From Thraustochytrium sp. TN22 (taxonomy: Eukaryota; Sar; Bigyra; Thraustochytrida; Thraustochytriidae), in NCBI GenBank assembly GCA_013306675.1, contig JABLUY010000050.1, positions 99,545-163,544 on the forward strand: a DNA stretch of 64,000 nt. Reading direction: 5' to 3'. A program made the translations under genes and the position numbers. The notes under the pieces are model-generated. The model searched no databases and was not told the origin of the DNA. It saw nothing but the letters and a program-made list of their open reading frames with translations. Shown here piece by piece: positions 1 through 64,000 of this stretch (position 1 is its first letter; each line of letters opens with the position of its first letter).

Positions 1-1672
1 TGATAAAGGCCGTGTAGGTGTCAAGCACGGTATCCGCCGCCGACATCTCCGAGATCTCAAGTGTGGCCGTGCCGGTCGAGGCACAGGTGGACGGCGCGCT
101 CCAAGAGAGCAATGCGGAGCGCACGCCGTCCTCGCACACCTCATCGGCCTCGCAGGCTACCTGCGTGCGGCGGTTGTACAGTGCCTGCTCCGTCTCGGGC
201 GTGGTATAGTAGCCATCGCTAACCACGGTGGGCTTGGCCGAACCAGCAGGGCAGTAGACCTGCGCCGGCTGGGCGGGCGTCGTCGGGGACCAGGAAAAGG
301 CGTCAATGTACTCCTGCTCGTAGCAGTTGACCGACTGAGGGCTCGTGTTGGCCTGGTCTGCAGGGCAGATGTACCCGGCCTGGCACGTGGAGCATGCGCT
401 GCTGCTAGCGGCGCCCGCCGTGGCGCGGTAGGTGCCACCAGGGCAGTAGTTGCGCACACCCGAGGCGCAGTAGTAGCCCGCCTCGCACTGGGCCTGGGCC
501 GTGCGGCGCGTGCTGGGCTCACCCGTAGTGTAGTAGCCGGCCGAGGCGGCAGTGGCCGTGACGGAGCCCTCCGGGCAGTAGACACTTGAGCCACCGCAGT
601 CGGCCGCCTCGTTCGTGACCTCGGTGCCGTCCCACTTGGTAGCGTCCGGGCAGGCCGAGCCCTCCGGGCAACGGTAGCCGGCCGGGCAGGCGCGCGTGCA
701 CTGGCTGGAGGTCTGGGCCATGTAACCGCAGCGGCCGGCGGCGCAGAGCCCAGCAGGCGGGTCGGGCCGCGTGTTGGCCGTGCCCTCACAGTAGTAGCCC
801 GGGTCACACTCCCTGCACTCCTCGCTCTGCGTGAGGCCGGTGGTCGGGCCGTACTTGCCGGTCGGGCAGGGCTGCGGGGCGTTCGTGGCGCCGGCGTCGA
901 CGTCCGCTGAGGTCCCAGCCGGGCAGTAGTAGCCCAGAGGGCACTCATCCGTGCATGTACTCGTGCGGCCGGCCGAACCGATCGTGCCGGCCGGGCACGC
1001 CGAGCAATCGCTCTCAGAGAGGCCACCCGCGCTAGTGCGGTACGTGCCTCCAGGGCACTGCGTGCACACAGGCGTCAGGTTCTCGTTGGTCCACCGCTCG
1101 TATGCCTGGCTCTGGTAGTAGCCCGCCGGGCACAGCGCGTCCATGACGCAGACGCTTGCGTAGGTATTGGTGCACGGCTCGTCGTTCCAGTTTCCCTCGT
1201 CGGCCTGGCGATCCCAGATCTGGACACAGTCCTCACCACCGTCGCTGTTATCCACGTTGTTGGGCTCACCTACAGCCCACTTCGTGTAGCTCTGATCGTC
1301 GCCGTTGATCCAGGACCATGTGTCTTCGCCCTGAATCTGGTACAGGCCAAGCCAGCACACGCCCTTGTTGGCATAGTTCGGGCCACCATTGTTATCCTTG
1401 CAACCTCGGCTGCCGCCGTTCACGTTGCTGTTCACATACTCGTTCTCATCCAGCGTGTGGATTGACACGAGGCTGGCGCCTTCGTCCCTGCACGTCGCAA
1501 GGTGCACGCTCCACGTCCTCTTTTGCGAGATGTATCTGTAGCACCGCCCCATGTACAGCGTGTAGCCGGACGCCGAGCAGACCATCGTCTGCGCCTGCGC
1601 CACGACCACGTGCTCAAGCGCCAGCACCAGCGCCAGCAGCGCCAGCGTCGTGCTTCGCATGGTCGCCTTCAT
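1..1672 (-). CDS. Secreted/surface C-type lectin protein with GCC2/GCC3 Cys-rich repeats (partial, 3' end outside window)
   Basis: The minus-strand frame is open from the ATG at 1672 to the window edge, so at least 557 residues are seen and no stop is reached. Residues 1-28 look like a signal peptide (basic start, LALLALVLAL core, AQAQ end). Residues about 32-176 form a C-type lectin domain: WLGL near 107-110, WSWI near 119-122, an EPN triplet at 136-138, WND at 162-164, and cysteines 61, 149, 167 and 175 in the usual pairing order. EPN plus WND is the Ca2+ site of mannose-type lectins, so mannose-like glycan binding is a reasonable inference. From about 181 on, the protein is a run of CPAGYY / CPGGTYR / CEAGYYC units typical of GCC2/GCC3 (ephrin-receptor-like) repeats. 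The protein is probably extracellular; a membrane anchor, if any, lies outside. A second ATG at 1660 would shorten the leader by four residues. Confidence 0.85.
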   Translation of the reverse strand, partial: MKATMRSTTLALLALVLALEHVVVAQAQTMVCSASGYTLYMGRCYRYISQKRTWSVHLATCRDEGASLVSIHTLDENEYVNSNVNGGSRGCKDNNGGPNYANKGVCWLGLYQIQGEDTWSWINGDDQSYTKWAVGEPNNVDNSDGGEDCVQIWDRQADEGNWNDEPCTNTYASVCVMDALCPAGYYQSQAYERWTNENLTPVCTQCPGGTYRTSAGGLSESDCSACPAGTIGSAGRTSTCTDECPLGYYCPAGTSADVDAGATNAPQPCPTGKYGPTTGLTQSEECRECDPGYYCEGTANTRPDPPAGLCAAGRCGYMAQTSSQCTRACPAGYRCPEGSACPDATKWDGTEVTNEAADCGGSSVYCPEGSVTATAASAGYYTTGEPSTRRTAQAQCEAGYYCASGVRNYCPGGTYRATAGAASSSACSTCQAGYICPADQANTSPQSVNCYEQEYIDAFSWSPTTPAQPAQVYCPAGSAKPTVVSDGYYTTPETEQALYNRRTQVACEADEVCEDGVRSALLSWSAPSTCASTGTATLEISEMSAADTVLDTYTAFI

Positions 1673-1714
1673 TGGGCGGGCGCCGCTACGCTTTACTGTA
1701 CGCCGCACCGATGC

Positions 1715-1794
1715 TCGAGCTGCGCTCGAGCTGCGCGAGCTGCGCGAGCTGCGCGAGCTGCGCGAGCCGCGCGAGCTGCGCGAGCTGCGCGAGC
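1715..1794. repeat. 9-bp tandem repeat (ctgcgcgag) upstream of the lectin gene
   Basis: About eight imperfect copies of ctgcgcgag, starting with two ctgcgctcgag-like variants, end about 43 bp upstream of the lectin ATG at 1672. It is probably in the promoter or 5' leader. It is one of several short-period GC-rich repeats found next to start codons in this window. Confidence 0.8.
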
Positions 1795-2595
1795 CGGCCT
1801 CGACCTCGGCGGTGCTCGCCTCGGTCTGGGTTTGTTGGCCGCGCGCGCCGCTCGCCGCGCCCGAGCCTCCGCTCGGAGGTCCTGCACCGCTGCCAGCGCG
1901 CGCCGCGCTGCGCCGCGCGCCAATTCAAATTTGGAAATTGTCTCCTTGGGCTGCTGGCGCCAGTGGCCTCACTTCCCTTCCCTGCCGCCACTGCGGGGGC
2001 GCTCACGCGCCGCCTCTTACGGTATGTTACAGGCTGCTGCGCCGCTTCTCGCCTGCTCCGCCGGCGCCGCTGCGGCTGCGGCAGCTGCCAGCACGCGTCG
2101 CCGCGCTTCCTTCGAGGGGCGCCCAGGCCGCGCCGCGCAGCGCGCTGCCGCGCCGCGCTGGCCAGGGCCGCAGGCGTGCCTCGCGGCGCCGCGCCTCGCA
2201 GGGGCCTGGCCTGGCTGCGAGCTGGACTCTCGGCTAGGTCGCCAGCTAGCTAGACACTTAGCTAGACTGTTTGTGGTGCTGCTCGGCCCGCTGGCGACTC
2301 GCTTGCACTGCCTTGCAGTGCGGTGGGTGCCGGCTGCCCGCCCGGCCCCCACACTGCAACACGAGCGGAGCCTGCGGAGGCAGCGCCGGCTGGCGGTCGG
2401 GCGCCTAGCCGCGGGCAGCCGCACCGTCGCCAGACTCGGCCAGAGGCGGCCAGGCATCCTCGCCTCGATGCGGCCACGCGTGCGTGCGGGCGGTACGCCG
2501 AGCAGCGTGGCGATGCGCCGCGCGCGCGCGGCCTCCCGGAAGTTCTCGCGCGATCGGGATTCGGGAAACAGCACCCGTGGCAGCTTTCGAGGTAG

Positions 2596-2675
2596 ATGAT
2601 AATTTACTGTCTGTCGCACGGCCAAGATGACGGCATTAAAAATGATCGTCGTGCGACAGTCAGTAAGCTTATGAT
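2596..2675. other. Long imperfect hairpin (inverted repeat) in intergenic DNA
   Basis: Arms 2604-2620 and 2650-2666 are complementary at 16 of 17 positions. Inside them acg/cgt and catt/aatg pair around an AAA loop at 2638-2640, leaving a one-sided bulge at 2621-2629. Outside them atgataa (2596-2602) can pair with ttatgat (2669-2675) with one mismatch. The fold is about 80 nt, with precursor-microRNA-like or MITE-like geometry. No target-site duplication or transposase is visible. Confidence 0.6.
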
Positions 2676-4008
2676 GCAGGAGCAGCCTATGTAGCAACAG
2701 AAAACCTCTCATGCTGAGGATTGGCCAACGCACAAGACACGAGATTACGGCTGCACACAACACAACCCAGGTTGTGTCTGCCCAGAGAGACTGAAAGAGT
2801 GCAGACTGTACTCTACGAAAACCAAGCTTGCAAGGCGAGGGAGAGTCAAGGAGTTTGGACCTCGGCAGCCGCCGTGGCCGCCGGCAGCACGCGACACGCT
2901 GCAGCCGCTTGGCCGTCGAGACTCGAGAGGTCCGGGCTGATCGAAAATGCTCACGAGACTCCAGGCTCGTCCGGGCTCGAGACTCGACCCGGCCAGGCGC
3001 CACAGGCGGTGTCTTGGAGCTGGCTGAGTCGCTCGCTGCCCGGCTCGACAGCCAGCGCAGCGCGTGCCTTGGCTCCATTGGCCATGCTCAGCATGCTGGC
3101 CAGGCGTCAGGCCACGGAGGCTCGGAGCTGCGCAGAGAGGGAGCGAAAGTCTCTGCCTCCGATGCGCGTGCCTCCTGGCAGCTCCGGTGCTTCCGCACCC
3201 GGGTTCCGAGGCATGCGCGACTTCCACGCGACGTGGCGCGAGCGGCAGTCAGCTAGGCCGAGCCACTCTGGCTGAGCCAGCACGACCTGACAGGCTGGCA
3301 TGGCAGCGGTCCACGTGCTCAGACTAAGCCAGCACGGGCTGGTCTGGCAGCCACGGCCGGCGAGCGTGAGGCGTGAGCGACTCGGATCGCCAGCCTGCAG
3401 CCGCGCGCACAAGATTTCGGCGTACTGTCTTCCCAGGTGCACGCTTCGAGATAGTGTGTGCGTCGACCCTTCCCGGCCCCAGGTGCGGGAAGCGTGAGCG
3501 AGTCGCTACGCCGCTCGCCGCCGCTCCAGCACATGACCAGCACCGTCAGCACGTTGAACTTTTGCACATGGTACAGTCAAAAACAATCAGATTGGTGAAA
3601 TGTCAGCGCTGCTCATGCGCGCTCGTGCCTTTCACCCCGATCAGCCAGCGGCCAGCCGGCCTTAAGAAAGCCCGGACACTGTTACTGGCACTGGCGGAGG
3701 GACAGTGAGTGAGCCGCTGGCAGTCGAAAACATCGCCAGCTCAGGTGCGCCGCGAGCCGGCCTGGGCCACTGGCGCAGCGGCGCGAGCCGGCTCACGGTC
3801 AGGCTCAAGCGGCCCGGTCAGGGCCAGCAAGTCGACTGCGCCGCGGCCTGACTGACTCACTCACTGGTGCAGTGTGTTGCCTGGCATCACTGCGGCGGTG
3901 GTCGCGGTTCACGACACTGGCTGGCGGAGGGCGGAGGGGCTGGGAGGGCGGAGTGGCGACGGCTGGCGATCATGTGTAGGCCTACTGATGATAGGCTGGT
4001 GGTACGGT

Positions 4009-4038
4009 ACGCTGTATGGTACCATGGTACCATGGTAC
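4009..4038. repeat. Palindromic ggtaccat tandem cluster
   Basis: Overlapping ggtac, ggtacc and ccatgg words form a self-complementary tract (core tggtaccatggtaccatggt). It lies just beyond the 3' end of the ankyrin-IQ gene. Its role is unknown; it could extrude as a cruciform or bind a dimeric protein. Confidence 0.7.
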
Positions 4039-4108
4039 TACCCTTGCACGCTGCGAATGGCTTTTCTCGGCTTTTCTCGCCAGACTCGAGGATCTGTCAA
4101 GGCTTTGC

Positions 4109-6352
4109 TCACCAGACTCGCCCACCATCCTCATGAAAACTACGAAGACCTTGGCGCGGTCTTGGAGCGAGCGGAGGAAGGCCATGCCGCCGAGGCTTCC
4201 TCGGCCCGGGGGCGGCCGTGAGCTGACGGTTGTCGGTCGGTTCTGGCAGCGCGGGCGGCGGCAGTGCTTCAGGCGCACCGCCCTCATCGCCGCCGAGGCG
4301 CCGTTCGTGAACCCGGTGCTGCTGCTCAGGCCGCTGCTCTTCTGTTGTACTAGCTAGAGGCTTACATGAAGGCCTAGTAGTGAGTCGCCAGCGGCGGTCA
4401 ACACGCGCGCGGACGACCTTGCGCAGCTCACGCTGTGCATGGAGCTTGCGACGGCGCTGCCAGTAGACGCTGTCGCGCGCCAGAGCGGCTGAGGCCGGGC
4501 CCACCTGCACGTGGAAGCGCACGGTGGGGACGAGCTCACCGGAGACGTGCGCCCTCTGTTGTAGTGGTACTAGTACGACGCCGTCTCGCCGTTCGACAAG
4601 GTCGCGCGCGTGGTTTTGCTCGTGGTGGCCGCAGCGCAAGCAGACGTCGCGCGAGCGGCCGGAGCCAACCTCTGCGAGCGCGAAGCGAGGACAGGAGCAG
4701 CGCAGACAGGCGGCCGGGCGGCCCGGGGCGCGCCTTGCACCACAGACCGGGTGCAGGCCGCGTACGTGTAGGCAATCGCGCAGGAGACCCAGACGCGCCA
4801 GGTGGCGGTGGCGCTGCGCAACGGCGCGGCGGCGGCCCTGCAGCCCGCGCCACGCAGCCTGCAGGACCACCACGGCCTCCTCTTCTTGGCCCTGCTGCTG
4901 CACCTGGACAGCCTCGTGCGCCAGAGGCCGCAGCGCACGGCAAATTCGGCGCGCCGCGGCCACCTCACGTTTCGCCTGCAGCACGGGCAGCACACGGTCC
5001 AGCGCCGCTAGCGCCTCCGCGAGCTCGCTCCGAGCCGCACGGCCTGCGCACAAGAACTCACGCTCTCGAACTCGCCACGGAAGGCACGCCAGAAGCCCGC
5101 GCACCTGACGCTGCAGCAGCACGGCAGCGCGCTCCTCGCGTAGGCCTTGGGCATTGGCGCGCTCGCGCAGCCATCGCCTCGCAGCACGAGCTACGGTGGT
5201 CGCCGCCTCGCGCTGCGCTTCCTCCCAGCCAGCCTCCACGGCCCTGGTCAGGTAACGCGACCCGGGGCCATCGTGCAGTGCGTGTCCAAGCTGGTTCTGC
5301 TGCTGCTGGAGCCTCCACAGGTTGAGGCCGCGCCGGCCGGCGGTCCGGGCAACACTGCGCCCGTGGCGCTCTACGAAGCCGCGCCACATCGTCTGCAGGA
5401 CCACGGCCGCGTCCCGTTTCAGGACGGCCCGCCGCACGAGCCGACGGCCTAGCCTGCCCCGCCAGGTGCGCTGCAGCTTGGTGGCGTAGAGCTGATGCAT
5501 GCGCCCGCGCCTCGCCTCCAGGATCGCGAGCGCGGCAGCCTCACGGAATCTGCGCCTCGCCAGCCAGCGTCGCACGAAGCTCTGGATGTGCGTGGCAGCC
5601 TCACGCCGCACGCTCAACGCCACGGACTTGCGCTTCGTGAACGCACGCCGCAGCTGGTTCGCGGCGCGCGTGCCCCGGCGCTTCTGCGCCTGGAGCGCCT
5701 TGACGGTCTTGGATGCCGGTTCCTGTTGCTCCCGCGCCTCCTCCAGCACCGGCTCCAATCTGCTCCGCGCGCTCGGCAAGATGTGGTCCATTACCGTCTC
5801 ACGACGCTTGTTCATGTACGAGACGCGCGCCACCGGGTACCCAAAGCGCGTGTCGAGGAGCGCCTGGACCGCTTTGACGTTGCCGTATTTGGCGCTCGTC
5901 ATCAGCGGCGTCAGCCCGACCTTGTTCTCCTTGTTCGCATCAGCACCGCGCAGCAGCATGCCCATCACCACGCGTCCGGCGCCCACCTGGCACGCCAGCA
6001 GCAGCGGCGTCATCCCGTAGGCATCCTCCAGGTTCGCCAGAGCCGACTGTTGCTCTGGCTTGCGCAGGCCCCGTGGCGGTTTGAGCCTTCGCAGAGCGCA
6101 TAGCTCCTCCTCGTCCGCCTCGATCTCCTCGATGACCGCGTCTAGGTCCTTGCGCTGCATGGCCGCCCACACCCGCGCCGTGCGCGGGTTCTTGGCGACA
6201 TTATCGTCGGCGTCCTCGTCCTCATCGTTCGAGGAGGACTCGTACGAGCCGGCGCTGCTGCTCGAAGCCTCGTCCCCGTCCTTGTCCTCGACCTCGTTGT
6301 CGAGGCGCAGCGCGGCGCGCAGCGCCGCTGCGCGCCGCGCCGCTGCGCGCAT
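4109..6352 (-). CDS. Ankyrin and IQ-motif protein with a Cys/His cluster
   Basis: This 747-aa frame starts at the ATG at 6352; the open frame runs further upstream but only to a GTG at 6580. An acidic Ser-rich N-terminus is followed by about two ankyrin repeats near residues 105-175 (YGMTPLLLACQ, GLTPLMTSAKYGN). At least five IQ-like units (AATHIQSFVRRWLARRR, TKLQRTWRGRLGRR, VVLQTMWRGF, AVLLQRQVRG, VVVLQAAWRG) are spread over about 250-490. These normally bind calmodulin or myosin light chain-like EF-hand proteins. Near 538-580 a C-x2-C-x-C...C-x2-CGHHEQNH pattern looks like a zinc site. The last ~100 residues are low complexity. A cytoskeletal or ciliary scaffold is likely from the family, but no partner is shown. 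A 20-nt gtctt-type repeat lies just upstream of the ATG. Confidence 0.8.
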   Translation of the reverse strand: MRAAARRAAALRAALRLDNEVEDKDGDEASSSSAGSYESSSNDEDEDADDNVAKNPRTARVWAAMQRKDLDAVIEEIEADEEELCALRRLKPPRGLRKPEQQSALANLEDAYGMTPLLLACQVGAGRVVMGMLLRGADANKENKVGLTPLMTSAKYGNVKAVQALLDTRFGYPVARVSYMNKRRETVMDHILPSARSRLEPVLEEAREQQEPASKTVKALQAQKRRGTRAANQLRRAFTKRKSVALSVRREAATHIQSFVRRWLARRRFREAAALAILEARRGRMHQLYATKLQRTWRGRLGRRLVRRAVLKRDAAVVLQTMWRGFVERHGRSVARTAGRRGLNLWRLQQQQNQLGHALHDGPGSRYLTRAVEAGWEEAQREAATTVARAARRWLRERANAQGLREERAAVLLQRQVRGLLACLPWRVREREFLCAGRAARSELAEALAALDRVLPVLQAKREVAAARRICRALRPLAHEAVQVQQQGQEEEAVVVLQAAWRGLQGRRRAVAQRHRHLARLGLLRDCLHVRGLHPVCGARRAPGRPAACLRCSCPRFALAEVGSGRSRDVCLRCGHHEQNHARDLVERRDGVVLVPLQQRAHVSGELVPTVRFHVQVGPASAALARDSVYWQRRRKLHAQRELRKVVRARVDRRWRLTTRPSCKPLASTTEEQRPEQQHRVHERRLGGDEGGAPEALPPPALPEPTDNRQLTAAPGPRKPRRHGLPPLAPRPRQGLRSFHEDGGRVW

Positions 6353-6782
6353 CGCAGGCTTCCGCTGTTTGTCTTGTCTTGTCTCGTCTTGCCTGCCTGC
6401 ACGCGCTGCGTTCTCTCGTGTCAAGACTCCCGTGCCGCCCCCGGGCCTGACAGGCCTCTCTCTGCCCCCTGGGCCGCCGTTAAGTAGCGCGCAGCCGACC
6501 ACTGCAAGCGCGCAGCCGACCAGCGCGAAGCAAACCCCAAACCCAGCGCGACAGCGGCCGTCGGTGGCGGTAGCTCGCACGCTCGCTCGCTCGCTCGCGG
6601 ACAGCGGCGTGCAGCGGCGGCGGCGGCGCGCTGCGCTTCCTCGCCAGCTGCAGGCCTTTGATTGGCGCCGGCCTCCATCGCCAGCCCTCGGGCTCCTTCA
6701 CGCTCTCGGTCGCGGTCGTCCTCGCACGCTCGGTCGATCGGTCGCAGCGCAGCGCAGCGCAGCGCAGCGCAGCGCAGCTGCC
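6353..6782. promoter_or_regulatory. Divergent promoter region of the ankyrin-IQ and coiled-coil genes
   Basis: These 430 bp separate two start codons on opposite strands, so they must hold both promoters or leaders. They contain four gtcty units at 6371-6390, a gctc period-4 run near 6580-6600, and seven cgcag units at 6743-6777 that end 5 nt before the plus-strand ATG. No TATA box is evident. Confidence 0.5.
6743..6777 (+). repeat. Seven perfect copies of pentamer cgcag
   Basis: A perfect 35-bp run of cgcag ends 5 nt upstream of the ATG at 6783. It is the clearest example of the pentamer repeats that sit beside start codons in this window. Confidence 0.9.
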
Positions 6783-6986
6783 ATGTCCGCGCCTCCGTCG
6801 GCGGCGCCCTCGTCCGGGCGCGAAGTCATGGACGCCGTCAAGGAGCTGCAGCTGGCGGTGCTGCAGCTGGAGGGCGAGGTGGAGCGCCTGCAGCGCAACT
6901 GCGACCGCGTCGTGAGCTACCAGGACGACCTGCTGCGCGTCTGCGCTGTGTGGCACCGCTGGCTCGGCAACGCGCGCGCGCAGTGA
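6783..6986 (+). CDS. Small coiled-coil protein, 67 aa, unknown function
   Basis: The ATG at 6783 opens a 67-residue frame ending in TGA at 6984. Residues 1-15 are Ser/Pro/Ala-rich. Residues 16-57 show a heptad pattern of hydrophobic positions (V, L, L, L, L, V, L) consistent with one amphipathic coiled-coil helix, ending WHRWLGNARAQ. The helix has a protein-like mix of residues, unlike the Arg/Ala shadows around it, which supports a real gene. I do not recognise a family; small coiled-coil subunits of trafficking or cytoskeletal complexes look like this. It lies 303 bp upstream of the IQ giant on the same strand, and an alternative is that it is part of that gene's leader. Confidence 0.6.
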   Translation: MSAPPSAAPSSGREVMDAVKELQLAVLQLEGEVERLQRNCDRVVSYQDDLLRVCAVWHRWLGNARAQ

Positions 6987-7288
6987 CGCTCGCTCGCTCC
7001 CCCGCCCGCCCGCGCGCGCGCCCGCCCGCCCGCCCGCCCGCGCACCCGGATCGAGGGAGTCGGAGTCGAGGCAGGGAGGGAGGCAGGGGGGCAGGCGCGG
7101 TGTCCGTGCGCCGCCGGGAGCAAGGCGCGCGAACGGATCTTTCCCTCTTCCCCTCGGGTCTCGCTCTTGCCCTATTCTGAGAGAGAGCACGCCGCCAGGC
7201 GCGCAGCAAAGCGGTGCGCGGCGCCAAGGCGCGCGCGCTGCGCTGGTCGGTCGGCCGCGGCCCGGCGGCACAGGCGCTGGCGGCAACG
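6987..7288 (+). promoter_or_regulatory. Upstream region of the IQ giant
   Basis: These 302 bp hold the 3' flank of the small coiled-coil gene and the 5' leader of the IQ giant. A CCCG/CGCG period-4 run lies near 6995-7045. The frame of the next gene is open back to a GTG at 7214, but the first ATG in frame is at 7289. Confidence 0.45.
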
Positions 7289-10200
7289 ATGACGTACGAG
7301 GCGCTGCGCGACCCGCACTGCAGGGCCGCACGCAGCAAACAGGCACAGCGACAGCTGCTGGCGGCAGAGAGAGAGGCGAAGCGAGCGCGTGGCGCGGATG
7401 GCGGCAAACGCGCCGTGCATGAGGCCAAGAAGGCGGCGGCCGCGGCCGCGGCCGTCGTGACGAGGGCCACGTCCACGGAGCACGGAGGCGTCACCTTCCA
7501 GCGGCCGAGCGGGTCCGACCCGGAGCGCGAGGTGGAGGTGCTCAAATGCATTGTGCTACGCGAGAACTACATCGAGCGCCTGCGCGGCCTGTCGGGCGCC
7601 GCACTCGCAGAGCGCCAGAACGACTTCGTAGACCTCGCCGACCTGCTGCGCACCGTGACGCTGGACGTCATCGACAACATCTTGCGCTGGAAGCGTGGCG
7701 CGCCGGCCGGCTCGCAATTCATCTGGAACGGGACCAACTACCTCCTGCGCATCCCGTCGGACCTCGACTTCCTCACCAAGAGCACCTCGGTGCAGGCCTG
7801 GCTCGGCGCTCCTGCCACGCGAAATCCCTTCCTCATCAGCCGCACGCTCGACGACAGTCCGGCCGCCAACGAGCCGCTGCGCACGCCCGCGCGCAGCAAA
7901 CCGCCGCAGTCGCCGCACCACAGCAAGAAGGCCTCGCGCAAGCGGGCGCGGGGCGCGCCCGACGGCTCGCGCTCGGGCACAGCGGCCGCCGCCTCCACGC
8001 CGTACGCGACTCCCGTCGTCAACGACCCGGAGATGAAGCTGCCGCCCATGACGCCCCAGCGCGAGCAGCGCCTTGCCAAGCAGCAACAGGCATCCCTCGA
8101 GGGCTCGCGCCCCGCCTCCATTTCCGCGCCCGGTGCCGAGGTCGACATGATCCGTGTGCTCGAGGCGGAGCGCGCGCTCCTGCAGGAGGAAGAGATCCAC
8201 GGCCAGTTCACGCGTAACTCCATCGGCCAGGTCGTGCCGGCTGCGCTCGGCAAGGACGAGGCCAACGTGCACGGATTCCACACCCTGCGCGTGCGCGAGC
8301 CGGCCACGGCCACGCAGCAGCCCGAAGGCGCCCAACAGCAGGGTTCGGACGAGGCCGCGGCCGCGGCCCGCACATCGGATCGCCGCCAGTGGCCCAACGG
8401 GACCTACATGATGGAGCGCGCTAAGCAGGGCGGCGAGTCGGGCGCGTTGCACAGAGAGCAGGCGCGCGGCCGCAAAAACGTGCCGCGCAGACGCAGCCGC
8501 GGCGCGCAGCTGGACCTGGAGCTGCGACGCGCCAGGGCGGACAACGAAACGCTCGAGAAGGAGCTCTACGTGCTCCAGTCTGCCCTGGACCGCGCGCGGG
8601 GCGACCTCGCCGCGCTCGAGGCCATGGCTGACCAAGAGGACCTACAGAACGTCGCGGGCGCCGGCCCACACGAGGCGGCGCGCAGGGAGCGCGACGCGCT
8701 CGTCAAGGCCTCCTTCATTGCCAAGACCGAACTCGAAGTGGAGCGCCGCCAAGTGGACCTCGAGCACCGCAAGAAGCTCGTCGACCGCAAGGAGGCCGTG
8801 CAGCGCCAGTTCCAGGAGCGGCAGCGCGCTGACCAGCTGCGCATGCGCCAGGAGACCATCGACCGCAAGCGGCGGCAGGGCGACGCCTTTGCGGCCGCCG
8901 TGGACATCCCGGAGGGCGAAACGCCGCCAGCGGAGCCCACCGACCCGCTCGGCGACGACGCCATGGCGGTCGCGCTCGCCAACATCGAGGCCGACATGAA
9001 TGAGCCGGTCCGGCCCTATGTGCGCGTTGAGGACGCCGCCGCGACGCAGATCGAACGCGTCGTGCGCGGCCGCCTCGGCCGACTGCGCTTCAGGCGCGTT
9101 TATGCGCTGCACTCGCGCATGGCACTGCGCATCCAGAGCACCTACCGCGGCCATCTCGGCCGCCTCCGCGCGCACGAGGTGCGCCGCCGCCGCGACGCGA
9201 GCGTGCTCATGGAGAGCCTCTGGCGCGGGCACGCGGCACGCCGCCGCGTGTGGGAGATCCGCAACGCGCGCCGCCGCCAGGAGGCCGCCACGCAGATCCA
9301 GACCACCTGGCGCGGCATGCGCGGCCGCCTGCGCGCGCTGCACAAGCGCCAGCTGAACGAGTTTGGCACGGTCTGCGTCTCGCTCACCAACTCCTTCTTT
9401 CAGAGCGACCTGCTCGAGCTCGCCAAGCCCAAGGCGGACGAGATCGAGCCGGAGGCCCACACTTTGGTCAAGTGCTGTCTGATCCTCACCGCACGCGGCG
9501 CCTACGGGCCCGAGCCGCACGTTGAGCACCTCATCAACTGGAAGGCGTGCAAGCGCGGCCTGCGCCGCTCCTTCTTTCTGCAAAAGGTGCGCGCGCTGGC
9601 CGCCGCGGCGCGCGCCGGCTGCCTGTACTTGCCGCCAGAGCGCGTCGCCGCGGTGCGCAGGCACATGCACGACCCCAAGATGACCGTCAAGCACATGGCC
9701 TTTCTCAAGCGCGGCGCGCGCGGCGCGCAGTTCCTCCTGCAGTGGCTCGAGACCGTCGTGGCGTGCCAGGAGATCGTGCCCGAATTTCTCGAGCCCGACG
9801 CGCACACCTGGCCCGAGTGGCGCGCCGTTCTGGACGCTGACGACCCGGAGGGCCTCGAGCTCTGGGAGCCCGCCGACACCGACTACGACAGCGACCAGAT
9901 CGACCCGGAGCACTACGTCCCGGATGAGCTGCTGCGCTGTCGCATCTCGCGCCCGCGCCCGCTTATCGTCGCCGTCGCCGACGACGTGCCGCACGGCCCG
10001 CGCGAGCACATTTGCACGCAGCTCAAGCGTCTGCTCCCAGGCTCCTTCGTGCACGTCGCGCAGAAGAGCTTCGACGTCGGCGTGCTGCAGGAGGTCCTCA
10101 ACGGTGGCCACAACATCATCCTCGACGTCTGCATCGGCATGGGCGCGCGCGACCGCAACGCCTTCAATCGCAAGTTTTCTGTGGCCAAATCCACGCTCGA

Positions 10201-13200
10201 GCCGCGCCCCATGTTTCTCCTTGTCAAGGGCTGCGACCGGAACCGCGGTCCGCGCGAGCTCAACCAGGGCTCGCGTAACGCCGAGAGCCGCAACTGGCCG
10301 CCCGCGATCCTCGCCGAGGAGGAGCGCTTCACCGGCATTGACACTGTCGCACGCGCCGTCATGGACGCGATCGCCAAGTCCGCCGACGGCAACATGGAGA
10401 CAGGTGAAGAAGTGGCAGCGGAGGACGAGGAACAGGAGGACGGCGACGAGGAGGACGCCTTCGAGCGCCGGCCCAGCGACAGCAGCGCGTCCACCGCGCG
10501 CTCCGCAGCCATGCCGACCAACACGCAGCTCAAGATGCTTCTCGAGGACCGCTGCTCGGCGGAGTTCCTCTTTGCATCGCCGTCCAGCAAGCGGCAGCTC
10601 GCGGACCTGACTCGGCTTCGCAGCCCTCCCGAGGCCATGGTGATGATCATGGAGACGCTCATCATCCTGCTCACGCCACATCGCGAGTTCTCCGGCCCGG
10701 ACAACCGCGTCGGCGCGGTCAGCTGGGAGCAGGCGCTCCCGCTCCTCCGCCTCGAGGACGGCGACCTGTCTTCGCGCATGACGGCTGTGGACGTGTACAA
10801 CGTGCCTCCCGTCAACCTGACAGCCATCGAAGAGTACTTTGCGCACGCGAGCTTCCCCAAGGAGGGCGGTGTGCAGCACGAGGCCATCACGGCGCACCCC
10901 ATCATTGGCACCGTGCTCTGGTGGGTGCGCTCCGTGGTGCGCTTTTCGCGCCTGCTGCAAGAGGAAGGCGGGCCGGCGCCGCCCGTGACCAAGTCGGCGA
11001 GCCCGGTCTTTGCCTCCGTGGTGGTCGTGAGGGACGGCATCCAGCGCTTTCCGACCGACTACGTACCGCGGCCCGACCGCTGGCCGGTTCAACTCAACGG
11101 GGACATGGCCATGCCCAGCGACGGCTGGAAGCGCGCCGTGGTCGCCCTGCTCTCCAGCGTGCTGCGAGATGTGCGCGTCTACAGCGCTTCCGTGACCGTG
11201 CCGGCGTACGAGTCACCCACCACGCACCTAGCGCCCAAGGTTGCGCCGCCGCAGCGCGACAAGTTCACGCGCCTGGTCATCACCATGCACCGCGACCCCA
11301 TCACCGAGGCCTTCTTCTTTCTCGCGTACGCGCCCTCGGATTCGGCGACATACACGGCCGTCGTGCAGGTGGACGAGATCAACCGCCTGCTTGGGCCCAA
11401 CTCGGTCGAGATGCGCGATCCGCGCCGGCCACCGCGCGACGAGGTGGGCCTCTACCGGCGCCTGCTTGAGCTCCTCGCGCTCGAGCGCCCGCGCCAGCGC
11501 AACTTCGGCGCGCCACCGCTTCCGTATGAGCTGCGCCTGCGCCGCCACCGCCAGCGCCTGCTCCGCACGGTGCGCAAGCTGGATGCGGCCACCGCCACAA
11601 TCACGGCCTCTGAGCTCGCGCCGGGCGAGCTGCTCCTCGACGCCTATGAGGCGGCCAACTGCCGCGCCATGAGCGTGCGCGTGGGCCAGGAGACCGTCGA
11701 CAAAATCTGCCGCGTCACCTCGTCGGAGCGCGAGCGCCGCGACCTGCGCTCCAAGCGCGGCGACCGCATGGTGCTCCACCTCGTGGATCGCCTCACCATC
11801 CGCCGCGCCACCTCGCGCCGCCCTTCGGAGCTCCTCGTGCACCACGGCATCGTGCCCGGGCGCAAGGTCTTCGAGGGCAGCGTCGTGCTTTCGGGCATGA
11901 AGCACGTTGTGTCTGTGCACGTGGCGTCCGCCACGCACGCGCTGCGCGTCGTGACCTACTTCCCACCCACCAGCTACCGTGCAGAGTTCCTGCTCTCGGC
12001 GCGCGCGCGCCTGCGGCTGCTCGGCTCGCTCAACGAGGGCGATCGCGACCAGTGGCTCTCGCGTCTCTTTGCGCGCCTGCACCTGCACAAGCCCGGCAGC
12101 ATCTCGCGCTTCGGACGCACCATGAGTGGATCCGCCGAGACCTCCGAGACGGACGAGCGCGTCGCCGTCCTGGACAAGTCCATGTACAAGCTCACGAGCC
12201 GCGTCGAGCGCCTCGGCGCCACGCACGACCCGGCCAAGCCGCGCGGCCCGCTTCTGCTGCTCGACTTTTGCATCTCGCCTTCGCTCGTGCGCATCCAGGG
12301 CCAGGATGATGAGCGCTTCTACGAAGACGATCTGGCCGATGACACGCAGCTCGTCAACTTCCGCCAGGGCGCCGATCCCATCGAGGTGCTCGACATCATG
12401 GCCTACGATAAGGTCTCCGGCGCGCGCTATCGCCTCGGCCTGGCTGAAGCGCAGATCGACCAGCTCCTCGGCGACGACCAGCCCTTTGACGGAACCGAAA
12501 AGTGCTTCGCCGCTCTGGCCGCCACGCTCCGCATCAATGACGGGGCCACCGGCGTGGCCGCCAAGGCGCGTGCTCTCTTTGACAGGGTGCGTGGCAAGTC
12601 CGCCAAGGACGTCGCCGCGGATGCCTCCGAGGGTGTCGACCCCAAGGCTCCGGCGCTCGTTGCGCTGCACGTCGCGTCCGGGACCGTTGTGCGCAGCGCG
12701 GAGACCAAGATGCCGGAGCGCAATCCGGCTCCGTTGCCCACAGCCCCGGACCCCGCGCCCAAGATGCTGCCAGGCCTTGGCCCGCTACCCGAGATCATCT
12801 CTGCCGAGGTTGTCGTGGAGAACCTAGACGCTGTGCGCTCCATTCCGGTGGGCGAACGCAGCAGCAAGCCGAGCGGCGACCTCATCTACCGGCACGGCCA
12901 CAAGATCGGCCAGGCCGACGGCCGTTACCTCATCTTTGAGGTGTGGCGGCAGGACCCGCTGCCGCGCGGCGCGGGCGACACCTACAGCCACGAAGTGCTC
13001 CCAACGCACGCCTACCGCTTCGAGGTCTACGAACCCTCGCGCGAGCGCCGCGCTGCGCTCACGCTGGACACGGTCGACGCCCTGCGCGCCGCTGTGGGCT
13101 CCCGCCAGGACCTTCTCGCGCGCGACCGCGAGCAGGACCTTATCGCCTTCCTCCTGCAGGAGCGCCTCTACCTGGACCCGGACGCGAGCGCGCTCTCGCT

Positions 13201-14641
13201 ATGCGTCGCCAACGCGCGCCTCTTCAGCATCGACAAGGTGACGCCCGTGAACAGGTTCGACTTCGACGACACACGCGTGAACGACGCGGCCGCCGCGTCG
13301 TCGAAGGAGCAAGATGGCGACATCCTCGTGCTGCCAGCCAAGGAACACGAGAGCGACGCCCAGCGCGGCATTAAGCTCCTCAGCATCGGCCACAGCGTGC
13401 CAGTGGAGCACGAGACTACCTCGGGCATCGCCGAGGTCAATGTTGTGTCCTTCTTCGAGAGCGGCATGGACGAGCTGTATCGCGAGCAGGGCGGCGGCCG
13501 CGCGCCGCACCTGCGTGTGTATGCGTACAACCCGGGACGCCAGACCAACCTGGTGCTGCACGTGGCTGGCCCGGACTTGATCGAGGCGCTCGAGGGCGAC
13601 CGCGCGTTGCTCGCCTCGCACCGCCGCCAGGAGATGGTTCGCCTGCTTCTCCCCTTGCTGCGCATTCGCCGCAACCTCGACCCCTCCGTGCCGGACGTGC
13701 TCGCACTGCCCTGGGCCAAGCTGCGCCGCGAGCGCCTCTTCTCCGCGCCGCCAGCACCCGTCAAGTCTGCCGCGGCCGCCACGGGCGGCACGGGCGCCCA
13801 GGACACAGGTGTGCGTAAGCTCTTCTCGTCTGGCATCTTCTCCGCGAACGGCGCCTCAGTCATTGTCACGGCGCAGCTCGCGCCACGCTCCGAAGTCGGA
13901 GAGACAAAGGAGGAGGAGAGTGATCACGGCGGGCCCAAGGATGCGCTTTGGGTCAAGGTGTACGAGCCGGCGCTTGGCCTCAAGGCCTGGGTACACGTGC
14001 CGCCGACCGAGGAGACGCGTGCAATCCGCGAGGCCATTGCCGCTGGCGACAAGCAAGAGGCTCTGGCCCGCGAGCTCCTTCTCGCGCTCCTGCGCGAGCG
14101 CCTGCACATCAAGCACCTGCACGACCAGCTCGAGCAGCGCACGGCGCTTGTGGCGCATCTCGAGGGCCTGGAGCCCACGGACCACCTGGCTTCCATGGTC
14201 GATTCGGGCGTGGGCATCACCATCGAGGACGCGCAGGCGGCGGAGCGCGCGCCGCCCTTGGATTCGACGCCTCCGGACGCCGCTCGCAACAGCGACAAGC
14301 TATTTTTGCTGCCTAACGTGGTATGCGGCGCGCTCCTGGCCAAGCGCGTCAACAAGGCCGCCGGGGGCATGTACACGGTGCTCACGGCGCACGCGCTGCT
14401 GGACAAGGACGACGAGACCTTGCTGCGGGGCATCCACGTGCGCGCCTACTGCCCTACGGCCTCGCAGCAGGCCTCGGCCTCGGTCGAGGAGCCCGCCGCG
14501 CTGCCAGAGACGGACCGCACAGCGCGCGCCGAGGCGCTCCTGGCCGCCGTCCACGTCCACTTTGACGGCGTGCAGTCGCACATGAAGCTTTCCTTCGACA
14601 GCGCCGAGCCGCAGGCCGACAGCGCCGCGACGCAAGAGTGA
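7289..14641 (+). CDS. Giant IQ-motif protein with dynein-stalk-like segment and about seven tandem C-terminal modules
   Basis: The ATG at 7289 (A at -3) gives 2,450 aa in one exon. Residues 1-330 are basic and disordered with some helix; 390-570 are charged coiled coil. Four IQ-type units lie at about 584-690 (AATQIERVVRGRLGRLRF, LRIQSTYRGHLGR, SVLMESLWRGHAARR, TQIQTTWRGMRGRLR). Residues about 889-1030 resemble a nucleotide-kinase core but lack a P-loop GxxxxGK[ST], so catalysis is doubtful. Residues about 1074-1227 (LRSPPEAMVMIMETL, VSWEQALPLLR, IEEYFAHASFP, GTVLWWVRSVVRF) resemble the helical stalk-flanking region of dynein heavy chains. From about 1290 to 2430 a loose module recurs about seven times: a beta part with V-x-V/A-Y-x-P, then a helical end like R-x2-LL-x2-LL-x2-RL-x-LD. 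A flagellar or axonemal scaffold is an inference from IQ plus stalk-like sequence. Confidence 0.85.
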   Translation: MTYEALRDPHCRAARSKQAQRQLLAAEREAKRARGADGGKRAVHEAKKAAAAAAAVVTRATSTEHGGVTFQRPSGSDPEREVEVLKCIVLRENYIERLRGLSGAALAERQNDFVDLADLLRTVTLDVIDNILRWKRGAPAGSQFIWNGTNYLLRIPSDLDFLTKSTSVQAWLGAPATRNPFLISRTLDDSPAANEPLRTPARSKPPQSPHHSKKASRKRARGAPDGSRSGTAAAASTPYATPVVNDPEMKLPPMTPQREQRLAKQQQASLEGSRPASISAPGAEVDMIRVLEAERALLQEEEIHGQFTRNSIGQVVPAALGKDEANVHGFHTLRVREPATATQQPEGAQQQGSDEAAAAARTSDRRQWPNGTYMMERAKQGGESGALHREQARGRKNVPRRRSRGAQLDLELRRARADNETLEKELYVLQSALDRARGDLAALEAMADQEDLQNVAGAGPHEAARRERDALVKASFIAKTELEVERRQVDLEHRKKLVDRKEAVQRQFQERQRADQLRMRQETIDRKRRQGDAFAAAVDIPEGETPPAEPTDPLGDDAMAVALANIEADMNEPVRPYVRVEDAAATQIERVVRGRLGRLRFRRVYALHSRMALRIQSTYRGHLGRLRAHEVRRRRDASVLMESLWRGHAARRRVWEIRNARRRQEAATQIQTTWRGMRGRLRALHKRQLNEFGTVCVSLTNSFFQSDLLELAKPKADEIEPEAHTLVKCCLILTARGAYGPEPHVEHLINWKACKRGLRRSFFLQKVRALAAAARAGCLYLPPERVAAVRRHMHDPKMTVKHMAFLKRGARGAQFLLQWLETVVACQEIVPEFLEPDAHTWPEWRAVLDADDPEGLELWEPADTDYDSDQIDPEHYVPDELLRCRISRPRPLIVAVADDVPHGPREHICTQLKRLLPGSFVHVAQKSFDVGVLQEVLNGGHNIILDVCIGMGARDRNAFNRKFSVAKSTLEPRPMFLLVKGCDRNRGPRELNQGSRNAESRNWPPAILAEEERFTGIDTVARAVMDAIAKSADGNMETGEEVAAEDEEQEDGDEEDAFERRPSDSSASTARSAAMPTNTQLKMLLEDRCSAEFLFASPSSKRQLADLTRLRSPPEAMVMIMETLIILLTPHREFSGPDNRVGAVSWEQALPLLRLEDGDLSSRMTAVDVYNVPPVNLTAIEEYFAHASFPKEGGVQHEAITAHPIIGTVLWWVRSVVRFSRLLQEEGGPAPPVTKSASPVFASVVVVRDGIQRFPTDYVPRPDRWPVQLNGDMAMPSDGWKRAVVALLSSVLRDVRVYSASVTVPAYESPTTHLAPKVAPPQRDKFTRLVITMHRDPITEAFFFLAYAPSDSATYTAVVQVDEINRLLGPNSVEMRDPRRPPRDEVGLYRRLLELLALERPRQRNFGAPPLPYELRLRRHRQRLLRTVRKLDAATATITASELAPGELLLDAYEAANCRAMSVRVGQETVDKICRVTSSERERRDLRSKRGDRMVLHLVDRLTIRRATSRRPSELLVHHGIVPGRKVFEGSVVLSGMKHVVSVHVASATHALRVVTYFPPTSYRAEFLLSARARLRLLGSLNEGDRDQWLSRLFARLHLHKPGSISRFGRTMSGSAETSETDERVAVLDKSMYKLTSRVERLGATHDPAKPRGPLLLLDFCISPSLVRIQGQDDERFYEDDLADDTQLVNFRQGADPIEVLDIMAYDKVSGARYRLGLAEAQIDQLLGDDQPFDGTEKCFAALAATLRINDGATGVAAKARALFDRVRGKSAKDVAADASEGVDPKAPALVALHVASGTVVRSAETKMPERNPAPLPTAPDPAPKMLPGLGPLPEIISAEVVVENLDAVRSIPVGERSSKPSGDLIYRHGHKIGQADGRYLIFEVWRQDPLPRGAGDTYSHEVLPTHAYRFEVYEPSRERRAALTLDTVDALRAAVGSRQDLLARDREQDLIAFLLQERLYLDPDASALSLCVANARLFSIDKVTPVNRFDFDDTRVNDAAAASSKEQDGDILVLPAKEHESDAQRGIKLLSIGHSVPVEHETTSGIAEVNVVSFFESGMDELYREQGGGRAPHLRVYAYNPGRQTNLVLHVAGPDLIEALEGDRALLASHRRQEMVRLLLPLLRIRRNLDPSVPDVLALPWAKLRRERLFSAPPAPVKSAAAATGGTGAQDTGVRKLFSSGIFSANGASVIVTAQLAPRSEVGETKEEESDHGGPKDALWVKVYEPALGLKAWVHVPPTEETRAIREAIAAGDKQEALARELLLALLRERLHIKHLHDQLEQRTALVAHLEGLEPTDHLASMVDSGVGITIEDAQAAERAPPLDSTPPDAARNSDKLFLLPNVVCGALLAKRVNKAAGGMYTVLTAHALLDKDDETLLRGIHVRAYCPTASQQASASVEEPAALPETDRTARAEALLAAVHVHFDGVQSHMKLSFDSAEPQADSAATQE

Positions 14642-14902
14642 TGATGACCAGTCAGCTTTCATGAATGTAATCTAAATTTTCTTGGGCGCCAATCGCGCAG
14701 GCAAAGAAAGAGCTCTGGCGACATCAGACATGAAGCTCGTGACTGAAGACTATACTATACAGCAAGGCAGCGCAGGGAGGGGTGTTGACCAGCGCTCAGC
14801 CAGCTGAGCTAGCCTGGCTCTACTAGTAGCTGGCTGGCTCTAGCTAGCTAGCTAGCTGGCTAGCTCCAGAGACCAAGCTTAATTTACATGGTATGCATTC
14901 TC
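14642..14902. other. Convergent 3' spacer with CTAG tract
   Basis: This 261-bp spacer separates the 3' ends of the IQ giant (+) and the LRR gene (-). It has a run of tagctagc units at 14841-14865 and further gctgg/ctagc words from 14795. A similar tract occurs in the other long convergent spacer at 35178-35770. Confidence 0.6.
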
Positions 14903-15667
14903 TCAGACAAGCAGGCGCTGCGCGACCTTCTTTCGCGTCCGCAGGCTGCGCTTCACGAGACGCCGACGCTCCTCCGCGTTGGTCAGGATGGGGAACATGT
15001 CCTGCAGGCACTGAATAGACCAGGGCAGCGTCTTGAGCGGGTTGGCTGCAAAGTTCACCACGCGCAAGTTCGGCAGTCTCTTGGTATCGAAGCCGTCCGG
15101 GAGGGCCTCGAGGGCGTTGTGCCGCGCGTCGATGCACTCAAGCTGCACGAGCTCCACGACGCCCGGACACAGGGATGTGAGCCGATTGTGCCCAACGTAC
15201 AGCTCGCGGAGCTGGTCCAGGCCGCCCAGCGACGCGGGCAGCTCGCTCAGCTTGTTGTGTTGCACTTGCAGCTTTTGTAGCTTGACGCAGCGGCCCAGAC
15301 TCTCGGGCAATGCGCGCAGCCTGTTCTCCGACAGGTTCAAGATTTCCAGACTGCTCAGCAGGTCCAGCGTCTTGGGGAGGTACTCGAGTGCGTTGCCGCG
15401 CAGGTTGAGCGTGCGAATAAAGGCGACGCCGAAGACGTCGGATGGGAAAAGCTCCAGCCGCAGGCTCGCCAGGTTGAGCTCGTCCTTGCCCGTCGAGGAG
15501 CACTCCACGATGCGTCGCTCAACCTCGGCATCGTCGCCGCTCTTGACGATACCGCCGTCCATCGCGTGATCTCGTTTCTCTGCTGGCCGCATCGCGCCGC
15601 CCCGTTCAGTCGCCGCCGCCGCACCGGCACCGTCCGTCACCGCCGCCGCCGTCGCTGCCGCCGCCAT
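14903..15667 (-). CDS. Leucine-rich repeat protein (254 aa)
   Basis: The ATG at 15667 has an ideal context (aaaATGg) and is preferred over an in-frame ATG at 15823, which would add 52 residues of poor composition and nearly touch the opposite gene. After an Ala-rich leader, residues about 62-214 hold six or seven repeats of the 22-23-residue type LxxLxLxxNxLxxLPxxL (LRTLNLRGNALEYLP, LEILNLSENRLRALP, LQKLQVQHNKLSELP). The short, regular repeats match the Ras-group/Shoc2-like class, which acts as protein-binding scaffolds. The tail is basic. No kinase, GTPase or membrane segment is present, so the partner is unknown. It diverges from the acidic protein gene at 15871. Confidence 0.85.
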   Translation of the reverse strand: MAAAATAAAVTDGAGAAAATERGGAMRPAEKRDHAMDGGIVKSGDDAEVERRIVECSSTGKDELNLASLRLELFPSDVFGVAFIRTLNLRGNALEYLPKTLDLLSSLEILNLSENRLRALPESLGRCVKLQKLQVQHNKLSELPASLGGLDQLRELYVGHNRLTSLCPGVVELVQLECIDARHNALEALPDGFDTKRLPNLRVVNFAANPLKTLPWSIQCLQDMFPILTNAEERRRLVKRSLRTRKKVAQRLLV

Positions 15668-15870
15668 TTTACAAGTAACGGACCTCAACGGCGCGTGCGC
15701 CAGTGTACATCGCGGCACACCGTTCGGGCCTGCCAGTGCATGGTACTTAGCTCTAGGTACCCGTGGTACACACGCGGCCGCGCCGCTGGCTTTGCTTCTT
15801 GGTGGCGCGGAGGCCCAGGACATTTGCTGTTATGCAATCTTGTGATCAGCGCTGCTGATCATCCGTGAGG
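15668..15870. promoter_or_regulatory. Short divergent promoter between the LRR and acidic genes
   Basis: These 203 bp lie between two divergent ATGs. They contain a tgccagtgca word at 15731 followed by catggtac and ggtacc words (15738-15772), both of which recur in other spacers. No TATA box is evident. Confidence 0.45.
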
Positions 15871-16662
15871 ATGCTTCGCGGGCCCCGGGGCGAGCTCTTG
15901 AGCGATGGTGTCGGCATGTTCCGGGCAGACGACGTAGAGTCGTCGCCGTCGTCGTCGCCGTCTGAAGAGGATGATGACGCAGACCAGGGCTCCACGTCTT
16001 GCGGCTCTTCCAGTGAAGAAGAAGAAGAAGAAGAAGAAGAAGAAGATGAGGAGGAGGAGGAGGAGGAGAACAACGACGGCGAGGGGGAGGAGCATCAAAA
16101 GGATGCTGCCAACGAAGGCGCGGAGGTCTCCAGCCCAATGACCGACACTGACACCTTCAGTTGCTTTGGCTCCGTGGCGAGCCCCACGGAGACGTGCAGC
16201 TTGCCAAGCTCCACGTCAGGCACACCGGTGACCGCCCTGGAGGAGCAATCGGATGCAGAGGACGAGGATGATGACATCGTCTTGTCGAGTACTGGCATGC
16301 TCGGTCAAGGCAATGAGGAGGCGAAGAACCAAGGCAGCACCGTTCATGGGATTTCCTTTGAATCGCCGCTCGCCAGGCCATGCAAGGTGGACGTCTCCGA
16401 GGACTTCATTCAGGAGCTGAACGCAATCATGTGGCGGCTACACGACGATGTAAAGAATCAGGTCGCCCAAACGCCGGGCACGAAAAACGACGCGCCATCC
16501 AAAGGCAAGCTCCCGGCGAGCACGGGGTCGCTCTTGCAGAGCGTCTACAATGGAATTACGCCGATGCTGCCTTTGAAACAAGCAAGGCATTCGTCGCGAC
16601 TGCTTGCGAACCGCCTGGCCCGAGGATGGTCCACCATGAGCAACCTCAACGAAGATGAGTGA
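15871..16662 (+). CDS. Acidic low-complexity protein (263 aa), unknown function
   Basis: The ATG at 15871 (A at -3) follows an in-frame GTG that is unlikely to be used. The N-terminal half is Ser/Glu/Asp-rich, with an uninterrupted Glu run near residues 50-66 encoded by gaa/gag repeats. The C-terminal ~100 residues are more balanced (SEDFIQELNAIMWRLHDDV, GSLLQSVYNGITPMLPLKQ) and are probably the folded, conserved part. No known domain is recognised. Extreme acidity is common in nucleolar, chromatin and histone-binding proteins, but nothing here proves such a role. It converges on the GATase-WD40 gene with only 47 bp between stops. Confidence 0.7.
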   Translation: MLRGPRGELLSDGVGMFRADDVESSPSSSPSEEDDDADQGSTSCGSSSEEEEEEEEEEDEEEEEEENNDGEGEEHQKDAANEGAEVSSPMTDTDTFSCFGSVASPTETCSLPSSTSGTPVTALEEQSDAEDEDDDIVLSSTGMLGQGNEEAKNQGSTVHGISFESPLARPCKVDVSEDFIQELNAIMWRLHDDVKNQVAQTPGTKNDAPSKGKLPASTGSLLQSVYNGITPMLPLKQARHSSRLLANRLARGWSTMSNLNEDE

Positions 16663-16709
16663 AAGCATCAGACCAATCAAAATCCAAAAAAGACTTCGTT
16701 TTGTCATCG

Positions 16710-18992
16710 TCACGTTCCGCGCGGCGCAGGTGGGTAGATCTGGACCGTGCGATCAAAGGAGCAAGACAAGAGGCAACCAGCCAGGTCGCCGCATTCGGCG
16801 GGGAGGACAGAGACGTCGCGCACGGACTGCGTGTGGCCGCGGAGCTCTTGGACCTTCTCGCCCGTTGCCACGTCCCAGGTAACGACGCAGATGTTGCCCG
16901 CCTCGGAATTGGAGCACAGGTAGCGACCAGACAGGTCCCAGGCGATGCGCGAGCGCGAGAACTCGGTGCAGGTGTGGCCGTACAGGTTGCGAAGCTGGCG
17001 CGAAGAGCCAGCCTGGAAAAGGATAATGCGGCTTTTGTCCGTAGCCACGGCCAGCACGGGCAGGTCGCCGGGCGCAGCCGCCAGATCCAGCACGGCAAAC
17101 GAGACGAAGTCGTCGCCGCTGGCGTTCATGTTGACGCGTAGAATGCTGCCGACGGGCAGTGTGGCGCTCGGGTCAAAGCGGTCGACGCACAGGTACTGTA
17201 GACGGTTTTCGCCGCGCACCGCGATGACCACACAGAGGCTGCCGAGGCACTTGATGAAGGCGAGGGCCTCCGGGCAGCCGGCGCACTGCAGCGTGTGCGA
17301 GAGCTCCACGGAGTCGTCCTCGCCCATCCGATACACGTGCACCGTTTGGTCGCGACCGCCAGTGGCGAACCAACGGCCGTCTTGCGACCAGGCCAGCGCG
17401 GTGGCCATCTTGGTGTGCGCCTTGATCGCCTCGGCGGAGCCAGGGAGCACCTCGGTGCCGTCCTCATCCATCAAAGAAGCCTCGCCCTGGGCCAGGGCGT
17501 CCCGAACGCGCAAGAGGAGGATTTTGCCGTCCATGACGGAGGCGAGGACGTGCGGCGAGGGGCGCGACCCGGGGCGCGCCTTGACGCCAACAACAGGCCC
17601 GGTGCAGCGGCGCGGGCCAAAGGCGAGGCGGCCTGTTGAGGCGTTGGTCGCGCAGAGGAGCTTGTCAGCTGCGCCGCTGAAGATGAGCGTTGTCTTGGTC
17701 GACGGCAGGCTGGCCCCGTCCACGCAGAGCACGTTCATCTTGTGCACGTCGCGCACGACATGCCGAATGCCGTCATCATCTTGGAATGGGCGCGCGTCCG
17801 CACCCTTGGCGGAGCTGATGACGGCAGCGCGGTCCCCGCGGTCGGCGGGCCAATCCTCGCTCTCCACGAGCTCGGGCAGGCACGCCTCACCGCGCAGGAG
17901 CGCCTCGGCGCGCGCCACGGCGGGCTCGTCACCGCGAACAGAGTAGGTCGCGTAGCTCGAGTCGAGCGAACCGGCGGCGCCGCCGCCCGAGGCCGAGGTG
18001 TCCTTGGCACGGTAGGCCGCGAGCGCGCTCTCGTAGCCGCTGGCGACGCGCGCCAGCTCCGTCTGGAAGGCATCCCGCATCGCGGCGATGGCGGCCTGCA
18101 AGATTTCCACATCCTGGCTTTCCTCCTCGGCGTCCACCGCGCGCTCGCCCCAAGCGAAGGCGCGCATGAGCGCGAGCATGGCCTCGGAGTCGAGCGGCGC
18201 CTCGTCTATGGAGGCCATGCCCTGGGCGGCGTGGCGGGCGTCGACGAGGCCGGCGGACTCGAGCGAGGGCATAATGCGGTCAAGCATGAGCCCAACGTCA
18301 AACTCCGGGTGGCTCTGGAAGGCCAACACGCCGCCATGCTTGGGCGAGGCGCCCGGCGCGAGCACCGGCACGTGGAATATCTCGTGGCGGCAGGTGGCGG
18401 AGGCACCGAGGTGGACGGCACCCGGCGGGAGCACCTCGACGGCATCGCCGTGGGTCTCGAGCAGGCGCAGAGGCGCGACGCGTGCCGGGGCCCACGGATA
18501 AAGCGCCAAGGCCGGCGTCGGTTCGATGGTGTCGGCGCCGAAGACGAAGCCGCCCTCGGGGTTCTTGGCGACGCGGCCGCCGAGCGCCTTGGCCACGAGC
18601 TGGCAGCCGAAGCAGCCGGCCAGAATGCGCGGCCTCACGAGCGTGGCCTCGTCAACGCCACGCGGGCGCTCCCTGACGACCAGCCGCACAAGGTTTTCCA
18701 GCGGCGTGAGCCACTCGGCGATGTCCGGGTCATTCACCGAGTAGTGCGAGCCGGTCAGCACGAGCAGGTCGATGCCGCCGTCGTCGCCGGACCTGAAGAG
18801 CAGGTCGCGGCGCGGAAGCTCTCTCTTGGCCACCTCGAAGAAGACCACCTCATGCCGCGCGCCTTCCTCTCCCCGGTCGTCCTCGCCGCTGCTGCCAAAG
18901 AGCGCCTCGGCCCAGAGCGGGCCCAGGTCGCTCCACGCGGGCTTGTCCTCGCACACGAGCACCGCCGCGCGCAGCAGGCGCCGGCCCGCCAT
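16710..18992 (-). CDS. Class I glutamine amidotransferase-like domain fused to WD40 repeats
   Basis: The ATG at 18992 gives 760 aa; upstream codons in frame are repeat DNA. Residues 8-250 form a class I GATase fold with the nucleophile elbow AGCFGCQLVA (Cys127) and the HPE motif (His228, Glu230), so the Cys-His-Glu triad is intact. The layout resembles the stand-alone GMP-synthase-type group, which includes gamma-glutamyl peptidases. Residues about 260-400 form a helical linker. From about 410 to the end there are WD40-type blades (HTKMATALAWSQDGRWFATGG, GHTQSVRDVSV, SCSFDRTVQIY). GATase domains normally hydrolyse glutamine or gamma-glutamyl bonds; the propeller probably docks partners. The fusion looks unusual. 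It shares a 280-bp divergent spacer with the LCAT-like gene. Confidence 0.85.
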   Translation of the reverse strand: MAGRRLLRAAVLVCEDKPAWSDLGPLWAEALFGSSGEDDRGEEGARHEVVFFEVAKRELPRRDLLFRSGDDGGIDLLVLTGSHYSVNDPDIAEWLTPLENLVRLVVRERPRGVDEATLVRPRILAGCFGCQLVAKALGGRVAKNPEGGFVFGADTIEPTPALALYPWAPARVAPLRLLETHGDAVEVLPPGAVHLGASATCRHEIFHVPVLAPGASPKHGGVLAFQSHPEFDVGLMLDRIMPSLESAGLVDARHAAQGMASIDEAPLDSEAMLALMRAFAWGERAVDAEEESQDVEILQAAIAAMRDAFQTELARVASGYESALAAYRAKDTSASGGGAAGSLDSSYATYSVRGDEPAVARAEALLRGEACLPELVESEDWPADRGDRAAVISSAKGADARPFQDDDGIRHVVRDVHKMNVLCVDGASLPSTKTTLIFSGAADKLLCATNASTGRLAFGPRRCTGPVVGVKARPGSRPSPHVLASVMDGKILLLRVRDALAQGEASLMDEDGTEVLPGSAEAIKAHTKMATALAWSQDGRWFATGGRDQTVHVYRMGEDDSVELSHTLQCAGCPEALAFIKCLGSLCVVIAVRGENRLQYLCVDRFDPSATLPVGSILRVNMNASGDDFVSFAVLDLAAAPGDLPVLAVATDKSRIILFQAGSSRQLRNLYGHTCTEFSRSRIAWDLSGRYLCSNSEAGNICVVTWDVATGEKVQELRGHTQSVRDVSVLPAECGDLAGCLLSCSFDRTVQIYPPAPRGT

Positions 18993-19272
18993 GCTGCCGG
19001 GCCACGGCCTGTTCCTCCGCCCGCCAGCCGGCCGCGCTGCGCCGCGCTGCGCCGCGCTGCGCCGCGCTGCGCCGCGCTGCGCCGCGCTCGCCGCGCTCGC
19101 CGCGCTCGCCGCGCTACGCCGCGCTCGCGCCGCGTTCGTGTTCTGGTCGTCGCTGTCGGCGGCGTCGAGCTCGAGCTCGAGCTCGAGCTCGAGCTCGAAC
19201 TCGAACTCCACCAGGCCGGCAACAAGCCTGCGAAGCGCAGCCCGAGAAGCGCCTCGCGGGCGGCAACGGCGA
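18993..19272. promoter_or_regulatory. Repeat-built divergent promoter of the GATase-WD40 and LCAT-like genes
   Basis: The 280 bp between the two ATGs are almost entirely tandem repeats. There are five copies of gccgcgctgc at 19031-19080, then about three of ccgcgctcg to about 19115, then gagctc units at about 19165-19206. The last run is self-complementary. Such DNA would also read through in both strands, which explains long spurious frames here. Confidence 0.65.
19031..19206. repeat. Compound tandem repeat (10-, 9- and 6-bp units)
   Basis: Three adjacent arrays with different periods lie between divergent starts: gccgcgctgc x5, ccgcgctcg x3, and gagctc x about 6 ending in gaactc variants. 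Confidence 0.85.
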
Positions 19273-20571
19273 ATGCGGCCAACGCGGCCGCCCGCCGCGC
19301 AGGGCCCGCTCTGCAGATGCCTCGCGCGGCTCGGGCTTGCGGCCGTCCTAGTGACCATGGTCGCGCCCATCACGGCGCGCATGCCCGTGGTGCTCGTGCC
19401 GGGCGACGGCGGCAGCCAGCTGGAGTACAGGATGAAACGAAGCGAGCGAGAGCCGCACTGGTTCTGCCCGCGCGAGACGGCAGGCTGGCAGCGGCTGTGG
19501 CTTCGTGTGGAGGACCTCTTGCCCGGCGAGATCGACTGCTGGTCCGACGTGATCAAGCTGCGCTACAACGCGAGCACCGACACAGTGGCCAATGCGTCCG
19601 GCGTCGAGGTTCGCGTGCCGGGCTTTGGAGGCACCGAAGCCGTCGAATTCCTCAGCCCGTGGCTCAAGAAGGAGTCCGTCTACATGGGGACGCTCGTGGA
19701 CGCGCTCGTCGCGCATGGGTATCGGCGTGGCGTCGACCTCGTCGCAGCGCCCTACGATTTCCGTCTGGCGTGGCGCACCATGGGGGCCGACTACGCGCGG
19801 CGCCTCGCGAGCCTCGTGGAGCGCACCGCTGAGCAAAGCGGCGGCGCCAAGGTCATGCTCGTCTCGCACTCCATGGGGTCCATCATGACGCTCGCGTTCT
19901 TGCAAGCCATGCCGCAGGCCTGGAAGGACCGCTATATTGAGTGCTGGGCCTCGCTGGCCGGCGTCTTCGCCGGCGCCACGCTCCTCGCCAAGGTGCTTGT
20001 CTCGGGCGACAACCTCGGCGTGCCCATCGTGCGGAGTCGTAGCGTCGAATCGGAGCAGCGCACATTTGAGAGCAACTACTGGATGCTGCCGCACCCGGCC
20101 GTCTGGCCGAGTGGCGAGGTGCTCCTCACGACGCCCTGGCGCAACTACACGGTGGCAGACCTGCCAGATCTTGTGCGAGACACGGGCTCGGCGGACGGTC
20201 TTGCGCTGCTCCGCCGCACGCGCGGGCTCACGCAACTGGACACGCCCCCAGGCGTCCGCGTGCACCTTCTCATTGGCCGCAGCGTCCCGACGCCCCGGCG
20301 CTACGTATATACCGACGGCGACAAAGCCTCCTGGACCAACCACGCGCCGACGCACATCGACACGGAGGACGGCGACGGGACCGTCAACATTGCCAGTCTG
20401 CGCTCTCCGCTTTCCCTCTGGCGCCACAATCAGTCCCAGGCTGTGAGCGCGCTTTACTTTGAGGGCGTACACCACGCGGCCATGCTCACAGACCCCGCGC
20501 CCATCGCCGCACTCTTGCGCATCCTTGGCCATCAACCTAGTATCACAGGGGTGAGCCTAACGACAATGTAG
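19273..20571 (+). CDS. LCAT/PDAT-family acyltransferase or phospholipase, secretory
   Basis: The ATG at 19273 gives 432 aa and a hydrophobic leader near residues 14-35 (LARLGLAAVLVTMVAPITA), so the protein probably enters the ER or secretory route. An in-frame upstream ATG at 18991 would add 94 residues of repeat-encoded sequence and is not used here. The LCAT-family start VPGDGGSQLEYRM is followed by a nucleophile elbow VSHSMGS (Ser200), an acid site in EDGDGTVN (Asp368) and a histidine in GVHHAAM (His400 or 401), giving an intact Ser-Asp-His triad. The tryptophan/cysteine-bearing lid region (HWFCPRETAGWQRLW) is family-typical. Members move an acyl chain from a phospholipid to a sterol or diacylglycerol, or simply hydrolyse it; which one cannot be told here. 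Confidence 0.9.
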   Translation: MRPTRPPAAQGPLCRCLARLGLAAVLVTMVAPITARMPVVLVPGDGGSQLEYRMKRSEREPHWFCPRETAGWQRLWLRVEDLLPGEIDCWSDVIKLRYNASTDTVANASGVEVRVPGFGGTEAVEFLSPWLKKESVYMGTLVDALVAHGYRRGVDLVAAPYDFRLAWRTMGADYARRLASLVERTAEQSGGAKVMLVSHSMGSIMTLAFLQAMPQAWKDRYIECWASLAGVFAGATLLAKVLVSGDNLGVPIVRSRSVESEQRTFESNYWMLPHPAVWPSGEVLLTTPWRNYTVADLPDLVRDTGSADGLALLRRTRGLTQLDTPPGVRVHLLIGRSVPTPRRYVYTDGDKASWTNHAPTHIDTEDGDGTVNIASLRSPLSLWRHNQSQAVSALYFEGVHHAAMLTDPAPIAALLRILGHQPSITGVSLTTM

Positions 20572-21149
20572 GCCTTGGCAGACAGACGATTGATTCATCT
20601 TCTGCTGCTCGCGCTGAGATGATCAGCGACATGAGCGAACCAGGCCGCACTGGCACTCCACGCGCAGCGCCACCCTTGACTCGCGGCGTCTCTTCTCTTG
20701 TGAGCCTGTCACACAATTGATTCGGGGCGCATCAGTGTCATCTCGCACAAGTCAGAGGCCGCTCCGAGCCGCCATTTCTTTCTTTCTTTCTCTCTTTCTA
20801 GCTAGCTAGTAGTTAGGCCGCGCACGTCACATGTGGCGAGAATGCGCGCCAATCGTGCACGTGCATGTGCACGCGCTGCTCGCCGGCGCCGCCGGGCGAA
20901 AGCGGCCGATCCAGCAGATGGGCCCATTTCACCGCACCCTCGACACGTGTGCCCGAGTGCACGCACTCTCGATTCGCTCCCGCGCTCCCACAAGATCTCT
21001 CGGCGCTCCGCGCAGTCTGGCCAGACTCCCCGTCGTGCGAACGACTCGGAGGCACAGGCAGACTCGGACAGCGGCAGACATGCAACGCGGAGGACAAGGC
21101 AGACGAAGGCTGGCGCGGTGGCGCGCGAGCAGGCGCAGCTCTTCAGACC
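20572..21149 (+). promoter_or_regulatory. Spacer upstream of the kinase-RING fusion
   Basis: These 578 bp hold the 3' flank of the LCAT-like gene and the leader of the next one. A tttc run (20775-20798) runs directly into ctagctagctag (about 20798-20810). The gccagtgc word is present on the minus strand at 20647. An in-frame ATG at 20865 exists but the added sequence is not protein-like. Confidence 0.5.
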
Positions 21150-24100
21150 ATGGCCGGCTTGTGGGAGATGGTCGTGTTGAACCTAGTGCTACAGGTGCTC
21201 TGGCTGCTCGTGCGCAGCCAGGTCCCCGCCGAGAACGAGGCGACGGAGGCGAGGGACGCCACAGAGATCGCGGAGCCGGAGGGCGAGGACCCACCGGGGG
21301 GCGAGCGAGAGCGCGAGCGAGAGCGCGAGACCAAGCTGGCCGTCTCGCAGCCTTGGGTGCTCCACGTCTTCGCGTTTTCGGGGCTCGCGTACGCCTTGTG
21401 GAGCAAGGACGGCACCTTCAGCAACATCTGCTTGGTGGCGGGCACAATCGCAGCTCTGCGCGGTCCAGGTCGCCGCGCCCTCGCGCGTGTCATCATGCAC
21501 CCGAAGCTCGCTCGAGTCGAGGCCGCGGTGCGGCTCGGCGCCAATGTCAACGCGCGCGACGCACTTGGGCGGACAGCGCTCATGTCTGCCTGCAAGGACG
21601 GCCGTGACGACGCTGTGCTCCGACTTCTCGGCCAGGGCGCCGAAAGCAACATTCTGGACCATGAGGGTCGCACGGCGCTCATGTACGCCATTGACGGACG
21701 CGCCGACGTCGCGCGAACGCTCGCGTGTGTGCGTGTGCTCTGGCTCGCAGGAGCACGCGCCGACCTCTTCGGCGCTCAGAGAACGGCCCCTGTGGAGCGA
21801 GCCCGGCGCCGAGGTCCCGAAGCTGTCTTTCAGCTGGTGGAATTTCTGGTCACGAGCGATCTGGTTGACTTCCTCCTCTCAGAGCCGTGGGCAGAGCGCG
21901 CGATCGTCCTCGCTCTCTTCGACCAGGGCTGCACCAGCGTGGAGGACTTTGCTGCCCTCGAGTTCGCAACCTTGGCGCGGCTCCAGGCGGACGTCTTTCC
22001 GCGTGTGGGTGGTGAATACGTCCACGTGAGCGTTTTATGGGAGCGCGCGCAGCGGCATCGCGCAGGGAATCTCGCCGCTCGTGTTCTTCGGCACTCCAAC
22101 ACCCTCCACGCTCTCACCAAGACGTTTGCGAGGCTGGTGAAAAGCTCGGCCCCCGAGGAGGTGGTGTACTCGGTCCTTCGGTCTGTTCTTGCGGAGAGCT
22201 GCCCATTCGCGAGCATGCCCACTTTGCGGGAATTGCTCCAGCAGGCACGGCAACGCGAAGCCAGGCTCGCTGAGCTCCAGGACGAAATCGTTGCCGAGCT
22301 GGCGGGTTCATCGTCGCTTACTACGGTGGAACGAGTGCAGGAGCTCGTAGCGCAACGGAATGACGCCCGTGCGCATCTCGTCACCACGCTCCGAGCAATC
22401 AGCGAGCATCAGGACCCTCCCCTGAGCGCTCTTCGCGCGGCATTGCCGCAGTGGGTAGAGTCCCCCAAAGGTCTTCGCATCGCGGCAAGGAGCCATCCGG
22501 TACGCGTGGAAGCGGATGGCCTCACTTTAGACGCTTGCAAGGATGCGGTCCAGGAAGCGCTGCGCCTGGTCGAGGCTTGCGTGCAAATGCAAGACAAAGT
22601 CAACCACGAGTGTGCAGCGCTGAGCGACGTGGCCTCACAGGTGTGTGCTAGTTTTCTGGCAAACGACGAGCGCACGTGCACACATGTGGGCCCAGGCCTC
22701 AATCTTGCGCTGGCCTCTATCGAGAACGCCCTCCGAGAGAAGCGAGCGTCTTTGGAGAGATCTATGATCCACGGAGGTACAATTGTAGAGGCGCTCAAGC
22801 GCCGCGACGCTGCCGTAGCGTTTGCCGCGGCACGCGTCACCGCGTACAGCGATCTCGTCATTGGGCCGGGAGCTGCTGAGCTCGAAGAGGACATCGCCGA
22901 GGCCTCTCGTAAGTTCGGGCACTACTCGAACGGAGGTCGCCCACTCAGTACAGAGCTGCTCGAGCGACTCTCGCGGGAGACTTTGCCCAGCATGCGCCAG
23001 CGGAAGGAGACGCTCGATCTTCAGTTGCGCCACGCTAGCGAAGACGCACACAGAGCCGGCGCGAACCCGAACCAGGATCCTCGCGTGAAAAGGCTCCTGC
23101 GTGAGCTCGGAACGATCAAGCTGCAGCAGTGCCAGCGCACTGTCAGAAAGCTACGCAAAGAAGCACTTGCGGCAGCGGACGCACACTACCCGGAGCTGCT
23201 CCACGATCCAGCGTGGCGCCGCAGCATCGGGCTGGCCCAGGATGCGGCCCTTGAAGCGAGCAAGCTGGGCCTCTGGCTCGACGGCGCCAGCGCGGAGGAC
23301 TACGAGACCCTTGACGAGCTCTCTGCAGGTGGTGGCAAGGTGGTGCGCAAAGTGCGCAGCCGAAACGGCGAGGTTTGCGTCCTGAAAAAGTTCCATCTCG
23401 CCAATCCAGCGCAGCAGCGAAGCTTTTACTATCAAGCTGCAGCCCTTTCGCGGGTGGACTCTGGCCACCTCGTTCGTATCGACGGCATTTTCGAGGAGGC
23501 GAACTGGGGCTGCCTGCTGATGCCTTTTTACGCGGGCGGGGACCTGAGCGCGTGGATCGAGAGCAACCCGCACGCCCCTGTCGAAACGCGCAAGCGCATC
23601 GCCATGGGCATCTTTTCCGGTGTGCATGATCTGCACAGGCTCGGCCACGTGCATTGCGATCTCAAACCGAGCAACGTCCTGCTCACGAAGAGCCTGTTCC
23701 CCGTTATTGGGGACTTTGATGGTGTGCGCGACCTCAACACTACGCTCACGGCTCCGGTGCTGGCCACCATGCGGTACGCCGCGCCGGAGCTCATGGGTGC
23801 AGCGACCGCAGACGCTGCCAACATAGGTCCGCAGGTGGACATGTTTGCCCTGGGCGTCCTCCTCGGGGAGCTCTTTCCTCAACCGCCCGCCGCTGTCGCG
23901 GAACTCGTCGCTCAGCTCAAATCTCGCGAGCCATCTGCTCGACCCTCGGCTTACGCTGTGTTGAGTGGCCAAGCGTTCCAGACTGAGACCGTCCCGACTT
24001 CGCTATGCGCAGTTTGCATCGACAGCAAGCCCACTGCGGCCGGCATAGCATGTGGCGATGGGCACTTTATCTGCGCCATCTGCCTCAGCCACACAGTTGG

Positions 24101-24749
24101 CATGGCCGTAGACCCTGAGGTGAACAGCGTTCAGGTCACGCGAGATGGCGGGCTGCTGTGCCTAAGCCCGGATTGTGACCATGTCATCCCTGGAGCGCAA
24201 GTCGCCCGGCACGTGACGGACGAGGCTCACGAAGCAATGATGCATGCCGTGCGAGAGCACATGGAGCGCAATGCAGCCGCGCAGCTCGAGGCTGAGGTCC
24301 AGCGCCGTGTTCAAGCCGCCCTTCAGGCGAACCATCGGGACAGGTCTGTGCAACGTCACCTTGACAAGATCCGAGACAGCATCCTCTGCGTCTCCTGTCC
24401 TCGATGCGCTCAGGTCTTTGTTGACTTCGATGGCTGCTGCGCGCTCCAGTGCATCAATCCTCTGTGCCGCCAGTATTTTTGCGCCTGGTGCCTCGAAACT
24501 GCCGGGCCAGCGAGCGACGCTGCGCACCGCCACGTAGCCAACTGTACACATAAGCCCCCCGGGGCTGACCGCTTCTACGGCACTCAAGCTGAAGTGCATC
24601 AGAACTGGGCCCGGATCCGCGCGGACCGCCTTCGCGCGTACGTGCGCCAGGAGTTGCCAGCGGGAGACCTTCGAGCGCGAGTGTACGATGCCTTGCGGCC
24701 TCTTCTCACGAACGACATCGTTGGCGTGGGCTTTCAGCTTCCACAATAA
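21150..24749 (+). CDS. Ankyrin - protein kinase - RING/RBR-like E3 ligase fusion
   Basis: The ATG at 21150 (accATGg) gives 1,199 aa. Two hydrophobic stretches (about 5-24 and 68-105) suggest membrane attachment. Two or three ankyrin repeats follow at about 112-205 and a helical, partly coiled-coil region at 330-700. A kinase domain spans about 716-940: VLKKF supplies the catalytic Lys, HCDLKPSNVLL the catalytic loop (HRD changed to HCD), DFD replaces DFG, and APELM is conserved, so the Lys and both Asp are kept. A RING1-like cluster begins near 953 (CAVCIDS, GHFICAIC, CLSPDC). A RING2-like cluster lies at about 1080-1135 (CPRC, GCCALQC, CRQYFCAWC), in which the Cys after Gly matches the thioester Cys of RBR ligases. 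The protein likely couples phosphorylation with ubiquitin transfer; substrates are unknown. Confidence 0.85.
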   Translation: MAGLWEMVVLNLVLQVLWLLVRSQVPAENEATEARDATEIAEPEGEDPPGGERERERERETKLAVSQPWVLHVFAFSGLAYALWSKDGTFSNICLVAGTIAALRGPGRRALARVIMHPKLARVEAAVRLGANVNARDALGRTALMSACKDGRDDAVLRLLGQGAESNILDHEGRTALMYAIDGRADVARTLACVRVLWLAGARADLFGAQRTAPVERARRRGPEAVFQLVEFLVTSDLVDFLLSEPWAERAIVLALFDQGCTSVEDFAALEFATLARLQADVFPRVGGEYVHVSVLWERAQRHRAGNLAARVLRHSNTLHALTKTFARLVKSSAPEEVVYSVLRSVLAESCPFASMPTLRELLQQARQREARLAELQDEIVAELAGSSSLTTVERVQELVAQRNDARAHLVTTLRAISEHQDPPLSALRAALPQWVESPKGLRIAARSHPVRVEADGLTLDACKDAVQEALRLVEACVQMQDKVNHECAALSDVASQVCASFLANDERTCTHVGPGLNLALASIENALREKRASLERSMIHGGTIVEALKRRDAAVAFAAARVTAYSDLVIGPGAAELEEDIAEASRKFGHYSNGGRPLSTELLERLSRETLPSMRQRKETLDLQLRHASEDAHRAGANPNQDPRVKRLLRELGTIKLQQCQRTVRKLRKEALAAADAHYPELLHDPAWRRSIGLAQDAALEASKLGLWLDGASAEDYETLDELSAGGGKVVRKVRSRNGEVCVLKKFHLANPAQQRSFYYQAAALSRVDSGHLVRIDGIFEEANWGCLLMPFYAGGDLSAWIESNPHAPVETRKRIAMGIFSGVHDLHRLGHVHCDLKPSNVLLTKSLFPVIGDFDGVRDLNTTLTAPVLATMRYAAPELMGAATADAANIGPQVDMFALGVLLGELFPQPPAAVAELVAQLKSREPSARPSAYAVLSGQAFQTETVPTSLCAVCIDSKPTAAGIACGDGHFICAICLSHTVGMAVDPEVNSVQVTRDGGLLCLSPDCDHVIPGAQVARHVTDEAHEAMMHAVREHMERNAAAQLEAEVQRRVQAALQANHRDRSVQRHLDKIRDSILCVSCPRCAQVFVDFDGCCALQCINPLCRQYFCAWCLETAGPASDAAHRHVANCTHKPPGADRFYGTQAEVHQNWARIRADRLRAYVRQELPAGDLRARVYDALRPLLTNDIVGVGFQLPQ

Positions 24750-25645
24750 GGGCTAGTTGCCCCCCCTCGAAGGGCAACGGAGTTTGTCTGGGGTGCCGGC
24801 AAACGCGTGGCGCCCAGTCGGAGGTGGCGCACGGCGTGGTCGCGCAGCAGCGCAGCAGCAGGAGGGGAGGGCGACCAGCGCGCGAGCGGCTGGACGTGCC
24901 CCCCCCTCTCTCTCTCTCTCCCTCTCTCGATACGGCATGCGAAGCAAGGCCCGGCGCACCGACATCCCCAGTACGGTACCACCGCGACCTTGCCTTCCCG
25001 CACGTCTCTGCGAGGTCGAGCCCTGCCAGTGCGTAACAGATAATCTTGGTGCCTAGCTCCTACCTCCTCCAAAAGTCCGGAAGGTGATCCGGGAAGTCGT
25101 GCAAGGACTCCGCGCCAGACGGAACTTGTAACCCCACAGGGCACGCGGCGGCGAGGGCGGGCAGTAGAGTTGCTTTCTGCACGCGCTGCACTGCCAGTGC
25201 CAGTGCACCGTGACGTAGGCCGGCCCGGGGTCGGCTCGGCAGAAAAGAATTTGCACGCGCTCGATTGGGCCGGCCTTGACACGACGGCCCAGACCACTGC
25301 ACGCGCCGCGCAAGGACGTGCGGCTAGCCGTCGTATGGCATAATGGAGGCACACGCTGCTTGCTGAGCCGCGGCACCCGGTGGACTATTCGCTTGTCCAA
25401 CTTGTCCCGCTTCCAGCGCGGGCCGCGCGGGGGGTGGGGGTACCTCAGCTGACGCTGGCTTACAATCAAAATTAGAGCAGTACGAGATTACTACGTGGTA
25501 ATCAGCGGCGGTGCGCAGTGTGAGGCCACGTAAAAGCCATTTGTCCGCCTGCAGATCGGTGGAGAAGCCGCCGGGTCTCGCCTCTTGTGAGTGAGTTCCT
25601 GCTGGCTGGCAAACACGAACGTGCAGTGCAGCGCCAGTGCATGGA
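24750..25645. other. Spacer before the FAAL synthase, no gene seen
   Basis: This 896-bp stretch has a C/T microsatellite at about 24900-24929, a ggtacc site near 24975, and four copies of gccagtgc (25025, 25193, 25199, 25633), the last just 6 nt before the ATG of the next gene. No frame in it has domain-like composition and no tRNA fold was found by eye. Confidence 0.5.
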
Positions 25646-28600
25646 ATGCGGCAGGATGGACAGCCTGAGGGCATCTGCGAAAATGTGGTGCGACTAGCCG
25701 GCGAGCAGCCCGACCGCCGGCAGTTCACTTGGCTGGATAACGACGGCAAGGAGGCCGCCTCGCTGACTCGCAGAGAGCTCGCCTCCAAGGCTCTCGGCAT
25801 CGCCCATGCCATGGAGCATGCCTGGGGCATCAAGCGCGGGGACCTGGTCCTGTTGGTGTTTGCACCGGGGCTCGACTTCATCACGGCGATGCTCGCATGC
25901 CTGCTTGGCGGCTTCATCGCGGTGCCAATTTACCCACCGGACCCCAGCAACCCGAAACCAGGGCTCGCAATGCTGACCAATGTGGTCCACGCGATGCAGC
26001 TAGCGCACGTGCTTTCACACGCCAGCTTCCTGCGAGATCGGCGCTTTCTGATTGGCAAAAGGAGGTTTCCAGCGAACCTCAAGTGGCACGACGTGGGCAA
26101 GGCAACGCCAGCCTTGCGTTTAGCGTTGCCGTACGCTTCCGCACCCGAAGAGCTCGCCTTTGTGCAATTTTCCAGCGGCAGCACGGGCGACCCCAAGGGC
26201 GTCTGCGTCACACGTGGCAACCTCGACGCCAATCTGGCCAGCATCTGCACGGCCGTGAGCATTAGCGAGGCCTCGCGAGGGGTGAGCTGGGTGCCGTTCT
26301 ATCACGACATGGGTCTCGTGGCCTGCACGCTAAGCGTGATCACCAAGGGTGCTCAGGCGGTGCAGTTCTCGCCGGTAGGCTTCCTCAAGAACCCAGCGCT
26401 TTGGCTCTCCACCATCTCCAAGTACCGCGCGACGATGACCTGCGGGCCGAGCTTTGCGTTTGAACTTGCAGCGCGCAAGATTCCACCAGGGAAGCGCACG
26501 GCGCTGGATCTCACTTCTTGCAAACGATACTCGCCTGGCGCCGAACCCGTGCGCATGGAGACGTTGCGCCGCTTCGTGGACGCCTTCGCGGATCAGGGCG
26601 TGCGCATGGAGTACATGGACCCGACTTACGGCCTGGCGGAGAACGTCCTGCTCCTGTCTACGCATCAGCCACCCAAGGGACCGCGCGTCGTGCGCTTACG
26701 CGCGGGGCTCAAGCTTTCGCCGGGTACTTGCATCGAGGAGGCGCAGGACTCCGGCGGCCTTGAGCTCATCGGCAATGGCCAGCCAGGCCCGGGAACCAGC
26801 ATCCGCATCGTGCACCCCGATACGCGCATATTGCTTGAGGAGGGCCACGTTGGCGAGATTTGGGCCGCGGGTCCGAGCAAGACCTGCGCCTACTATGGCA
26901 GACCGGAGCTTTCGGCGGCGCAGCTCAACGCCGAGCTCGCCCCTCCCGATGGCCAGACCTACCTGCGTACCGGCGACCTGGGCTTCATGCACCAAGGCGA
27001 CATCTTCGTTTGCGGTCGTCTCAAAGACATGTTCATCGTACGCGGACGCAACATCTTCCCGCAGGATGTGGAGGCCAGCGTCGACGCCTGCAGCTCGGCC
27101 ATTCGCCCCGGTTGCTGCGCCGCCTTTTGCCTGAAGCAGTCCGAGGACATCGTCGTCGTTGCCGAGGTTCGCGACGCCAAGATCCAAGACGCCAGTCGCC
27201 TCGCAGACGCCGTGCGTGCTGTCATCGTCACCGAGCACGGTTTCAGGCCGTTTGCCGTCGTGCTCATCAAGCCGCGCACCATCCCCAAGACCACAAGCGG
27301 CAAAATTCGTCGCGCCACCGCGCGGAACGCTTTCGAGCAAAACAAGCTCGCTGTCGTGGCGCGAAGCGGTGACGCCGCCCCTCGTATGGCGCCAGCTGCG
27401 GCGTCTGCGGTCGACCTGGCACCGCTCTGGGGCACCCTGGATGCCGCTCAGCAGATGGATCTCTACACGGACCCGACGCAGGTGAGGCGCATCATCTCCG
27501 AGCTGCACCTGGACGAGATGCCCGGTCTCGAGGACCTGTGCGCTGCGCACACTTCAAAGCCAATCAGCCTGGCGCCCATGCTGTCGAGCCTGCGCGGCGC
27601 CTTGCAGGTGCAGACTGTCCTCGCAGGCTTTGTCGCGGGCTTGTTGCCCCCAGCTGCTCAAATGCCCACGGCCAACGCGTTGCGAGGGCCACTCACTTTC
27701 CTTCTCCTCGTGGCCGCCTTCGCGGAGCGCATGCGCGAGCCAGAAACCTTTGCTGCGGCCATGCCGCATCTCGTAGAGCGCAACATGCGCAATCACCGGG
27801 GAATGGGCCACGAGACCTGGTTTTACACGGTCAAGCGCGGCCTGCTCGTCTTGGCGGCTCGGGTCGAACTACAGATCATCGCCGTACAGGGGTCCAAGGT
27901 CGAGCGCGTTGTCCAGGACCTGCGCGGCCTACGCGTCAATATCCTCGCAGCAGTGGCTGCCGAGCTCCTAGACGCGCCCCCAAGGGATGACCTTTCGCCG
28001 TCGGCCGTGCTTGGCGCCGCGCTCAGCGAGGTCTTGATGGGTCGCGCGGTGCGCGACGTACCCTTCGATCTTTTTGTACAAGCATACGCGGCGTGGAACT
28101 TCGCTTTCATCGAGAAAGTCAGGCCCAGACAGAACGACCTCGCCAATCGCGCCATACAGGCGGTCCTCTTCGTGCCAGACATCATCAAGCCATCCTCGCG
28201 ACAGGCGTTTTTGCAGGATCGCATGGCCACACTGCTGCTTGTCGCTGCCGCGGACCCAGTCCACGTGTTTGCTGCTGCCTCACCGTCACTGGCGGAGCCC
28301 GCCGCAAATGGTTCCTTTTCATACAACATCGAACCCCTTCTCGCGCAGATCATGCCTCTTCTCGGGGCCCCTCAGGCAAGTGGCATCGCCAAGGACCTGA
28401 TCCAGCGCTATGGCCCGGAAGAGAGGCGCGCCACGACGACCTCGCTCGTCGCCCGCTGCGACCACGTGCTCACCTCGCCGCTCGACAGAGGCGTCCGGAT
28501 GCAGCCGGACCTTCTCTTGCACACGTGGAAGGACCTGGGCCGTGAGGTCGCTGCCGATATTGTCGGTGGCACGCCCGAGGAGCGCCTCGACTGGCTGCTG

Positions 28601-31024
28601 CGCCGCGTCCGCGAGGTGCTTCAGCTGCCTGCGCTTGAGCCGGACGTCGACCTCTTCGAGGCCGGCATGAGCTCCCTGGCCATGGTGGAGGTCGTCACGC
28701 TTGTTGAGACGCTGGTCCAGACGGGGGAAGTTGTGGAGCCGGACCTGATTGCGACACATCGCAACGTGCGGGCGCTCGCCGCGGCCGTTGAAGCGAAACG
28801 CGGGGAGGCAGCGGGGCGGCATGAGGAGTTGTTCCGCCGTTTGGACAGCCCGGCGCTGCCTGTGGTGCTGGCGGGCTCACTGCAGTTCTTCGGCGTCTGG
28901 GTCATCTTTTTTGAGATGACGGCCGCGATTCTGCCGGCCTATCAGTACGGCTACTGGCTGCACTTCGAGAGCGACCTGGGCGAGCCGTGGGTCTTCTACC
29001 ACGTTACGAACTCCGTCACGGTGTTCGGCCTTCTCGTGCCCTTGGTGATTCCCATTTGGATCGTGAGCTTCACGGCGTTGCTGGTATTGACCAAGTGGCT
29101 TGTCATCGGCCGATGCACGCCTTGCGAGATTGCGATCAACTCGCTGCCGTATCTGCGTTGGTGGCTCTTCGACCGCCTCTCGCACATGTGGGAGCTCACT
29201 TGCGGCCGGGTCCTCCTCGATACGCCACTGCTCAACCTCGTGTACAGGCTCCTGGGCGGTGAAGTGCCCCTCAGCGCTCGCCTCGAGGTCTTCCTCCGCG
29301 ACCTGGATTTCGTCCACCTGGGTGCTGGAGCCCGCATCCAGGGCGAGGTCACGTGTCGAGCCTTCGACGCCAAGGCCGGCACCCTACGATTCCGCCGCGT
29401 TGAAATCGGGGCACACAGCCACCTGCGCATGGGCTCCGTGGTGCTGCCGGGTGCAGTCGTCCGCCGCAACACGCAGGTCGCGCCGCTCCGCGTCGTACAC
29501 GACGGCGAGAACACTCCGCACGAGGTTGAACAGATTGGCGCGGGAGCAGGCGGCGAGAACGCAGCGCACGAGAGCGAACACGATGGCCCTGCTCACGTAC
29601 CACTCACCTTGACGAGTCTGATCGCCAAGCTTGCCTTCATGGCACTCTTTCTGCTCGCCTTTTCGAGCGCCGGTGCTGTTCACCAGCTCCTCTGGAGCGC
29701 GTGTGGCGGTCCTCGTTGGAGCTTCCGCTACGCCGACCTCGTCTTCTGGACCTCGGCGTATCTGGTGACCTCGTGCACCATGGCGCTCGCCGTGATTCCT
29801 CTCAAGTGGATCCTTCTCGGAAAGTTGCGCCCGGGTCTGGCGCGGTCAGACGTTGCGGCTGCGTCCTGCATGTGGGCGGCGGACTTCGCCTTTGGCATCG
29901 CGTGGACTACCGTTGCTCAGCTCTGCGACCAAAGCCAAGTCGCCATGTGGTACGCGCGCGCCATGGGGCTCAGGGCTGGGCCGGGGGCCATGGCGTCGAC
30001 CTTGGAGTGGCTGCGACCTTCCAACGCGGACCTCGTCAAGCTCGGCGCCGGCGCCTTTGTCAGCTACATCCTCGTCGAGCCTGAACTGGACGGAGCTCGC
30101 GATATGATCGTGCTCGGTACGGGCTGTGAGGCCGCTCTTTTGTCGGTGCTTTGCCGCGGGGCCATCATGAGCGACGGCTCGTCCCTCGGTACGCTCTCCA
30201 CTCTGGGCCGGGACGAAGTGCTTCCGAGCGCGCATCGCAAATTCCGCGGTGCAACCTTCTCGCTCGCTGACCACAGGCACCTCGGGACTGCCTGGACTGC
30301 GTGGGGTGCACGCGGCGAGATCTTCACGCTCACATCGAGGCTTGTCGTGCTCGTGTTGGTCGTGGCCGCCCTTATTCCACCCTATGAGTTTGCGCGCCTG
30401 GTGCTCTTTGATGTCAAGGGTTTGGACCGCAATCTAGCCATCCTTTTGCTGGCGGTGAGCTTCTGGCTGGCGCTGCTCTCGCTCGCCGCGGCGCAGAAGC
30501 TCATCGCTCTCGCGATCCTGGGAGCCTCGCACGATCTGCACGCGCCACCGTGCAGCACGAGCCTGTATGCCACGTACAACGTGATGTGCCACTGGCTGCA
30601 AGGCCTGCTGCAACCGGTTTTGTACGGGACCCCCATGTACAATCAGCTGCTCCGCCTCATGGGCGCCCGCATCGCATCTGGGGCCATCGTCTTGCCTGCG
30701 TGGATCAAAGAGCACCAGCTGCTGACGGTGGGGCGAGGTGCAATTGTGGACCACGCCGCGCTCACGGGCCACGAGTTCGCGGACGGGGCATTGCGGATGA
30801 TGCCGACGCGCGTGGGCGACTATACGTTGCTTCGTCCCGGCGCCCTCTGCATCTGTGGCAGCAATGTGCCGGCTGGATTCGTCGTGCAGTCTCATTCTCT
30901 CGCGCCGAGGTTCACAAAACAGTCGCCTTGTGCTGTCGAGCAAGGGTCTCGCGTGGACTGCGGTCACGGTGAAGGTCTGGTTGATGTCAAAGTTGCCCGG
31001 CGCTTTGCCGCCGTGCCTGTCTGA
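25646..31024 (+). CDS. FAAL-ACP megasynthase with Pls-type six-TM / three-hexapeptide terminal region
   Basis: The first in-frame ATG is 25646 (1,792 aa); the frame also has a GTG three codons earlier. Residues 1-565 are an adenylate-forming domain of the fatty-acyl-AMP ligase type: FSSGSTGDPKG near 174-184, FYHDMGLVACTL, YGLAEN, and the C-terminal GKIRR with Lys553. A helical region of unknown role spans about 570-985. A carrier domain follows at about 990-1060 with FEAGMSSLAM, phosphopantetheine Ser1010. The rest alternates TM pairs and left-handed beta-helix domains: TM about 1071-1155, hexapeptide 1219-1285, TM 1322-1394, degenerate hexapeptide 1455-1530, TM 1563-1627, hexapeptide 1669-1755. 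This A-T-(2TM-C)x3 plan is that of epsilon-polylysine synthetase-like NRPSs. Likely role: activate a fatty acid, load it on the ACP, and condense it with an amine at a membrane. The product is unknown. Confidence 0.88.
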   Translation: MRQDGQPEGICENVVRLAGEQPDRRQFTWLDNDGKEAASLTRRELASKALGIAHAMEHAWGIKRGDLVLLVFAPGLDFITAMLACLLGGFIAVPIYPPDPSNPKPGLAMLTNVVHAMQLAHVLSHASFLRDRRFLIGKRRFPANLKWHDVGKATPALRLALPYASAPEELAFVQFSSGSTGDPKGVCVTRGNLDANLASICTAVSISEASRGVSWVPFYHDMGLVACTLSVITKGAQAVQFSPVGFLKNPALWLSTISKYRATMTCGPSFAFELAARKIPPGKRTALDLTSCKRYSPGAEPVRMETLRRFVDAFADQGVRMEYMDPTYGLAENVLLLSTHQPPKGPRVVRLRAGLKLSPGTCIEEAQDSGGLELIGNGQPGPGTSIRIVHPDTRILLEEGHVGEIWAAGPSKTCAYYGRPELSAAQLNAELAPPDGQTYLRTGDLGFMHQGDIFVCGRLKDMFIVRGRNIFPQDVEASVDACSSAIRPGCCAAFCLKQSEDIVVVAEVRDAKIQDASRLADAVRAVIVTEHGFRPFAVVLIKPRTIPKTTSGKIRRATARNAFEQNKLAVVARSGDAAPRMAPAAASAVDLAPLWGTLDAAQQMDLYTDPTQVRRIISELHLDEMPGLEDLCAAHTSKPISLAPMLSSLRGALQVQTVLAGFVAGLLPPAAQMPTANALRGPLTFLLLVAAFAERMREPETFAAAMPHLVERNMRNHRGMGHETWFYTVKRGLLVLAARVELQIIAVQGSKVERVVQDLRGLRVNILAAVAAELLDAPPRDDLSPSAVLGAALSEVLMGRAVRDVPFDLFVQAYAAWNFAFIEKVRPRQNDLANRAIQAVLFVPDIIKPSSRQAFLQDRMATLLLVAAADPVHVFAAASPSLAEPAANGSFSYNIEPLLAQIMPLLGAPQASGIAKDLIQRYGPEERRATTTSLVARCDHVLTSPLDRGVRMQPDLLLHTWKDLGREVAADIVGGTPEERLDWLLRRVREVLQLPALEPDVDLFEAGMSSLAMVEVVTLVETLVQTGEVVEPDLIATHRNVRALAAAVEAKRGEAAGRHEELFRRLDSPALPVVLAGSLQFFGVWVIFFEMTAAILPAYQYGYWLHFESDLGEPWVFYHVTNSVTVFGLLVPLVIPIWIVSFTALLVLTKWLVIGRCTPCEIAINSLPYLRWWLFDRLSHMWELTCGRVLLDTPLLNLVYRLLGGEVPLSARLEVFLRDLDFVHLGAGARIQGEVTCRAFDAKAGTLRFRRVEIGAHSHLRMGSVVLPGAVVRRNTQVAPLRVVHDGENTPHEVEQIGAGAGGENAAHESEHDGPAHVPLTLTSLIAKLAFMALFLLAFSSAGAVHQLLWSACGGPRWSFRYADLVFWTSAYLVTSCTMALAVIPLKWILLGKLRPGLARSDVAAASCMWAADFAFGIAWTTVAQLCDQSQVAMWYARAMGLRAGPGAMASTLEWLRPSNADLVKLGAGAFVSYILVEPELDGARDMIVLGTGCEAALLSVLCRGAIMSDGSSLGTLSTLGRDEVLPSAHRKFRGATFSLADHRHLGTAWTAWGARGEIFTLTSRLVVLVLVVAALIPPYEFARLVLFDVKGLDRNLAILLLAVSFWLALLSLAAAQKLIALAILGASHDLHAPPCSTSLYATYNVMCHWLQGLLQPVLYGTPMYNQLLRLMGARIASGAIVLPAWIKEHQLLTVGRGAIVDHAALTGHEFADGALRMMPTRVGDYTLLRPGALCICGSNVPAGFVVQSHSLAPRFTKQSPCAVEQGSRVDCGHGEGLVDVKVARRFAAVPV

Positions 31025-32726
31025 CGACTGCTTGGTGTTAAAATTAATTAAAAACGAGTCTGACGAGATCACTGAGTGGCCACGGCACTGTAGTGGTGGG
31101 CGAGTTCGCTGCCTCACTGCCTGGATCGTGCTTCACGGTGCAGCGTTCGACGCCAACTCACGCGCTCGTGCATCCTAACTGAATAGCGAACGAGTGACGG
31201 CGGATGTTCCGCATCGCCGCCATCACAACAAACTTGAGCATCATTCCCAGTCTCTGTAGGGCGAGCCGCTGTCCTTATCCTTGTGCTGAGCTGTTCATGC
31301 ATGATCATGTGCAGAAGTGGGTTGTGCGGCTGCTGATCCTCGCTGGTCTCAATCCGCCGTACGAGTACGAGTGGTTACCAGCTGAGGGAGGACCCGGGCC
31401 ACCTCGGCGGCGTACCTAACTGTAAGTTACTAACAGTGAGTCATCCGATCAGATGAGTCAGTGAGTCACTGGTGATGGTCGTCGGGTGGGGGTACCACCA
31501 CCCTCCTGATTCTACCGCCTCGAGCTGGGCACCGGCCCACCTCCACCACAGGCAGACACAGACGCGCGCGGCGCCTCGCGCGCTCACTCGGGGCGGGCGG
31601 AGGGGCCCAAGGGCCAGTGCCGACGCTCGCTCGTAGCTGCGGCGCATCCCGATGTTGTTGATCGCGTTTTGATTTGTGGCTGTACCGCCCTGGCACGACG
31701 ACTACTACCATACCACCTCAACCTGGTACCGGTACCTGGTACTCCAAGCCCTGCTACACAGCAGCCAAGTACCCGGAACTACTGGTGCAACGTGGAGCAG
31801 ATTCGTATCTTGTTCAAGTTCAATTTGTGCGCGCAGTTCAAGCAAGCTGTCTCCGCTCAGGCTGTGCGCTGCCAGTGTGCGGCGCTGCGCAGCTGCGGCT
31901 GACTGCCAGTACGAGCGCGGCGAGGCCCAGCCGGATGTCAGAGTATTGTTCGAGAGAACCTGCGGCCACCTCCTTTCAAATTCGAAATTGCAGCGAGATT
32001 TGCCTCGCGCTTGCCGTGCGCTCGGCGCGCTCGCCTCGCGCGGGCTCCCGGCCCGCCAGCCGCAGCGAGCGAGCTAGCTAGCTAGCTAGCTCAGTCGCCG
32101 CTCGCCAGCTGCCTCACGGCCCGCGCCGAGCCGGGCCGGACCTGCTGGCCGCCACGGCTCACCAGGGCTCCAGGCCATAAGTTCGCGCTCGACAAGTTGG
32201 CGCTCGAGCACGAGCTCGGCGCCCCTCCCGCGTCCTCCACGCTTCCGGGCGAGCGAGCGAGGCTCCTCCGCGCGGCAGCAGGCGTCTCTCTGCGAGCGCG
32301 GCGCCCTCGCCTCGTCTGAGCGCAGCGCGCAGCCCTGCGCAGCGCAAGCTCGAGTCGAGTCGAAATCGATTCAATTCGAATCGGATCGAATCGACCGCGA
32401 GGGAGAGCGCTCCGCGGCGGCGGCGGCGCCCTGGCCGCCCGAGCCGCCTCGCCCCGGCCGCCCCCGCCCCGCCGCCCCGCCCCGCCCCCCCCCCCGCGCG
32501 CCCAGGCCGCCCGCCCGGCCCGGCCCGCCTCGCGCGGCGCCAGCCCCGGCTCGGCGTCCGCGCGGTGGCAGGCAGGCGCAGGCGGCGCAGGCGCAGGCGG
32601 CGCGGCGCGGGCGCGCGCGGGCGGCAGCGCGCAGGCGGCGCGCGGCGCAGGCAGGCAGACAGGCAGGCAGGCGGGCGGGCAGGCGGGCGGGCAGGCGCGC
32701 AGGCGCGCAGGGCGCGCGGCGGCGCG
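31025..32726. other. Long spacer between FAAL synthase and Kir channel; 5' region of the channel gene
   Basis: No supported gene lies in these 1.7 kb. They hold ggtacc/ggtac clusters (31490, 31723-31742), gccagtgc-like words (31613, 31870), a perfect 22-bp CTAG palindrome (32071-32092), a tcgaa-type repeat (about 32350-32395), and a gcagg/gggc period-4 run (32640-32715) ending just before the channel ATG. Minus-strand frames of hundreds of codons here come from these repeats. Confidence 0.5.
32071..32092. repeat. Perfect 22-bp palindrome of CTAG units
   Basis: The sequence from 32071 to 32092 (gagctagctag, then its mirror) is identical to its reverse complement. It belongs to the recurrent CTAG tracts found between genes in this window. 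Confidence 0.9.
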
Positions 32727-35177
32727 ATGGGGCTCGCGGCGGGCGAGGCGGCGGCGGCGGCGCGCGACGTGGAGCTGCGCAGCCTGTCGGCGGCGGCGGC
32801 GGCCATGGCGGCCGCGAGCGAGGCGGGCGGCGGGCCGGGGGCGTCGATGCGGTCGGCGGCGTCCGGGTCGTCGGCGGGCCGCGCGCGGAGGCTGCTGCGG
32901 CGGGCGAGCTCGCAGCAGACGGAGCAGCAGCACCACCAGCGCGAGGGGTCCAGCTCGGGGCCGGCGCCAGCGCGGGACTTCATCGACTCGGAGCCCGTCT
33001 TCGCGGAGGATGACGACGAGTCCAGCTCGGACGAGAGCTCCGGCTTCGAGAGCGAGTACTCGGCGGCGTACCAGGAGCTGGCCAACGCGGGCTGCTTGAC
33101 GCGCTTCTTCTACCGGCTGCAGAATGGCATGCTGCGCTTCCGCTGGAACATCCGGCACGCGGCGCGCTCGCGCGGCCGCCGGGGCCGCCTGTTGGACCGC
33201 GACGGCGCCTTCCACCAGTGCTCCGGCAGGCTGCACATCAACCAGGTGGCGACGGGCCGCACGGCCGCGGAGATCATCGCGTTGTACAGCGACGACTGGT
33301 TCCACGTGATGCTCAGTTTCGCGACCTGGCAGCTCATGCTCATCATGCTCTTCATCTACACGCTCAACCTGCTCGTCTTCGCCGGGCTGTACATGATTGT
33401 GGACCGGCCCGAGCAGTCGTGCGGCCTCACGGCGGAGGCGCGCGAGTCCGTGTCCTTCCAGACAGCGTTTTCCTTCAGCCTCATCACCTCGAGCACCATC
33501 GGCTATGGTTTCCCGTCTTCCTCGGACCCCTTCTTCCACGACTGCATCTCGCTCGTCGTCGTGGTGTACCTTCAGGTCATCCTCTCGCTCGCCATCAACG
33601 CCCTCGTCGTCGGTCTCGTGCTGCAGCGCCTGGGCCGCGCGGACAGCCGCTCCCACCAGGTCGTCTTCAGCAACAAGGCCTGCATCCGCTGCATCCACGG
33701 GCACTTTTACTTTATGTTCCAGGTCTACGACCTCGACCGCCGCCACCCGGTCGTCGAGGCGCACGTGCGCTGCTACGCGGTCTTCCACGAGACGGACGGC
33801 GACGAGATCGTGCACTTCCAGACGCGCTACATGCGCCTGCAGAACCCCAACGACGAGCTCGGCGGCGTGCTCTTCCTTAGTGTCCCCTGCACGGTCGTGC
33901 ACTGCATCGACCAGTGGAGCCCGCTCATGCCGCCCGAGCTCGCGCGCTCGCCCTGGGAGAACCAGAACGACGACTTCGTGCACAACTCGCAGAACCGCTA
34001 CGTGTTCCCGGGCCTCGTGCTGCGCGAGGCCGATTCGGAGACCGGCAACCGCGACTCCACCTCGTGCCCGGTCTGCGGCGAGACCTTTCCGACGGACCAG
34101 CACCTCCTGCGCCACATCCGCTATCAGCGCTGGGAGGAAAAGGCCAACGGCCTCGAGCCTGTGCTCGATCGCAGGGTCATGAACAAGCTCTTCCCGCCCG
34201 AGGAAGATGACGAAGACTTCGAGGAGGACCAGTACGACGACTTTCATCCGCATGGTTACCGCCAGAACGCGCTCGAGTCCGTCTTCGACCACGACACCTC
34301 CACCACCACCACCAGTAATAATGATAACGGCCACGCAGATGGTCGTCCGGAGTCCAATACACCCGCGTCCTCGCGCTCGCGTGCGCAGTCCGAGAGCCGG
34401 CGCCGTGCCTCCAGCGGCCGTCGCGCCTCCAATATCTCGCGCCGTAAACGCGTTGTGCACCGCGGCAAGCAAGCGCGCCGCAGCCGCCTGCTCAAGTTCT
34501 ACGCGGACCTCACAATCCCCATCGGCCACCAGGACATCGACATGAACCTGCTGCAGACCGAGTTTGCGCTCATCCCAGACCGCGACGACGGGCCCGGCAC
34601 TGCGCGCGCGCCCAACAGCACCGACATCTTCGCCATGTTTGAGGAGATGGAGCGCACCGCGAACAACAGTCGCTCTTTCAAGGCCACACGCAGCCTCATG
34701 GCCGGCATGCGGGGCGGCAGCAGCCGCAGCGACTCCAATCGCATCCCGACGCAGCAGACCGCCAGCGAGCCGCCATCGATCGGCCCGATCCGCATCAACA
34801 CCGTGCCCTCGCCCGCTGAAGAGGACGCCACCACCGCCGAGCCCCCGGCGGCCTTGCCAACGCCGCTAGCGCTCAGCGACCGCATCTTCCGCCAAAAGGG
34901 CAAGTCTGTCGAGTCCTTTCGCAAATCCATTGAGGAGCACGTCGAGACCAGCGGCATTGAGATCATCGTCCTCGTTGAGGGTATCGAAGCGCGCTCCTCC
35001 AATACCTTCCAGGCTCGCCACTCCTACACCTCCGAAAACATCGAGTTCAACAAGTTCTTCACGCCATGCATGCGCGTGTCTCCTCAGGGCTACGCATCCG
35101 TCAACCTCAACTCCTTTCACCAGACCATTCCCGTCCCCAGTCACGTCGATGAGATTATCGGCATGTCTCATACATGA
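32727..35177 (+). CDS. Inward-rectifier (Kir-type) K+ channel with a ~320-aa insertion carrying a C2H2 finger
   Basis: The ATG at 32727 gives 816 aa; the frame upstream reaches only a GTG. After a disordered acidic N-terminus, TM1 lies at about 191-225, the pore helix and filter STIGYG at 256-261 (TIGYG from Thr257), and TM2 at about 272-300. It is followed by the PIP2-site-like stretch RADSRSHQVVFSNKACI and the immunoglobulin-like cytoplasmic domain. The usual Kir order is kept to CTVVHCIDQWSPL (about 405). It then breaks for about 320 residues and resumes at IEIIVLVEGIEARS (about 741) through ARHSYT and the final FHQTIPVP. The insertion holds one C2H2 finger (CPVCGETF...HLLRH, first Cys 447), acidic and Ser/Arg-rich parts. 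The channel should pass K+ inward across a membrane; the insertion probably adds a regulatory or docking site. Confidence 0.9.
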   Translation: MGLAAGEAAAAARDVELRSLSAAAAAMAAASEAGGGPGASMRSAASGSSAGRARRLLRRASSQQTEQQHHQREGSSSGPAPARDFIDSEPVFAEDDDESSSDESSGFESEYSAAYQELANAGCLTRFFYRLQNGMLRFRWNIRHAARSRGRRGRLLDRDGAFHQCSGRLHINQVATGRTAAEIIALYSDDWFHVMLSFATWQLMLIMLFIYTLNLLVFAGLYMIVDRPEQSCGLTAEARESVSFQTAFSFSLITSSTIGYGFPSSSDPFFHDCISLVVVVYLQVILSLAINALVVGLVLQRLGRADSRSHQVVFSNKACIRCIHGHFYFMFQVYDLDRRHPVVEAHVRCYAVFHETDGDEIVHFQTRYMRLQNPNDELGGVLFLSVPCTVVHCIDQWSPLMPPELARSPWENQNDDFVHNSQNRYVFPGLVLREADSETGNRDSTSCPVCGETFPTDQHLLRHIRYQRWEEKANGLEPVLDRRVMNKLFPPEEDDEDFEEDQYDDFHPHGYRQNALESVFDHDTSTTTTSNNDNGHADGRPESNTPASSRSRAQSESRRRASSGRRASNISRRKRVVHRGKQARRSRLLKFYADLTIPIGHQDIDMNLLQTEFALIPDRDDGPGTARAPNSTDIFAMFEEMERTANNSRSFKATRSLMAGMRGGSSRSDSNRIPTQQTASEPPSIGPIRINTVPSPAEEDATTAEPPAALPTPLALSDRIFRQKGKSVESFRKSIEEHVETSGIEIIVLVEGIEARSSNTFQARHSYTSENIEFNKFFTPCMRVSPQGYASVNLNSFHQTIPVPSHVDEIIGMSHT

Positions 35178-35770
35178 TCAAGAAACAGCAACCGAATCAA
35201 GCTCAGGCGCTCGCTGGCTAGCTAGCTGACTCTAGCAAGTTAGAGCGAGAGACTTACTTCCTTCGCTACTAGCTAGCCCTGGAAATGAGCTGCTGCAGCT
35301 TGCTCTAGCTAGTAGCTAGAGAGTAGCTGGCTCTACTAGCTAGCTAGCAAGAGAGCTACTCGCCAGCTAGGGTGGGAGCGAGCGCTGTCTCCGCCGACGC
35401 GGCAACCTTCACCTCGGCAGCCCACCTTTGGCGCTCGACAGCTACGTACGCCAACTCTGCCAGCCCGAGTAGAGACCCTTCCGAGCGACGCGCCCTCCCT
35501 CCCCCACCCCGTCTGACAGCGAGGGAGCGCCCCGCCCAGCAAAAGCTGCTCCCAGGGCCGCACTTCATTGCTGGCGCTTCCCGCCCTGGTTTTCGACAAT
35601 GGTTTCTGCATGTGACTTGTGCATGGTGTAACTCACCATGCCCTCCTTGCAAGCGGCCGCCAGCCCCTCCCACTGCAAGAACCAAAAGACCTGATCCAAG
35701 ACAATGTAAATTTGTTGTTGGTCAAAGTGACTTTCTCCTACTGCTGGTCGTTCTCGTGCTCGATGTTTGC
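35178..35770. other. Convergent spacer with CTAG tract and left border of the duplicated SDR unit
   Basis: The first 180 bp carry many ctagctag words (35211-35360). From about 35409 the sequence matches the DNA starting near 39151 with small indels (for example tacgtacg versus tacgtacgtacg), which marks the left border of the duplicated unit. No gene is seen. Confidence 0.7.
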
Positions 35771-36655
35771 CTACTGAAGGTAGTCGTCGTGCTCAAGATC
35801 CTTCAGGAGGGCCTCATGCTGCGGCGCCCAGCCCAGGCGCTCGCGCGTCAGCTTGCTCGTCGCCACCATGTTGAACTGTGTGAACGGTGCCAGAGGCCCC
35901 ACCGCCTCCTCTGCCGCCTCGGGCGCGACCGACTCCACCGGGAGCCCCAGCTTCGCGCCCAGCGCCTCCGCCAGCGCCTTCATGGTCGTGCCGCGGTCGT
36001 CCTCCACCGGGTGAACGCGTTGGCCGGCAGGGCCCTTGGTCAGAGCCAGTACGAAGGCGCGGGCTGCATCGTCGCGGTGCACAGAGCCCCACACGCTGCT
36101 GCCGTCGCCGACGTAGGCCACCTTGCCCTTGGCCTTGAAGCCCGCGGCGAGCATCGGCACAAAGGCGTGGTCGCCGACGCCGTGCACGGACGGCGGAAGG
36201 CGCACAATGCTCACGCGCATGTTCTCCTCCTCGCCGCGCTTGAGTGCCAGGGCCTCAGTGGCGCCACGCAGGGCGCCCGGGCCCTCGGAGGGCGGGGCCG
36301 AGTCCTCGTCACCGGTGCCGAAGATGGCGGAGGTGATCACGAGCGACTTGCCGGAGCCAGAGAGCGCGTCGAGGAGGGCGTCGACGGCCTTGCGGTCGAT
36401 CTCGCAGCACTCGGCATAGCGGGAGAAGTCGTGAATGAATGCGGTGTGGATGACGGCGTCGGCGTCCGCGGCGGCCTTGCGCAGGACGTCGAGATCGGTG
36501 AGCTCGCCGCGGACCGGCGTGGCGCCGGCACCGCGCACCTTGTCGGCGGACGCGTCAGAGCGCGCGAGGCCAGTGACCTCATGGCCCTCCTTGAGCAGCA
36601 TCTTGGTCACTTCGAAGCCGACCCAGCCACTGGCGCCGGTCACGAAAACCTTCAT
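35771..36655 (-). CDS. SDR-type NAD(P)-dependent oxidoreductase/epimerase-like, copy 1
   Basis: This 294-aa protein starts MKVFVTGASGWVG, giving the GxxGxxG dinucleotide-binding loop at residues 7-13, and shows the extended/atypical SDR layout (HTAFIHDFSRY, VITSAIFGTG, VRLPPSVHG). The usual catalytic YxxxK is not visible in the expected place between FGTGDED and RLPP, so it is an atypical member and its reaction cannot be named. Its ending, PQHEALLKDLEHDDYLQ, is shared with copy 3 but differs from copies 2 and 4. It is divergent from copy 2 across 1.3 kb. Four atgcg pentamers lie 26-45 nt upstream of the ATG. Unlike copies 2 and 4 it lacks the MGQNKSK leader. Confidence 0.9.
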   Translation of the reverse strand: MKVFVTGASGWVGFEVTKMLLKEGHEVTGLARSDASADKVRGAGATPVRGELTDLDVLRKAAADADAVIHTAFIHDFSRYAECCEIDRKAVDALLDALSGSGKSLVITSAIFGTGDEDSAPPSEGPGALRGATEALALKRGEEENMRVSIVRLPPSVHGVGDHAFVPMLAAGFKAKGKVAYVGDGSSVWGSVHRDDAARAFVLALTKGPAGQRVHPVEDDRGTTMKALAEALGAKLGLPVESVAPEAAEEAVGPLAPFTQFNMVATSKLTRERLGWAPQHEALLKDLEHDDYLQ

Positions 36656-37966
36656 GGCTGGTCTTGGTCTGTGTGATGTAATGCGATGCGATGCGATGCG
36701 AAGTTCTCTCGAATGATCGAGTGCTGCACGCTGCCTTGCCTTTTGCGCTTTTGCTATGCTCTCAAGTCAGTTCGGGTTCTGCTGACCTACGAGCCTAGCC
36801 CCGCGACCACGCACGAGCATGCTTCGCGAGCGCGGGCGATCTCCCCCGCGTGCCGGCGGTCCGGCTCCTGCGGGTGATCTCGTCCGCGCACCGACACCAG
36901 CGCGGGAGACGGGGCACGGGGGTGCCCGTGACTCGGATTCGGAGACGGCGGATCTCCACCAGGCACCGTGACCGCGGGACGGGACGCCACGATTCGGCGA
37001 GAAAGCCGAGAAACGCGGGCCGGTCGACCGTCGCCGGCGGGAGCAGGCCAAGGCCGCCAAGCCGCCAAGGACAGCGCAGGAGCCACTCATCGTCTCTACG
37101 GGCCGCAACGCGAACCGGGCTGTTGGCTGGTGAGGCTGGTGAGGAAGCGATAATCTCGTCCATCACGTGACCGCCGATCTCCGCCGAGTCGGCAGCATCG
37201 CGCTGGTGCTTCGCGAGCATTCGCGTCGCTGCGCGCGCCTAGTGCCGGCAACGTCGCAAGATAGTTGTGTGCCGTTCCCGGCGCTGCCCGCAAAGCCGGA
37301 CCGGCGCCGCTCGAGCCTCGCGCTGCACTGGTTACAGTGGTGAGTCGGGTTCTGGAGGAAATGACCCGTTCACGGCCCGGGGCTCACGCCAGCGCGTAGG
37401 CTTCGACCATGACCTCTAAGCACGCAGGACACCAGCGCGGGACGGTGGGAGAGAGGAAGCCTTTCAGGAACCCGATCTCAGGGAGTGAGTAAAAGTCTTG
37501 CCTTCGTGAACGCGAGCTCGTCGACGGCGCGCGCGTCTCGTCTCGTCTCGGCTCGTGCAGTCGCTTGGTCGACAATCTCGACGACGGCGCGGCCTGGCGC
37601 GCTGGTGCGGCGCGAGCGAAGGCCGCGCGCTGGTGCTCCGCGAGACACGTGCCGAACTGGTGCCTGACGTGGCGAGCGGCGTCCCGCGCTGGTGTCGGCG
37701 ACGGGGTGAGATCTGCCGCACCCGCACCCGCGCTGGTGTCGGGACATGGAGGAAATGACCCGGCCGAGGGCATCTGGCCGAAGACAGCCAGCCAGCCAGC
37801 AACCACCTTTGTAAGCTGACGAGCGAGGGCGGGCGAGCGAGGGGCACGGGGCGCGGCGCCAAGATTGCAGAACAGCAGAACCCGAACTCCGAAGCAGACA
37901 ACAGCGCAGACAGCAAAAGTCACTTGAGCGAGAAGAGTCTGCAAAGGCAAGCACAAAAGAAAAAGC
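36656..37966. promoter_or_regulatory. Divergent spacer of SDR copies 1 and 2 with repeated gacaccagcgcggg elements
   Basis: Both halves carry the same 14-bp element in mirror orientation: gacaccagcgcggg at 36893 and 37428, and its complement at 37683 and 37727. The element nearest each gene lies about 230 bp from that gene's ATG and reads the same way relative to it. The word cagcagaacccgaact also occurs in both halves. The spacer itself is therefore an inverted duplication of one promoter. The pentamer run atgcg x4 is at 36681-36700. Confidence 0.6.
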
Positions 37967-38896
37967 ATGGGCCAGAACAAGAGCAAGACCAGCTTCAAGA
38001 GCAAGAAGACCATGAAGGTTTTCGTGACCGGCGCCAGTGGCTGGGTCGGCTTCGAAGTGACCAAGATGCTGCTCAAGGAGGGCCATGAGGTCACTGGCCT
38101 CGCACGCTCTGACGCGTCCGCCGACAAGGTGCGCGGTGCCGGCGCCACGCCGGTCCGCGGCGAGCTCACCGATCTCGACGTCCTGCGCAAGGCCGCCGCG
38201 GACGCCGACGCCGTCATCCACACCGCCTTCATTCACGACTTCTCTCGCTATGCCGAGTGCTGCGAGATCGACCGCAAGGCCGTCGACGCCCTCCTCGACG
38301 CGCTCTCTGGCTCTGGCAAGTCGCTCGTGATCACCTCCGCCATCTTCGGCACCGGTGACGAGGACTCGGCCCCGCCCACCGAGGGCCCGGGCGCCCTGCG
38401 TGGCGCCACTGAGGCCCTGGCGCTCAAGCGCGGCGAGGAGGAGAACATGCGCGTGAGCATTGTGCGCCTCCCGCCGTCGGTGCACGGTGTGGGCGATCAC
38501 GCCTTCGTGCCGATGCTCGCCGCGGGCTTCAAGGCCAAGGGCAAGGTGGCCTACGTCGGCGACGGCAGCAGCGTGTGGGGCTCTGTGCACCGCGACGATG
38601 CAGCCCGCGCCTTCGTACTGGCTCTGACCAAGGGCCCTGCCGGCCAACGCGTTCACCCGGTGGAGGACGACCGCGGCACAACCATGAAGGCGCTGGCGGA
38701 GGCGCTGGGCGCGAAGCTGGGCCTCCCGGTGGAGTCGGTCGCGCCCGAGGCGGCCGAGGAGGCGGTGGGGCCTCTGGCGCCGTTCACACAGTTCAACATG
38801 GTGGCGACGAGCAAGCTAACGCGCGAGCGCCTGGGCTGGGCGCCGCAGCGCGAGGGCCTCCTCAAGGATCTCAAGCACAAGGACTACCTGCAGTAA
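37967..38896 (+). CDS. SDR-type oxidoreductase/epimerase-like, copy 2, with predicted N-myristoylation leader
   Basis: At 309 aa it is the same protein as copy 1 with a 15-residue N-terminal addition beginning MGQNKSKTSFKSKKT. Gly2 with Ser6 and nearby lysines fits the N-myristoyltransferase consensus, so this copy may be membrane-attached while copies 1 and 3 are soluble (inference). The ATG at 37967 has A at -3 and G at +4. It ends PQREGLLKDLKHKDYLQ, a tail more basic than in copies 1 and 3. The core, including GASGWVG and RLPPSVHG, is unchanged. It is followed by the truncated VPS13 stub. Confidence 0.9.
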   Translation: MGQNKSKTSFKSKKTMKVFVTGASGWVGFEVTKMLLKEGHEVTGLARSDASADKVRGAGATPVRGELTDLDVLRKAAADADAVIHTAFIHDFSRYAECCEIDRKAVDALLDALSGSGKSLVITSAIFGTGDEDSAPPTEGPGALRGATEALALKRGEEENMRVSIVRLPPSVHGVGDHAFVPMLAAGFKAKGKVAYVGDGSSVWGSVHRDDAARAFVLALTKGPAGQRVHPVEDDRGTTMKALAEALGAKLGLPVESVAPEAAEEAVGPLAPFTQFNMVATSKLTRERLGWAPQREGLLKDLKHKDYLQ

Positions 38897-39529
38897 CCTT
38901 CCAAGGGATCTCAAGCACAGTAAAAGAAGCCGCAGAAATGAAATAATGTACATCGTCATTGTCTTCAGAGAATGTTACGAATGAGAATGATGCAGGCCTT
39001 GGCCTGGTTCTCCGTCCAGCAATACACGGGGACCGTGTCGGTCGGCGTCACGACCTCTACGAGCCAGTACCTGAGCACCCGACCGGGCGCGGTCTCGGCG
39101 CCCGAACCGGACCTAGAGGGCGAGCGCCGTCTTCGCCCTCGTCATCAACCCTCACCTCGGCAGCCCACCTTTGGCGCTCGACAGCTACGTACGTACGCCA
39201 ACTCTGCCAGCCCGAGTAGAGACCCTTCCGAGCGACGCGCCCTCCCCCACCCCGTCTGACAGCGAAGGAGCGCCCCGCCCAGCAAAAGCTGCCCCCAAGG
39301 CCGCACTTCATTGCTAGCGCTGCCCGCCCTGGTTTTCGACCTTTCATAACCAAAGGTTTTCTGCATGTGACTTGTGTGCTCGCTCGTGGTGTCACCATGC
39401 CCTTCCTGCAAGCGGCCGCGAGCCCCTCCTACTGCAAGAACCAAAAGACCTGATCCAAGACAATGTAAATTTGTTGTTGGTCAAAGTGACTTTCTCCTCC
39501 TGCTGGTCGTTCTCGTGCTCGATGTTTGC
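38897..39529. other. Spacer between SDR copies 2 and 3 with the duplication junction
   Basis: It contains the 3' flank of copy 2, the VPS13 stub (38965-39147), the unit 1/unit 2 junction, and the copied left-border sequence up to copy 3. No separate gene is present. Confidence 0.75.
38965..39147 (-). pseudogene. Truncated copy of the VPS13 3' coding end
   Basis: This stretch matches 42662-42846, the last ~60 codons and stop of VPS13, with a few substitutions and a one-base deletion near 39122 (gcgagcgcc here, gcgtgccgcc in the gene). It has no start and stops abruptly where the left-border sequence begins. It is a passenger fragment that marks the duplication breakpoint, not a gene. Confidence 0.92.
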
Positions 39530-40414
39530 CTACTGAAGGTAGTCGTCGTGCTCAAGGTCCTTCAGGAGGGCCTCATGCTGCGGCGCCCAGCCCAGGCGCT
39601 CGCGCGTCAGCTTGCTCGTCGCCACCATGTTGAACTGTGTGAACGGCGCCAGAGGCCCCACCGCCTCCTCTGCCGCCTCGGGCGCGACCGACTCCACCGG
39701 GAGGCCCAGCTTCGCGCCCAGCGCCTCCGCCAGCGCCTTCATGGTCGTGCCGCGGTCGTCCTCCACCGGGTGAACGCGTTGGCCGGCAGGGCCCTTGGTC
39801 AGAGCCAGTACGAAGGCGCGGGCCGCATCGTCGCGGTGCACAGAGCCCCACACGCTGCTGCCGTCGCCGACGTAGGCCACCTTGCCCTTGGCCTTGAAGC
39901 CCGCGGCGAGCATCGGCACGAAGGCGTGGTCGCCGACGCCGTGCACGGACGGCGGGAGGCGCACAATGCTCACGCGCATGTTCTCCTCCTCGCCGCGCTT
40001 GAGTGCCAGGGCCTCAGTGGCGCCACGCAGGGCGCCCGGGCCCTCGGAGGGCGGGGCTGAGTCCTCATCACCGGTGCCGAAGATGGCGGAGGTGATCACG
40101 AGCGACTTGCCGGAGCCAGAGAGCGCGTCGAGGAGGGTGTCGACGGCCTTGCGGTCGATCTCGCAGCACTCGGCATAGCGGGAGAAGTCGTGAATGAAGG
40201 CGGTGTGGATGACGGCGTCGGCGTCCGCGGCGGCCTTGCGCAGGACGTCGAGATCGGTGAGCTCGCCGCGGACCGGCGTGGCGCCGGCACCGCGCACCTT
40301 GTCCACGGAGGCGTCAGAGCGCGCGAGGCCAGTGACCTCATGGCCCTCCTTGAGAAGCATCTTGGTCACTTCGAAGCCGACCCAGCCACTGGCACCGGTC
40401 ACGAAAACCTTCAT
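39530..40414 (-). CDS. SDR-type oxidoreductase/epimerase-like, copy 3
   Basis: This 294-aa protein is nearly identical to copy 1. Differences seen are DASVDKVRG for DASADKVRG and AVDTLLDAL for AVDALLDAL. It keeps the copy 1-type tail (PQHEALLKDLEHDDYLQ) and lacks the MGQNKSK leader. The upstream pentamer run is one unit longer than in copy 1 (five atgcg at 40440-40464), a small mark of divergence since duplication. Cofactor loop and other motifs are intact, so it should be functional. Confidence 0.9.
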   Translation of the reverse strand: MKVFVTGASGWVGFEVTKMLLKEGHEVTGLARSDASVDKVRGAGATPVRGELTDLDVLRKAAADADAVIHTAFIHDFSRYAECCEIDRKAVDTLLDALSGSGKSLVITSAIFGTGDEDSAPPSEGPGALRGATEALALKRGEEENMRVSIVRLPPSVHGVGDHAFVPMLAAGFKAKGKVAYVGDGSSVWGSVHRDDAARAFVLALTKGPAGQRVHPVEDDRGTTMKALAEALGAKLGLPVESVAPEAAEEAVGPLAPFTQFNMVATSKLTRERLGWAPQHEALLKDLEHDDYLQ

Positions 40415-41663
40415 GGCTGGTCTTGGTCTGTGTGATGTAATGCGATGCGATGCGATGCGATGCGAAGTTCGCTCGAATGCTCGAGTGCTGCACGCTGCCT
40501 TGCCTTTTGCGCTTTTGCTATGCTCTCAAGTCAGTTCGGGTTCTGCTGACCTACGAGCCAAGCCCCGCGACCACGCACGAGCATGCTTCGCGAGTGCGGG
40601 CGGTCCCCCCCCGCACGCCGGCGGTCTGGCTCCTCCTGCGGGTGATCTCGTTCGCGCACCGACACCAGCGCGGGAGACGGGGCACGGGGGGTGCCCCCGA
40701 GATTTGGAGACGGCAGATTTCCGCCAGGCACCGACATCACATCAGCGCGGGACGCCACCGCGGCCCGGGGCCGGTCGACCGTCGCGGGCGGGAGCAGGCC
40801 AAGGAGAGCAGGTAGAGCAGGAGCCGCTCATCGTCCAAAGAGGCCGCAACGCGAACCGCGCTGTTGGTTGGTGAGGAAGCGATAATCTCATCCATCACGT
40901 GACCGCTGATCTCCGAGTCGGCAGCATCGCGCTGGTGCTTCGCGAGCCTTCGCGTCGCTGCGCGTGCCTAGTGCCGGCCGGCAACGTCGCGAGATGTGCC
41001 GTTCCCGGCGCTGCCCACAAAGCCGGACCGGCGCCGCTCGCGCTCCACTGCAAGAGGTGAGTCGGGCTCCGAAGGAAATGACCCGTTCACGGGCTCGCGC
41101 TGAGCGCGTCGGCGTCGACCATGACGCAGGACACCAGCGCGGGACGGCGGGAGAGAGGAAGCCTTTTAGGAACCCTCATCTCAGGGAGTGAGTGAAAGTT
41201 TTGCCTTCGTGAACGCGGGCTCGTCGCATGGCTTCGTCGACGGCGCGCGCGTCTCGTCTCGTCTCGTGCAGTCGCTTGGTCGATAACGTCGACGACGGCC
41301 CGGCGCGGCCTGGCGCGCTGGTGCTCCGCGAGAAACGTGCCGGGCTGGTGCTTGGCGTGGCGAGCGGCGTCCCGCGCTGGTGTCGGCGACGGGGCGAGAT
41401 CTGCCGCACCCGCCCGCACCCGCGCTGGTGTCGGGACATGGAGGAAATGACCCGGCCAGGGCATCTGGCCGAAGACAGCCAGCCAGCCAGCCACCACCTT
41501 TGTAAGCTGACGAGTGATGGCGGGCGAGCGAGGGGCACGGGGCGCGGAGCCAGGATTGCAGAACAGCAGAACCCGAACTCCGAAGCAGACAGCGCAGACA
41601 GCACAGACAGCAGAAGTCACTTGAGCAAGAAGAGTCTGCAAAGGCAAGCACAAAAGAAAAAGC
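40415..41663. promoter_or_regulatory. Divergent spacer of SDR copies 3 and 4
   Basis: It matches the 36656-37966 spacer with scattered changes. It carries the same element set: gacaccagcgcggg at 40661 and 41130, and the reverse at 41371 and 41419. Five atgcg units are at 40440-40464. No gene is seen in it. Confidence 0.6.
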
Positions 41664-42593
41664 ATGGGCCAGAACAAGAGCAAGACCAGCCTCACGAGCA
41701 AGAAGACCATGAAGGTTTTCGTGACCGGTGCCAGTGGCTGGGTCGGCTTCGAAGTGACCAAGATGCTGCTCAAGGAGGGCCATGAGGTCACTGGCCTCGC
41801 GCGCTCTGACGCGTCCGCCGACAAGGTGCGCGGTGCCGGCGCCACGCCGGTCCGCGGCGAGCTCACCGATCTCGACGTCCTGCGCAAGGCCGCCGCGGAC
41901 GCCGACGCCGTCATCCACACCGCCTTCGTTCACGACTTCTCCCGCTATGCCGAGTGCTGCGAGATCGACCGCAAGGCCGTCGACGCCCTCCTCGACGCGC
42001 TCTCTGGCTCCGGCAAGTCGCTCGTGATCACCTCCGCCATCTTCGGCACCGGTGACGAGGACTCGGCCCCGCCCACCGAGGGCCCGGGCGCCCTGCGTGG
42101 CGCCACTGAGGCCCTGGCACTCAAGCGCGGCGAGGAGGAGAACATGCGCGTGAGCATTGTGCGCCTCCCGCCGTCGGTGCACGGTGTGGGCGATCACGCC
42201 TTCGTGCCGATGCTCGCCGCGGGCTTCAAGGCCAAGGGCAAGGTGGCCTACGTCGGCGACGGCAGCAGCGTGTGGGGCTCTGTGCACCGCGACGATGCAG
42301 CCCGCGCCTTCGTACTGGCTCTGACCAAGGGCCCTGCCGGCCAACGCGTTCACCCGGTGGAGGACGACCGCGGCACGACCATGAAGGCGCTGGCGGAGGC
42401 GCTGGGCGCGAAGCTGGGGCTCCCGGTGGAGTCCGTCGCGCCCGAGGCGGCAGAGGAGGCGGTGGGGCCTCTGGCACCGTTCACGCAGTTCAACATGGTG
42501 GCGACGAGCAAGCTGACGCGCGAGCGCCTGGGCTGGGCGCCGCAACGCGAGGGCCTCCTCAAGGATCTCAAGCACAAGGACTACCTGCAGTAA
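41664..42593 (+). CDS. SDR-type oxidoreductase/epimerase-like, copy 4, with predicted N-myristoylation leader
   Basis: This 309-aa protein begins MGQNKSKTSLTSKKT, like copy 2 except for two changes in the leader (SLTS for SFKS); Gly2 and Ser6 are kept. The core has HTAFVHDF where the other copies have HTAFIHDF. The tail is the copy 2-type PQREGLLKDLKHKDYLQ. Its stop is 68 bp from the VPS13 stop on the other strand. All motifs described for copy 1 are intact. Confidence 0.9.
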   Translation: MGQNKSKTSLTSKKTMKVFVTGASGWVGFEVTKMLLKEGHEVTGLARSDASADKVRGAGATPVRGELTDLDVLRKAAADADAVIHTAFVHDFSRYAECCEIDRKAVDALLDALSGSGKSLVITSAIFGTGDEDSAPPTEGPGALRGATEALALKRGEEENMRVSIVRLPPSVHGVGDHAFVPMLAAGFKAKGKVAYVGDGSSVWGSVHRDDAARAFVLALTKGPAGQRVHPVEDDRGTTMKALAEALGAKLGLPVESVAPEAAEEAVGPLAPFTQFNMVATSKLTRERLGWAPQREGLLKDLKHKDYLQ

Positions 42594-42661
42594 CCTTCCA
42601 AGGGATCTCAAGCACAGTAAGCGAAGCCGCAGAAAGGTAATAATGTACATCGTCATTGTCT

Positions 42662-45600
42662 TCAGAGAATGTTACGAATGAAAAAGATGCAGGCCTTGGC
42701 CTGGTTCTCCGTCCAGCAATACACGGGGACCGTGTCGGTCGGCGTCACGACCTCTACGAGCCAGTACCTGAGAACCCGACCGGGCGCGGTCTCGGCGCCC
42801 GAGCCGGACCTGGAGGGCGTGCCGCCGTCTTCGCCCTCGTCGTCTTCGATGCGGAGCTCCACGGGGCGCAGCTCGAGGTCCATGATGGAGCGCAGCGGCA
42901 CCACCCAGGTGGACCGCTCCAGCTCGAGCGAGTGCTCCACGTACAGAAGGTGCTGGTGCGTGGCAACCAAAAACATGCGCTTCCAAAGCGGGAGCGCCGG
43001 GAACGGCCGCTTCGCGTGGTACGTAAAGTAGGAGAACGTTTTGCTTGCGCGCCAAGCCGCCTCCACCGCGTGGCCCTCGGCGTCTTCGTCCGCCTCGGCC
43101 ATGCCGCCGCCGATCGTCTCGGTCTCCCCGACGTGCTGGCCCACCAGCACGGCAGCAGGGCTGAGCGTCGCGCCCGAGATGGTCTCCGTGCTGCGCACGT
43201 CAAAGAGCGACGCGTGCCACCTGGCGCGCACCTCGGCGGACACCACGGCACCACCGAGGTTGACGGGGGAGCCGCCACGCGCAGAGCCGGATCCGTGGGC
43301 CTCGACGCTCCGGCGATCGCTCTTCTCCTCGTCCTCCAGCTTCTCCTCCGCCTCGCTCTCTCTCGATGCGTCCTCGCCGTCGCTGTCCTGGGCAGGAGGC
43401 GTTGCGTCCGAGGTGGCGGCCGTCGAGGCGGCCGCACCCTCACTGGTCGCCTCCGTGCTCGGGCCCGGCGACCCCGTGCGACGCTCCAGTCGCAAATTTT
43501 CCGCAAGCAAAGGCTGCTCCAGCACTACGTGCGCGAGGTGGCCCTCGTCCAGATACATGCCATCATCAACCATGGCGATCACCTCCTCGCCCACGGCCTT
43601 ATGCAGGTCGTACGGAACGAGGAGCTTGTTCGCCGTGTCCGAAGCCGGCACGTTGTCGCCCTCGAGGCGCACAAAATACCGCGGTGGCCGCACTCGGTGC
43701 CGCACAAACTTGACCGTCGGGTCGATCGTGCTCTGGATGGCCACCGACACGTGCTTTACGAGCTTGAGCAGGCCCGCCAGCGGCTTCACAAAGACGCCCG
43801 AGAGGCCCAAAAACATGCCCTGCCCCAGACCTAGCATGCCGTCCTCGCGTAGCCCGTTGACAGGCGCCACCACGAGACCGGCCAGGCCTTGCACGACGCC
43901 CTCCGCAAAGCTGCGTGGCTTGAAGCCCGTGTACCGATCGTTCGAGAGCGTCTCGAAGAGCGCCGAGACGCCATTCGCGAACCCCGTAGCCGACGTCGCG
44001 GCGCCCAGCACCGTGCGCCGCAGCAGGCTCATCGTGCCCTTGGCCAGACCCGCGCCAAAGTCCTTGGGACTGCGGACCAGGCCTAGCGCCGGCTCGTAAA
44101 AGAAGTCCAGCACGCCGGCGCCCAGATTCTGCACCAGACCGCGCGGGTCGCCCAGAAGATCCACCGAACCCAGGATCAGGTACGCCTGCCGAAGCGCCTG
44201 CGATCGGTAGTGCGCGAAGATGCGCCCCAAGATCGTGTCCGGCGTCGACAGCGAGTTCTGCAGCACCAGCGCGTTCAGCCGCAACGGTGCGTTGTCCACG
44301 TTCGCCAGCGATGCGCCCATCGCGTTGAGCGCGAACCGCAGCGTGTTTAGTGACCCGGACTCCGCCGACCCACCCTGCAGACCGGACCCGCCCGGCTCAT
44401 GCACACCGTGCGTGCGCCCGGCGCTGCTACGGAAGCTAAAGCTAACGTGCATCTTCACCGGATGCACTTGGAGCTCCTCAATGTACAGCTTGCGCTGGCT
44501 CGCCGGCAGGCCGTCAGGCCCGCTCGCTGCGCTGGCGCGTTCGCCTGAATCCGAGGCGCCCAGCTCCACGGGCCCTACCCCGGAGGCCTTGCGCCCGCCA
44601 GACCCTCGCCCGGCCATCGCCGGCGCCTCGCCCGGTTCCGCGCCGGACGTTGCAGGCCCGACGCCGGATGCGCCGCCATCGCTCGTCGCAGGCCCCAGGA
44701 GAGTGCCACCGCCCGGCGCGCGGATACGGAGCCGGCTCGGCGCCCCGTCGCCGCCAGTGACGGCGGGAACGGCGGCGGCGGCGGCACCACTACCACCACC
44801 GTTTCCACTCCCACTGGCGGTGACGCCACCACCGCCGCCCCCCCCCGGCATGCCGCCTGCGTCGTCCATCACGAGGCCCGTCTCCTCACCCAACGAAGCC
44901 GATCGGCCGCCGCGCGTTGCGTCGGAACCGACGGCAAAGCCAGCGCCGCCGCCCGACGTCTGCGACGAGGACGAACCCCTTGACGCGCTCCGTCCCGGCC
45001 CGAGGCCGGAGGCCGGCCCAGCAAAGGCGCCACTCACAGCGTCCATCATGTCGTGGAACGGCACCACCTGCCGCCCACCCGATAGGACCACGTCGCGCAT
45101 TGCCAGCGCGCCCGTGCTGCGGGTGAAGCCCTCCACAGCCGATGCGCTGTGCGCGCTGTTCGAGAAAGGCGCCGCCTTAACCTCGCCCGTGTCACCCTGC
45201 CGCCGCGCCGAACTCCGCAGCGTCGCGCCGCACCGCGTGTTGAACGCGATCAGCGCCGTCAACACGTCCGGCTCCAGCTTCAGGTTCATCGGCAGAATGC
45301 GCAGGTTGATGTACCGCACAAAGTCCAGGCTCGGGAACTTGCTCGACCGCACCACAGTGAACTCCGCGAATGGCTTGCGCTCGTCGTCATCGTCCTCCAG
45401 CGCCGCGCCGCCACGAATGCCGCCGAGCAAGCCCGAGGTGGGACCCGCCGGTGCAATTGCGCCTGCTGCGGCACCGCCGCCGCCGATAGCCGCCGAGCCG
45501 CCGATCGTGGGCGTCGCGCTGCCCGACCTGCCCGCGGTCGCGGTCATCGACATGCTCGCGCCGGCGTACGCCTCCAGCGCGTCCCCGAAGGCGCCGTTCC

Positions 45601-48600
45601 TGGAGCTTGCGCGGCCCGTGGGCGACGGCGGCGGCGAGAGTACCTCGTAATCGCGGTTGCCCAGCAGCTTGGTTGCCGACGACGAACGCGACCGAGGCGG
45701 CGTCCAGGACTCGCCCGTCACGTCCTCGCTGCGGTGATCGAAGCGCATCGCCGTCCGGTTCCACGACCGCGGCGCGAACATGACCGGGTAGTACGCCCCG
45801 TACAGCTGATTGTCTGCCTGGATCCAGCCCACACGCACTTGCAGGCGCGATATGTCCGCGATGGACTCGATGCGGCTGCGCACCTCCAGGACCGTCACGT
45901 ATAGCAGCTCGCGCCGCGGGATGGACTCCACCAGCGACACGCCCACGCCGCGCAGTGAAAGCTTCAGCTCCATCCACGACGCCAAAATGTTGGCCTTGGC
46001 GGCGCGCGATGACTCGTCCTCTGTGCGCTCACGCGACGTGCGGTGCCCCCCACGGCCAGCCCGGGCGCCCGCTCGTACAGGCGGCACCCCGACCATGTCC
46101 GTGGGCGGCGCTCGAGGCGGGCTGGCGCCCGTACTTGCCAAACGGCTCCGGCCCCTGCCAGGCCCATCAACCTTCTGCGGCGAAAGCTGGTGCTCGCTTG
46201 CGGGGCCAAGCGGCTCCTCGCTATCGGAAGCTCGCCGCCCTGGCGACCTATGGTTCCCGACGTTGTGCTGCGCGCGCCCGTTCTCCTCCGCCGTCGTCTC
46301 TGCCACGTCCGAAGGCGAGGCCGGCAGCGACCTGGGCAGCGCACGACCCGCGAGGCTTCGCATGCCGGCGCTCGCCACCTGCCGGCCGCCCGACATGGAC
46401 CGTGCACGCGGCATGGCCGGGCCCGTGCCCGTGCCCGTGTATGGCTCGTCCTCAACGATGGTGGCGTTCGCGCTGAGGTCGGCGCTCGGCCGACGCAACA
46501 AGACGTCCAAGGTGTCATGCGTGCGCCGGCGCCGGTGGCCGGACTCAAATTGGAGCCCGTCCATGTGCCGGTCGTCGTAGCCCATGTTCATGCCCAGGGA
46601 GCTCGCCTCGTCGCGCTCGCCGCCGCCCTCTGTATCCAAGTCCGCGATCACCGGCGAAGTGAGCTCCAGCTTGTCCGGAACCTCGCGCTGCAGGAGGTCC
46701 TCCCCGTCCTCGCTCATAAAGAGGTCGTCCAGAGTCACCTCCGAGACGCCGATGCTCTCCATCATGTCCTGGTTCGCCGTCAAATTCGGCCACCAGCCTT
46801 CCTCCGCGCCGCCGGCCCCTGCTGACCCGTCCAGCGTCTGCAGGGCCGCCGCGGCGTCCGTCGGCGCCTTGTTGCGCGCGTCCACGATCGACAGCACGCG
46901 CGTCGGGCCGTCCGCGTGTACGCCAATCGTGATGTGCGGCAGCTCGGTTGACGGCGTCGCCATCTGCAGCCGGTCCAGCTCGATGTGGCCCAGCGTCACA
47001 GGCCGGGTCTCCGCCGCGCTGCTGCCCGCTCCGCTCTGGTCCCAGAGCATGCTCCAGATCCCGTGCAGGACACCTGTGGCCTTGCGCACAACCGAACCGC
47101 CCTTGGCGTCTCCGCGCCGCGCCGCACTCGCGTTCGAGCTGCTCGCCAGCGACTCCACCACGAGCGATCGCGACAGCGACAAGTCGTCCCAGGTATATGG
47201 GCAGCTGTGGTACGGGAGCAGAACTTGCTGCGTCTGTGGGGGCGCTCCTCGCTGTACATGTGTTCGTCACCGATCTTCGTTAGCCTTCTCTCAACCCAGC
47301 CCTTTTGCCCACGCCTTTTCCCACAGCGAAACGAATGTGGACGCAGCCCCCATAATGGGAGGCAGACCGACGCGCGCCCGCGGCGGCTCGAGTTGGCCAA
47401 CCGCAAGTTCGCGACGCTGCGTCTTGCTAAGCGAAAACTATCCCAAGACTATGAACCAGTGCTGGCGTTTCGGACGTGGCTCCCCCGAAGTGGAGCCGCA
47501 CCAGCCTGGCAAACTGTCTTGGTGCGATCCTTCTCTCTCTCTTCTTCTCTCTCCCGCTCCTTTCTGTCTCCCTCCTTTGTTCACCCTCATCCGACTCCAT
47601 TGGCTCCTCCTCCGCGTCCTCCTCTTTCGACTTCTGGTGCACGTACCTGGTACAGACGTAGTGTCTGCAGGGAGAGATTGTCGATGCGGTATGGCGGCAA
47701 CGACGGGAGCTCGGGACGGAAGGTGATGAGAATCGTCGAGCTTCCGCCTGCATTCGCCCGGTCCAACGAGACGTCCACGCGCAAGATGTAGACGGCATGA
47801 GTGTGCTCATTGCGTAGACGCACATAGAACTCGCCAATGTTGTCGATGCTGAAACCGCCGCTCCAGATCCAGCCATATTCGTCAAAGCGAACGCAGATCT
47901 CGCGCGGCGCGCTGGCATCACGCCAATGGTACGGCGTCCGCTCACCCGGGCGGATGCTTTCCGCGCGCTCCGAGGACGACGTCAGCACCGAGGCCGACCC
48001 GTAGAGCGCCTGCGTGTCGATGCTCTGCGAGCCAAAGAGGCGCCCGACAGCGCCTCCGATGCCAAAGCCAGCTCCACCCGAGCTGTTCGAGCGCGCCAGC
48101 GGGCGCTGCTTGATCTTTAGCGTCCGTCCCAGTGCATTGATGAGCACGAAGCGCGGCGTCAGCGTAATGACCTTGGTACGCCGGAACTGGCCCTCCGCCA
48201 CGGCGAGCGAGACGCCCAGCACGAAGAGCTGCCGCGGGCTGTCACTTTTGACGTTCCACTGCTGCTTGAGCTCCACCAGGCCGGTTGTGCCAGCCGAGTC
48301 CAAGCCCATCGCCTGCGACCAGCCTGAGTCCGCCGCCTTGACGCAGATGCGGCCCTTCTTGCGCTTCTTGTCTGTGTAGGAGAACATGAGCGGCTCGCCC
48401 ACGCGCTTGTCGCCGTGCGCTACGGTATCGTCCAGAATGTCCAGCAGGCCGCCGGGGGCGCGCCGCTCGCCCGTCACGCCACGCCGGTTCATGTACCGCT
48501 CGCCCAGCTTCTGCCGCATGCGAAGTCGCCGCATCACGGCCATCGCCTCGTTCTGGCCCGCCGCGATGTGACCGCCAAAGGTTTCGGCGAGGCTCGCCGA

Positions 48601-48991
48601 CCGGGACGCCGACCGCACGAGCAGGTGCAGGTCAGAAAGGTTCACGATCCAGTACGGAACGTACAGCACCAGTTTGCGGATACCGCCCGGAAGGACCGAG
48701 AGCTCCACGGACACCGTTAGCGTGCGCCGATTCGAGTCCTTGAGCTGGATCGTCTCCTCGCGCAGCAGTGCCACGCGCGCGTCGTTGCGAATCGCGGACC
48801 ACCGCAACATGCCGCCATCCGCGCCGGCCATTTGCTCCGCCTCGCCATCCATCGTCCGTTTGCCCTCATCGCGGCGATTGCCGTTCATCTCGTCTTCACC
48901 GTATGCATCATCGCCGCCGTCATAGCTATCGCCACCGCGATGCCCAAAGGCGATCTGGCGCAGGCTTGAGGGCGGCACAAGCGGTACGGCC

Positions 48992-49024
<33 letters not shown>

Positions 49025-52000
49025 GTGCTGCTGGTGCTGCTCATGTTGGCATGCACAGCAGCCGCGGCGGCTGCGTCTGAGGGCGTCCCGCCTGTCGCGA
49101 CCCCGGTGGTCGCGTCGCTGCCGCCGTACGGAATGTAGGGGACACCGCTCAGCTGTAGCACGGAGCTCCAGTCAAAACCGGAGAGCCGAACGGTAAGGGA
49201 GAGGTTGGCTTCGGGCCGCACGCCCTGCCACCGCAGCGAGTTGCCGACCGGGAGCTGGCCGTCCGCGGCAGCGTGCGTCACGCCGTCGGACCGCAAGCGG
49301 TATGTCACCGGGCAGGCCAGCAGATTGGACACCAGAAGCGGTGCCTCGAACGAGATGATGCGCAGCGACGTACCCGACGGCGCACCGCGATCCCGCAGGC
49401 GCCGACGCGAGCCGTGTCTGCGCCGCAGTGTGTGGCCCTGAGCGTCTCCTCGCGCGCGCGACGACGAGAGCTGCCGGCCGCTCATTGCGGCCGCGGCCGA
49501 CGAGGCAATGGATGCCTTGTGCGCCACGGTCCCGGAGCCTAGGGACGCGAATTGGGCGCGAGAGAGCGCGGCCGGGGTACGCAGCATGCTGGGCGACGCC
49601 GGCACGCTGTAGGCTGAAGCCTCCGCCGATCCAGCGCCAGCGCCAGGACCGTGAGCGCCGAGCCCACCCGCGCCGGCGCCCGGCCCACCAGGGCTCATGC
49701 TCCCAACACCGGGCACGCCAGCGCCACCGATACCACCGACACCGCCGACACCTGCGCCGGCGCCGCGCCCCTCTTGGTCCCAGGTGGACGACATGAGCGC
49801 CTGGACGGCGTCCGCGCCTGAACGACAGTCGACCGCGCAGTAGGAGACCAGGTGGCCGCGGCTTTCGCCGGCCGCGTACGGCCCGCCGCCTCCGCCACCG
49901 CCCGCCTCAAAGTCGAGCGTTGTGCGGATGCTGGACGCCTCGGAGCAGTCCTGCGAGAGGTCCGAAGGCAGAGAGATGGCATGGAAGTCGTAGGGGTCGC
50001 TGTAGGCCGAGGGACGAGCGCGAAGTTCTACAACGCGCGCATTCACTAGCTCCGCCACGTGCACAGGCACGGGAAAGACCTCACCGGGGGACAAGCGACG
50101 CTGGAAGAGCTCGGCACCGCCGCCCTGGCCGGGCACCACCACCTCCATGGGCCCGACGCAGTGGTTGCGCAACATCAAGTTGGATCGCACGCAGACCACC
50201 TTGGCCGAGCCCATGAAGACGATGTCGCACGTGATTGTGATGGCGCGCACCTCAGGGTGCTTGCTCGTGGCGCCGAGGCGGAACACGAAGTTGCCCTCGC
50301 GGTCCAGCGGAATGTCGCGCAGGGGCTGCCAGGGTGACTCCTGCAGCGCCGGGTCCGGCGAGCGAATCAGCAGCGAAACGCGGCGGCCCTCGCTCTCCGA
50401 GCCGCCGCGGCGGCCGGTCGCCAGGTTCAGGCCGTCAAAGTGGATTGGCATCTCTGACCCGGACGCCAGCGGGCGCACCTCGCCGTCGCGCGTCCAGAAC
50501 GCAATCGGCAGGCCAGTCTCGTTGTAGATGCGAAAGAGACTCACCGGGTCGCGCTGAAAGTCGCCACGCCCCACGTGGGCCTGGTCCGGGCTCCAAATGT
50601 GCGTCGCGCCGGAGATGCCCTCTACAAAGGCCTCCGTCAAGTTCACATTGAGGATGGACTGCGAGTCGACGCTGGCCGACATGCGGAGCCCAAAGGCCTG
50701 TCCACGGTCCGCCGTAGGCACGAGCGCACGCACCTGCACGCGCCAGGGCTCCAGCAGCGGCTCCCAGGCGCCGAGGCGGTGGTTGTAGTAGTCCGCGCCG
50801 ATCGCAATGCCGGTCCGCGCGAGCAGCCCGTTCGGTCCAATGTCGATGTCGCTATGGGACCGCCGCGCAATAAGCTCCACAACAGGCGAGCTCTGTCCGT
50901 GCATATCGTCCACAAGTAGGAAACGCGCACCGGAGAAGTCGAGCCGAAAGTGCGCGCCGGCGATGGACGGGCCGAGGGTCTTCTCCGCGAGCTCGCCCAC
51001 CGCTGCGCGTGCTGCCGCGCTCTTGTCCTGTGCCGGGGCGTCCGCTTGCTCGGCCGCCGCGGAATCCCGCCCGCCCGCGCGCTCGCTGCGCGGCTCCTCG
51101 GGAGCTGCCGAGTTCTCCAGCGCGCTCTCCAGCCGGTTCGAAAAACGCACGAGGCGCTGCGCCATCTCCCCGACGGCGCGGATTTCCAGGTAGGTGATCT
51201 GCGAGTCGATCTGGCCCATGGTTGCGTCCAGCAGGTGCGTTGGCCGGGCCGTGCCCTCTCGCGCGGCCACGCGGTACCGCACGGATGCTTGGAAGGGCTG
51301 CACTAGCACAGACGGAGCAGACGCGGGCGGACCGCGACGCCGGGTGGCCGCGTTGCCGCCGCCCACGCTGTTGCCGCTGCCGCCGCCTGCGCCGGCGGCT
51401 GCAGCACTTCCGCCATTTCCGCCGTTGCTGCTGCTGCCGCCGCTGCTGCCGCCGCTGCTGCGCCGGCGGACAATGCTGTGCGCGTGCTCAAAGGGCTGGT
51501 GGCCCATGCGCACCGAGCAAGCCGTCATGTCGAGCACCCATTCAGGCTGCTTGGCGCCAACGATGGTCTTCCGCGGGATCGTAAAGGAGCTCCGCGTGAT
51601 GAGATCGCGCTGCTCGATACTTGAGGACAGTTTGGTGGCTAGCGAGAAGTCTAGCGCCACGGTCAGGGAGCGCGAGTCCAGTTGCTTGGGCCGCTCCATC
51701 GCAAACAATTCGAGCCCGGCCACGTCGACCTGCACGTTGGTCGTCTTCTCCCAGAGCACGGAGCGCACGCGCGCGCTCGCGCGCGAGCCGCGCGCTCGCT
51801 TGCCCTGCGGCGAAGCTGCATTTGCTCGGTCCGAGGCGTCGTCGCCCGAGTCAGACGCCCACGAATACACGGGCGCGACGGAGGCAGAGTCCAGACCCAG
51901 GCCAAGACCGCCGCCGCCGCCGCCGCCGCCGCCGCGCGACACCACAGACCGCGAGGGCGTCTCGGACGCGGCCAACTTGCGTGCGTACGAGGTACGACTC

Positions 52001-55000
52001 GCCACGCTCCCGGGCCCAGCGCTGCTCGCGCGAGAGAGCAGCGACTTTGTGCGCTCCAAGAGGTTCGGCACAGCTGATGCTGTCCGCTCCGTCGCGACAC
52101 TCGCCGTGGCGCGCATCTGGCTCGCCGCCGCCGACAGGTAGGCGGCACTCTCGCGCAGTTCATCGTCGGACCCGAGGCGCAGGTCCGGCATGCGCGGCGG
52201 CCACACGCCGAGACGCACGGCGTTCGCCTTGGCCTCCTGGCTCCAGCGTGTCCCATCCAGCACAAGCGTCTCCACCAGACACACTCGCGCACGCGTAAAC
52301 CGCATGCGAATGTCCTCAATCGTGTGCAGCACAAAGTGGTTTGGCTCGGACTGCCTCCGTGCCGGCGCTTCGCGCGCCCGCGACCAATCAACGCGAAGGA
52401 AGGGAAGCGCTTCGGCACCTTCGACGCCCCCGCTCCCCATGTCCTCGTGGGCATCGCGCAGGTGCTTGGGACGCTGGTCCGCGACCAAAAGTCGCCCGGC
52501 CTCCAGCGAGCCGGACTGCGAGCCTCCACGCGTCTCCAGAAACGAGGCGTGGAAAGGCCCGACCTGGAGCAACGTGAGCGACTCCATCGCAGGCTCTGGC
52601 GCGGCGCTGCCAAGTGACTTGCGGCTTCCATGACGACGCACATAACGCATGGCGTCGCGAGCGCCTAACGACGGTGGTGAGGCACGCGGCGGCGGAATGG
52701 CCACGTGGGGCGCGACCAAGCCCTGCCGCTGTCCGTGCTGGCGCGAGGCCGCGTTCCAGAGCAGCTCGAGCGAGACGCGCTCAAGCTCAAAATCCAGCGA
52801 AACCACGAGCGCGTCGCTGTTGTGCATGCGCCCTACACCCGCCTCACTGCTCGATTCCGGAGCGGCCTCGGCCCCACGCGCGTGTGTCGACCGCGATGTC
52901 GCATACGTGGTGCTGGACACCTGCGAAGCGCCATCGCCTAGCTGGATTGCGCCGTGCTCCGGGCCGGCCCCGGGCCCGGACTCTGATGCATTGGTATCCA
53001 TGTTGGCGCGCACGTTGCGCAGCTTGGTGGCCAAGTCCTGGGCGTCGAGGCGCGCGAGGTGGTCCAGCATGCCATTCAGTGTGGCCACGTGTGTGTCGGC
53101 GATACGAACCGACAGCGGGGACATGGAGACGCGCGCCTTGGCCGCGGGTACGGTGCTGCGGGACCTTGCGCCGGGCTGCGCTGGCGCAGGTGCCACGGAA
53201 GCTAGGTTCCACGACCACGTTCTGTGGAGCTCTTCCTCGGTGAGCGCCTGCGTGCAAAACGGGTCGTAGGTAGCGCGGCATACCCAGGCCGTGCCAAGGT
53301 GCCGTACCAGCCGCGTGTTCATGGAGGTATCTTGGATGAGCTTGAAGGACTCCGCCCCGGACGGCCCGGCGGTCTCCGGCACCCGAAGTGACACGTGCGA
53401 GACCTGCAGGGAGATTGCCTCCACTGCATGCATCGCAAATGCGCCGCCGCGCTTGCCTCGGAGCATGGCGACCTGCTCCTCGGGACTCGTGTCACCAAGA
53501 AAGAATCCATTGTGCAGATCGACGGAAGCGACATGCAGCACGCCCATGGGTGTGCCCTGCAGCGAGCTCGGCAGCTCCAGTGAGCAGTCGAACAGCAACA
53601 CCTGCACGCTGTCCAGGTTAAGCAGCGGCGCGAGCCGCACGCTTCGCGGGGGCTCGGCAGCGTTTGGGTGCCGAGTCGCAGGATTATTGTTGTTGTTGCT
53701 GGTGCTGGTGCTGGTGAGGTTGTGACTGCGGTGATGTTGACGTTGATGGTGGTGGTGTGAATGATGAGGATGGTGGTGGTGGTGGTGGTGGTCCTTGGCG
53801 CCACCGTCGCCGCCGTTGGCCTTGGAGCCCTCGTGGTGATGGTCTTCAGTGATGGCAAGAAGCTCCATGTTGCGAGACACAGAACGGAGCAGTTCGCCCT
53901 CGTAAAAGTAGTCCACAAAGGCATGCAAAAAGTGCACGTTGGCACGGCAAAAGAAGGAGCGCACTTGAAACTGCACGTCTGCGCGCAGGGGCAGCGCCGG
54001 GACCGGGAGCTTGGAGGCCTCTTCGAGATCTTCCGGAGAGGGCCGCCCCCCGCCACCTGCCTCCGTAGACGCAGGCTCCGAGGCGCAGCGTGGGCCGCCC
54101 ACCTGGCTGTCGATCACGGGCGTGCAAGTACGTGGTGTGGCCGGGGGCGAGTCGCGCAGATACGAGTCCAGCACCTCGTCCAGGTCGAGGGGCGAAAAGG
54201 GTTGGGGCGTGGCCACTTGCGGTGGCGACGGGAGCCGCTCGTTCGCCGAATCCTCGTCTTCCTCCTCGTCACCGTCGCTGTGGAGCGAAGAATCACGGGC
54301 GTGAGGCGAAGGCATGGAAGAGGACGAGTCAGGCGCCGTTGGGGAGGCAGTCGAAACACCGAACTCCACGAGCAGGCGGCTCCTTCGCCTCAAGTCCGAA
54401 TGGAAGGTGCTCTGCCAGAGCAGCAGCGGACGCTTGTCGTTCTCACGTCGCTGGCTGCCCATCACCAGGACGCCCGGGCTGTCATCTTCATCCTCCAGGT
54501 ATAGCTCCTGCTCAGAGATAGTGAAGGTGGCGCTCTTATCCTTGAAGCTCGTGCGCCGTTGGTCCGTGGAAGACCCGATGCCGGTGACACGGTCGACGAG
54601 CGCGAAGTTACCTAGGCGCGCCGAGAGCGAGGACTGGCCATCCTCGCGCGACGCCGCACGCAACTCCACCTCTTGCACGAGGATCTCGGCGATCGCGTCC
54701 GCAGCCGTCGCCTTGCGCGGAGACGCCGACGGGCTCCCCGCGAATGAGTCCTCAGCCGCGGGGCGCAGGGCGCCGTTCCCGAAGCCGGGCGCGCCGCGCA
54801 GCGCATAGCCTTCTGGCGCGCGACGCGGGGTCGCGCCCTTGCCACTACGCCCAGTCACAAAACACACCTTGAGCTGCTTGAGCGTGGCCTGCACCTGGGC
54901 CGCAATGGCATCGCTCTGAAAGAGCGTGGCGAGCCCGTGCCGCTTGGGCGGCGCCGGCCCGCTGGCCTCGCCATCGCCAAGCGGATCGGCCAATGAAGCA

Positions 55001-58000
55001 GCGCGCGGCTTGTCAGCCGGAGGGACGACCAGAACGCGGCCGAAGGCGTCCAGCATCGTGCTAAGCACGGTCTGGGAAAAGGTCACGTCAACGGCGCCGA
55101 CATTGACGCGAAGGTCGGCGCCGACGCCCACGTAGAGAGGCGAGTCCTTGGCGAGCGCCTGCAGGTCGACCGCAAAAATGGCGGTCTCCGCCTCGGGTTC
55201 GGACAAGAGGCGCGAGCGCTCCAGGAAGCGACCGTGCGCGCCGCGAAGGTGGCTCGCACGGCGGCTCTGTGGCGCCGCCGGGAGCGCCGCGGCCCGGCGC
55301 ACGAGCTGCGGGAACGCGGAGAGCAAGGCTGCGATATCTGGGCCAAGTCGAAAGTGCGTGAGGTCCTGGCCCATGACGTCGTGTACGGCCACAGACCGCA
55401 TGGAAAACTCCATGGAGGTCTCCATGGTGCGGAGCGAGGCACTAAGCGAGATGTTCTCCAGCAGCACGAGCACAATGCCCTCCTGCTCCACGGGCCCCTC
55501 GTCACGCGGCGCGTCCTCGTCCGCCTCATCGGCGCCGGCGCGCGGCAGCACGCCATCCTCATCCTCGTCGTCAGGCCCGACGCCCCCACCGGCGGCAGCC
55601 CGGCGCGGCGCGCCACTCACGCTGCGAACAGTGTCCTCATTGTCGTCCTCGTCCTCACTGGCAAGCACCTCGTCCAGGGCCTCGTCGATGAGCGCCGAGG
55701 AGCTGCGCTTGACCCTGGGCCCACTCTTGCCTTCCACGGCGGCGGGGGGGTCCGCAACGCTGGCGCCGCCGGCCTTTACCGCGGCGTTGAGGCTCTTGGT
55801 CGGTGTGCGGCGTGGATACGGGAGCGACGGGGAGCCTTCGGCCTTCTCGAGCGCCTCGATCTCGTCGAGCCACTGGCGAATGTACGGCTTGATGATGGGC
55901 GCCTGGCGCGGGGAGTCGAACGAGGTGCCACGGCTGTGCGCGTCCCCGCGCGCGCCCCGGCTGGTGGCGTGAGACGGGTCGGACGGGTCAATGGAGTCCT
56001 CTGCCCCGCTCGAGGTCTGATGGCGACGCAGCCCCTCGCGTTCCACGCCCGTCGAGCGGCGGCGAGCGCGCGCCGCATTGTGTGCCGTGGCGGTCTGGCT
56101 GGTGTGCGCAGTGGGGCCCGAGACGCTCTTGGGCTTGGTCACGCTGAGCATGACAAAGGCCACGCTCATGTCGCACTGCACGAAGGACACGTTGATGCGC
56201 TGACGCACCTTGGACGAGACCTCGTCCGCCGCCGCCTCGTGCGGAGCCCCCCCGGGCAGCTCGTCGCCCTGGAGCGCCGACACGAAGCTCGACACGCTCT
56301 CGCTCTCGGCTGTCTGTCGGCGGAACGAGGAGTGGTGTGCCAGGGAGCCCACGGTCGTGTAGAAGTCGTTGTCGAAGTCGTCAATGTCGTCCACGCCGCC
56401 ATTCTCGTCCGCGCCGGCGGACAGGTGATGCTGGTCATGGTCGACGCGCAGCGTCTCGTTCAGCGAGGCGGCCACCGATGCAGACTCCCAGTCGGAAGCG
56501 TCGAGCAGACGCGACGAGGCAGGGTATGGACTGCGGGCTCCCGTGGGCGAGGGCACCTCGCTCGCCGTGGTGGACGCCTCCATAAAGCTCTGCGAGCGGC
56601 GCGCCGACCCCGTGTCCTGACTCCGGCCGGCGCCCGGCGAGCTCGTGGACGCCGAGTTCATGAGCCGCAAAAAGCGATCTTGGCGCGGCATGCCTGAGCC
56701 GACGCTGCTGGCGACGGACTCGGCGCTGCTGCTCAGAAAGAGCGCCGGCATGCGTAAGGGGTCGCCCGCGAAGCCACCAGCCGCGGCGAGACCCACGCCA
56801 GAGCCCACGCGGCTCATGGCAGCGCCAGGACTGGAGTCCGGGACGGGCCCCGTGAGGCCCATGAGCGCCGGGCTGCTGCTCTGCTGGTACGGCGAGAAGA
56901 AGCCAGAGATCGACGTGATGCGAGGGCTGATCTCCGGACCCGCGCTGCCGCCAATCAGGAGCTCGCCGGCACTGAAGGGTGACCGACTCAATCCGTCCTG
57001 CCCTGACCCTTTCCCGACGGCACCGCTGCCAGCACCGCCGCGCGGCGCGTGCACCAGGGCGGACGAGGACGCGGACGAGGACGCTGCAGTGGCTGCGGCT
57101 TGCATTGAGTTGGCCACCAGAGACATGGACTCGAACTTGTCTGGGCTGAGATGGATGTGCAGCGAGGGCAGGCTGGCGAAGAGCTTGACCTTGGGCAGCG
57201 TACGGTCGTACTGCAAGATGCTGACGCAGAGAACGACGTTGAAGGTGAAGCGGTCGATGACGTGCATCTGTAGACGGTGCTGGTCAATGCTGGAGCGCCA
57301 GTTCGCAGAGAGGCTGCTCGCGAGCACCTGTACGTTGGAGCACGAGATCTTGTACTCGTCGAAGAAGCGCGACATCTCGCTCGCGGACCGCGTGCTCTCC
57401 GCGATGCTGCCGGCCCGCCTACGCGCGCGCGGCGGCAGGCCGCCGCCGCCGCCGCCGGCGGCCGCAGCTGCGGCCGCGGTAGCAGAGGCCTCGTCCGGCC
57501 CTGCGCTCTGCGCGGCGTTTGCCGCGGCGGCGCTTGCCGCGGCGGCTGCGTTGGCGGATGGCGCAGATGCGGAGGCGCCACGCGCGCGTTTCGAGGCAAC
57601 GTCCGGTGCGAGCGCCTCGAGCTTGACGGGCGAGAGCGCCTTGTCGCGGATGGTCATGCGGCCGAAGTCTATAAGCACAAGCCTGACGTCCTCGTCCGGG
57701 GTATCGGGCGAGACCTGCTGGTGCAAGATGAGGAGCGGCGCCTGCATGTCAACGTCCATGGAGACGGAAAAGTGGTTGCGATGTGCGAACTCGTACTTGG
57801 CCCGATTGCGCGACTGCACGGTGGAGAGGTCGTTGATGGAGGCCAACTGGGCCTCCTTGTATGTAAAGACCGAGTCCGGGATGCTAAAGGCGGCAGACAC
57901 GCGCTCGACGCAGGACGGGCTATAGACGAGCTCCAGCGGCCGAAGTCGGACGCGCATTGACATATCGGCGCCGGTCTCCGGGCAGTGCGAATCGACCTCG

Positions 58001-58911
58001 AGCGAGAAGACAGCCGGTGGCCGCGCGCGGCCGCGCGCCATGCGGCCGCGGCTGCGCGAGGACCGCGCGCCCCAGAGCTCGCTGTTGGTATCGCCAATCG
58101 TGTTGGTGCCGGCGCCGGCAACACCTCCGCCTGCACCCCCGTTGTTCCCGCCGCCACCGCGCATGCGCGAGCGCAGGTGGCGCAGGGAGCCGTCCTCGCT
58201 GACGCCCTCCGCGAAAGAGGTGGACTCGTCGACGTCGCCGCCAGAGCCGCGCACGGTATCGTACTCGGAAAAGGCGGCCATGAGAGGCTCGGGCGCCGGG
58301 CCCGAGTCGTCCACGTCGGTCCCGCCAGCGAGGTCAAAGGGACTGAGTGTGGCCGCGCCCCAAGCGGCCGCGGACGTGAGCGAGGTCGAATGGCGGCGGC
58401 GCTCGACGTTGCGCGCATTGCGCTGGCGGAGTTGGCGCTCCGCCGCCGCGAGGCGGCGGCGATAGTTGAGCTCCATGCGTTCCGCCGCGTTGCTCCACGC
58501 GGGCGGCGTGGCGTGCGAAAGACGGTCCATGTCGGAGACGGCAGACATGCTGGACGAGAAGTTGTCCGGCAGGCCGCTGCCGGTCTCCTTGAGCGCGACG
58601 ATCTTCGCGAAGCGCTGGTCTGGAGAGCACCAGTCGAAGACTTCGAGGTTCTCGAGCGACATGAGCGCGCGCGCCGTCCCGTTCTCGCGCCTGGACACGT
58701 GCACGCTGCTGCCGAAAAAGTGGGCGTCCAGGAGAAGGTCGGGCGCCGCCAAGGCGCTCGCCCCGTCCGCGTTGTCCCACAGTTGCAGGCGGCACTCCTC
58801 CATGCGGAAGCGCATCACGAGCTTGAAGCGAACGCCGCGCGCGTGCGCGGCCCCACGTCCGCCTGCCGCCTTGCCGCCCTGCTGGGCGCGGCCCGCGCCG
58901 GTCGGCGTGGA

Positions 58912-58944
<33 letters not shown>

Positions 58945-61392
58945 TGAAGCACTGTTGCTGCCGCCGGTGCCGCCGACAGCAGCGGCGGCGGCTGTTGCGT
59001 TGCTCCCACCGACGCCGGACGCGCCGCCGCCGGCGTTTACGGCCGCCGAGGACCCGCCGGCGTCCTTGCCACTGCTGCCGCCGCCAGAAGCGCCCCGCGT
59101 CGGCGGGCGGCTGCCGGAGGCGAGAATCTCGGTCGGGTCGAAGTCGAGCATCTCGAAGAGCCGCTCCTGCTCCTCGCGGGTCATGAGCGGGCGTTCCTCG
59201 CCGTGGGACGCGGCCTGCGCCGCCGATGCCGTGGCTGGACGCTGCTGCGTGTGGGTGGTCGTGGTGGAGTCGCCGCTGCCCAAACCGACGGCCCAGCCAG
59301 CCCAGCCGAAGATGGAACCGGCCCACGAGGTCGGGTCCTTCTCGTCTGTGGCCAAGGGCACGCCGGCGGCACGGCGCTCCAACTCGAGCAGGTGCATATG
59401 GGCCCGCTCGAGACGCAGCTGATTCTCAGCGAGCGCGCGAAAGTACATGATATCGTCCACCTCATAGCGGTCCTCGAGCTCCTCCAGCATGGTGCGCTCC
59501 TTGGGGCTGAGCTCCAGGTAGGCGGTGACGACCATCGTGCTGGTGGCAGAGCCGTGCGGCTCTGAGGGCGGGCCGGCGCCGGCGCCGGCGTCGCCCGCCT
59601 CAGACGCCTCATCGCCCGCGCGAAGGACCATGGCGACCGCGGTCCCATCGGCGTTCGTCCTCACGGTGGATGGTGTGGCCTGGAGGTCGGCAATGCGCCG
59701 GCCGCGGCGCATCATCTCGCGGCGTAGCTGCAGTGGCGAGTCGACGGCCGGGACGAGCGGCGTGCCGAGCATGGAGCCCGCAGGGCCCGGCGTGACCTCG
59801 CCGTGACGCGGCGTCAGGGCAGCGCCGGCGCCGGCGCCGCCCAAAGCGCCTGCGGCGACTGAGGGCGTCCCGGGCGCCGGCTGACGCTGGCCACGGTCGC
59901 GGCGCGGCGTCCCGACGGTGCCAGCTGTTGCGACAGCTGCGTTGACCTGACTGGCTGGACGGCCCGCGAGGCTGCGCTTCCAGAGCTCGATATAGCGCAG
60001 ACGGTCGTGGCGGCGGCTGACAATGTAGTCCGCAGAGAAGCGGCGGCGGCGCTCGCGCACGTCTTCGAGCGTGGCGCGCAGCGCAAACTGCCACCATATG
60101 CGTGGTGCGTCGTGCACGGTGACGCCGCGCGGACGCAGGGAGGCGTAGGCGTAGGACTTCTCGGCGGCATCAAAGGCAGCGAGCATCTCCCAGGCATCCT
60201 GGAACTGGAAGCGCTCGAGCACGAGGACTACAGCGTCGATCTCGAGGTCGACGACGGTGTCGGGGCTGTCCGGAAAGCGCGGGTCGCGGTTGGACTGCAT
60301 CTTGAGCGTGAGGCTGACGGGCTCGAGGATGAAGCAGTGTTGCGCGCCGGTGCCGAGGCGCGCGCGCGTGCGCTGGTGGCTGACGGAGGCGAGCGCCGCG
60401 GCGGCTGCCGCGGCGCTGCGTATTCGGTCGGCCTCCTCGTCGGGCGGCGAGGCGCGCGGTGCGCCCGTGGCCTGCGCGGGCTTGAGCTGCTCGCGCGCCT
60501 TGCGCTCCTCGCGCTCCACGAGGCGCACGTCCTCCTCCTCTTGCTGCTGGCGCTTGGGAATCATGCGCTCGAAGACAGCGGCCATCTCGGCAAATGTACA
60601 GGTGCTGTAGTCGAGGTCGCCACCGTGCGCGGCGGCGGCGCCCGGGAATGGGTCACAATACACGGCGAAGTGGTCGAGGCGAAAGAGCTTGTACGCCAGC
60701 AGCTTCTCGAGGTACTTGCCGGAGTCGTCGAGGCGGCGCTTGATCTCGGAGACGAGGTCGACGAAGCAAGAGGCCCAGTGGCGGTCGGTGGACTGCATCT
60801 TGAGCGACTCCCAGGTGACGCCGACGGAGAAGGCGTGCTTGGGGTTGGTAACGCGGTCCTCGTAGCGCACGTGCACGTTGCGCACGGTCAGCTCAATGTT
60901 GTCGACGATGCGGTTGACGAGCCGCTCTGTGAAGCCGACCTTGGCCATCTCCTCGGCCTCGCTCATGTGCGCGCGGCTGAGCGCGTCGGTGTCCTCCTCG
61001 CCGTTGGACATGCTGTGCATGCCGGAGGACTTGCGCAGCTCGGCGCGCGCCAGGTCTGCTTTCTTTCGCGCACGCAGTTTGCGTTTGTAATCGCGCTCAT
61101 TGTAGGCGAGCGTCGGCTCGGCGATGAGGAAGACACGGTCAATGGAGATCTCCACGGGCTGGCTGCCCAGGTGTGTCCACGGGATGCGAATGTCGACCTG
61201 GCCGATGAAGCCGCGCTTCAGCTTGATGGGCGCCTCCACGGCGTCAAAGAGGTCCTTGCGCAGCTCCAGCTCCGAGAGCACCATGTGGCCGCCATAGACG
61301 CTCGTGCTCACCTTGTCCGGCCGGAAGCAGCCCTCCTCCACGTACGACCCCAGCACGCGGTTGAGCAGGTTCGCCACCCATCCTTCAAACAT
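42662..61392 (-). CDS. VPS13: VPS13-family bridge-like lipid transfer protein, two exons (join 47647-61392 and 42662-47233)
   Basis: The ATG at 61392 opens MFEGWVANLLNRVLGSYVE, the classic chorein N-terminus. Exon 1 gives 4,582 aa. It ends ...RIDNLSLQTLRLYQ at a CAG|GTACGT donor, and exon 2 resumes TQQVLLPYHSCPYTWDD, restoring the SHR-BD/VAB motif (YAWDEP in relatives). Together they give about 6,105 aa, well above the 3,000-4,400 usual for the family. The VAB repeats run from about 3590 (NETGLPIAFW) through YWIVNLSDL (about 4247) into exon 2. An APT1-like stretch (RVGWIQADNQLYGAYYPV), an ATG2-C/DH-like region (FFYEPALGLVRSPKDFGAG, FANGVSALFETLS) and a C-terminal PH-like domain follow. Much of the excess is low complexity: Gly, Ala, Ser and a His-rich tract encoded near 53700-53800. 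VPS13 proteins move phospholipids at membrane contact sites. Start-proximal cgccg pentamers lie at about 61420-61476. Confidence 0.93.
47234..47646 (-). other. Spliceosomal intron of VPS13 (413 nt)
   Basis: The donor CAG|GTACGT has its GT at 47646-47645. The acceptor CCCCCACAG ends at 47234. Both sides are in phase 0. The frame running back from exon 2 meets a TGA inside the intron, and the frame running past the donor loses all similarity (it becomes Gly/Arg-rich) before its stop at 47587. Joining restores a continuous VPS13 motif. This is the only intron I could support in the window. Confidence 0.85.
53690..53800. repeat. CAC/CAT-type repeat coding a His-rich tract in VPS13
   Basis: The plus strand shows gtt, gct and gtg-gtg runs. 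On the coding strand these read as Asn, Thr/Ser and then long His stretches broken by Pro, Ser, Gln and Arg. It is an in-frame expansion inside a linker of VPS13, not a domain. Confidence 0.8.
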
Positions 61393-61419
61393 GCTGCCTG
61401 CGTTCTACCGCGTTGTGCT

Positions 61420-61476
61420 GCGCTGCGCCGCGCCGCGCCGTGCCGCGCCGCGCCGCGCCGCACCGCGCCGCGCCGC
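61420..61476. repeat. cgccg pentamer repeat just upstream of VPS13
   Basis: About eleven imperfect period-5 units (cgccg, with tgccg and caccg variants) start about 30 nt upstream of the VPS13 ATG. Confidence 0.85.
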
Positions 61477-61559
61477 GCGCTCGCTGGACGCGCGCGGCCG
61501 AGCCGCAGGCACGAGAAGAGAAGCTCTCGCCGCCTCCGCGGATGCGGCTTGCCGGGTCT

Positions 61560-61630
61560 GGCCCGGCCTGGCCTGGCCTTGCCTTGCCTGGCCTGGCCTG
61601 GTCTGGCCAAGCCAAGCCTAGCCTGGCCTC
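61560..61630. repeat. ggcct pentamer repeat in the VPS13 upstream region
   Basis: About fourteen imperfect units of ggcct (with tgcct, ggtct and agcct variants) form a period-5 array about 170-240 nt upstream of the VPS13 ATG. Confidence 0.85.
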
Positions 61631-62135
61631 GCCCTCGCGCCGCGCCGCGCCGCCGCGCCGCGCCGCCCGCCCGCGCGCGGCGGGCCGGTCGGTGGCTCCC
61701 GTTCCGCGGGCCCGGCCGCGGTGGAGAAGCGGCTTTGCAGCTTCACTCGCAGATGACTGTCAGGCCAGTGGCTGCGCTGCAGTGCTGTCACAGAGCAGGC
61801 AGCAGCGGCTCAGGCTGCTGTGGTCCACGACGGCGCCGCGGCGTCGATCTACCAGCTAGGCCGGCCGCCTGGCCGGCGATCGACGGCCAGGAGAGGCGCC
61901 CGACGCGCCCGAGCGCGAGATTCGCGTTTGCCGCCACATGCTCATGGCCATTGGCAGGCGACGGCGGCCTAGCGAGCTAGGCACGTGCCGGGTCGTTGTG
62001 GGGCAGCAGACGGCACGTTCTTCTGGCTGTGGCAGGGTCTACAAGCATCACGATCACGAACGTGCCGTGTGTTTACTGGGCTATGTACAGGGAGCAAGCG
62101 AGCTGGAGCGCCGCGCCGAATCCCGAAGCTCACAG

Positions 62136-63077
62136 TCAAAGGAGGCTGGCCTGCGCAGCGGGCGCGCGGGCGTACGGGTTGGCCTTGTGCTGCGGGCCGC
62201 GGACCTCGTGCTCGAGCTGGTACACGAGGACGCGCTCGTGCGGTGTAAGAAGGTCCTTCAGGCGGTACTGGTGCGACTCGGTGACCTCCTCAAAGGTGCC
62301 GCTGGATCCAAACTCGACAGCGCCACCCTCGAAGCGCTCGTTGATGTAGACGAGGTCTTGCTGGTCCGCTTGATGAAAGGACTTGTGAAAGGCGTCTGTA
62401 GACCCCAAGTAGAGCGCGACGTGGAACTTGTAGACCTCTTCTTCGTCGTAGAGGCGGCGCGAGGGCGCGTCGGGCGACTCATGGAACTCGAGCGTCTGGC
62501 CCGTGGCAAAGGGCACGACGCAGCGTCCCGGCGCGGGTTCCTCCACGAGGCACCGGAGCGTCTCGCGGTAAAAGCCCGCAATGCCGGCCGCACTGTGCGG
62601 CGTGCACAGCAGCACAACGCGGCGCAGCGACACGAGCTGGTCGGAGCCGCAGGGGTGCGAGCCTGCCGCCAAGATGCGGCGCGCCTCGTCGGCCGGCACG
62701 CGCACGACGCGGAATTGATTTCCGAAGGGGCCGCGCACGGCGAGAGCGCCGGCGCCGTCCCTGCGTACCTCAATCTTGCCGCGCAGCGCAGGCAAGCTGT
62801 CCAGGCGCCTCTGTAGCGCGGTCAGGTCCTCCTGCGTGCCGATCTCCACCCAGCCCGGCACTCGCTGTCCCTCTTGCACGGGTTCGCGGCGCTTGAAGGA
62901 CCTCAAGAACGGCAGGTGCATCTGGCTCAGCCCCAGGTTCACGTGCAGCAGCCGGCTCTGGTCTGCGTGCACGTTCTCCTTGCTTCGCAGGCCGTCCACC
63001 CAGAAGCTACGCGCGAGCTTCACGTCCGGGATATTCAGGTTCAGGTGCTCCAGCAGGAGCAGCGGCTCGAAGGTCAT
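62136..63077 (-). CDS. VOC/glyoxalase-fold protein (313 aa)
   Basis: The ATG at 63077 (A at -3) begins MTFEPLLLLEHLNLNIPDV; the frame upstream is Arg/Ala-rich and not used. Two halves each resemble a vicinal-oxygen-chelate unit. Residues 1-130 run LEHLNLNIPDVKLARSFWVD, HVNLGLSQMHLPF and VRGPFGNQFRVV. Residues about 155-265 run VVLLCTPHSAAGIAGFYRETL, VVPFATGQTLEFHES and FHVALYLG. This pseudo-repeat with a helix after the first strand and GPFGNQF / GQTLEF turns is typical of glyoxalase I, dioxygenases and related enzymes. Possible metal ligands are the His and Glu of EHLNL, EFHES and FHVAL, but a complete site cannot be assigned by eye, so enzyme activity is uncertain. It ends with a charged tail. 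Confidence 0.8.
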   Translation of the reverse strand: MTFEPLLLLEHLNLNIPDVKLARSFWVDGLRSKENVHADQSRLLHVNLGLSQMHLPFLRSFKRREPVQEGQRVPGWVEIGTQEDLTALQRRLDSLPALRGKIEVRRDGAGALAVRGPFGNQFRVVRVPADEARRILAAGSHPCGSDQLVSLRRVVLLCTPHSAAGIAGFYRETLRCLVEEPAPGRCVVPFATGQTLEFHESPDAPSRRLYDEEEVYKFHVALYLGSTDAFHKSFHQADQQDLVYINERFEGGAVEFGSSGTFEEVTESHQYRLKDLLTPHERVLVYQLEHEVRGPQHKANPYARAPAAQASLL

Positions 63078-64000
63078 CCTCTTTTCCTCGACGACTCGAT
63101 GCGCGCGCGCTCTTGTCGCCGCCGCGTCAGCCCACCTTGCGCGCGCAGCCGCGTGGGCCGTGCGGGCGTCGTGCGCGCGCCGTCCGCGCGCCGCCAGCGG
63201 GTCTCCGTTCAAGTTATGCTCGCACGCCGTCTGTGATGAGGACTTACTTGTAGGTGCGCAAGCCCGAGGCGAGGCGAGGCGAGGCGAGGAGGTGAGGCTC
63301 TCTGAGCTCTCTCTCACTGTCAGTCAGGCGACGCGACACACAAGGCGAGGCGGGGCGAGGCGAGGAGAGGTGAGGTGAGGCGAGGCAAGGCGAGGCGAGC
63401 ACCTCCCTTGTCTCGATCTCTCCCCACGAGAAAGGGATGGCCACAGCCAGAATCAGATCAGATCTTCAAAAGGACGACCCGTGGCCAACGACAGCAGCCA
63501 AGCCTCGCATCGTCATGATCGTTGTGCCTGCCTTGGCAAGCATCCAAGCCCGGGCATTACCGAGCCGCCGCCTTGGACCCGTTCAAATTCAAATCCAGTG
63601 CCGCCCATCGCGGCACTCCTCCTCCCCTTCGCAGGCCGGCCGACCCTGTGCCGCCCTGTGCCGCCCTTGGCCGGCTGCTTCGCGCGAATTCCTCTCCTCG
63701 CGCCGGGCGCGCCGCTGCGCATCATCAGCGCCGGCGGCGCGACACTGCACTGCGCCCGCTGCAGTGCAGCCGCATCATCGATTGCAGCGCGCCGCCGCCA
63801 CCGGTGCGCGGCACTTGCGGCGCGGCGCGCGGCACTTGGCGCGAGCGGCGCGCAAGTGGCGGCACGTTCGAAAAAAAGGGGGCTGCCGCGCACGCACTGT
63901 CAGGCATCGCGCAGGCAGAGAGAGGCAGGCGGGCAGCAGGCCGCCCAATAGATGAGATGCGCCGCCCTCCGCGCCAAGGAGGGAGCGCCGAGGAGACTCG
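63078..64000. other. Upstream region of the VOC gene and window end, no gene seen
   Basis: The first 400 bp carry two gaggc/gcgag period-5 arrays (63265-63290 and 63340-63400), about 190-320 nt upstream of the VOC ATG. From 63430 to the edge the DNA is GC-rich with no domain-like frame on either strand. Confidence 0.5.
63265..63400. repeat. gcgag/gaggc pentamer arrays upstream of the VOC gene
   Basis: Two period-5 arrays of gaggc with gaggt and gggGc variants are separated by about 50 bp of ctctct-rich DNA. Confidence 0.8.

Follow-up and report, generated by a model that had tools for sequence, protein, structure and literature searches.

A fatty-acyl-AMP ligase–carrier protein fusion with a polylysine-synthetase-type membrane tail and its paralogs in Thraustochytrium sp. 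TN22

The window, that is, the whole stretch of 64,000 nucleotides of Thraustochytrium sp. TN22 DNA analysed here, encodes a protein in which a fatty-acyl-AMP ligase (FAAL), a region that we call M and an acyl carrier protein (ACP) precede a membrane tail of the type found in ε-polylysine synthetase (Pls) and PosA. From its sequence, this protein is probably a membrane acyl-conjugating enzyme. More tentatively, and with somewhat less than even confidence, we propose a eukaryotic CoA-independent acyl-conjugation system spanning labyrinthulid-type protists, diatoms and land plants: a FAAL–ACP head would supply a membrane acyltransferase tail derived from Pls. In this genome the system may take the form of a combinatorial family of 19 loci, the heads, M domains and tails of which have recombined, diversifying donor–acceptor pairs. 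The 19 loci and the occurrence in other eukaryotes, including land plants, go beyond the initial annotation of the window gene; the plant FAAL–HemY–catalase part is already in print.

Domain architecture of the window protein

The gene needs no intron, and its frame stays open for 17 codons further 5′ of the chosen start codon. Its features, all on the forward strand, are as follows.

25646..31024, +, window gene, single exon, FAAL-M-ACP-(2TM-hexapeptide)x3, 1792 aa (open frame, no intron needed)
25697..26896, +, FAAL AMP-binding subdomain, residues 18-417 (Pfam PF00501, FAAL models, PDB FAALs)
26642..26851, +, A5 to A6/7 stretch with the FAAL-specific insertion, 70 residues, 333-402 (motif spacing; collinear with 7r7f)
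27026..27355, +, FAAL C-terminal subdomain (PF23024)
27302-27304, +, codon of A10 Lys553, within the FAAL C-terminal subdomain (A10 motif in 17/17 intact paralogs; codon checked)
27368..28579, +, M domain, about 400 aa, matching no known family, probably helical (Pfam null, M profile, fold predictions)
28589..28789, +, acyl carrier protein (PF00550, 2.5e-8)
28673-28675, +, codon of the phosphopantetheine Ser1010 in the ACP (ACP serine conserved; codon checked)
28847..29566, +, tail unit 1, two TM helices and a hexapeptide region (TIGR02353, hydropathy, unit profiles)
29600..30313, +, tail unit 2 (TIGR02353, hydropathy, unit profiles)
30314..30910, +, tail unit 3 (TIGR02353, hydropathy, unit profiles)
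30770..30772, +, codon of His1709 in unit 3, proposed catalytic base (kept in 129/131 tail proteins; codon checked)

Pfam places an AMP-binding domain at residues 18-417 (whole-protein E 1.7e-47), a DIP2/FAAL-type C-terminal subdomain at 461-570 (7.5e-12) and a PP-binding domain at 982-1048 (2.5e-8). Given these E-values and 18 further loci in the same genome, the architecture is not due to chance. The order FAAL–ACP–(2TM-hexapeptide)x3 read by the initial annotation was recovered by Pfam, NCBIfam, hydropathy and unit profiles, and the region of about 400 residues that it placed between FAAL and ACP corresponds to residues 575-978. No biosynthetic cluster surrounds the gene: its neighbours are one long frame with ankyrin repeats and a protein kinase domain (20817-24749) and one with inward-rectifier (Kir-type) potassium channel domains (32181-35177).

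By the features tested in its sequence (motifs, insertion spacing and tree), the activating domain is a FAAL, as had been claimed. NCBIfam FAAL models score up to 344 bits on the window protein, the best solved relatives of the domain are the FAALs 7r7f and 3kxw, and a comparison of the insertion loop, which the annotation had put forward as a check, found the domain collinear with 7r7f straight through the insertion region. The ANL motifs A3, A7, A8 and A10 are present, and A5 was found by the pattern used in the spacing analysis. The A5–A6/7 spacing of 70 residues compares with a median of 70 (range 47-77) in 17 FAAL rows without a tail (some bacterial, some eukaryotic, some unnamed) and 72 (39-75) in 19 of the 20 rows of the window-gene family; the medians were 42 (12-46) in 60 prokaryote Pls A domains and 42.5 (33-84) in eight other A-type rows. 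The 23 other tail-linked rows from eukaryotes and metagenomes are shorter than typical (median 55, range 50-86).

The tree of activating domains, which has 59 rows after 12 of the initial 71 were left out, contains a branch with 99% SH-aLRT that parts FAALs from A domains. On the FAAL side lie 31 tail-linked FAAL rows, the window protein included, and 19 tail-less FAALs; the other side has nine rows, seven of them A domains and two the acyl ligases from P0007 and P0008. Neither the NCBIfam models nor this tree pointed to an amino-acid-activating A domain in the window protein. Because the tail label needs two changes on the tree, the tail-less EukProt protein P0074 adjoins the window group and the plant group is unplaced, the tree does not support a single origin of the FAAL–tail fusion.

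Residues 1123-1752 match TIGR02353 (NRPS_term_dom) with an E-value of 2.9e-36 and 125 bits, under the curated cut-off of 423 bits. The earlier identification of the tail as an NRPS terminal domain therefore stands as homology and fails as membership: with a significant E-value and a score far under the cut-off, the tail is a diverged homologue rather than a member at NCBI's threshold, and at such a score its chemistry may have changed. Kyte–Doolittle hydropathy predicts helices at 1071-1089 and 1129-1147, at 1320-1338 and 1366-1384, and at 1559-1577 and 1593-1626, the segment 1593-1626 consisting of two overlapping windows, so that the last TM pair is read partly from such windows; the scan is a rough tool, because it also marks stretches outside the tail, in the FAAL (67-85) and in M (860-878). 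Unit profiles put the repeats at 1068-1307, 1319-1556 and 1557-1755; the window protein is a training row of these profiles, and P0012, P0013 and P0020, which are not, give the same three units. By hydropathy and unit profiles, then, the window protein has the Pls-like pattern of six TM helices in three pairs and three soluble units. PMC10522769 presents a model of the PosA tail in which three left-handed beta-helices pack as they do in sugar-nucleotide acyltransferases; it also states that Pls reduced to its A and carrier domains made no polymer.

The histidine of the third unit (His1709 in the window protein) recurs in 129 of the 131 tail proteins; unit 3 was defined here as the most C-terminal unit match, and as many as 23 rows in its profile doubled as test rows. 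It is present in 20/20 members of the window-gene family, 79/80 prokaryote ORFs, 7/7 of P0002-P0008, 7/7 plant proteins and 16/17 other eukaryote or metagenome proteins. At the aligned place in units 1 and 2, histidine is absent from 16 of the 22 proteins whose units were shown; the other six (P0008, P0014, P0070, P0079, P0081 and P0085) also carry one in unit 1 or 2. It is a reasonable inference that the catalytic centre lies in unit 3, and the window tail is homologous to the Pls tail and probably works like it.

The M domain is predicted to be helical at low confidence, and Pfam yielded no relative of it (residues 575-978 in the window protein). A single-sequence fold prediction reached a pLDDT of 41 and a four-sequence prediction a pLDDT of 49 and a pTM of 0.35; Foldseek with the predicted fold against the PDB gave a best E-value of 1.3, so that these predictions yielded no usable assignment. 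A search with M from the window protein brought 0 of 7990 scored candidates within E ≤ 10; it covered proteins of 0.55-1.75 times 1792 aa sharing words with the query, and as it missed P0009-P0011, which carry M, this null does not imply that M is absent elsewhere. A remote M may lie between FAAL and ACP in the EukProt protein P0013: the hhalign score of this region against M is 27.0, compared with at most 20.5 for 40 shuffles and at most 20.7 for 15 control stretches, at an hhalign probability of 4% and an hmmsearch --max E-value of 0.66.

Relatives in other organisms and known systems

Of 7996 candidates scored with a profile of seven short paralogs, 3134 reached E ≤ 1e-5, and the best 120 of the 3134 were examined as relatives. 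Within these 120, the tail profile found tail units in three metagenome proteins with M (P0009-P0011), two EukProt proteins (P0012, P0013), three proteins of the diatom Seminavis robusta (P0020, P0022, P0025), seven land-plant proteins and twelve further metagenome proteins (P0014-P0019, P0021, P0023, P0024, P0026, P0027 and P0070), which could be prokaryotic. TIGR02353 was found in all five proteins tested (P0012, P0013, P0016, P0020 and P0079) at 93-185 bits, none at its cut-off.

The Seminavis proteins share the order FAAL–ACP–tail and match 92-99% of the first short paralog; they differ in having 28% identity and no M by the M profile. Plant proteins with FAAL-like domains between HemY and catalase domains were described by Patil et al. 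2021, where their function is given as unknown, and the main text of that paper does not contain the words hexapeptide, transmembrane or acetyltransferase (PMC8460268). Two such proteins, from Glycine soja (P0085) and Actinidia (P0079), resemble the window protein in that tail units follow FAAL and ACP, and P0079 is likewise under the TIGR02353 cut-off, at 185 bits. Unlike the window protein, both have, by matches that are weak in part, an N-terminal flavin oxidase-like domain and a catalase-like domain before the last tail unit (the catalase match of P0085 is just below Pfam's cut-off), and the plant proteins have no M by the M profile.

Like Pls and PosA, the window protein has a carrier domain followed by three TM groups and three hexapeptide units, with the third-unit histidine conserved. 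Unlike them, it has a FAAL in place of the amino-acid A domain, an extra M domain, a tail score of 125 bits against a cut-off of 423, and a tail whose clade does not include the sampled A-linked tails. By two features tested in the sequence, the A domain and the cut-off, it is not a Pls. With bacterial FAAL-initiated NRPS and PKS systems it shares a FAAL that loads an ACP, a step that is predicted for the window protein; in the bacterial systems the acyl group is handed to NRPS or PKS modules (PMC11837247), in place of which the window protein has a membrane tail. A eukaryotic FAAL-like domain is also found in DIP2/Cmr2, which in the account of PMC8460268 combines tandem FAAL-like domains with a DMAP1-binding domain; the window protein has neither the tandem repeat nor the DMAP1-binding domain but one FAAL, an ACP and the tail.

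The annotation's statement that such tails normally stand behind amino-acid A domains agrees with the prokaryote loci: of 129 confirmed, 80 were kept, and profile scores give 79 of these an amino-acid A domain (the remaining one, L058, is cut), the weakest assignments being L100 (40 bits only) and L049, L050 and L053 (low, at 119-220 bits). A FAAL is the better match in none of the 80. Because the scan relied on two short patterns and on ranking by likeness to a bacterial tail, rare bacterial FAAL–tail fusions could be missed. Activating domains and tails were placed in separate trees, as the annotation had suggested, and in the tail tree the 18 FAAL-linked tails form one clade (95%). That tree has 45 rows; outside it are the plant tails, 11 of the 17 intact family members, and P0010, P0016, P0017, P0019, P0021, P0023, P0025 and P0027. 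Next to the clade (99%) stand the tails of P0007 and P0008, although long branches are flagged and these two may be falsely drawn together. This placement suggests an acyl-type branch of tails that comprises the FAAL-linked clade and P0007/P0008. Both are metagenome proteins with a Pls-type tail: P0007 has a non-FAAL acyl ligase, and P0008 an acyl ligase, an ACP and a C-terminal FMN-dependent dehydrogenase. Among the literature matches listed, no publication linked a FAAL to a Pls-type tail.

A family of paralogs with a mosaic history

A TIGR02353 search of the organism's own genome (37.9 Mb in 453 contigs) gave 52 matches, 50 of which fall in 19 gene-sized loci; the other two, on C441 and C199, score 22-23 bits. 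Seventeen loci are intact, the window gene included; C401a contains masked bases, and an in-frame TAG interrupts C74c. Seven of the intact copies have no M, eight have one and two (C114 and C359) have a tandem pair. It could be supposed that this expansion is degenerate or non-enzymatic, the tails serving as anchors and the proteins being mostly acyl-ACP stores or decaying copies, in line with the sheer number of loci and the TAG in C74c; as all 17 intact copies keep the tested FAAL motifs (A3, A7, A8 and A10), the ACP serine and the unit-3 histidine, we consider this very improbable. The TAG-interrupted paralog (L030:5447-9655 and L037:151-2655; C74 in the genome) reads as a pseudogene, a sequencing error or a case of read-through.

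The genome carries eukaryotic genes (myosin, tubulin-tyrosine ligase and a Kir-type channel). No common neighbour partner emerged from nine ORFs at 7 of the 18 fetched loci; an AMP-binding acyl ligase frame lies directly 3′ of paralog C99b on the same strand (L025:1428-3911, −). There are three matches to 4′-phosphopantetheinyl transferase (PPTase) in the genome, one within a FAS-like frame. Two long frames were seen at C442:184400-184720 (L017) and C332 (L008): a 4221-aa frame with KS and PPTase, which we take to resemble the thraustochytrid fatty acid synthase, and a 4522-aa NRPS-type frame.

Heads and tails of the family, compared in trees of the 17 intact copies and P0009-P0011, give conflicting groupings. 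The FAAL tree joins the window protein with C152, C55, C74a and C116 (100/100), and the tail tree joins it with C99a and C446 (100/99). AU tests rejected all five cross-clades tried: on the FAAL data, window+C99a+C446 (p 9.5e-4) and C74a+C74b+C16a (p 4.7e-121); on the tail data, window+C152+C55+C74a+C116 (p 1.4e-6), window+C152 (p 2.6e-4) and C359+C114 (p 8.5e-56). These p-values are optimistic, because all five groups were picked after the trees had been seen. Pairwise identity, measured along the paralogs in steps of 100 residues, is patchy. C74a and C74b are 45-75% identical in the head and 98-100% over the last 600 residues, where their bases are 97-100% identical; between C11 and C359, identity is 73-87% over the FAAL, falls to 45-64% over M, and rises to 89% near the ACP and 96-100% beyond.

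With conflicting trees and patchy identity, the family looks mosaic, and exchange between paralogs by recombination or gene conversion is the simplest reading. The same pattern could arise as an assembly artefact from the joining of near-identical paralogs, a concern for the near-identical pairs in an assembly of 453 contigs in which the C11 and C421 copies lie near contig ends and the C359 copy is on a short contig. Yet C74a and C74b sit on one contig, and the conflict extends to the window gene, which is at most 76% (head) and 55% (tail) identical to the paralogs compared and so has no known near-identical stretch at which an assembler could switch. We regard the artefact as quite improbable.

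Proposed chemistry and its meaning

In the mechanism that we propose, the FAAL would use ATP to activate a free fatty acid to acyl-AMP and would load the acyl group, without passing through CoA, on the phosphopantetheine of the ACP in the same protein, as its family membership and intact motifs indicate. The acyl-ACP would then dock on the membrane tail, pictured after the published PosA model as a pseudo-trimer of three TM-anchored left-handed beta-helices, where the His1709-type residue of unit 3 may activate an acceptor nucleophile and yield an N- or O-acyl product at the membrane. The window enzyme may join an acyl group to an amine or oligomer, as the initial annotation had predicted, and because the Pls acceptor is an amine, an acyl amide is by analogy the first guess for the product. 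Heads and tails vary among the paralogs, as does the number of M domains (none, one or two); swapping heads and tails would vary donor and acceptor separately.

In a polymer synthase, by contrast, a hydroxy- or amino-fatty acid would be loaded by the FAAL, and the tail would polymerise it to a polyester or polyamide in the way that Pls polymerises lysine. Pls and PosA do make homopolymers (PMC10522769). The flavin oxidase-like and catalase-like domains of the plant relatives could moreover oxidise fatty acids. However, Pfam detected no oxidase domain in the window protein, in three of its paralogs or in the proteins from Seminavis, the window protein has no hydroxylase, and a simple fatty acid lacks a second nucleophile; polymer synthesis is therefore distinctly unlikely.

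Alternatively, the enzyme might be a membrane lipid acyltransferase that passes the ACP-bound acyl group to the hydroxyl of a lysolipid, sterol or glycan rather than to an amine. Acyltransferases with the hexapeptide fold N- or O-acylate their substrates, and the membrane tail is of the hexapeptide type. The FAAL-like DIP2 functions in diacylglycerol metabolism (PMC9342972). Against this, the characterised tails considered (Pls and PosA) form amide bonds, and we rate O-acylation of this kind as rather unlikely.

Acyl transfer from an ACP at a Pls-like membrane tail is a testable mechanism for a group of eukaryotic proteins, and as proposed it also covers the plant proteins described as of unknown function in the text of PMC8460268. 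It indicates that Pls-type tails are not limited to amino acids, and the mosaic family would offer a natural experiment in how donor and acceptor modules can be combined.
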